Assembly (NCBI RefSeq): GCF_040436345.1
Contig: NC_133221.1
Location: forward strand, 25,311,665-25,375,664
Length of the DNA stretch: 64,000 nt
Source: Pagrus major
Taxonomy: Eukaryota > Chordata > Actinopteri > Spariformes > Sparidae
Direction of reading: 5' to 3'
This document shows, in pieces, positions 1 through 64,000 of the stretch. Within the stretch, counting starts at the first letter, position 1. Each line of letters begins with the position of its first letter. The translations under genes were made by a program, and so were the position numbers. Under the pieces are notes generated by a model. That model saw nothing but the letters and a program-made list of their open reading frames with translations, was not told the DNA's origin and did no database searches.

Positions 1-299
1 CTGCAGTGAACTACATGATTTACAAACGAATCGATAGCACAGCTGGTAGAGCTATGGACCACAGCACATATAAACATGTCCGTGTTTGTATTTTAAGGCG
101 TAGATATAGTAAATAATGATAATAACCAAGGTGCAGGTGAAATGGTCACACAAACCTGAAATATGCGCAGCGGTATTTTGGCACACCGGAAGTGTCGACG
201 CGTGAGTAACGTTTGTAAAACTTCCGGTGTGAAACAATAACTTCCTATAATATAATATAACATAAAGTATTATAATTATTATCAATTATACACTTTAAA

Positions 300-1060
300 C
301 ATATTTTATTCTATTCTATTCTATTCTATTATTATATTATATTGTATTTAAAAAAGAATAGAATAGGATAGAATATCAGGTAATATCGGATAATATAATA
401 TAATATATGTGGGCCCTGCAGAGTGAGCACAGGGCAGCACAGATGAGATAAGTATGTTCATAGGTAACTTCCACGTCCCCTCTAAAAACCTAAGGGTCTG
501 AAGACAATCCCATTTCTGAAGTTCAGATTTCAAATTATTACAACAATAAACAATAATAAAAAGTAAAAAATAAGCAATATAATAAGAAGATAAGAAATAG
601 AATTGACTCATATATACATAGTATTTACAATATGAACAGTGCAATTATAAACAGTGTGGTATCTTTATTTACAAATAATAAATAATAAATATGGGTATTA
701 ACAATTGTCCAGTTAGTGCAAACCAAAATGTATATGGATATGTGTAGAGTTTTTTATTGCACAGTGCACATGTGAGGTCTACTGGGAGCAGTGCTGGTTG
801 TACAGTCTAACAGCAGCAGGAAGGAAGGACCTGCGATACCTCTCCTTCACACACTTGAGGTGTATCAGTCTATCGCTGAAGGAGCTGACCAGTGCGGTGA
901 TAGTGACCTGCAGGGGGTGGGACTCCTTCACCAGCAGCGATGACAGCCTGTCCATCATCCTGCTCTCTCCCACCACCTGCACTGGGTCAAGAGGGCATCC
1001 CAGGATGGAGCTGGCCTTCTTGATAAGTTTATCAAGTCTCTTCAAAATCATAAAAATTAT
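300..1060 (-). mobile_element. Non-LTR retrotransposon (LINE) 3' fragment
   Basis: The minus strand between 1051 and 779 reads as an uninterrupted 90-residue tail of a LINE ORF2 protein (features such as KRLDKLIKKASS, LGCPLD, VKERYRRSFLPAAVRLYN), ending at a stop. I recognise this text as the end of a LINE common in teleosts; I cannot name the clade with certainty (Rex1/CR1-like is my guess). Below it lie an AATAAA-bearing 3' UTR and pentanucleotide ATTCT-type repeats near 308-330, as expected for the 3' tail of such elements. It is 5'-truncated and therefore not mobile. A sequence related to its 3' UTR occurs near 19 kb. Confidence 0.75.
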
Positions 1061-1505
1061 CTTATATTATTGCTATTAAACCATGTCACACTTTCATGCA
1101 CGGGAGGAAGTATTGTGAAAATCTACAACACTCAGCTCTTTGCTTTGCAGTCAGTTATTCATTACAGTTATTATTACAGGATGTGATGTAAATTGCCCTT
1201 TATCACTGAAAAAGACTCATAAAAACACAAATGCAGGAGTCCAGCCAGTGGATTTATGACAGGATGACTTCACTAAACACATGAACTATGGCCCAGGTCA
1301 CATATCAAGAAGGAGGCATGACTTTCTCAGTCTCAGTCGTGCCTTTAAAAGAGCTGGAGAGCAGAGCTTTCTAAGAAGGCTGTTGACTGTTTGACACACA
1401 TACAGGTGAGCACAGCTTGAATTATCTGAATGTGTCAAATCAATGCTTAGGAATCTGATTATTTTAGTCAAGTGGTCTGGGCTGATTAAACACTGTGAAT
1501 ACTTG

Positions 1506-1540
<35 letters not shown>
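1506..1540. repeat. (ATT)n microsatellite
   Basis: About eleven perfect ATT units lie just upstream of the first SMIM1 coding exon. The same trinucleotide class recurs at 6006-6049. Confidence 0.95.
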
Positions 1541-1625
1541 GTAAAACACATTTAGTAATGCTTAAAGTGCAATCCATACAGATTATTAAGGCCTCCAGTC
1601 AGAAGATAGACCTCTGAAGAGAAGA

Positions 1626-2091
1626 ATGACTTCCCAAATGGAATCAAACGGTGCCGGCAGCGTGCAATATGATCGCTGGAACGAGAACAACATCAACATG
1701 AACGTAGAGGGATCACAGTCTACGATGACGAGGTGAGACGAACTGACGGCTGACAAAAAAAGATGCAAAGGTCAAATATAAAGTTTTCATATTATTGAAC
1801 ATTTTCAGAAGGTACTGAGGGGAAAATACAGAGTTGTAGGAAGTTAAAGCACCAGTAAGCTTTTATAGTCAAAATGAAATGTGGTGAAACCAGGTCATAA
1901 AATAGTGCTGTAATGATCAACCAAATGTTGTCTGACCGAACCCCGCCTCTGTTTCTGTTCTACTCAGGATCTACAACAGACTGTGCGTCGGCACCACTGG
2001 GATAGCAGTGAAGTCCGTTGGAGCTTTGGCTGCACTGGTGATCATTTACATCATAGGATACGTGACAGGATACTACGTCCATAAGTGCTGA
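1626..2091 (+). CDS. smim1: SMIM1, small integral membrane protein 1
   Basis: Two coding exons, 1626-1732 and 1968-2091, join across a GT-AG intron (GTGAGA donor) to give 76 residues; human SMIM1 has 78. The second exon carries the family signature: RLCVGTTGIAVK, one hydrophobic helix (about residues 48-68) and the C-terminal YVTGYYVHKC. The N-terminal half is polar, with the conserved Y-x-R-W motif. A second in-frame ATG at codon 5 aligns better with the human start, so the protein may have 72 residues. In mammals SMIM1 is a type II red-cell membrane protein that carries the Vel antigen; its molecular role is poorly known. AATAAA signals follow at 2134 and 2417. The 5' UTR exon was not defined. 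The identification rests on the near-identical C-terminus. Confidence 0.92.
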
Positions 2092-2416
2092 TGATGGAGC
2101 CCTGCTGAGAGAGATGAGCAATCTGAGATTCTGAATAAACTACAAGCTTGAAATGTTTCCAGCATCCTGATAATCTGGTGTTTTCTATATTGAAGTGAAA
2201 TCAAATCAACTGTGATTCAGAAGCTATGTCATTCTGTATGACATGAATTTCTTATACGTATATAACATTGCAATGACCACATGTAAAGTCTACCTTTTGG
2301 GATTTGATAGTGTGTCTCCACATCATGCATTCAGATATACATGTATGTACACATTTCTACATGGGAAATGAAGGTTATGTAAAAGTTTGTACATCCTGAT
2401 GTTATTCTGATGTCTT

Positions 2417-2422
2417 AATAAA
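2417..2422 (+). terminator. SMIM1 distal polyadenylation signal (AATAAA)
   Basis: A canonical AATAAA about 330 bases after the SMIM1 stop; an earlier one lies at 2134-2139. Either could serve. No gene follows on this strand until 6.3 kb. Confidence 0.6.
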
Positions 2423-3601
2423 GCTGCAGTGTTGCAACCATGCATCAATATGGTACATTTACTGTGCATCTGGTATCAGAGTATGATGAATGCTCCTGTA
2501 CTGCTTTCAGACCTTGGTTCTCCACATTGTGTAATAGACACATGAAACACATCCGTTACTTGGTGATTGGATGTTTTACATTTTGGTCAGGACTGACTGC
2601 TTCCTGTGAAAAAGAAACAGCAGCAGCGTGTTTCACGCTGGCAGAGATGCCTCATGATGACTCACTGACAGGTGACAGAGGGATGTTTCTGTAGGCTGTC
2701 AGTTTGTCTTGGTTTAAACAAACCCATGAGAGGTTTTGACCACATCAGGATGTTTGCAGGGTGGGCTGATTTGGCAGTGACAAGATGATGGATGATGACG
2801 TGATCTGGAGAATATGTGTTTTTACAGCTCTTTTTAAGCAACTGGGTGAAAACACTATAATAACCATATCAAATCCACTCATGTAACCACAGCAAGACAA
2901 AACCACTTTAAACACTAACCCAGACTTTATTAACATGAGATCTAAGCCTGAGCTAAGAGCTTCACACTGCTCTGCAATGAAAACTCACTTCTGCATTTCA
3001 AATGAACCACTTCATTCCTCACACTGTGTTTTCTTTGATGAATTTCATCCCCTTTTCATGTGGCAGACCTGGTCCAGATGTTGACCACAGAGACGTTTGT
3101 GTTTATTACAGCTCTGAAATATTCACCACTGAGGAAATGTAATCTGCCACTCACATTGTGGACACGTATGTCTGGATGTTCAGTGCAGGAAATGACTGGT
3201 GCAAACAGGAAACCTCTGGGGTTGTAATTTCAAGTCACCTTTAACAGCTTGTTGTTTGGCTTGTGGCCTTCATCAGCGTCATCATACAACATATTACAAA
3301 GAACATTTAAAGCAATATCATGTGGAATATGCATTTTGTATGATTGGTGCAACACTGTCATAAATACAAATCCCAGCTCTGTAACAATGTGTCAGATGTA
3401 ATATAGGTGCGAACTACAAACAAAACTCATCATGTCATCACAATGTTTTGTGTTGAAAACTTGTATGTTGAAGTAAACATGTATGTAACGCTGTGATCCT
3501 ACCCTCTCACTGAAGTTACACAGTGCAGAAACAAGTGATAGAGACACCATTCACCCTGTTACAAGACACTGTACCATCAACATGATTCTGAAGCTGTTAT
3601 T

Positions 3602-3943
3602 TTAAAGGGACATTATGATGTTTTGGGGCTGAAATTCAAACTCAGAATTTCAATATTTACATTATTAATGAATAATACAAACTCAGAAATTGAATAAACT
3701 GAATAAACAAGCTGTTCTCAGAGGAAAATAAGGTCCCCAGAACACTGTTTGAAGCTAGAAAGGTGGCAGGGTCCGCCACATATAAGACAGTATAAATTGT
3801 GTTGTCCTTAAATGTTAATTATTTGTTTGTCCCCTTTCTTCAGTCATGAATACCGTTTGTTTATTTAGTTTGTTTGGGCATTTTAAAAAAAATCAGTCAA
3901 TGAAGATCTTTCTCTTCCCCAAAACTACATAGTGCACTTCTAA
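3602..3943. mobile_element. MITE family A, copy 1
   Basis: About 340 bp. Its core (the segment with GAACACTGTTTGAAGC, then GGCAGGGTCCGCCACATATA) is shared almost word for word with copies at 7852-8196 and 24542-24830. The ends are inverted repeats of the type TTAAAGGnGCACTATGTAG / CTACATAGTGCACCTTTAA; in this copy the left end is diverged. There is no coding capacity, so it is a non-autonomous DNA transposon. Confidence 0.8.
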
Positions 3944-4106
3944 GGTAAAAAAAAAGAAAAGTTACATAATGTTGCATTAATACAATTATTTCACTGTTGT
4001 TCCTAAAAAACTTTTGAAGTCCTGATGGATCCAAGTGTTTCTGGTGACTTGGTCAGCCCAACCATCAGGACAGAATGTCAGCTATGCACACCAGATATCT
4101 CATAAA

Positions 4107-4320
4107 CTGAAGGTGCTTTCACATGACGGACTTTGGCCCGGATCTGAGTTCACTTGACACCACAGCCAGGTCATTTGATCTGTGTGAACACAAGTGTACC
4201 ATACCTCTTTTTCAAGTGTACCTGGGCACAGACTGCGAACTGTACCCGAGCCTGCTTGAAAAGGTGGTCTCGAGTACAGTTCATGTGTACTCAGGTAGGT
4301 TCACATCAGGTGAACTACAT
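4107..4320. repeat. Possible degenerate DNA-transposon fragment
   Basis: The stretch begins GGTGCTTTCACATGACGGAC and contains repeated GTGTAC and TCGAGTACAGTTC words, resembling a dispersed teleost DNA-transposon sequence I recall. No second copy is seen in this window and the termini are unclear, so the call is tentative. Confidence 0.35.
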
Positions 4321-6002
4321 TTATTTGATAGCTTGAGCTACTAGTTACTTCGCAGAGTGCATGCTGCAGCAGAGAAGAGCATTATTTTATTGATTTATTG
4401 TTATTTATAAATATGCATACATTAAATATCAGTTACTTTAAGACTTTCACTCAAGTAGACTGAATATGAATCCACCAAATTTATGTGACAGAACATAAAA
4501 ATCTCGAGCTACAACAAGACAGTGTGGCTCATAAGAAAAGCTGACGTGCACATCAGTCAGGACACTGAGTTCATTTCTATTTTTGTCAATATCAGCTTCA
4601 TAACATCCGGACCAAAACACTACGGCAGCATTAAATCTGGAAGTCTCTCCTATCTGAGATCATAAATATGATAACAAGGAAGCGTACATTATAAAACTCT
4701 GGTAACAATAAAACAACATGCAGCGCTACCAGGTCTAATGTAGGCTACAAAGTTCAATTAAAACCAAATACACACTTTGTTGTGATGAACCAGTCTCGTT
4801 TTGATTTTCAATACACCCCTACAACACAATGTGGACGACTGATGAGTTTAACATATTTGTCTGACTTTACAAGAGGTCTGCTTTACTTCACTGGATTAGG
4901 ATAAAACACACACAAGCACATATACATCAGTCATGTCAATCACCATAATTAACAGTTTAACATGTAATAAGTAAAATATTTGGTCAAATATGTTAAAAAA
5001 ATGTTGTAAATTAGTTTTTATGCTCAGATGAAAACAACCTGTGCTCACACTATAACTCATCTTGTCCAGTACTTTATGCATATGTGTTAACAATAAAGGC
5101 CATAAAGCTTAAACATAAAGTCCAGACAAACTTCAGTTCTGTGTTTCAAACTGTAAAACATCAGCTGTGGTGTGACAGATCCACACTGCCCTCATGTGTC
5201 CAAACAGAAACAGCCTTATCGCAACAGGAAGGAAAAGCTGAGAAAATGTTTTCTTTGTGCAAACAATCCAACCCAAAATATTCAACACATGGCCAAGAAT
5301 ATCAACCTGTACTTGGAAATAATGACATTTATACCTCAGAGACACTGAAGACAACCTAAACCTAAAATAAAATGGAGATTTATAGTAATCTTTGACTTTG
5401 AATCAGAATCAGAAGTATGGATAAAACAATCTCAGTATCAGTACATTAAAAAAAAAAAAAATCATAATAGTAGCACTGTAGTGTATTTAACATTCTTATG
5501 TGATCAAAGGTGTCTGACAGCTTTCAGTAAACAACAAAAGAAGTGATACCAGACAAATAATCCATCTCGGAAAGGATTCATGTTCTTGACTGTGCGGCTG
5601 AAGACCTTTGACTCATGATACGTTTGCTGTAACACAAAGTTCAGCACCATAAGTAGAGCTGAAGTGGTGTCTACACAGGAGGAAGGGCCACAGCAGGAAT
5701 ATGTGTGCACACAGTGCTTGCCATTCAATGATCTGCCAATGCCAGCCTGAATCTCTGCATTTTAAAGAGGCGCTATCATAGAAACTGAATAGATAAATAA
5801 AGAAATTCATCAGATATGCATTTACACTATAGTGGCTTTGCCTCTTCTTATTCAGACTGTTTCAAGAAATAAATACTTTGCTTAAAATAGAGACTTTAAT
5901 ACTGTGTTATGTTGCCAAATCTCTCTTGAATGTCACATTTGTTATGCTTTTCACAATAAAAGCTGCAAGAATTATTGTTTTATTTCTGTGTTTTAAACTG
6001 AC

Positions 6003-6005
<3 letters not shown>

Positions 6006-6049
<44 letters not shown>
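6006..6049. repeat. (AAT)n microsatellite
   Basis: About fourteen AAT units, roughly 300 bases upstream of the SZRD1 start codon. Confidence 0.95.
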
Positions 6050-6364
6050 CTTGTGGTACCCCCTTTTTTTAAAATACGGAGGGAAAGCTGCAGCAAATAC
6101 GGAAGTGGTGGCAGATTTCCTCACACCTGTGGCATGTTTAGAGCAAACAGTAAAAGACGTCCTACTTCTTCTTACAAAATACATGAAGTTTGTTCTTTGT
6201 TTACTGACACTTTACCGAGATGAGCCTCTTCAGGTCATTTCTACTCAGCTGTGTAGAGGAGCATCATGCGGTGGGGAAACCCGTCAGTGTGATGTCAAAG
6301 GCTGCGGACAGCCGAGAGGCGGGTCTGAAGGAGCCCAGGACAGCGTGTGTGAGCAAAATGAAAC

Positions 6365-9300
6365 ATGGATGAGGAGGTCGTCGAAAGTTGGGAGGAAGCT
6401 GCTGATAGTGGGGTAAATAATGAAAGGTTCAATATACCTTCAGTTAAAGAGGGGATTCCCGTTTGGTAGCTTCTCTGTATTTACATGGTTGTTTTTAGAA
6501 GTTCTCGCAACGATGTTCCTCACACGGGCCAACAATGTAGCTAAAGCTAACGTTAGCTTTAAGAAACTTGGCGAGCCAACGTCAAGTAGCTAACTAGCTT
6601 AGCTAACGTTAGCGAGCGAGACAGGCTTAACGCAGACCAGCCAAGTGACGTTGACTATTTCTAACTAATCTCGAATGATATAACCCCAATATATCTGTTT
6701 ATTAGCTAACGCTGGCCAGCTTACGAATGTACATGACGCGAGCTAAACCCACGAAATTAATGTTCCTGCTGAAATGCTTGACGTGAGCAAATGCTAAGCT
6801 AACTATGGCTAACATGGAAAATGTGTCTAATCAATGTTGGTTTACTTATTGGTGAAATTTACATCCCTCGCACAAGACAACAAGAACCCCATACACGACA
6901 CACACTCGCCTTAAAGTCACTCGGCATGTGTTTTGTGACACTAACAACTCATATCTTAAACACTGATCACCGCAATAACGATTAGCTAGCATTAACGGAA
7001 CCATCCTATAGACGACTAACGTTAGCTTAGCAGCGATTTAGCTACATTCGTAACGTCGAAATGTCCCCGTAATAAAGTAAACATAAGTAGTTACCCCAAC
7101 TTTGCAAGAACAATCGTCACGCCGATTGTTATATTGGGTACAGCAGCCATTACATTCAGTTCATTTAAGTTCGCACATTTTCTATGGAGCCTGGCTTTCA
7201 CTATGCATACTCCTGAGTTAACTTTGTGATTTCATGTCGCTAGTTCACCAGTCCAAATTGTTGTTGGACAACATTTTCGGCCATGTTGTTTGGTAAAACC
7301 CTGCTCTCGAGCTAGTTTTGTTGCCAAACTGGCAAGTTAGTACATTTAGCTAACGCTAACATTAGCCGTCGTCACGGTACTTTGGCAGACTATTGCTAGC
7401 TCGTGACGTCAAGAACGTGGCGCTGAGAAGAAGTTGGTCAAGTTTGTCAGGCTGAAGTTACAGATCATTATCGTCTTAACCTTCTGGTGTTAGTCAGTGT
7501 AAAACGTAATTTAAAAATGATCCTTCAATCTACCTTGGCAATTCTCGCTGGCAACATCAGCAGATTAATGTTTGCTAGCTGAGCACTCTCTGTTATGACT
7601 TGGCAGCTGTCCTACACATGTATAAATAGCTTGTAACTGAATCCTGTTTTCCAGCCACTCTGTGACTCGCTAACCACCTCTTCCTCCTACACCATATTAA
7701 TCTGACCATGTTGTTTGTTTACATTAATGTATGTTTGGACTGTTTCCCCCCCACAGGAAATGGAAAAACGGTTAGAAGAGAAGCTAAGGATCAGCCAGAG
7801 AGAAAAGTAAGGCTTTATGGAGGGAAAAGAAGTATATAAATGTATTTTATTAGAGGGGCACTGTGCACTTTTGGAGAAGAAATTCAAACTCTGAATTTTA
7901 ATATTTACAATATTAATGAGGTAATAATGATATTTTTTACATAACTGAATAAACAAGCTGTTCTCAGAGGAAAATAAGGTCCCAGAACACTGTTTGAAGC
8001 TAGAAAGGTGGCAGGGTCCGCCACATATAAACAAAGTACTTTAAAACAGTATGAAATTGTGTTGTCCTTTTAATGTTTATTGATTGTTTATCCTGAGAAT
8101 TTGTTTAGTAAGTTTGTTTAGGCATTAAAATCAGTCAATGAAGATCTTTCTCCTCTGATTGAAATTTCTTCCCAAAACTACATAGTGCACCTTTAATCTA
8201 TGAATTCATGTATTCATATTTTTGAATTGAGCTGAATTGAATAGCAGATCTGCACATTTCAGAAATTGTCTTTTAAGTATGTAACTTTGCTGATGAGTAT
8301 GAACAAACTGAAACAGTAATAGTCTTTTGGCCATGCATGTATCATCTAAGCTGTTATCAGCACCACCGCCCCCACTTAAAAGTATTAGCCTCTTCCTGTC
8401 TGTCATATTACTAATTTTGCGTGGTCTGCTTCCTGTCGGTCTGCTTCTAGGGAGTCCAGTAATAATTCTCAACGATCTCCATTGAGGACAACCATGGTGA
8501 TACAGGACGACTCTCTACCAGCAGCACCTCCACCTCAGATACGCATTTTGAAGCGGCCCGCAAGTAACGGGTCATTGGGATCACCCTTGAATCAGAACAG
8601 GCCTACACCACAGGTCAAGTCTCTGGCCCAGCGTGAGGCAGAGTACGCAGAGGCCAGGAAGAGAATACTGGGCAGCGCCTGCCCAGAGGAGACGCCTCAG
8701 GACAAGCCCAACACTGACCGGTAATCATCCACAAATATTGACAGTGTAGAGGTTTTACTCACAGCTTAATGAGGCCTTGCTTGAGGGCTGTAGCTATTGT
8801 GTATTCCCATAGTTGTATTTAAGACTGTTTAACGTTTTGTGTGCCAAGTTTCCAACTGAGAGAAGGCCGGCTAATGAATAGGTGTTATTTTAAGGCTCAA
8901 AAACAAATAAATGAACAAACCTGTAGTTGAAACTATAAATCAGCCTCTCCTACCAATACAAACTAAAAATCAGAATAAGAACTAAAGCAGTAGCCACTAA
9001 AAATGGGACTACTTCCAGCTGAATCCCTGATGAATTGTCAGAATTCATCAGAAAGGATGTGAAGACCCTAGCTGACCTCTCCTCCTGGTGTGTAACTTTT
9101 GCTTTCATTTTCTCGACTACAACTGGCAGAGGCACGCTGCTTTAGTTCTGCGTTTGGCTTGGCAGGGTTTTGATTTACAGGAAGTGGAGCCTAAAGATAA
9201 TCACAAGAAGCTTTCTGATGCAGCTTTGCAGAATTTCATTGAATGGTTCTTTTCATTTGTGTTGAGTTTGGATTTGGTTTACTGTGAAATGTGCCAAAAC

Positions 9301-9597
9301 GAATAGAAAAGCAACCGAGAAACTCAAAGCCAAGAGGCAATCCTATAACTAAAATCATGTGTGGATACCTGTCTGTTGGTAGACTACAGGGATTTGGAAA
9401 TTAGGACAGTCCTGGAAAAAGTTTCTGCCCAGCAGTTGGCACGTGTTAAAGACTGCCGTCTCTAATTTATTCCTGTCTCCTGTCTTTCTGCCAGGCCAGG
9501 GCGCAATAACTCTACATTGCCTTCAGAGGACACCCGATCTAACAATCACACTGTGGGGCAGCCAGACGGCACCCAAGGGTTCCGACAGCACAGATAA
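6365..9597 (+). CDS. szrd1: SZRD1, SUZ RNA-binding domain-containing protein
   Basis: Four coding exons, 6365-6412, 7757-7806, 8451-8720 and 9495-9597, splice in frame with GT-AG junctions to 156 residues; human SZRD1 has 152. The N-terminus [16 protein letters not shown] and the segment [17 protein letters not shown] match the family. A SUZ-type segment ([20 protein letters not shown], about residues 50-70) is followed by the SUZ-C-like [19 protein letters not shown], and the protein ends [12 protein letters not shown] domains are short RNA-binding modules; the cellular role of SZRD1 is little characterised. A first intron of 1.3 kb is rich in palindromes and a MITE lies in intron 2. The gene converges on ATP13A2. 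Confidence 0.96.
6542..7346. repeat. Cluster of GCTAACGTTAGC-type palindromes in SZRD1 intron 1
   Basis: A 20-bp perfect palindrome centred on AACGTT lies at 6542-6561. GCTAACGTTAGC recurs at 6602-6613, CTAACGTTAG at 7016-7025, and half-sites (TTAGCTAACG, GCTAACGCTAAC) near 6700 and 7340. The words sit in the CpG-containing first intron of a broadly expressed gene. I know of no function. Confidence 0.7.
7852..8196. mobile_element. MITE family A, copy 2 (SZRD1 intron 2)
   Basis: About 345 bp with the same core as the copies at 3602 and 24542. The right terminus (CTACATAGTGCACCTTTAA) is well preserved and is the inverse complement of the left-end consensus. Inserted between SZRD1 exons 2 and 3. 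Confidence 0.85.
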
Positions 9598-11618
9598 GTG
9601 GGCCCCGGGGCCACCCAGCCATTGAGGGGAGAGAGATCGAGGGCACCCTGAGAGCAAAGACAGCAAAGTATCTTAAAACTTCCTTCCTTTGGTTCCAATC
9701 TATCAGACGGGCTGCGAGTACAGCCACGCTGCTGCCTCCCACTATCAGTCGTGTGGAACTGACAGGGAGCAAGGAACTCCGGGAGGAAGTCAGATGGAAA
9801 TGTGCTCTCTTCTCCCCCCCACTCCAGTCTGTTTGACACTGTGATTATGGACATCTTCTGGACTCACTGTGATGATCCCTTTAAGAAAGGCCCCTCACCT
9901 CCATCTTCCTCCTCCTCCAGTCCCCAGCCACTCCGCCTCAGGACGCCTGCAAGGCGGAAGCAAAGACTTACACGGAGGGCGGCAGAGAGAGGAGAAGTGA
10001 CGGGCCATAGCAAAATGAGATGAGCTGGTACTTGGGCAGCAGCTTCTCCCTAGCAATAATACCAGACATCACTTCTCAAACTTTTACACACATTTTTAAT
10101 TTTTCAGATGTTTGCTGACAAAGTTTTTATCTTTTTGTTTTCTTGCTTGTCTTTATTATCTATGCTAGGGATGCTCTGATATCTACAGTACAGATACAAG
10201 AACTTCACATTATACGTACACCACAAATAACACGTTCATTAAGAGTATTTAGAATTGAGATTTTTTTAAATAAACATATCTGCAGTTTTTATGAAATGGG
10301 AAACATTACACTTCTCAACCTTTGTTTGGTGTTAAAACGGTCTTAAATGCTACGTTTCGGTTTCTCCTTACAGTCAAAACTCAGACACCCAGTGTTGCAG
10401 CTCGTGGTGTCTTAACTGGTACCTGCCCTGTAACTGTGCTGTTAGCATCATCACCACACCTATTATGTAGACTGCCATTTGTTTTTAAAAACTGAGGTTA
10501 AGGGTCATGTGTGTCAAGTTGTTTATCCGACGAGTTCTGTTAAAGCTATGTTTTTTTGTTTTTTTTTAAGCTTTTCAGCTGTCTTCCTTGGACTGTAACA
10601 TCATTATTTCTATTTAAAAGTAAAAGCAGAAAAAAAAGACAAAATGAAAAGAAGATTATGGATTTAAGTCCATTTTTAAGTAGCTTTTCTGCCTTTTTGT
10701 ATGAGATAGCAGCAATGTCAGAGCAGTATTTTAATCGAAATGAACCAAAATCCCATTTTAAAATCGACTTGTACATATATCAGTTAATTCAGATGTCATG
10801 ATGTGAAGGTGCTGTTGGCAGCGGCTCGAGGGAGGTGGGGGAATGAATTTACTGCTGTACTCGACAAGCCTCTCTGTCATATCTCCAGCTCGTCAGCGGT
10901 GTGCTCGTTTCTTCATGTCCTTCAATGACGTACAGTACGTAGGAACTCAGGTGCAAGTGAACGAGACTGAATGAATGAAATGAACTAAGATTGTATTTTT
11001 CCAGCGGGTTTGATTGCTCAAACAGCAAATGTCCGTATTAAAGCTTGGGCTGGCACTTTGATAGAAACAGTGCTGTAGAGTGTGCGATGAAATGTATCTG
11101 AAATGATGTCCCAGGATGAATGAATGCCAGTTTTATTTTTTTTTGTCTGTTGGCATCTGGGTCATGTAACAGAACAGAAACCGTAACATCACCCCTGGTG
11201 TGATTGTTCAGTAACTGATGGTCCTCTGCTGAAATGGATCATGGAGACACAGCTGTATGTGAGCTGACTACCTGGCTGAGTGACCAGGACCATTGTGCCC
11301 AGTAGATGTTCTTAAGTTTTTCACCTTTTTATTTGTTCAAACGGAGAAGAGATCTCAATAAAGCCATATTCAGTGGTGCACACCATCAATAGAAAAGTTA
11401 TTGTAATGGCTGAATTCAGCTTGTGCCTCCTGTATCACATCTTAACTTCCTGGTTGTTGATTTTTATTACTGTAGTTCAAGAAACTGATCCGAGGGAGAA
11501 TTCACAATACTGGTAAGAGATTTTAGTTCAGGAAATCTAGCAGCAGAGCAGGAGACGGACGGGGTTAGCTGAGCTCTGGGTGAGAACACAAACTGCCTGT
11601 AAATACTGATTTAATAAA
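9598..11618 (+). other. SZRD1 3' UTR (probable extent)
   Basis: No other gene lies between the SZRD1 stop and the 3' end of ATP13A2. AATAAA signals occur at 11358-11363 and 11613-11618. The stretch is AT-rich with oligo-T runs, typical of a long 3' UTR. The second signal lies only about 170 bases from the ATP13A2 poly(A) signal on the opposite strand, so the two transcripts nearly meet tail to tail. Confidence 0.55.
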
Positions 11619-11780
11619 ATGATTTGCAAAAAATGTCACTTGTTTTGTGATGTGTTTTCATTCATTTAATTGGCTGGTGCTTTTGTCCTAAGCAGCTCAC
11701 AATAACCCCCCAGGACCACAGCATTAAATCACTTGATAGAAAATATAAACGTCTTTACTCCAGTTTACATAAAAATAGTT

Positions 11781-11786
11781 TTTATT
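11781..11786 (-). terminator. ATP13A2 polyadenylation signal (AATAAA on minus)
   Basis: TTTATT on the plus strand reads AATAAA on minus, 111 bases after the ATP13A2 stop codon. It is the first canonical signal downstream of the gene. Confidence 0.7.
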
Positions 11787-11896
11787 AACACAGGTAAACA
11801 TGACTTTGCATTGTTGGTCAAGCTGTGGATTTTGTGGATCCACAGCATTGTTTGGCTCAGGTGACTGAAAGTGTACCACAGAGGGGCAAGTAGATG

Positions 11897-14800
11897 CTAG
11901 CTGAGGTTGATGACTGTGTGATCTATGGGGTACAGGGGTTGATTAAGAGGCGGCCATAATGGGGAGTTGTATAGAAGGACGTCCAGACGTTTGTACAGTT
12001 TCTTTGACTGACGCTTCCCCCACAGCGACCGAAGACAGTTCAGGATACCTGCATCTATCAGCCCCTGGGAGAAAAACAGCAACTGAACAGTTACAAAGAG
12101 CTTTTATGAACATACAATGGGATCGTCAGCTTGGAATGTCTGTCAATGATGGAAACAGTCAGCAAGCAGACATTTTGACTTGTCTTAGTAAGAAAAGCAC
12201 TTGAGTTACTAATAACACTGATGATGGCTTTGTTCCGTTCAAGTGTCCCTGTAAGCGCTGACATTTAGCCACAATATAAGCACAATAAATGGAATACAGC
12301 CATTTGTTTTATTACATTTATTTACACCTGCTCTTCTCAGAATGTGGCAGGCCAAAATGTGAAATCACCCATGTTCTCCTTGTACTACAGAGAGCAGATT
12401 GTATCTGTTTCAATGCGTTAGACATTGGATACACTGTGGTGAGCGTTATCTAGTGTAATTATATTGCAACATATACTTAATAATAACGTTTTTGTGTAGA
12501 GAGGAGGAATACGGTGGCCCTGAGAGCCAAAACACAACATTCTGGAAAACACGACAACATTCGTGAATTGTCGTGTTTTCTGAAATGTGTATTGACCCAC
12601 AGGGCCACCGTAGACAAAACCTCTAGAATCCAAAGAAAATAGGAAACGGCAGCTTTAAACAGCCAAAAATAGAGAAAAAAAACAGCTTATCAAATGAAAT
12701 GTTGAGGAATCTGTGCTGCTCCACTGTACCAGAAGCAACGCTTTAGTAAATTTTAATGATATTTGAATTTTTCATGATAACAAAGCTGTGCTTTGCATTT
12801 AAAGCTGAGGTTTCACACTTTATGGATGCATTTTTTCATGACTTTTGTAAATTTGGTTTATGGAGGCAGAGAGCAAACATTGACCGACCACCCTCGTATA
12901 TAAATGAGGTACAAGCGAGCAGGAGTAAGAATATTATGATGAATTATGATGGTTTTGAAAATACTGAGAATCCAGGAGTGGTAAGAGAAGTTACTATGGA
13001 CATATATGGAGTTTTTCTGCATCGAAAACATGTCAATTTTATAGCAAGTGACATGAACTTCAGATGACCACATTCACTTGTTTGTTTATGAAGGAGAATA
13101 TTTCAAACATTTTATACCATATCCACAGACAAAAGTCACGTGTCTCATCTGCTTTGTGTTGGAGCTAATAACTGAGCCGGCTATTCATGTAAGTAGACAA
13201 ATACAAATAATTGTCCATCATCACTCACCTCCACAATAAAACAAATAAGGAAGTTGAGAGCAGCCACGGCGACGAGCAGCATTTTGAAACCCATATCAGT
13301 GAAGTTGTACATTGGAAGTTGTTTACAAACTAAAGGCCCAGGATATACCACCAGCCAAGTCATCAGGCCAAGGAGGACAAACAGTAGGCTGAGGAAAATC
13401 ACTGCAAACATAAGAAGAACATCTGAGTTCAGAAACTTTGATACGTTTCACTTGTAATATTATATTTAATCAAGCTGACAACAATGAACAGCATCATCCT
13501 TGGAATGACTCACAGTTGTGATAGAGAGGTTTCTTGTGAGGGTAGCCCTTGGTGACCACCACAGCCATGATGATGTACTGGAAACCTGCCACGGCAAACA
13601 CACTGGTGTTCTCCATGTTGGGCAGATTTTCTGTTCCATAAACTGTTGAATTGAGTGGAATATACCTAAAAAACACAGGGAGGGAAGTTTTACAGTAGAT
13701 TCAAGTGTGTCATGTGTAGCTGTGGTTCTGGTCCTCCTTTAAAATCTGAGATATTGTATTTTTACTGACCAGTCCTGTGAGGTGGTGATGAAGAGCGCAG
13801 ACAGCTGGCCCACGATGACCATGCAGGTGTGGATGAAGATGCTGCCCAGGACAGGCACAGTTATCAGACTGGCTGGGGGTCTGCGGGGGTGCAGTTCCTC
13901 ACTGGGGCCTCCCCTTCCCATCACGATGGCCAGCACGGACACCACAAAAATGTCACAGGCCAGGAACTGCAGGTCGGCCATGGTCGTCTTAATCTGGACA
14001 CACACATCAACAAGTCACATGGTTCAATGAGAGTTCTTTAAGCAATAAAAAGGTTTATGTATATTTATTTCACAATATCTTTTATTTTAAGTTGAACATT
14101 TTTTGGTTTTCCATAACATCTGATCTAAAAATTGAGACGAGTTCCACTGCTACTCACCGTGTAGAGGGTGAGGACGGAGCACAGCTGAATGAGGCTGTAG
14201 AGGGCCATGTATCTAAAGAGACTGAAGGAGGTGACCAGAGAACATCGGCCCTCTCTGCACAGAAAAGAGGGAAAAATGTGTTATTGTATCTCTACTGCAC
14301 AAACTGTTCCATAAACAATCCTGGTTTGGTTGGATTTAATTATTTTCTTATTTCAACACTTTAAACACCTCCTATTTCCTCACCTGATAAGAAGCGGCAC
14401 ACAGCTGATGTTGTTAGTCTTGGAGGTGAAAGGTGAAGCGACTGAAGCCTCGGCTTCAGACAGGGAAACTCCAACATCAGCAGATCTCAGAGCCCCACAG
14501 TCATTGGCCCCGTCGCCACACATGCCCACCCGGTAGCTGTATTAAAGAGACAGGTTTGAATAATAGTTAGTGTCTTATTTAAAGTCAGGTATTAACCAGC
14601 AGTACTTCACAATTTAAATTAAAATAATCACAAATACTGCACAACAGATAATGAGGGTTCGATTTTTCCTAATTCTCAATTCTCTGCTGCCCTCAGTATA
14701 TTTCTACTCTGCTGGGTTTATTTTTTCTTTCTGTTCTTCCTCTGAGTTTCCCACTCTTCCTCTTTGTGTCTGGACTCACTTCAGCTTCTGCAGCTCCTTC

Positions 14801-17800
14801 ACCAGCTGGGTTTTCTGGTCAGGAGTCATGCGTGCAAATACAGTGGTTCGCAACAAAACCTGCAATGACAAAAAATGATGGCAAATGATCACATCTTGAC
14901 TTGACTGACTTCATACATTCATCATCTTTCTTCTTCAAGAGAAAATGGTGCTTGAAATACAGTGTCAGTCTAATGAATCTATTTGAACCAAACTATAAGT
15001 TAATTATTTTCCTTATCGCTACTCTCCTAGTTATCATATCCACTGTCAGACTGTTCCCGCTGGGAATATATAACACACAGTACCTTTGGCAGATACTCAG
15101 GGAAATGGTCACAGAGGGCAGCAAAGGACTTGCCACTTATAGCCAAGTGATAGCCAAAACCACCCTGGTACAGGCCCTGAGAGGAGAGAAGAAAAGCATC
15201 AATAACAGCGATATCTACTTAATTATTAAACACACAGAGTGCAGATAAGGACGAATATTAAGGTTCCATTTCCAATCAAACTTTATCACTGTTGTCCTTC
15301 GGGTCCTACAGCATGGCTGCGTGGGAAAAAATCCCACTCAGTCATGACACATGTTGAATGTCATTCCCTTAAATATTTATTCTTAAGTAGCAAAATCATG
15401 GCTGTAATCCAAACAGCCTCAGAATGTCATAACTGTCACACAACAACCCTTCTCCTTACAGGTGTCTAAAATATACCTTTGGCACCCATAAACAGAGTGA
15501 GAAGCAGTGAGTGTTCAGGAGTGTTGTGTGTCAGCAGGACCAACCTGAGTGATGACCTCTACGGAGCTTTGGGTGGACGTTGCCCCGCCGTCTTCCAGGT
15601 TGAACCTCAGGGTGGGCATGGACTGGGCAGTGTGGGGGGTTGCGTTGACGAATATCACCTTCTCATCAGATCCCACCATCCCACAGCTTTTTGCTACATT
15701 GACTGCTGTTAAAATGTTGTCTCCTGTGGAGAAGGACAAAACTAGATTTAACATGATGTTGATGCTGGCATCTTAATGCCTCAATAACAACAAAGTCAAG
15801 GGTCTTTTTTAACTATGTTTTTTTATACAAATACAAAACAACTCCCACCTGTGACCATGATGCTGCGAAGTTGTGCAAGTCTCAGGATGTTAATGACCTT
15901 GGCACTCTCCGGTTTTACCAGGTTTTTCATCATCAGCAAGCCCAGGAAGTGCATGTCTTTCTCTACCTCCCCTCTGTGAAAGACATACAGCTGCATTAAT
16001 CTATTGTGTTTACAGCATCATTTCTAGGAAACAAAAATGGCTCTGCCACAGAGCTGCAAAGAAGCCAGAATTACAGACTGGGTTCTCACCGTTCGATGGT
16101 CCTAAAGTCAGTGTTGCTGTCTAATGGTTTATAGGCGAGTGCAAGAACCCTGAGGCCTTCACTGGAGAAGCTTTGCAGCTTTCCTGAGAACTGTGCCGGC
16201 ACTGTAAGCACAAAGCATCCCTATTTGACACTGACAATAATTGACAGGAATTGGTGATAAAATAATTTCCATTTAAAATGCTGAACTGTATATTTACATG
16301 TTAAATAAATATTATTATTTTCATTACTGATACTAAAATACTGACCACTTTCTGCCCGACAGAGGCTAGCCACCATCTCTGGGGATCCTTTGATGAAAGC
16401 GAGAGCTGAGTGTCCCCCGCGGGCCACCGTCACCACACTCATCCGCTGCAGGGTCGAGGAAAAGGCAAACCTCTGCACAATGGCCACTGCCTCTCTCGTG
16501 GACTAACAGCAGAATGGAAGAGAAGAATAACAGTGATGTTTAAGTGGAAACTCCAGACAGAAGTTGACATATTAGGGACATCAGTGAGCAAAGCAGGTAA
16601 CTGATGTTTACCCACTTCTACATCTACATTTAATTCAGTTTGTAATTTAATACACTTACCACATGATCAAAATATAGCACTATGGTAAAAAAGGACAGAT
16701 AAATAATTGTACAAGGCATTTATAAAAAATTTGCCCCATTGATAGGTCTACATGAGAGGGATGTTCGGGTTACTCACAGGTCCTTGAGCTGAGAGCCGTT
16801 GAGTTGGAGGTCTCATAACAGCCAAAACTCTGTGGCCTCCAAACTCTGCATCCAGCGCCTTTCCATCTCCCTCTGGCTCCTCGAGCGTCTGGAAAATTAG
16901 ATACAATGTAAAGATGTGTTCAAAAGTGCTTTCAGTTGTCGTAAAAGTGCCATATAACTGCAAGTTCAAGATCTAATACAAGTCTTAAGATAATGGTTTG
17001 AATTAAGTTCACATGAAGATGACATATTATGACAATAGATTGCAGAGGGCATTGAAAAACAAAACAATATTTGAGATATAGGTTTTAAAGTATCAAAAAG
17101 TATTGTTTTTGTACAAATAGTGAACATTTTTGAACAGTACTAAGTTCTAGTCAAGCACCTCTTGAAGTAAATAAAATAAGCTTTATAGTGTCATACCCAT
17201 CCAGTGGACTCGACCATCTTGAGCTCCAGAGGGTCTCCGAGGGGCTGATCTCGCAACAGTGTCACAGTGTGACAGCAGGCCAGGCCTGTGAGCATGTTCC
17301 CTGGGGGCAGGAGGCTGGGCTCTGGGACCAGCTCAGAGAAACCAGCAGGTCCCCCCTCCATCACTCCCCACACATCCAGACCGTCCTCTGTAAGAGTACC
17401 TGTCTGGAGAAACAAGAGTACTCTGATGAAAGGCGACTTCAACATGTCAAGTGGTCATGACTGTCCCCCACACGTCCTCATTCTCACCTTGTCAAAGCAG
17501 AAGACTGACACCTTGCCGCAGATGTTGATGCGTGGTGGACTGATGCAGAAGACGCCCTGCCGCTTCAGCCTGCTCTGAGCGTAGATAGTGCCCGTGGTGA
17601 TGGCAGCTGGCAGGGCAGGAGGCACTGCGATGGTCACGATATCCAGGCTCCTAATCATCAGCTCCATCCAGGTCACCTGGACACACATTCAGACACAAGT
17701 GAGTGATATCTCTTCATTTATTGTTGCCATGTCAAATATAGACAGGCCAGAAATTATGTGGTCTTTGCATTGTAGTGTGGACTTACATTGGATCTGAAAA

Positions 17801-20800
17801 GCACCACGAAGCTGTAAATGGTGCCACTCAGAGCTGAAGAAAGAAGGACGAGATTGGAAAATGTTGGAATTGCTGACAAATTATTTGCCTAAAAGTCTTA
17901 AGTAACTCAGCAGTAGATACAGACAACATTCGTTTCTTCATAGAGTCTTTAAACAAAATAAGGCAGGTCTCTGCTAAAGCTCTTACCAACACAACCCAGG
18001 ATGAGCAGGAACTTGACAGAATCTTGGTAGAAGCGGAAGTTGGTCGGCTGAGGATACAAAATGGAGCTGACCAGGTTACCTTTGGCTGTGAAAAACCCTG
18101 TGGAGCAGATATGAAAAGGAGAACTGGCTTGAATTGGAGGGCAAACGGTAAGCTTTTAAAGGCGCCCTGTGGAGCTTCCCTGTAAACGAACAAAAGTTAT
18201 GTTTATATTCATTGTGATTCACCAAAACACATCGTGTGTGTCCTTGACTTCTTACAAACAGTTCCTTCCTTATAAACTCTTTGCAAAACTGTTTTTTTAT
18301 AGGAAATTTGGAAACCTGCAGTGTTTAGATCCATGCACAAACAAAAGAAACAAAATGGACCTGCTCATAACAAAGCTGTTCCATTTCGCTACTATATGTC
18401 AAAATTTCCACAGGTTTCCTTTAACTGACATCTCCCTAAGAAGTTAACAATTCAGCTCATCATTTTCTAGACTCACCGGTGCTTGTGACCACAGCAACAG
18501 CACCGCTGCCTCCCGGCCCACCTCCTTTTGCCTGAATGAGCTGGGTGCCACAGAAGAGGGTGTGTCTTCGCTCAGTCTCTGAGCTGTACGTCCCCTCACC
18601 AGCAGGCAGTGGGGTTTTCAGCACTGGGACACTTTCACCTGGACACAGGAATAATGCACACAGATGAATACATGTACTCCTCAATGAAAAACAATCTGGA
18701 GACTGTATTCAATGATTTGCAAATGCTTTTGTTCTGATGCTGGACTGGATTTCACCTCAGTTTCACATATCAGAGATGCTATTCAGAGCTCTGGAATCAG
18801 GCTTTTGTTGCCACATTTACTGGATTTTCCCCTTTTCTTGACCTGACCCAGTTTAAAGTGTTTTTTTTATTAAATCCTACATTTAAAGTGAAAACTGCTG
18901 CAACGCAACACTGAAGTTACTCTGAAGGTGTGTCATGGGCCGAGTGATCATGGCAATTATCATAAAGTTTAAGTTATAAAATAAGATAAGACAAGACAAG
19001 ATGTTCCTTTATTGATCCCCTTTGGAGAAATTCACAGGTAACACAGCAGTACAGAGGGAAATAAGTAGCAGCACAGAGAAGTCTCAAAAAATAGAGACAA
19101 TAATAAAGAGATATTTGAAGAAGAAAATAACAATTTGAATAGAAAATATAATAAAAACTATTTGAATAAAGATAAACATACTATATACAGTAACTGTCCT
19201 TGTATGTACACACATACTTGTGCATTATATAATAAATGTGCCTGTGCAAATGTGCAATGTTGCAAATATGACATATCTTTGCAGCTGCCCTCTGCCTGGT
19301 GGTGTTGTTTTGATGATCACCTGTGAGCATGCTCTCATTCACCAGACACTCCCCAGCCAGCAGGGCAGCATCACAGGGCAGCAGCAGACCTTCCTGAGGG
19401 ATGATTATACAGTCACCGGGGACCAGGTCCTCCGAACTCACACACTCCTCCGCTGAGAAAACACACAACTAGAAATGAGTATCCTTTTAAAGAGTTATGG
19501 GTTTAATACAGAATGACTAGACAGAAGCAGTCTGGCTTTTCTTGGCCTAATAAAACACAATTACTTCCTGATTTACCTCCTTATCTATTATCCTGAGTGC
19601 AACTGATCCATGGTAACTTTTTTCATCCATTGTTCAGCACATTTGAATTGTAAAGATGTAGAACTGACAACTACAATGCCCGACGAGGTACGATTGATTG
19701 CGTTAAGTTCTACTAAAGAGTTAAACCACTACTTGGGAAACTGAAACAATGGTGGTTCCAGTAATGCACCTATTTATGGAGAACACATGGCAGCTATTAT
19801 TGTCTCAGACAGCACCTGGGTATGGTATCAGTTGGCAACTCAAAACCATCTTTTACTGTTTCTGACCCCCTTTGAATGATGGTTATTCATCACTACATAA
19901 AACCATGGCTACAAATCAAAACTATAAACCTCTTCACCAAGCCCACAACTCATCAGGAAACTAAGGTGGTCCAAAGTGTTTCTTTAACATCAAGACACTC
20001 TGCTCTCTCTCTGCCTTCTGCCTTGATCCTTTAGCAGGATAAAACTCTTTCTGTGCCAAAAGTCTTTAGCTATTCATTTTGTTTTTAATAGATCTGCCAC
20101 TGCTCCACCTTCAGAGGAAGCACATTACTGCAATGCTAATTGAACAATATGCCAATCAAAAAACACATCCACAAAGATCGAGAAGAAAAGAACGATAAAA
20201 ATAATTCATATTGGAAGTAGAAGAAAACATTTGCATAAACTCACCTTCTGAGTTTCTCCGTATTGTGACATTTGTGACTAACCGTGCCATGCTGCGGAGA
20301 GTGACGCTTTGCTGTGGAGTAACATCAAATAAGGTTTATTTAATAACTTTTCCATCTATTTTGAGGTCTAAACAAATACATTATTATCAGATCAAGTATC
20401 CAACTGTAGGCTCACCTTGCGGATCTGATAAAGTGAGATACAGATGGACAGAATGGAGATAATGAATATACATATGGCGTAAATATAATAATTATCAATC
20501 ATCCACAGGGTGATGCTGAATAACTGGAACACATAGAAAGGGTTGATGACCTGAAGACGCAGATAAAGAGAGAGGGACAAAAAGGAAGGAGCAGGTTTAA
20601 TTCTGATAAAATCACAACCATCACAACAAGCCATCACAACAAATTCAGAGGCAGTATATAAAAGACAGATTTTTTCCATCTCACCTCTTCAAACAGTAGT
20701 TTCATGTAAGGCTTCACAGGCACATCAATAAGATTGGGCCCATACATGCGTCTCCTGAAATAATTCATGTCATGAATTACTCAGTCTGATGTTCAAGAGT

Positions 20801-23800
20801 AAGTTAGTTTCTCCATTCTTGCATCCTTTCCTACCTGAAGCTTTGCTCCAGGTGACTCAGGCCCTTTTGGAAGCCATACAGTTCCTTGCAGGTCCAGCCC
20901 TCATTGAGGACACTACAGACAAAGACAGAAGGTTTCAACATTTTGGTTAATAGAAAAGGTTAAAGGTAAGAAATAGTTGACTTTCTATACATAAAAAACA
21001 CTTTTTATTTAAATATACAGCATGAATCCAGCTGTTCAGCATTCAGTGAAGTGAGTTTCAGGGTTTCCTGTTTCAGTACCTAACACGACAAAATGTTCCT
21101 TTTCTGTCCAGCCAGATGTAGCGCAGTCCTTCAAACAGGTAGTAACGCAGCAGAGTTTTCTGTAACACATTTAAGGTCACTTTCAGTCTGTGAAAGAAGA
21201 TCCCTGAGCACATTAATCTGCAAAAAAAACAACAGTTTGCAGCTCCCTTACCCTCTCCTGGCACAGCTGAACTGTATCTCTCCATTCAGTGTCCTCCAGC
21301 TCTCCCAACAAATCCAAACTGAAAGGGACAAACCAAGTAAGCTTGTAAACTTTTTAACAGTCTTATAAGATGTGTGCATGGTGTTGAAAGGCTAAAGGTT
21401 ATGAGACATGTAGCTTACCTGCCCTCCTCTATCTCCTCTGTGAGGACCTCCACCACATGCTGCTGGCCAAAACAGTCCTGAGGAAACATAACACAAAATA
21501 CATCTGTGATTGTTGGAAATGAGGCACCTGACCCACCAATAAAGAAAGCATCTAATGCAGTAAATCAGAGACATAAAAAAGACAGAATACTGCTGTAGAC
21601 ATGGTCCTCTTTTACATCTTGCACTTGCATTCAGACAATGACACAATCACCACATATAAAGTAAAGAATGAAGTCAAGGTACAAATATTCTTAGTTCATC
21701 TTCAGCAGCATTGAGGGTGAATGTTTGTATGTATGGTAAATGTGCAAAATGGAAAGTTTAATCCACCATTATACTCCAGTAGGTAAGTGTGAATCACACT
21801 GATGGTAGTAATACCAGTCAGAAACTGCTGAAGAAAGACGAAGCATTTCCTCTAACCTGACTGAAATGGATTTTTGGAGGTAGATATTTTAAATTGGAGC
21901 TGCTAATTCCTAATAATTTGTGCTGATGTATGTACACCAGTTCAGCCATCAATATACATTAAAACTCAAGTGCGTCTTTCAAGGTTAAAGCAGTACTTTT
22001 AAAATCAGGAAATCGTTTACACATAATTGAACATTAAGTGAATATATAGACTGGACTGAGAAATTAACATTTCAGTGCAGCTTTTATAATAGCTATGACT
22101 GCTCAATCTAATATTTTATGAACCGGTCAGTTACTGCCATTATGAGCTTGAACCCCGTCCTGTATGTGTCTTAAAGAACATAAAAATTAATGTAGGACAA
22201 CGTGGCACACAGGTCAGCTGTAATTCTTGCATTGCCGAGAGAAATCCATTTTCAGCAATGCAGCCAGAGTTTCAAATCTGAGTAGGAATTAATTATTTTC
22301 TCACTCTTATTAGCAGAATATCTGCCAAAGCCAGAGGGCAAGAGCAGCAGCGGGCGAGGACACCAAGCCTTGGGCGCCAGTGAAACACAATCAGGAGGAG
22401 ACCAAAGGACAGCAGGGCAGCCAGGCGACACAACCACACCCGCCAGCGCACCCACTTATACCCCTGAGCATCCTGGTGAGGCAAAGGAGTCACACAGTCC
22501 AGTCAGATTCAAATACAGGTTCATTTCTATACAGCTTAGTTTATCAGCAGTCACATGAAGATAAAAGAAAAGCCAGATTGTTACAGCGGCTTGTTCGGCT
22601 TTCAACAGTGATACTTGAACCAAATGCGGCAGAGATATTCAAAACCACTGGTTCCTCTGAATCTGTAAATATATCAGGGTTATAGGGAACCATGCACATC
22701 TCTAACTTCTAACATTACATGTAAAGCTGGCATGTGTCATTCTAGGTTTCAATTCAAGCAAGCGAAGCAGACAACCACAAGCACTTCAGCCTGTTCACAA
22801 AGACTCTCGACCGTCACATAAAATTTTCCCCATTTTTTCCTCTTTTCTCGTCTATATCTAACTCTCTGTAGTAAATTTCATTTGCCACACTTGTGGTCGA
22901 TTGAGCAGAAACACTGTGGAGGTTCTTACCATGTGTGACTCAGGGCTGAGCAGGGGGTCTCGTGGACTGGGTGAGGGGAGTCCGCTCAGCGGCTCCACCA
23001 CACTACCTACAGGTTACAGGTTTCACACCATTAACACAACAATACCTCTGCTACAACATACACCACGTGAACTGACCTGCACAATCACACCCTCAGTCAA
23101 TATTAACACTCAAGTCAGGCTTCTTTATACAGCACCTTTCATACAAACATCATGCCTGCAGCAAGGCTAAAACAATACAAGTCAAAACAACAATAGAGAA
23201 CAGTAAAGAGAAACTGCGAGGTTTACAAATGTTAATATCACATAAAAATCAGTAAAGAAAAAATGTAATCAATGGACGAAAGTGTGAAAATCAATGATGA
23301 AGACTTAAAAACTGAGGCAAAAAAGGACAAGGCCCCCTCAGAAGAAACAGATTAAAAATATATATCTTAAGGTTTCTTTAAAAAAGCTTTGTGGTGACAT
23401 GGTTTACCTTTTCACTTCTGTATGAAGTCAGTGGTGGAAGATAAAAACGTGGCAGGTTTTGTGTGTACAATAATAAAAAAAATCTAATATAAACTTCACG
23501 GCTGAGTGATCAGACACCCCTCAGACCTTACAGCACTACATTTATAGTTTGGGTCAAGGTGGTTTTAACAGTGCTTTTGGGTGTTCAATTCATTTAACCC
23601 CTCTGCAACCAAACTTTAGTCAGATATGTGAGCTGGTGGGAGATTCAAGAGCTACCACCAACTGTAATAAGGTCAGTAAACCCGACGGAAACACTGTGAG
23701 CTCCTCAAGAAACATTAACTTTTAAAGGGCTACGGACGAGAGTAAAATGCCTCATAAAGCGATATAAATTATCTTTAAACTCACAGTAAAGTACATATAT

Positions 23801-24400
23801 ACACAGTATACAACAGCAGAGGAGTTAAAAACAAGTGCAGTAAAGCTAGTTGTTTGTTTAACCTGATGCTCGCTTCCGCCTCCAAAAGACCTGGAAAACG
23901 TCGAAACGAAACCACATTCCTTCGTTTGAAAAGACATTTGAGGAAGAGACAGAACTTACCGCCAGTCGAGACCGGAAGTCTTACATAAATATATTCCCGA
24001 AAGTGATAAAGTCGCTATGAAGAGTGAGTAAAAGAGAGAGCTGTCGCTGCCACAGCCCCGCTGTGTTTAACCTGCGCAGTGCCTCGAAGTGCGGCTACCT
24101 GTCTGAGGTACCTGTTGGACCGGCTGCTGAGGCAGAGCTGAACACGAGCCCCGCGGCCGTGTGTGGCATCAGATTAACCCAGGATCAGGAACAAATGCGA
24201 AGAAAGGGACATTTAATGCGGTTACTACACACTGTTTATTACACTGTTCACGGGACTGCCACTCCCTGAGAAATGGACGCGAAAAGACACACTATCGACT
24301 CGTGATTTCTTCATACGACGACGCCAAAGAACCGATAAAGTAGCCATCTCAACATTAAAAAAGTTACAGTTGTCAATAAATATTTAGTAATACTTTCCCG

Positions 24401-24437
<37 letters not shown>

Positions 24438-26444
24438 CATTTAACCATTCAAATCTAAACGAGTAGTTATTAAGTTAACGATTAAGGTTGTAAAAATGTG
24501 CATCATTTGTGTCCTGTGGCTGGTGACCTGCTGTATGGACATTAAAGGAGCACTATGTAGTTTATTTTTAGAGATATTTACAATATTAATGAGGCAATAA
24601 TACAATCATTATTATTTTTTCCATAACTGAGTAAACAAGCTGTTCTCAGAGGAAAATAAGGTCCCCAGAACACTGTTTGAAGCTAGAAAGGTGGCAGGGT
24701 CCGCCACATATAAACAAAGTAAAACAGTATGACTTTGTGTTGTCCTTCAAGGTCAGTTTGTTTGTTTAGTTTCAAATCAATAAATCCTCTTAAGAAATTG
24801 TTCCAAAAAACTACATAGTGCACCGTTAATCTTCATACACAGCACGATACACACACTGCACTAGGAACCAAAAAACTGAGTCATCTGTTTTTATCAGTAT
24901 GCACATGATTGCAGTATAATCATGTGAAAGCTTCTCAGGACGTGGGAAACTGAGATATTTGGCCAGATCACATGCCTGCTTTGTTCTAACTAGGCCAAAC
25001 TCTACCAAAAGTAGCCCAAAAATGATCAGGTCTGTAATCAAACCAAACTGTTTTTTTTGTTTAAAGTCACAGATCACAGTTTGCTGTGTGTCGGATTATT
25101 TGGAATTACCTATCTAAGACATGTCTATTTGACAATAAAGCTACATGTTTCCTTGATGTTTTATTGAAGTCCAGCTGGTTTTACACACAGCCCACTTAAA
25201 TAGACTGTCTGAACACACACACAGGAATTCCAGGCATCTGAAAGTCATTCATTATCCTCCTTTTAATTTACCCTTGTCCCAGGCTCTAATCAATAACTCT
25301 GTTCAAAGGACTACCTACATTTGGAAGAGAAGAGGACTGTCAACAAGGCCACCAAGGGTATTAATCCTGCTGCTCTAAGAAAGTCCAGGCTTTCAGTGTT
25401 ACTGTCAGCCCCTGAGCATGACACAGGGCAACTTTCTGGTGTGTCGAAAAAGGGAAATGAATATGTAGGCCTACAAATGACTAGACAGGCACAAGAAGGT
25501 CATCTGATCCCACTGTACGCTACCTGACCGATACAGTGACTAGCCAGTGAACATCAGGGAGCATTTCAATCAATTACTGCAAATTTAAACATTTCATATA
25601 TACCATATTTTTTTTTAAGAATTGGGACAAAGACATGAACAGGACACTTTACTGGTAAAAAAAAAGTAAACTATCAGTCCTCCCTAGAGACCTCACACAC
25701 AGATTTCCTACTTCAAACAAACCACTTCTCTTACCAACAGCCCACATGACAGTAGAGTAGATTTAGTACTATTGGTATTGGTAGTAGCAGTTATAGCAGC
25801 AGTAGTTACTGCAGTAGTGCTTGTATTAGGACCTGTGTTAGCAGTAGCAGGGCAGCAGTGACGTCTGTTTATAAAAGGAGATGCCTTTGTTGACTTTAAA
25901 AGTGATTTGAGATGGATCATCCACTGTCAACTGTGCAAATAAAACATCTGCATGGCTTGAAACCACTGGGGGTGAAAAGGTATGTTTTTCTTTTCTTTAG
26001 CAATGAGGTGAAACTACCCTTTATATTACACCTCGTTTGTATTTGCAGAACAGTTCTGATGTTAATTACACACTGGAAGGATAGTCTTGAAGGGAATTAA
26101 AATGCTTACTAATAGCTTTGATCAGATTAAGTTATTGTCCTCATTAGTTGGCAAATGATAGTAGTTAAATTAAGGTCTGAGCTAAAGTTATGTTAATTAA
26201 CCTTTCAACATAAATACTGAATAGCTCCTGGTGATCGTAGCGTTTGTTCAACCCAACAGAGGTAAGAGAAATCGCAGACAGACAGCAGGTCTCTGTCTGC
26301 TTTCATTTGTCAGCACAGAGCAGCTTCAGCACAAGCTACCGCCCTTAGTGAGCTAACGGTTAGCAAACACATCTGTGTAGCTGTAGGGAGTGAAGGGTTA
26401 ACGTCATTTAATAGCATTCAAACACACTTACCACGCCTGTCCAT
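11897..26444 (-). CDS. atp13a2: ATP13A2, lysosomal P5B-type transport ATPase
   Basis: Coding exons in transcript order (high to low): 26444-26432, 23006-22930, 22472-22305, 21477-21419, 21318-21252, 21159-21080, 20912-20835, 20754-20685, 20550-20416, 20311-20245, 19452-19321, 18638-18477, 18097-17987, 17833-17787, 17676-17488, 17403-17197, 16888-16778, 16502-16346, 16201-16090, 15973-15849, 15723-15545, 15176-15084, 14859-14780, 14536-14384, 14254-14158, 13993-13770, 13665-13514, 13401-13229, 12064-11897. All junctions are GT-AG and keep frame, giving about 1161 residues (human 1180). Visible motifs: LTGES of the actuator domain (about 314-318), VPPALPAA in M4, the phosphorylation motif [10 protein letters not shown] (Asp about 484), KGSPE (629-633), GDN, and the hinge GDGANDC (about 847-853). 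The N-terminal hydrophobic segment and six C-terminal helices are present. In human the protein exports polyamines from late endosomes and lysosomes; loss causes Kufor-Rakeb parkinsonism. The start, a 13-nt coding piece reading MDRR, is chosen because its GTAAGT donor and phase fit exon 2; it is the least certain part. Confidence 0.95.
12065..13228. other. Last intron of ATP13A2 (1.2 kb)
   Basis: The stretch between the last two ATP13A2 coding exons holds the 99-bp hairpin MITE at 12512-12610 and otherwise AT-rich sequence. No nested gene was seen on either strand. Confidence 0.7.
12512..12610. mobile_element. 99-bp hairpin MITE flanked by TA
   Basis: Perfect 9-bp ends CGGTGGCCC / GGGCCACCG are flanked on both sides by TA. 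A central inverted repeat, AAAACACGACAA / TTGTCGTGTTTT, makes most of the element one long hairpin. The TA duplication is what Tc1/mariner-type transposases leave. It lies in the last ATP13A2 intron. Confidence 0.85.
18155..18300. repeat. MITE-like repeat in an ATP13A2 intron
   Basis: Starts TTTAAAGGCGCCCTGTGGAG, close in form to the left end of the element at 58543 and to dispersed teleost repeats I recall. The right terminus was not found, so the extent is approximate. Confidence 0.4.
18965..19300 (-). mobile_element. LINE 3' tail remnant in an ATP13A2 intron
   Basis: AAGAT/AAGAC pentamers are followed by CCTTTATTGATCCCCTTTGG and GAGAAATTCA, then an AT-rich stretch with GTGCAAATGTGCAATGTTGC. 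This is the typical inverted 3' end of a common fish LINE, apparently the family found at 0.3-1.06 kb. It ends only about 20 bases from the donor of the exon at 19321-19452. Confidence 0.6.
23960..24180 (-). promoter_or_regulatory. Possible alternative ATP13A2 promoter / non-coding first exon
   Basis: A locally CpG- and GC-rich segment in otherwise AT-rich DNA ends on the minus strand in GACTGGCG followed by GTAAGTTCT, a near-perfect donor at 23960/23959. If spliced to the exon at 23006 it gives no upstream in-frame ATG, and the first ATG would be the one at the end of that exon (22932-22930), removing about 29 N-terminal residues. No transcript evidence is available here. Confidence 0.4.
24404..24435. 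repeat. Poly-T run
   Basis: About 32 consecutive T in ATP13A2 intron 1. No SINE or LINE body was recognised beside it. Confidence 0.9.
24542..24830. mobile_element. MITE family A, copy 3 (ATP13A2 intron 1)
   Basis: Both termini are preserved: left TTAAAGGAGCACTATGTAG, right CTACATAGTGCACCGTTAA. The internal core matches copies 1 and 2. Each end abuts TTAA, compatible with a TTAA target site. Length 289 bp, shorter than the others through internal deletions. Confidence 0.85.
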
Positions 26445-28543
26445 CCTCTGGTCAAGATGACAGCCTTCACATTACCTTCTTTCACAAGTCATAGCCGTAA
26501 TGACAGACTGTCTTCAGGCAGACAGACAGGACAGGCTCTTTCAAAACATCCAGCTATCTCAGCTACAAATCATACTCTGCTACGGCAACTCACGTGGTCC
26601 AAAATAGTCGAAAGCGTGCCCATATGTAGAAAGCGCGATGTCAGACTGCTACATTGGTAGTGTGGTACTCTTCTGTTTCTCCATATAGCTCATCATTTTA
26701 TCAATATGAGAAGATATTCAATGTCCCGACAAAATATTTAAAAATCCCTATACTAGTTTAATTGAAAATTTAAATCACAAATCGATTGATCTGTGTCTGT
26801 CCCTTTAATGCATTTGCCAATCCTACAAATTTCCATCAGGACTCACAATCTACAAATATTGATATGTGTAGGGCATCCTTTGCAGTTCTGATAGGATTCA
26901 ATTTATGGCTTTAAACCAACTAAACTAATTTACTAATGCTCCATAGCTTCATTATTCATTTATAAGAAAAAACATGAGTTGCTAGGTTGTGAATACCTTC
27001 GGCTGGTGGTTATCCCCCTCCAGCATTCCACATACTTTATTGAAAGACAAAAATGATTCACCTGGACTGTAATATTACTGTGGTTACTGTAGAGCTCCTG
27101 CTTATAAACATCTGGACAGTATGTTCTCCCCAAACCATAACCATTGTTTTTAGTCGTTAACCTGATAAACATATTCAGGGGCAAGAAATTGTATTCCTTG
27201 ATCAGAATTAGTTTTGATACTAAGGTTTCTCTTATTCTTTTAAGCTAATTGATGAAACCAGCTTTCTTCTTCACATCATGCTTAAGCTGGGAAGAGTAAT
27301 AATTCAGTGCATGGTCATATACTTCCCACCTAGGCTTTTATTAAATTAAATTAATATTAAATCCCATGAACAAATGAAAACACAGTATTATTGAATAAAT
27401 ACAAACAGTGACGACATCCTGATGCACCCATTTTTTTGACAGCAGACATTTTTTAGGCCTGTAACCTTTCTCCCAGGGGTTCAAAGCTCCTGTGCTAGTG
27501 GTGTTAATGCCATCACTCTCCCAGTATTGAGGCTAGCTGCACAGCTAACTGAGCTAACAAGCTAACTGTAGCTACAGTCATGGATATATAAACAGAATGC
27601 AGTTAGCAGCAGTTGGCAGGCACTCTGGCAATATGCTGTCCCTATTTGTTGGAGGTATGAATTTAATTTGTCCAATTCTTCAGACTGAACTTTCAGCAAT
27701 GGCTTTATTCCATTAAGTGTCCCAGTAAGCCATGTCAGTGATCCACTTAGGCGCTTCAATTTCAGGGTCACGAGGTGCATTCTGACTCACTGTCATACTT
27801 CCATGGCCTACTGGGACACTTGGATACAACAGAGCCATTGTGTATGCTGGTGGTAACACCTTTTCCTGCCATGACAAGTCAAAATGTCTGCTTTACAAAA
27901 GGTGCATTATGCATCGACAAAAAGATTTGAGATATGGTTTTGTGATGTTAAGTGATACAAAGACTCATCAGATAATCTGATGAAATAAGGTTATATCTTG
28001 ATATAATAGGAAAGTATCTTGTTATAATGACACAGTTTTGAGACATGAGACAGTTTTTTGTGTGCCTTTTTGGCAATCAAAAATGTCTCGATATATCCTT
28101 CAATATTGTATATTGCAATAGTCAATCGACAACAGTTTATTTCTCTTCTTATCCACTAACATTTATCTGACTTCAATAATGAGCTGAGCACATCTTTAAT
28201 GAACACATATTTAAATATTTACAGCCTGAATACAATATCATGAGCTTAACCCAAAGAGTAAGTACAGCAGAGCCTTGTTTTTTCACTGTGCAGACAAAAA
28301 GCAGAAATGTGGTCCAACATGTTGCAGCACTCCAAATATATTCCTTATCAGTTCTTTCCAGCACCCTGTTCTCATGCCTCCCTTCTTCTTCTCCTGCTCC
28401 CTGATTCAATCATACTCACACACATCCACACTCTCACATCTCACACACTCATGGAAATCATAAAAGGTGCTGATGCAGTGAAAAAAAAGTTTGTGGTTGG
28501 CTCTTCTCTTCCTTTTAACTTAGTTGAAGGTATTGTTTTTGGA
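26445..28543. other. Intergenic region between ATP13A2 and SDHB
   Basis: ATP13A2 and SDHB are transcribed the same way, so this holds the ATP13A2 promoter and 5' UTR (about 26445-26700) and the SDHB 3' UTR (below 28544). A minus-strand ATTAAA at 28195-28200 or AATAAA at 28136-28141 could end the SDHB transcript. A degraded MITE family B copy lies at about 27500-27690. No gene was found. Confidence 0.6.
27500..27690. mobile_element. Degraded MITE family B copy
   Basis: Contains the family-B internal text: CACAGCTAACTGAGCTAACA, then GTAGCTACAG, and a worn GGAGGTATGAATTTAATTTG matching the right part of the 49-kb copy. Both terminal repeats have decayed. Confidence 0.5.
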
Positions 28544-32442
<3,899 letters not shown>

Positions 32443-34164
32443 CTTCCTGACTGAGTGAGTTAATTGATAATAAACACTACACTACACCACAGATGGCTCC
32501 TTTCTGTCCAGCACGCCGACACCGACACCCTGTATGTAAGCTCAAGCCCCGCCCTCAATGTGCATTCTCGTGACGTAAGGCACGTCGGGCTGCGTCATGG
32601 TTGTTGCCTTCAGGGTCCTCCGGCAACTCGTCCATCCGGTAAACTGACACGCAGGTACTTTTTGCTGCAGCTGGAGATTAAAATAAGCATTAAGTGTGAA
32701 TATCGCTTCGGTCATGTTTCCATATGAAACACATGCTTCACTAAATTGAGTCGTAAGTGTACACATGACCATCGAATAATATATATATCCGATAGCACGT
32801 GAAGGCACCATACGTAAGAGCCTCTTTCACAACTCTCATTGCTGTAAACCAGGGTCAGTTACATACTGTTTACTGTATATGGTGTTGGTATATTTCCATT
32901 ATGTTCTTTTGTCTTATTAATGTCCTCTTTGTCTGAATACGTAATTTTTCAGGCTATCTTAATAAAGTACCTCAAATTTTATGCTATACTTACACACTGT
33001 TGCTTAATTTGTCCTTGACCCATCCATTTCTTATATTAAACATATATGCTATATGCTTTCTCATTGTTGCTGCAATATTCAAGTAAAGGCAAAGAAATCA
33101 CTTAAGTTTAGTCTTAAATAACCCATTTTGATAGACTCCTTACAGTATGATACCTTAATAAAGCCAATTAAATAGAAGACAGGTGTCACTGTGTGGTTAT
33201 ACTATCTCAATTTTACATGTATGTATAACAATGATGTATTGGCATCCAGTCTTCTCACTTAATATGCATGACATCTCTGGGACAGTGATGTACACAATAC
33301 GCTATTCTGATGGTAATGAATTTGAAGGTCAAATTGAAAACGAATATAGATTAAACATTTTTGAATGATCTTCGTCCATATGGTCAATCAAATTTAACAT
33401 TCACTCTGCAGATTGGAAATAAGATATGCCCTTCATATGTGACTTTAGTGTACACAGCCTATAAGGGCTGCCAAAATATTTTCCTGGCTCAGAATCTCAA
33501 ATATGTTACACCTCATTTCACCCTAAATGTTGTCTGATGTTATTCATTTCACTCTCATATGTAAAACTGTATACATCTATTAACACACAAATAAAGTGAA
33601 GACCCCTGGACCTTACAGTGATAATGTATGGCTAATAAATGGATGTATTGGACCACATCAGATGCAGCCTCGCCTACAGTAATGTTTTCATATTTCAGAA
33701 TAAAAGAATCAAATTTGTCAGAGGATGGAATAATTCTTAGATGCATAGCACTCACTGAACATCCACAAGATAGGATGAAACTGATATTTCCGTATAGAAA
33801 ACATCTGTCTGACTTTACATTTTATGATTTATATATGTTTACTCTGATGCTCTAAACATTTTTTGCCATGGATGAAGTCAAAATAATAGGCCATATAAAC
33901 AACAATACGAAGATGTTTGTACAACAATTTATAATATGATCAATCATACATTATTCCTCTTTCCTTTAGTTTCCCGTTACATACAGTATCTTGTTGCAAA
34001 GGGATAGTAATGGTCGTTAATAATTATTTTATTTTGAAAGTCTGACAGGAAGTTCTTCACCTTGTGGTGAACTTGACTCTGGTCCAGCCAGCATGGACTA
34101 GATACCATTGTGGAGGCACCTAAACTCCAAGTCTTGCCTGTTGCTGGGACACTTTTGAAGCAGC
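32443..34164. promoter_or_regulatory. Divergent intergenic region SDHB / ATAD3
   Basis: The two start codons face away from each other 1722 bases apart. The SDHB side (32450-32660) has the highest CpG content; the ATAD3 side has CpG mainly within its first exon. Between them, 32.8-34.0 kb is AT-rich and gene-free. Both flanking genes encode mitochondrial proteins, so shared regulation is possible, but I see no defined transcription-factor site that I would stand behind. Confidence 0.5.
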
Positions 34165-37100
34165 ATGTCGTGGCTCTTCGGCTGGGGGAAGGGCTCCGGG
34201 TCTCCGCCGGCGGAGGAGCAGACACCGGCTGCTCCCGGTGAAGGAGCCGGAGGAGCACCGGGAGGTCAGGGGGGAGGCAAACCCGGGGACAAGTGGAGCA
34301 ACTTTGATCCGACTGGGCTGGAGAGAGCTGCAAAAGCTGCAAGGGATCTCGACAAATCACGTGTGTAATCATTCTTTACCACCATTTACAGTGTGAATCA
34401 CTTTCTTTCATTATCCCTGTGCTGTAATGTTTTTATTTTTTAAGTCTAGTATTTATTTGCTGCACGTGACGAGCTGTCCCATGTTGGCACGTTGTGTTCT
34501 TTTCTTCCCTCAGGCCGAATTCCACTCAGTAAATTAAGCTGAATTAATTGTCTCACAGTCAAATGTGCACACTTTGGACATCATGTTGTTTGAGCACTGC
34601 CAAACTGCCTGGTATCATTCTTTAATTCGGCGCATAATAGATCACATTTAAACTTTTTTAAAAGTGGTTTGCATCCACCAAACAATGAAACAATTTGACC
34701 CGACTGTTACAAAAAGTTTTGCCTTAATGGTGTGTATTCAGACTTAATCCTGAAAGTCTGAAGTTGTGTAATTGACTTGGCTTGCAGTTCTTTATCTCGG
34801 GCTGCTGAATTACTTGCAATGCTGCAGACTGCTTGCTGCACATGTGCTCGCTTGTTTGACCTCCACAGTCTGCAGTAAAGTTGAAGAGTTTTGGTGGGCG
34901 TGTCACTGAGCAAAGAGGGAACAAAGTGTCCCAGCTGCAAGCTCAGCCCATCACCTGTCCCACACATCCGTCCCTCCATGTCAGCATGGGCACATGAACA
35001 TGCTCTCTGCTGTTCACTGTGTGTATTTTTAACCCAGTGTGTGTCAGTCATAGTTGTTCATGTTGTTAACAATCACTTCATTCATCCTTCCAGCATCAGC
35101 TCTGCTCTCTGCAAGCACACTGATGAATAAGTTCTGTTCTGCATTACCTTTTAAAAGCTCTTTAAAGGGGCATTACGTAAGAATTTTAGTTGAAAACATT
35201 CAGAAATGAACTAAAATTGTCAATATAATGTGAAAAAAGTAACAGTTTTGACGTCTGTGTATTGTGTTGCAGAGACATCTACTCAAGTTAGCATGCTAAT
35301 CAGCTAGCTCCCATCTCAGTCCAAACATCCCATTCTGTGCTAGCGATATAAACACCAACACTCTTAGCACGGCTCACTAAGTTAACAAGCTAACGATGAT
35401 CTGCTTCCCAGTATTTGTTTTGAAAGTGAATGTAACAGGTGGCCAATTCTTACATATTGCACCTTTTTAATGTACAGTATGTTGTAGGCAGAAGTGTAAC
35501 CATCACTCAGTTTTTCCTCTGATTGATTTCAACAGGACATGCCAAAGACGCGCTGGCACTGGCTCGTATGCAGGAGCAGACCGTACAGCTGGAGCATCAG
35601 AGTAAAGTGAAAGTAGGTGTTGGAAGAGTTGGAAGTGCCTCTGATGTGATCTTGTGATCAGCTGATACTGTGTACCTGCTAAAACCTGATGTCAGTGAAC
35701 TTAACACAAACCAAACCCCCCACCCCAACAGGAATATGAGGCGGCCGTGGAGCAGCTGAAGGGCGAACAGATCCACCTGCAAGGCGAGGAGAGACGGAAA
35801 ACTCTCACAGAGGAGACAAAGCAAAACCAAGCGGTATGGGATTAACACTCGACACACTGTACTATTCTGACAGTAAAACAAATGTAATATGTATTTTACA
35901 TGTAAATATAATGAATTATTTTCTCTATCACCCCTAGAGGGCACAATATCAGGACAAACTTGCCAGGCAGAGGTATGATGATCAGCTCAGGCAACAGGTA
36001 AACCTTTTAACTGGCCACTTGAAATGAGTGCTTTAATTCCTGAATGGAGCGTTCATCATAATTTTTTTTCTTCCACAGCAATTCATGAACGAGGAGAGCC
36101 TTCGCAAACAAGAGGAATCGGTCATGAAGCAAGAGGCCATGAGAAAAGGTGGAAGATAAAACCAAACGCACCCTCGAATTTACACCTTATTCACCCACTC
36201 ATAATGTCATGTAAAAGCTCCTTTATTATCCTACTTTAAGCTGCAGTAAGTAGGATTTGTGCTGCTCCAAAGCAAAGAGTGACCCTGATATATCTGCAGG
36301 TTGTTGATCAGTACAGATGACTCAGCGATTACGTGGCTCACTGTGAGATTTGTGGCTCTCTGGGGCCCGTACTCTGCGTTAGAAGAAAGCTACCCAACCC
36401 AGTGGAGTTTCAAGACACCCACACAATATTAGCATTATACTAATATTTGTCAGGTTGATGAATTAGCACTAGACATTTGCATTGGGTCTCTGCTCCAGTT
36501 TAGCCACTCTTTTTATTTCCTTTAATTAAACAACGAAGGACAAAGACACAAATAGACCTTATTTAGTGGTGTACAGTACAAGTACATAAACCAAAAATAA
36601 GCAAATAGGGTAGAGGCACATACAGAGACAACGTGCTGCTTTTGTTTTTGATGGATCTCATAGATTATATTTGAGTTAAAAGTTGCAGTGCTACTTTGAG
36701 GATTTTTTGGGTATGAAAGACACAATTTGTTCAAAGCTACACTAATCAGTGTTTCTGTATTAAAAATGGATCAAATGACTATGTACAGTTTGGAAAGTGT
36801 CACTCCCAGTGAAACATAGACTCTGCAGTGTCCTTCAACTCTACAGAGCTTTTAGCCCCTTTTAGCTCACTGTTTTGGTTTTTCAGCCCATAACTATACC
36901 GTTATGGTTTACTCTATTGACAGTATAAAATATGGACGGAGCCTCCAGGCCTGAAAAGTGAAGACAATACAGAAGTGTCTTAAACCTGCATTTTTTCTAT
37001 TGGCCAGCTCCACTGGTTGCAGCAAGGATTCAGATTGTATTTAAGCTTATGAGAAAACGACCCTACTTTTTATTGTATATATTGCCACTGTAAACAGTTT

Positions 37101-40100
37101 CCTGATAAGTGTTTTTAAGTTCTAGTCCCATTTAGATGATAAAGCATGGATCCACCCTCTCATCCAAACATGGTCACTTCTGGCTTCTAAAAACCAAGAT
37201 GGCGACGGCTGTAATGCCAAACTCAAGGCTTCAAAACAGTATTCCTCAAACCAGTGGGTGACACCAAGTTTACACTTAGTGCGGGTTACCAGCCACAGCA
37301 GGCAGCTTTTTTTTCAGCAGCAAAGCTCTGATAAACCAACTGTATCCACATTATTCCTAGCCCCCATCATACCTTGCGTGAATTATTGGTGCATGCTTAA
37401 CCTGAACCGGCGTTTTCAGTGGTAACATGAAGCTGAATCTTGTTCTTAGAGTGATTGGTATGGCGTATCATTCATTCATAAAGAGCTGCAGCAGCTTTGT
37501 GTGAATACTACTAACACGATTATGCTTTGCCCACTTAGCAAACACTGCTAAAGGTTAAAGTGCGACCAATGCATCAGTTATTATACACCAGAAATACCAC
37601 CCATAACTGGAAATTTGTCAAGACAGCTCTAAATAGCAGATATATGAAGTCAGCAACTAGCTGGTGAACATAGTGAAGAACTTAGCAGCTAAAGAGCCAG
37701 ATGTTTCTCAGGAGAAGGTGGGGATCAAAACCAAGGGAGTGAATATTGTACTGCTTTTCCACCAAAATTAGCGGGTCTACACAGGTTTTATAAACGCAGG
37801 TGCACCTGCTAAAACTCACCTATTGACGCCATTCCCACTTCCCGCAGGCAAAGATAATGCTTTTTATCTGAAGTGTTATTATGTTGTGCGTCACTGACGT
37901 CATGTTTCACATCACCAATGTGCAGTAAACAGTTGTAACAGAAGAGAAAGCAACATTAGACCCATTGTGAAAGAAGCGTCCGTAAAACGGTGGATAAATG
38001 CTTTTGAGCGTCACAACCCCCACGAAATGACTCGTTTCACTATCATAATTTGAGTCATTGGGTCTAATAACATTTGGAAAGTCTGGAAGAGCTGCACGAT
38101 TAAATTATTTTATCCCCCTTCAAGTTAGCTGTGCACTAAATCGTAAGTTAGCCGGCTCGGTCTGCGATCCAGGTTTTATCAGAGCTGGGAAGTTGAGCTT
38201 TTTTGGCTTCAAAACACCACTGAGCAGCTTTCATAGAAATGGACGAGTCCTCCTCTTCCAACACTGTGTCCAGTAATAAGACATCCTTAGTGGACCACAT
38301 CCCAAATTCCTTCCTTATTTGCGTGAAACCACTGGATGTTGATAACGTGCATCACTTCGCGCGGCAGAATTTAGCGTGTTCACCTGGGTCTTCAACTGAC
38401 CCAGGTGTAAATACCGAGTTTACACATTCCCATTGCACACAAAAGCCCGATCGTAGCCGGTTTAAGTGGGATTTTTGACCAGTGGAAAAGGGGTATTGGA
38501 CTTACTTTCGTCAGATCACCAGACACACGACTCCAAAAGAGTATCAATGTTGCGTTGTGTCTGCTAGCTGTGCAAATGGCAATGGTTTGCAAACACATTT
38601 GCTCAAAAACTGTGTCAAAAAATACAGTTTGTTAGCATTTACACTGTGTTCTGCTGCCCCCAAGTGGCCATTAATAGGGCTATGCTGCTTTAACTTTTAT
38701 TTTACACAGTAGGTTGACTGATCATACAAACTCTGTGACATCCTGTTAAGAGTTGTGCTCAGGAGTGAAATAAAGGAGCAGACAGAGATATTAATAGAAC
38801 GGAATAATGATATGATGTATTATTTTAATATTTTATCGCAAGGAAGAAAATGCCATTACTGAAACGCTGATGAAAAGTAATATATTAGAAGAGCCTGTAA
38901 GTCGAAAGGAACTGTATCGTTCAATCAGTTTTAATCTAGTTTATACATGGTGTAATAAAATGTTAAACCACGTTGATTTAAGTAGGTCAAATTCTCTGAC
39001 ATATCTTCAAAAGTGGTCATAAACATAACTCTTTTTATTAATATCTGCCTCCTCTCCTCCCAGCTACCATTGAACGTGAGATGGATCTGAGACACAAGAA
39101 CGATCTGCTTCGCATTGAAGCGGAGGCAAAAGCCCGGGCCCAGGTGGAGCGGGAGAACGCAGACCTGATCAGGGAACAGATTCGCCTGAAAGCTGCTGAA
39201 CACAGACAAACTGTCCTTGAATCTATAAAGTGAGGGCAGAATGACTTTCCACTTTCCTTAATCCTTGGAGTAACTGGCATGTTATCTTCTAGTATCTCTC
39301 TCAGCTGGAAGGAGGTGTTGAACTAAAGTCCCATAGGGCAGCAGCAAGTGTGGCTGCCACAGTGGAGGCAGTCAGTGTGATAATTGTGTTTTGTTCCTGG
39401 CAGGACGGCAGGAACAGTGTTTGGGGAGGGATTCAGGGCCTTCGTCTCGGACTGGGACAAACTCACAGCCACGGTAAATCCATGTCCTACCTGTCACGCT
39501 TTGTCACACTTTGGTCACAGGAGGACTGCAGAGGATTATTGGAGGCAGGTGTCTTCCTATTTGACATGCCGCACAGTTATTTGAAGATGTGTGTGTTTGC
39601 TTTTTTTGCCACAGGTTGCCGGGTTGACCCTGCTGGCAGCTGGAGTGTATTCTGCCAGGAACGCCACAGGGGTGGCAGGGCGCTACATAGAGTCTCGTCT
39701 GGGCAAACCCTCACTGGTCCGAGAGACCTCCAGGATAACTGTTGCAGAGGCCATCAAACATCCAATCAAGGTCACACATCCAGCTAATCCTGCCAGATGA
39801 TCTTGATTATTGTTCATATTTTTACCTCAAAAGAAACTGAACATTTGTATTCATCTTTAGAAGAACAGGAGGGTCATTCATTGGTGATAAAGTGTTAAAA
39901 TTAATGAAGTTTTTCTTTTATTGTTATTATTTTATTACTATGATGAGATACAAGTCTTTGTATAGGCAGTCAGATTTCAGATGTAATTCCTGTGAATAGC
40001 TGTTAACCGATTTGAGCTAAAACAGGGTAGAATTAAATTTCCTTTGTTTTCCTCTGTTTTAGACAACCAGGCGTCTGAGAAGCAGACCGCAGGATGCCTT

Positions 40101-40801
40101 AGAGGGTGTGGTGCTCAGCGTGAGTCATTTGCGTTTCATGGTTCTTGCCGTATTGATGTATTCACATTTTATGACTTTGTGAAAAATGCTGAATGCTGTC
40201 ACTTTGCTGTGGATCCCACAGGCAGCTTTGGAGGGACGTGTGAGGGACATTGCCATCGCCACTCGTAACACCAGGCAGAACAAAGGCTTGCACAGAAACA
40301 TCCTGATGTATGGACCCCCAGGAACTGGAAAAACACTCTTTGCCAAGGTATGGCCGGTCTTTTTCTTTCATGCTTTTTTTGACATTTTGTGGCTCTAGTC
40401 GATGTTTAAAGATGAGTGCAGTGACTTTCTATATAAATAAAAGCATATTTTCCTCCAACTGCTGATTTACATATTACAGCATTGACCAAACCTATTATGA
40501 CCAATTCATAAAAGTCCCTGTATTTATGGATTTAACACTAGGAGTCAGGTCCTTTTTTTCTGGCAAAATCTCTGGCCATGGCATGTAATGTATTATATTT
40601 TTCTGGTTTTGAATCAATAGAAAAATAACTGGCTTCTTAGCATGAGTAGTCATACTCATACCACACATGTGAAAGTACCACAGCAATGACTGATTATGAA
40701 ACCTTTCACTACAGATCTTAATATATGTTTAAATGTTTAAATATATAATCTTTAAACATTTTATTTTCATGTGTGTATGTATGTATGTATGTATATGTAT
40801 G

Positions 40802-40845
<44 letters not shown>

Positions 40846-43800
40846 TTTATAAAAAGATTTAATTCTTAAAGATGAAATTCCGTATATTGGTGTATTTTCT
40901 ATTTATGTAGCTTGTTTATATTTTTAAGATTGCATTTCTATTTTGATTTTTTTGCCTCTCTGTGCCTTTTTGAGCAAAGCTCTTTCCATTACCTTTCAGA
41001 AACTGGCTCTCCATTCAGGGATGGACTATGCCATCATGACAGGTGGAGACGTGGCACCCATGGGGCGAGATGGAGTCACTGCCATGCACAAGGTGTTTGA
41101 CTGGGCCAGCACCAGCGGCAGAGGGTAGGGCACTTTAATTTCTCCATAAACACTTGATAAATTAGTAATTAGTCCTTAGTAAACATGTATCAGCTGTCAG
41201 ATATTGATATTGACTATTGACTGAAGTTCATTAGTGTTGACTGTATGTTGTGTTATAAACAGAGCTGCTGTCATTCTACTGGCTAATTACATTAAAGGTC
41301 TTTCAGAAAATGGCAGCTTTTAAGCTCATTCTCTTTGATGTTCTCTGATTCTCTGCAGCGTCCTGCTGTTTGTAGATGAAGCTGACGCGTTCCTGCGTAA
41401 GCGATCCACTGTGAGTTCAGCTGCAGTCCATGTGCACAGTGATGGTGCCCTGTGTTTTGATCATTTATTCATGAGTCATGATTTTTGTATTGCAGGAGAA
41501 AATCAGTGAGGACCTCAGAGCCGCCCTCAATGCATTCCTTTACCGCACTGGGGAGCAGAGCAACAAGTTGGTATCTTATGTTATTCAGTGTGCATGGCTG
41601 GGTATGAAAAGGTCATTGCCATGACTGAAAAGGTCACTGGCCGAGTCTAAGTGGTCTCATTTTCTCTCCTCAGGTTCATGCTGGTGCTTGCTAGTAACCA
41701 GCCAGAACAGTTCGACTGGGCCATTAATGACCGCATTGATGAGATTGTAAACTTTGCGTTACCGGGTCTGGAGGAGAGGGAAAGATTGGTGCGCCTGTAT
41801 TTCGATAAATTTGTGCTGGGTCCTGCCACTACAGGGAGACAGTGAGTACACTTATTGTATTTCAATAACAGCTACTGTTGCTGCTCTGTTGCAGAGGTAA
41901 TTTACCACCGCAAAGGAAAGCATTGGTCCCTAGAGGTCGCCTTGCTAGCTCAAGTTGCTTAATGGCGTATATAATGTATTCAGTACTGAAACCAAAGTGG
42001 TCTCTGATTCTTCACTCAGAGCTTTCATGAAATGGTGTTTAAGTCCTCGAGAGATGTAGTACAGAAGCCGTTGTGGAGTGTATTGGTCAATTGAAACCAT
42101 TAAATGTGTGACTGATCAATGATAAGAAACAAGCTAAAGCTCACATCCTGTACAGATCCCTTGTGCTTTAACTCAACAGGAGATTAAAGTTGGCTCAGTT
42201 CGACTATGGCCTGAAGTGTTCTGACATTGCAAAGCGAGCAGAAGGCATGTCTGGTCGTGAAATCTCCAAACTTGGTGTTGCCTGGCAGGTGAGTAGAAAA
42301 ATCTGTTGACACAAAATATGAATCTGCTTCAAAACAAATCCAAAGCCAAACTTATACTGAAACTGGTTTCCTGGTAGGCTGCCGCATACTCTTCTGAAGA
42401 TGGAGTTTTGACCGAAGTGATGATTGACTCAAGAGTTGATGATGCCATCAAGCAGCATGCTCAGAAAATGGACTGGCTGCTGATGGAAGCAGGTGTGGGG
42501 GTTGGCAAGGTCGGTGTGATCCTCCCTAAGGAAATGGCTGCAGGGATCACAGCCCAGGAAGCTGATTCACTTGGACAAACTGAAGAGGCAACCCCGACCA
42601 TACAACAAGTCCTCCCACTCATTGAGGTTGTGAGCAGCGCTGCCCAGGCAGAAGCAGCCACTCTACCTTCTGAAGTGGAGGCAGAGGTTATTCTCAAAGA
42701 GGCAGCCACTTTGGTTAAGGAAAGTGAAGTTGTTGCAGAGGCAACTGAAGGAACAGTTGAAACCATTGTTGAGACAGCTACTGCTGCCCCATTGGTGCAG
42801 GAGGTTGAAGCTATCAAGGACCTGACTGAGGAGGTTACAGGCACAGCTGTAGCTACTGACACCGTTGTTCCTGAAGTGAAGGATATGGTCGTTGAGGTTA
42901 AAGAGGCTGAGGGTGTACCAGATTCTGCTGTCCAAGAAACTGCTGCTGTGACCAAAGAAGAGCTAACTACTGATGTAGCTGCGCAAGAGACTGAGGCCAC
43001 AGAACTAGTCAAGGAGGAAAAGGATGCTGTTGCACACTTGGAAACAACAGTCTCTGCTGTTGCTCAGGAGAAGGAATCAGATGCTGTTGTCTCTAATGTT
43101 GTCCAGGAGGCAGAGTCAGCTGCCACCTCTGTTGATGGTGTAGAAGTTGAAGCCACTAAGGCTGCTGAGGCAGAGGAAGTGGCAACTGATGCTGCAAAAG
43201 TTGCAGAGGAAATTGCAAACAATGTAGCTCAAGTGACTGGCTCCATGGCAAACATCGTAACACAGGCTGAGGCAATAGCAACTGATGTAGCCAAGGTGTC
43301 TGATGCTGTAGCAGCCGTCGCTGAAGAGATAGAGGTAGCAGTTACCAAGGAGTCTCAGACATTGGAGGTTTCTAAAGAGGTTGAAGTGTTAGTGACAGAT
43401 GTGGCCAAGGAGTCTGAGAGTATTGCTACAGAGGTTGTTAGGGAGGTCGAACCTGTGACGACTGGGACTGCTGCCAAGGAAGCCGAAGTGAACCTGGCAG
43501 AGGTCACCCCAGCAGAGGTTGCTAAGGAAGCCGAAGTCACCCTGGCAGAGGTTGCTAAGGAAGCCGAAGTCACCCCGGCAGAGGTTGCTAAGGAAGCCGA
43601 AGTCACCCCGGCAGAGGTTGCTAAGGAAGCCGAAGTCACTCCGGCAGAGGTTGCTAAGGAAGCCGAAGTCACCCCGGCAGAGGTTGCTAAGGAAGCCGAA
43701 GTCACCCCGGCAGAGGTTGCTAAGGAAGCCGAAGTCACCCCGGCAGAGGTTGCTAAGGAAGCCGAAGTCACCCCGGCAGAGGTTGCTAAGGAAGCCGAAG

Positions 43801-44354
43801 TCACCCCGGCAGAGGTTGCTAAGGAAGCCGAAGTCACCCCGGCAGAGGTTGCTAAGGAAGCCGAAGTCACCCCGGCAGAGGTTGCTAAGGAAGCCGAAGT
43901 CACCCCGGCAGAGGTTGCTAAGGAAGCCGAGGTTGCTAAGGAAGCCGAAGTCACCCCGGCAGAAGTTCCCAAGGAAGCAGAAGTCCTAACAACCAAAGAG
44001 GCTGATGTTGAGGCTACAGAAGATGTGAAAGTGCCTGAGACTACTGATGTTGCTGCAAAGGAAGCTGAGGCGAAAACAACAAAGGCTACAGAGGAGTTAG
44101 GGACTGTAGCAACTGAAGTAACAGATGAGACAAACTCAGCAGCAGTTCCCAAAATCGAAACCAAGGTTGATACAGAGACTGTTGTGCCAGAACAGTCTGA
44201 GAAACCTGAGAGTCCAACCGCAGAGAAGTCCGCTGCCTCTCAAACTCCCAGCACTGAAGAAGCTGAACCCAGTCAATCTGAGAAACCTCTTTCAAACAAA
44301 CAGAGTGGAGATGATGACGGCAAACCACCAGCCAAGTCTAGTCCAACGAAATGA
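34165..44354 (+). CDS. atad3: ATAD3, mitochondrial AAA+ ATPase with giant C-terminal extension
   Basis: Sixteen coding exons: 34165-34360, 35536-35612, 35732-35833, 35938-35997, 36079-36148, 39064-39229, 39404-39473, 39615-39770, 40063-40119, 40222-40347, 41000-41124, 41359-41410, 41496-41566, 41674-41841, 42180-42288, 42378-44354. They give 1193 residues; the family usually has about 590-640. In order: MSWLFGW N-terminus with a Gly/Pro-rich stretch, [19 protein letters not shown], a long coiled coil (about 60-220), hydrophobic segment [14 protein letters not shown] (248-261), Walker A GPPGTGKT (349-356), Walker B LLFVDEAD (404-411), sensor-1 ASNQ (Asn about 451), and the arginine region NDRIDE. 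The conserved domain ends near residue 574; the rest is the extension described separately. ATAD3 spans the inner membrane, with the ATPase in the matrix, and supports nucleoid, cristae and cholesterol functions. One donor (exon 13, GTTGGT) is weak. Confidence 0.97.
35161..35470. mobile_element. MITE family B, copy 1 (ATAD3 intron 1)
   Basis: The right end (GGCCAATTCTTACATATTGC followed by ACCTTTTTAA) is the inverse complement of the family left end TTAAAGGTGCAATATGTAAG. The left end here is diverged. The centre carries GCTAGC/GTTAAC words (GTTAGCATGCTAATCAGCTA). Confidence 0.8.
36149..39063. other. ATAD3 intron 5 (2.9 kb)
   Basis: The longest ATAD3 intron separates two coiled-coil exons. 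It contains the 747-bp inverted-repeat element at 37749-38495 and a repeat-like start, TAAGCTGCAGTAAGTAGG, near 36238. No nested gene was recognised. Confidence 0.65.
37749..38495. mobile_element. Non-autonomous DNA transposon with ~15-bp inverted ends
   Basis: The left end TACTGCTTTTCCACC and the inverted right end TACCCCTTTTCCACT match at 12 of 15 positions. The trinucleotide TTG directly flanks both sides (37746-37748 and 38496-38498), consistent with a 3-bp target duplication. Internally there is no transposase frame. PIF/Harbinger-type elements make 3-bp duplications, but the family is not identified. Confidence 0.6.
40775..40850. repeat. (GTAT)n / (TA)n microsatellite
   Basis: GTAT units grade into an uninterrupted TA run in ATAD3 intron 10, between the Walker A exon and the next exon. 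Confidence 0.9.
42480..44351 (+). other. ATAD3 C-terminal acidic extension (residues ~575-1193)
   Basis: The last exon carries the normal family ending ([20 protein letters not shown] ... KMDWLL) and then runs on without a stop for about 619 codons. The encoded tail is dominated by Ala, Glu, Val, Thr and Lys. I count no Phe, Tyr, Trp or Cys after the DWLL segment, and a single His and a single Arg. It is net acidic until a Lys/Pro/Ser-rich end. With ATAD3 topology it should lie in the matrix. Degenerate VAKEAE-like words outside the perfect array suggest that the whole tail grew by repeat expansion. It is one open frame with the conserved domain, and the gene's poly(A) signal follows 30 bases after the stop. 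Confidence 0.9.
43506..43985 (+). repeat. 33-bp coding minisatellite in ATAD3 (14 units)
   Basis: Thirteen head-to-tail 33-bp units run from 43506 to 43934. They are followed by an 18-bp partial unit (43935-43952) and a fourteenth, diverged unit (43953-43985). Each full unit encodes [11 protein letters not shown]; unit 2 has L for P and the last has P for A. Units 3-12 are identical at the nucleotide level except for ACT in place of ACC in unit 5, so the array was homogenised recently. It encodes residues about 912-1071. Because 33 is divisible by 3, all frames on both strands stay open across it. Confidence 0.97.
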
Positions 44355-44383
44355 TCACTTGGAATCTGTGATGAAATGGTATT

Positions 44384-44389
44384 AATAAA
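44384..44389 (+). terminator. ATAD3 polyadenylation signal (AATAAA)
   Basis: A canonical signal 30 bases after the stop, followed by a GT-containing stretch. It supports the end of the long last exon being a true gene end. Confidence 0.8.
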
Positions 44390-46136
44390 GGGCTGGTGTA
44401 ATTCTTAAAGGTTCTATATACAACACACACTGCAACTACATGTCGCACTAGAGCAAGAGCATCTCAGATAAAAACAAATGGAATACTGTACATAAACTGT
44501 AATATTGTGGGCAGAGGGTGTGTGTCTTTGTGTTTGTATTCAGCCTCTGTCTGGATTTAGCACTCACCAGAGACTCCTTCTGTTATGTCCCATCAGTCTC
44601 TCTTCTTTATCCCATCTTGTCTCTGTACGTTTATAGAGTAAATGTCCCCTCCAGTCAGCAGTCAACATGGCCAAAGAGACTAATTAATGTACAGTACATA
44701 ACACCTGGCAGTGGAGGTCGGCCCCTCTGTGGCTTGCTGCTGCAGACAGGTTGAGAAATGCGTGTGAAGATGAATCTACTTTTTAACCCCAGTAAAAAAT
44801 AAACTCTGAGCTCTACTCCTGCTGGTAAACAGCTCCAAATCAGAGGAGAATCTGGTGTGAGTGCAGGTGTTTATTCCTCCAGAAGCTCCGGCTCTGCCTG
44901 GCTCTCTCCTCCAGAGCTCCCCTGCACTCAGAAGTTGTCTTTCGGCTCATTAGTCTCTTCTTAGACTGGAATGCAATGATTAAGGTAATAGATTGATTAT
45001 GCTCTGTATGTTTGTAGAAGTCTGAGTAAAAGAATGTGTAAATCATCATCTTTGTCCGACTGTTTCATTCCACTTTTTTCCTTTCTCTCTTCTTGTTGTC
45101 GGTACCATTTTCCAAAGCTGTGTCTGTCTGACATTTTGAAAATTTGCCCTCTAAAAGGAATTTTCTCCCATGTTTGCTGACCAGTTCTGGCAAGAGTTCA
45201 ATTACACGTCTGCAAAATGTTCAGAACATTTCTACCCTTGCACTTGTTAGCAAGAGTGCTGGTGCAGTTGAGACCTGCCCTTGACAAATATTCATCTTTC
45301 AGAGAATGGCTGCATGCTCTGCCAGACCCTTATTTAGCTGTAGTTTGGAAATACTTTAGGTCTGACAATCTGACACTAGATCCACAGTATCTGCCATAAA
45401 AAACATTTAAAAAAAACACTGTTCACATCAGGTGTTTGAGATTTGTTTTATCTGTTGCTGCTAGCCATTCAGGTGTTAAACAAAAACAAAGTGCCAGGTG
45501 GCTGTTTGACATGAGATATTTCTTGGCTTTTTCTGAGTTTTATATCGCTGTAATTTTAATATCTTTGGCTTTCAGACTGCTGGTCTGACAGTACAACAAT
45601 TTGAAGTTGTCAGCTAGGCTAAAATTATATGCAAATATTTTAGATTACACTATGACTTGAAAATTTGATGAAAATAATCGTTGGTTTCAGCTGTAGTTTA
45701 TATTTTTCAAAGAATACTTCACATCATAATTACATGTGTCAGGTAATATTTTGGACTGTCGATGCAGGCTGAAGAGCTTTACATGTATTTTCTAAAGAAT
45801 AACCCAGCCAAGGTGAAAATACTCTTAAATGCCCTCGCTGTCACTGGAACGTGTCATATTGTGCCAGTGTATAGTAGTGAAGGGCTGTTCTCAGTTCCAT
45901 CAGGATGTCATTGGCATTGTTAGTCACTTCAGAAGTGTTGTTAGTCAGCGCTTGTGAAATTTCTGTTTGAATTATAATAAACGGAGCTGAAGTTGTCAGC
46001 AGGACCTCTGTATAATCCTTCTGTTGTCGCTGCTCTCGAATAACCTCTCGCTATGAGAATGTGTTTCTCATCTGCGCTCATATGATTGGAATGACACAAT
46101 CAAACATCAGAGGTCACTGTTGTGCTTCAATGGCAC
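44390..46136. other. Intergenic region ATAD3-TMEM240 (tail to tail)
   Basis: No coding signal was found. The sequence is unremarkable and AT-rich. ATAD3 ends on the left and the TMEM240 transcript runs in from the right. Confidence 0.6.
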
Positions 46137-47260
46137 TTTTAATAAAACAGACATTTCATCCTCACAACAGCAATGTCTGGACAGAGAGGACGAGGGGGGG
46201 GGCTGGGTGAGGGTTCCCTCTGCTGATAGGCTGGTTGCTCCTGATAAGTGAGAGGGAATTGGATAAAGAAAATTGAACTGTGCTGTCGAGCACAGTGTGG
46301 GGAAGATGGAGGGGTGTGTGCGTATTGAACTGACTCATCTTGGCTGGCATTTGTTTCTCCTCCCGTGTCTACTAAAGAATGATAATATAGCAAAGAGAAC
46401 CCCGACCACAACCGTACACGCTCCCCTCCCCCTCACGTATTTACAGGAAAAATTAATACATTCAGTTAATTCACTAAGTAACAAAGCTAATTAATCTGTG
46501 TTTTTAGCAGAAATCACATGGTTTCACATCCAGTTTTCAAACAGACTCGTCTTTCTGTTCCATTCCTATACTCTTTACGCACACAGTCCATCATTAGGTT
46601 TTCTATTGATAAACGACTCACACAAAAATCCCCCCACGCACCCCCTTTTAAAGACTGTTAAATCCCACTTGCCCGTATTTATAACTATTTACAGAAGCAG
46701 CAATCTAACCATCACAAAAACCCACCCACCCACCAGTCTCATTCGCCCCACCCCGCGCCAACAAAGTCCCACTCCCACCCGATACGGAAAAAAATTAACC
46801 TGACACCTGTCTTTGCCGCCCCGTTCCATACGCTGCCCACATCTTACCCTGTTCTAAAAGAGCATGCCAAGTTTAACAATGAACACAGAAAATGTCTCTA
46901 TACAGAAAAAACACCCTTAAAAATGTTTTTTTTTTTTTTTTTTTCTTCCTCCTCCCACAATGGTGGACATGGACATAAGACAAGATTTCAGTGGCAACAA
47001 ATAATCGTCATCTTGCTCCATTTTGGGATTTTTTTAGTGCTGACAGGGGCCGGGTTTAGTCATAAGAAAGTCCTGTCGTGGGGGTTTTAGGGGGCCATGT
47101 TATGAACAGTGGGAGGGCAGTTTTCCAGGGTCTCTGAGGCAACAGTTGGCCAAGGGGCAGTTTTGGGAAGGGGGATCAAGGGGTTTTGGAGAGGAGAGGG
47201 GAAGGGGTTTTAGGGGAGGGGGTCTAGGGTATTTTTTTGTTGTTTTTTTGTTTTTTAGAG
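46137..47260 (-). other. TMEM240 3' UTR (probable)
   Basis: On the minus strand, an ATTAAA signal at 46137-46142 is followed by a TG-rich stretch, a plausible cleavage context. The segment between it and the stop has strongly biased strand composition: on minus it is C-rich with many CCCC and CCTCC runs. A 19-base T run on plus (46926-46944) interrupts it. The extent is inferred. Confidence 0.45.
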
Positions 47261-59971
<12,711 letters not shown>

Positions 59972-61203
59972 CTATCCTATATGTGGATATTCTACCTCGG
60001 ATGATGTCCAGAGATTTCTGTCTAAATTTTAATCAAATTGCACTAATCCGCACTTTGCTGGACACCCCCTGAATCCCTCTCAAGGACTCTTGGGTGTCCC
60101 CAGGCTGCACTTTAGGCAAGTTTAAGAAGACAGACTTGTATAATAAGCAACACTCCACTACCTCTTTCACTGATGACTGTTAAGGTGCCCTTTAGCAAGG
60201 CATAATACAATATACTAACAGGTAATGGTCATACCTGCTTGGTAAAAACCTTTCTGGCTAGATTATATTTCACCGAGTGTGCAAGGTCTTGAGTTATCAT
60301 ATAACTAGCATTCATTTTGTCAAAATGGACTTCTCCACGTCTTTTGGAAAGTTATTCTCGATCCAAACAGGTTCTGAGTAGAAAGTCTCTTTAAATTTCT
60401 TCCAAGTGTTGGAGACATGAAAGGACTCAATATAAATCCAATTTTAATTGTTTTCCCACAAATCCACAGGGTGTGTGATTGCTGCTAACCAGGTGCTCAC
60501 ACCTCACAGGAGTAGAAAGAAGAGCTGTGGTGAAAACATATTGAAATGTTACGCTGAGAGACAGCCAATTTAAAGACAACTAATTAGTTGTAGTAGATCA
60601 GTGAATACATCACTCTGCATGGTAACACCACATAGTGTAGCTCAGTACATCAGCTCTTGACGCTACTGATCAACAATCATCCAGTCCCATACATCCACAT
60701 TTCCACATTGTTCATACTGGTATTACTGGCCCTCCTGAAAGTGAACAAAGACTTATTCCAATCTAACAACACAGGCAGCTGTCTGACAAACACTGTACGG
60801 GAACACAGTGGGAGCTGAGAGATTTAACTGCTGGAAGTGAGTAGAGACACACACCTCTGCTCGCACACTCTGGGACTTAATACTGATAACACGTTTGGAC
60901 TGATGCAGGTTTTAAAGGCCATTAAGACTCTTACGAAGAATACTCTGGCAATTTATTGCTGCACTTCTATATGTTTGAAAGATGTGCAGGAGGCTGATTT
61001 AAAAGAAGGAATAGTCACAATTGAGGCAGCAGAGACGGCGATATCACGACTTTCAGTCTCTAGTATGGCTCAAGCTCCAAAAAACGAGTGATAGTATCTT
61101 TGAAACTACACACCCCCAGTTTGCAACACAGGCTGCCTACATGTTAAAATAAATGTCTGCATTGCTCATCTCTATCTCTTATTGACATTACATTTCATTA
61201 GTG

Positions 61204-61873
61204 AAAGGGACAGTTCACCCAAAAATCAAAAATACAAATTCCTCCTCTTTCCTGTCCTACTTATCCATCTAGATTGCTCTGGTGTGAGTTGCCAAGCTTT
61301 AGGGATATTGGCCAGAGAGATGTCTGCCTTCTCATGAATATAATTAAATTAGATGGCATTCGGCTTGTGGTGGTTGAAGCACCAAAAAATGCATTGAAAA
61401 AACTCGACAGCAAGTCTCTTTCCAGAAACGATGACCTGGTTATTCAAGATAGGCACACAGACCTTGTTGTAAGCAGTTTGATGAAGGAACTATTTTCTTT
61501 CTACCGAACTACACCCGCCAAATGTATCACAGCGCGGAGGGAAGTGTGTATCTACTCATGGTCGTGAGGCAAGCTAAGCTGACTAAGATAGCTAAAGTTA
61601 CAGTTAAGCCGAGAAGGACACCATGAATGTTTACATCTCTTTACATTTCTGGAAAGAGACATTGCTGTTGAGTTTTTTAAATGTATTATTTTGGCACTTT
61701 GAGCACCACAAGCTGAGTGCCATCTAGTTCCATTATATTGAAGAGAAGGCAGACATATCTATGGCTGAAATCTCCAAAACTCGGCAAATCACACCAAAAC
61801 ACTCGATGGATAAAAATATCTTCTGGTAAAGGGGGAAAATGTGTTTTTAATTCTGGGGTGAACCATCCCTTTA
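61204..61873. mobile_element. MITE family D, copy 1 (670 bp)
   Basis: Left end AAAGGGACAGTTCACCCAAA; inverted right end TTAAAGGGATGGTTCACCCC. This is a very common teleost element whose ends read as AAAGGGAnAGTTCACCC. There is no transposase frame inside. Confidence 0.85.
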
Positions 61874-63234
61874 ATACCCAGTGTGTACTGGGTGTTTACC
61901 ACTACAATGCACTGGAAGTGAACTGGAAGTTGTACTTGTGTGGTGTAAATTGAGGGAGAAGTGAGTACGCTGAGCAGTTCTGGACAAAGAAAGACTCCCC
62001 ACCTACAGAACTTCATCAACAGAAAATCCACCCATGCCGACCGATTGACAGGTGATCTCTGGGAGGTGCAGTGCGGAAACACCACAGCACTTAGTCCTGA
62101 ATATGTAGGGGGAAAAAAACAGATCGTGCAGATTAGCTGCTTAAGTATCTTACTGAGGAAGTAGTGGCGCCACATGGGGGATCAAACCCCCTGTTGGACC
62201 TCACTGACTCGAGCCATTCAGCCTCTGAGATCCATTAACACCAAAATATTTTCTTTAAAAAAACAAAGCTATATGACAAGCCAAAATCTTCCTCCAGGTT
62301 TCTTTCACTTCCCTGAAGGAGGCTTTTGGCCATATGCCTGTAAATAAAATAAAGATTTATTTAATACTGTCTCTATTCCTGTAAACTCAGTGAGTCCTGT
62401 TCAGCTGCCCCCTGTACATCATACTGTATGTGTCTTCTCTTCTGGTATGAAAATGAAAAACAATTGAGTATTTCTGTAAGATTGTAGTTTAAAAACGCCA
62501 CAATTTGCAAATTTAGATCATCTTAGGCCAGCTACCCTCCAGCCTCCCACAACAACATGACACCGATAAGCAGGGTGCGCCCAGCAGCACACACAGCTCC
62601 ACTTCCTCCGATCTCCTCCTCTGCCATGGAGGCAGTTATTGTAGGCCAGGCTTCGGCCCGTCAGAGAAGCTACAACTACATCCAAAATCAGAGCACAGAG
62701 GCTGCCAAATAAAATGACACTGGCTGTGTCCTCGAGGCTGATAAGGTGAGCGCTGTGGGCGTCACGACACCTCCATGCCTCACGGATGGAAGGACGGGCG
62801 AGTGGAGCTCAGGTTTTGCTCTGTTTATCCATGTTTCCTGTGTTTCTTCTGTTTATGCGAAAACAGACACTGACTCTCATTCAGGGGGTGTTTCCAGGTC
62901 AGTGAAAGGCATTGTGGGTCCTGTAACGTGAGGTCTGACTGTGGTTTGAAGTTTCACTGTTTCATCAGTGCCTATGCATTGACAAATACTTACAATGGAG
63001 GGAAAAATATCATTTTGGCATTATAAATATAGAAATCACTGCTTAAACGTCTACTTTGTAAGATAGTTGTCGGTTGAGTCTCATTCCCAACTTGGCAAAT
63101 ACCAACACTTTGGGTTTCCCAAGTCGTGATACAGGTGCTTTGGGTTGGCAGGTCGGGCCGGCCACTAAACCAAAGCATCATTATTTGAAGGTTAGCGATG
63201 AGACTTAACCAACAACTATCTTAAGAAATGGACC

Positions 63235-63888
63235 TTTAAAGGACAAGCTTACCCAAAAATGAAAATGTAGTCATCATCTACACACCCCAATGCCAATGGA
63301 AAGTCTGGGGATGTTTTGTAGTCCACAAAATATTTCTGGATCTTCACAGCAAAACAAGGTTGCAGCATTCTCCTCAACAACTGAAGCAGATGAGGACTTG
63401 CTTTAAAATGTAACAAAACAGCTGAAAAACTACGCAAAATGGCTCCATACAGCTCGTCCGGCATAATCTAAGTCTTCGGAAGCCCTGAAATCCCAAATTG
63501 ATTTGAAAAGGATATAATTAACACCCTCAACGCCAGTCGATCTCCTGCACCCACTTCAGATTCGGTGCGTGCTGATGCTTTTAGCTTAGCAGCTACAATG
63601 AAGATTTCAGTTTTATAAAGGCTGTAAACAACGACTTCTCAAATCAGTTTGAGATTTCCAGGCTTCTTGAGACTTGGATCACCCTGGACGAGTCGTTTTT
63701 TTACGTTTTAATACAAGTCCCCATCTACTTCACTTGTTTAGGAGAAAGCTGCAACACTGTTTTGCTGTGAAGCTCCAGACATGTTTTGTGATGTTTGTGA
63801 ATGTATGCAACTTCACTGGACTTTCCATCCACATGGGGGGGAGTAGATTATAACTAAATTTCAATTTTTGGGTGGACTTCTCCTTTAT
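63235..63888. mobile_element. MITE family D, copy 2 (654 bp)
   Basis: Left end TTTAAAGGACAAGCTTACCC then AAAAATGAAAAT; inverted right end AATAAAGGAGAAGTCCACCC then AAAAATTGAAAT. The ends are related to copy 1 while the interiors differ, so they are sibling subfamilies at best. Confidence 0.8.
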
Positions 63889-64000
63889 TGTTGCTGATAT
63901 AAGTCTGTTTTCTAAAAAATCCTGCTGGTATTCACAACCAAACCCCTTTTTCGCAGTAACAAAAATGACACAAGTGGTACATCGCTTCATCACCAATCCT

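Follow-up and report, generated by a model that had tools for sequence, protein, structure and literature searches.

The ATAD3 gene of the fish Pagrus major does not end where ATAD3 genes usually do: its last exon runs on in frame for 623 codons past the conserved C-terminus, adding an acidic tail of 623 residues to a core of 570. The tail looks truly protein-coding. We favour, at a probability of roughly 0.5, the view that it is a lineage-specific extension expanded by slippage: a predicted helix, possibly a coiled coil, together with a brush of the PEVK type would extend from the C-terminal side of each ATAD3 ring and space or tether the rings. What we observe are the complete gene model, the 623-codon frame, codon constraint specific to that frame, repeat units that keep it, and heptad-like periodicity in a proline-free segment; the function we infer from sequence. 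Papers given by PMC number are quoted from excerpts of their text.

The ATAD3 gene and its last exon

A complete ATAD3 gene lies at 34165-44354 on the + strand of the window, by which we mean the whole 64,000-nucleotide stretch analysed. The 16 exons have GT-AG boundaries at all 15 introns, and the 1193-residue translation contains no internal stop and has a calculated mass near 128 kDa. A Pfam scan of the translation finds the N-terminal domain ATAD3_N (PF12037, E 1e-105) at residues 38-283 and the ATPase domain AAA (PF00004, E 6e-22) at residues 345-471; Walker A (GPPGTGKT) and Walker B (LLFVDEAD) motifs are both present. The gene is a bona fide ATAD3 orthologue. It has the two domains in common with human ATAD3A and vertebrate ATAD3, and human ATAD3A likewise has 16 exons and ends in the conserved KM-W motif. 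The window holds no N letters, and at E 1e-3 neither the exon-16 core nor the non-array tail recurs in it. Exons 2 to 14 below, together spanning 35536..41841, rest on GT-AG boundaries and continuous translation, with the Pfam ATAD3_N and AAA matches over them; the others rest on the gene model, with GT-AG boundaries for exon 15 and the open frame for exon 16.

34165..34360, + strand, exon 1 (ATG at 34165)
35536-35612, + strand, exon 2
35732-35833, + strand, exon 3
35938-35997, + strand, exon 4
36079-36148, + strand, exon 5
39064-39229, + strand, exon 6
39404-39473, + strand, exon 7
39615-39770, + strand, exon 8
40063-40119, + strand, exon 9
40222-40347, + strand, exon 10
41000-41124, + strand, exon 11
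41359-41410, + strand, exon 12
41496-41566, + strand, exon 13
41674-41841, + strand, exon 14
42180..42288, + strand, exon 15
42378..44354, + strand, exon 16: 35 conserved C-terminal codons (KMDWLL ends at 42482), tail, TGA
44384..44389, + strand, AATAAA polyadenylation signal, beginning 29 bases past the stop

Exon 16 (42378-44354) is a single open frame, in which the 623 codons after KMDWLL lead to a TGA at 44352-44354; AATAAA, ATTAAA, AGTAAA and TATAAA are all absent from the exon. The first-pass annotation had recognised an ATAD3 whose C-terminus continues in frame within the same exon and doubles the protein, as the gene model, the Pfam matches and the open exon confirm (570 + 623 residues); the run of about 619 codons that it counted is exactly 623. 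It had also called the tail acidic and devoid of Phe, Tyr, Trp and Cys, and none of these four residues is found among 146 D/E and 48 K/R (pI 4.09). By the charge-hydropathy measure the tail falls just on the folded side (0.475 vs. a boundary of 0.470), which gives no sign that the whole tail is disordered.

Ending soon after the KM-W motif is usual for ATAD3 although not a defining property. Human ATAD3A has 586 aa (PMC13249166, excerpt) against core plus tail here, which, for equal core length, puts the usual end about 16 residues past KMDWLL. The earlier statement that ATAD3 stops within about 20 residues of this point suits ATAD3A but is too strict for two other proteins: human ATAD3B, in which mutation of the original stop codon gave a C-terminal extension of 62 aa (PMC11599198), and Plasmodium falciparum ATAD3, likened to ours by description only, with a lineage-specific C-terminal extension of about 100 aa, of unassigned role, in a 663-aa protein (PMC13249166). 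These short extensions are not the upper limit for ATAD3. The LIR motif of ATAD3B is located in its C-terminal extension. ATAD3B is described in a review excerpt as an LC3-binding mitophagy receptor with such a motif (PMC10556134); the present tail, with 0 W, F and Y, lacks the aromatic-x-x-aliphatic pattern, so a canonical LIR is impossible there. Among the matches listed, literature titles and abstract openings yielded no description of a long-tailed fish ATAD3, and the best 60 of 207 PDB matches included no ATAD3 chain.

Evidence that the tail is coding

Chance can be excluded as the origin of the 623-codon open frame. Across the three forward frames of 500 dinucleotide-shuffled sequences, no open run was longer than 209 codons (mean of the longest runs 100); outside the repeat array, where 458 codons are open, the shuffled runs were at most 165 (mean 84). 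Codon-position asymmetry exceeds that of every shuffle, both for the whole tail and outside the array. In the latter the entropies of the three positions are 1.54/1.78/1.94 bits (spread 0.394 vs. a shuffle maximum of 0.060), indicating that variation sits in the third positions and leaves the amino-acid class unchanged. Codon counts outside the array (GAA 35, GAG 45; GCA 27, GCC 14, GCG 2, GCT 34) likewise indicate free synonymous choice. G is most frequent at codon position 1 in all 14 blocks of the tail, the last being the weakest (0.29/0.16/0.11); the frame thus shows no visible slip.

Modules of the tail

The first-pass annotation envisaged one large domain. Instead, the tail is modular, and 165 of its 623 residues belong to a young tandem array.

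42483..44351, + strand, the 623-codon acidic C-terminal tail (gene model, shuffles, block test)
42483..42920, + strand, segment 1, linker with 7 prolines (tail residues 1-146; periodicity and composition scan)
42921..43451, + strand, segment 2, proline-free (residues 147-323), hydrophobic periodicity peak at 103-104 degrees (periodicity test)
43131..43445, + strand, stretch where one heptad register is best in 15/15 printed windows (residues 217-321; register scoring)
43476..43970, + strand, segment 3, 33-bp minisatellite coding an 11-residue unit (residues 332-496; repeat analysis)
43971..44351, + strand, segment 4, Pro/Ser/Thr-rich acidic end with 11 prolines (residues 497-623; composition)
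42493..42494, + strand, donor-like GT (CAG/GTGTGG), 10 bases into the tail; possible, not significant (donor scoring)

The array consists of units of 48, 12 x 33, 18 and 33 bp, and the spacings (48, 33 twelve times, 18) are all multiples of three. Ten of twelve consecutive 33-bp units are identical, and 13 of the 15 units contain proline. The best explanation is that the array is the youngest expansion in the tail, and its copy number may be variable. We also asked whether the whole tail arose long ago from 11-residue units, which the residue lags outside the array do not support: before and after it, z is 2.5 and 1.8 at lag 11, -0.2 and 1.3 at lag 22, and -1.2 and 0.1 at lag 33. Before the array, lags 27 (z 3.8) and 31 (z 3.5) stand out most.

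Searches with parts of the tail gave little. For the array alone 24 Pfam families are listed to E 10, five of them above the whole-protein cut-off (HTH_31, MarR_2, HTH_3, DUF4279 and HTH_26). We reject these array matches, which look like partial matches to copies of the repeat added together; the best, HTH_31, scores 37.5 bits (cut-off 27) on the array alone, covering 26 of 64 profile positions, and 25.3, below the cut-off, on the whole of exon 16. The non-array pieces match Syntaxin (E 0.05; 13.8 bits vs. a cut-off of 26.7) and ATG17_like, SKA1, FlaC_arch and EVI2A (E 1.3 to 6.1). Weak PDB matches (8z5g_A, E 0.018; 5j45_A, E 0.45, or 0.2 in a second search; 5vo5_A, E 0.39) were set aside as apparent similarity between helical low-complexity sequences. 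A search for relatives of the tail gave 24 pattern matches, 0 confirmed, in a viral contig collection and, with residues 1-374 of exon 16 as the sole query, 220 pattern matches, 0 confirmed, in a genome contig collection; both collections are unsuited to fish, and the results bear on those collections rather than on absence in fish.

Hydrophobic periodicity of the tail

Hydrophobic periodicity is strong in tail residues 166-331, with z 5.9 at 100 degrees and 5.6 at 105. With a window of 18 the proline-free segment 147-323, which was picked after inspection of the tail, peaks at 103 degrees (equalled or exceeded by 1/1000 shuffles); with windows of 36 and 54 it peaks at 104 (z 6.2 and 6.1; 0/1000 shuffles). 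Only long windows separate 98 from 103 degrees: at 98 degrees z is still 4.0 with the window of 18, whereas with that of 54 it is -0.2 vs. 6.0 at 103. The heptad periodicity of hydrophobic residues that marks a left-handed coiled coil is present in 147-323. The heptad register is constant in the 15 printed windows, which start at residues 217-287, and the best contrast is matched by 4/500 shuffles. Before residue 217 it shifts several times, and a coiled coil across all 177 proline-free residues is not supported. Val/Ala-rich cores, moreover, are atypical of strong coiled coils. The segment is predicted to be helical, and perhaps a coiled coil. As for the other regions, the linker peaks at 111 degrees (z 3.3, 15/1000 shuffles) and residues 497-623 show nothing (813/1000 shuffles as high). 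The sensitivity of the test is uncertain, since it missed ATAD3 residues 85-220, which are expected to be helical (peak 163 degrees, z 3.0, 33/1000 shuffles).

A possible origin and role

Low-complexity Pro/Glu/Val/Lys/Ala repeats, as in the PEVK region of titin and the neurofilament-H side arms, are entropic springs or brushes; the likeness of the tail to them is one of composition, not of demonstrated homology. Mammalian ATAD3 is in the mitochondrial inner membrane with its ATPase in the matrix, where the C-terminal region contacts nucleoids, according to excerpts of two papers (PMC11599198, PMC9640553). The matrix location is disputed, since a review, also excerpted, places the C-terminal region of ATAD3B in the intermembrane space (PMC10556134).

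In the reading we favour, the last exon would have acquired a lineage-specific acidic tail while staying in frame, and the tail would have grown as its Glu/Ala/Val/Thr/Lys codons were multiplied through unequal exchange or slippage during replication. If translated, as is likely, it would presumably emerge from the AAA hexamer at the C-terminal face and, on the published topology, lie in the matrix. The proline-free segment would then be a long helix that may take part in a coiled coil, either inside one hexamer or between different ones, while the array and the acidic end would behave as a flexible polyampholyte brush of the PEVK type. The probable effect is mechanical: the tail would space and tether the rings, both among themselves and relative to partners in the matrix (nucleoids, for example), and the length of the array would be weakly constrained. 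An unlikely elaboration gives each hexamer six predicted coiled-coil stalks with PEVK-like springs, linking rings into a scaffold that holds nucleoids at the inner membrane, with the minisatellite setting spring length; if so, naturally occurring alleles of different array length would adjust the spacing. This orthologue bears on two matters, the way in which ATAD3 contacts nucleoids from its matrix side and the assembly of its rings. Its doubled C-terminal end is a natural experiment, and removing or shortening the tail would reveal the contacts of the ring's C-terminal face.

The extension could instead be real and translated but nearly neutral, tolerated at the ATAD3 C-terminus without a dedicated function. 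We consider this a serious possibility, if a less probable one. It would fit the share of the tail taken by a recently expanded array of mostly identical units, the lack of any Pfam family at cut-off in the non-array pieces, and the rescue of mtDNA behaviour in depleted mouse cells by HA-tagged ATAD3 (PMC9640553, in an excerpt that does not include the tag position). The long open frame, the lack of F, Y, W and C, and the heptad-like signal, on the other hand, suggest constraint on the protein. Quite improbable is an amphipathic domain of 11-residue repeats that binds lipid or acts in stress, like perilipin, alpha-synuclein or LEA, and coats the inner membrane. The array repeat is 11 residues and parts of the tail are amphipathic, among them residues 231-248 and 306-323, but the predicted helical segment peaks at 103-104 degrees and not at the 98 (11/3) of such repeats, and nearly every array unit has a proline. 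LEA (LEA_4), perilipin, synuclein and apolipoprotein are also absent among the Pfam matches listed (exon 16 to E 1, four pieces to E 10), an absence limited by the HMMER filters, which drop most weak matches. Net negative charge is, besides, unfavourable for binding cardiolipin-rich membranes.

There are two further alternatives. An exitron could remove most of it, giving a normal short ATAD3 with the long form rare, which we think improbable. By approximate scoring matrices the donor-like CAG/GTGTGG at 42493 scores 4.2, higher than 13 of the 15 true donors, and joining it to either of the best acceptor-like sites in the tail, 43068 (3.8) or 43107 (3.3), would end the protein 12 residues past KMDWLL, a normal length for ATAD3. 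However, an equally good donor occurs in 60% of 500 codon-shuffled tails, frame-shifted joins stop early by chance, exon 16 has no internal polyadenylation signal, and codon constraint along the tail implies translation. Least probable is an assembly or sequencing artefact, or an array mis-sized in assembly. Near-identical tandem arrays are often mis-sized, and the copy number given here is the assembled one; but the window is free of N, the non-array codons are all open and the frame is kept from block to block. Real doubt is confined to array length only.

A minor observation concerns the opposite strand of exon 16, where antisense frames are also open, with runs of 294 and 200 codons; these are taken as by-products of composition.

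The ATAD3 Gene and Its Last Exon

The window holds a complete ATAD3 gene of 16 exons (34165-44354, + strand), whose 15 introns are all GT-AG. The joined exons form a frame of 1193 codons in which the only stop is the terminal one, and the product matches Pfam ATAD3_N at residues 38-283 (1e-105) and AAA at residues 345-471 (6e-22). Exon 16 opens with 35 codons of the conserved ATAD3 C-terminus, whose KMDWLL end lies at 42482, and runs on for another 623 codons to a TGA at 44352-44354, with an AATAAA 3′ of it at 44384. This bears out the first-pass annotation, which had described an in-frame tail in the same exon; its long extension stands, and its length of about 619 codons becomes 623. Its view that the animal is a fish fits as well. 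The kind of composition described then is also recovered; by count, Glu (125), Ala (121), Val (100), Thr (70) and Lys (47) are commonest, followed by Pro (33) and Ser (29), and among the 623 residues there is one His, one Arg and no Phe, Tyr, Trp or Cys (pI 4.09). At a calculated 64.2 kDa vs. 63.5 kDa for the ATAD3 core (570 residues through KMDWLL), the tail does double the protein, as had been claimed. Intron 10 contains an AT-rich microsatellite (40769-40851).

Segments of the tail, in tail residues
1-146: segment 1, linker with 7 prolines
147-323: segment 2, 0 prolines
332-496 (43476-43970, + strand): segment 3, a 33-bp minisatellite (the array)
497-623: segment 4, acidic and Pro/Ser/Thr-rich

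Coding Character of the Tail

A hidden frameshift is argued against by several properties of the sequence. Open runs in 500 dinucleotide shuffles of the whole tail never exceeded 209 codons, vs. 623 in the real sequence, and for the 458 non-array codons they never exceeded 165. The three codon positions outside the array have entropies of 1.54, 1.78, and 1.94 bits; their spread, 0.394, compares with a maximum of 0.060 in 500 dinucleotide shuffles. More than one synonymous codon is used for each of Glu, Ala, Val, Thr, Lys, and Asp, and codon position 1 is richest in G in 14/14 tail blocks. The frame looks like translated, protein-constrained sequence. Opposite the tail lie antisense open frames of 294 codons (43358-44239, - strand) and 200 codons (42464-43063, - strand), probably by-products of its codon composition; nothing favors them as genes.

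Periodicity and Repeats

In segment 2, whose limits were picked post hoc from the proline pattern and an earlier periodicity scan, the hydrophobic residues recur with a period near the heptad value of 102.9 degrees: the peak is at 103 degrees for a window of 18 (equaled in 1/1000 shuffles) and at 104 degrees for windows of 36 and 54 (0/1000). The z score at 98 degrees falls from 4.0 with a window of 18 to 2.2 with 36 and -0.2 with 54. Over tail residues 217-321 the same heptad register is best in all 15 printed windows, and the best register contrast is matched by 4 of 500 shuffles; upstream of residue 217 there are several shifts of register. The scales used were the Eisenberg and helix-propensity scales.

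The array contains an unbroken run of 12 units of 33 bp, of which ten are identical, one carries a synonymous change and one a Pro-to-Leu replacement. Further units of 48, 18, and 33 bp lie on its flanks, and every unit keeps the frame. Tandem Repeats Finder gives 13.0 copies at 98%, and the length is the value from a single assembly. Scanned alone, the array is above cut-off for five Pfam models, mostly helix-turn-helix. These matches are likely a repeat artefact and could mislead automatic annotation.

What the Tail May Do

The gene, its frame, the codon constraint and the periodicity are directly shown; from these we infer that the tail is translated, and the steps that follow. Two papers locate the C-terminal region of ATAD3 on the matrix side and describe it as binding nucleoids there (PMC9640553; PMC11599198), whereas a review has the C-terminal region of ATAD3B facing the intermembrane space (PMC10556134). 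Six tails would project from the C-terminal face of the ATAD3 ring. The heptad segment would be helical and may associate with its counterparts in the same ring or in other rings. The array, together with the acidic end, would make a flexible acidic brush, so that the effect would be spacing and tethering; we give this reading a probability of about 0.5.

It is less likely, but quite possible, that the tail is no more than a tolerated expansion. An 11-mer lipid-binding domain is at odds with the long-window periodicity of segment 2, and no such family is among the Pfam matches listed. The tail could also be spliced out as an exitron: a donor-like site at 42493 outscores 13 of 15 true ATAD3 donors (on approximate matrices), and joining it to either of two acceptor-like sites would end the protein 12 residues past KMDWLL, a normal ATAD3 length. 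Because 60% of codon-shuffled tails hold an equally good donor, the exitron is possible but not indicated.

Known extensions are shorter than the 623 residues here. ATAD3B has 62 extra residues, gained through a stop-codon mutation (PMC11599198), and P. falciparum ATAD3 about 100 (PMC13249166). ATAD3B is described as a mitophagy receptor with an LIR (PMC10556134); the canonical motif (aromatic-x-x-aliphatic) is impossible in this tail since aromatic residues are absent. In the part of the open-literature matches covered, by titles and abstract openings, there is no description of a 623-residue ATAD3 tail; database predictions of long-tailed fish ATAD3 may well exist already.

Neighboring Genes

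A Pfam scan of ten non-ATAD3 frames in the window gave a family match in five.

Pfam-matched frames around ATAD3
8389-8721, + strand: SUZ-domain frame (PF12752, 6.5e-15)
16224-19468, - strand: two P-type ATPase pieces (PF00122, 7.1e-09; PF13246, 1.4e-06)
30290-30715, - strand: 2Fe-2S domain frame, upstream of ATAD3 (PF13085 Fer2_3, 3.8e-14)
59528-59971, - strand: TMEM240 exon, downstream neighbor of ATAD3 (PF15207, 2.4e-44)

We presume that the SUZ frame is perhaps SZRD1, the ATPase pieces perhaps an ATP13A-type gene and the Fer2_3 frame perhaps an SDHB exon; the neighborhood presumably resembles human 1p36 synteny.
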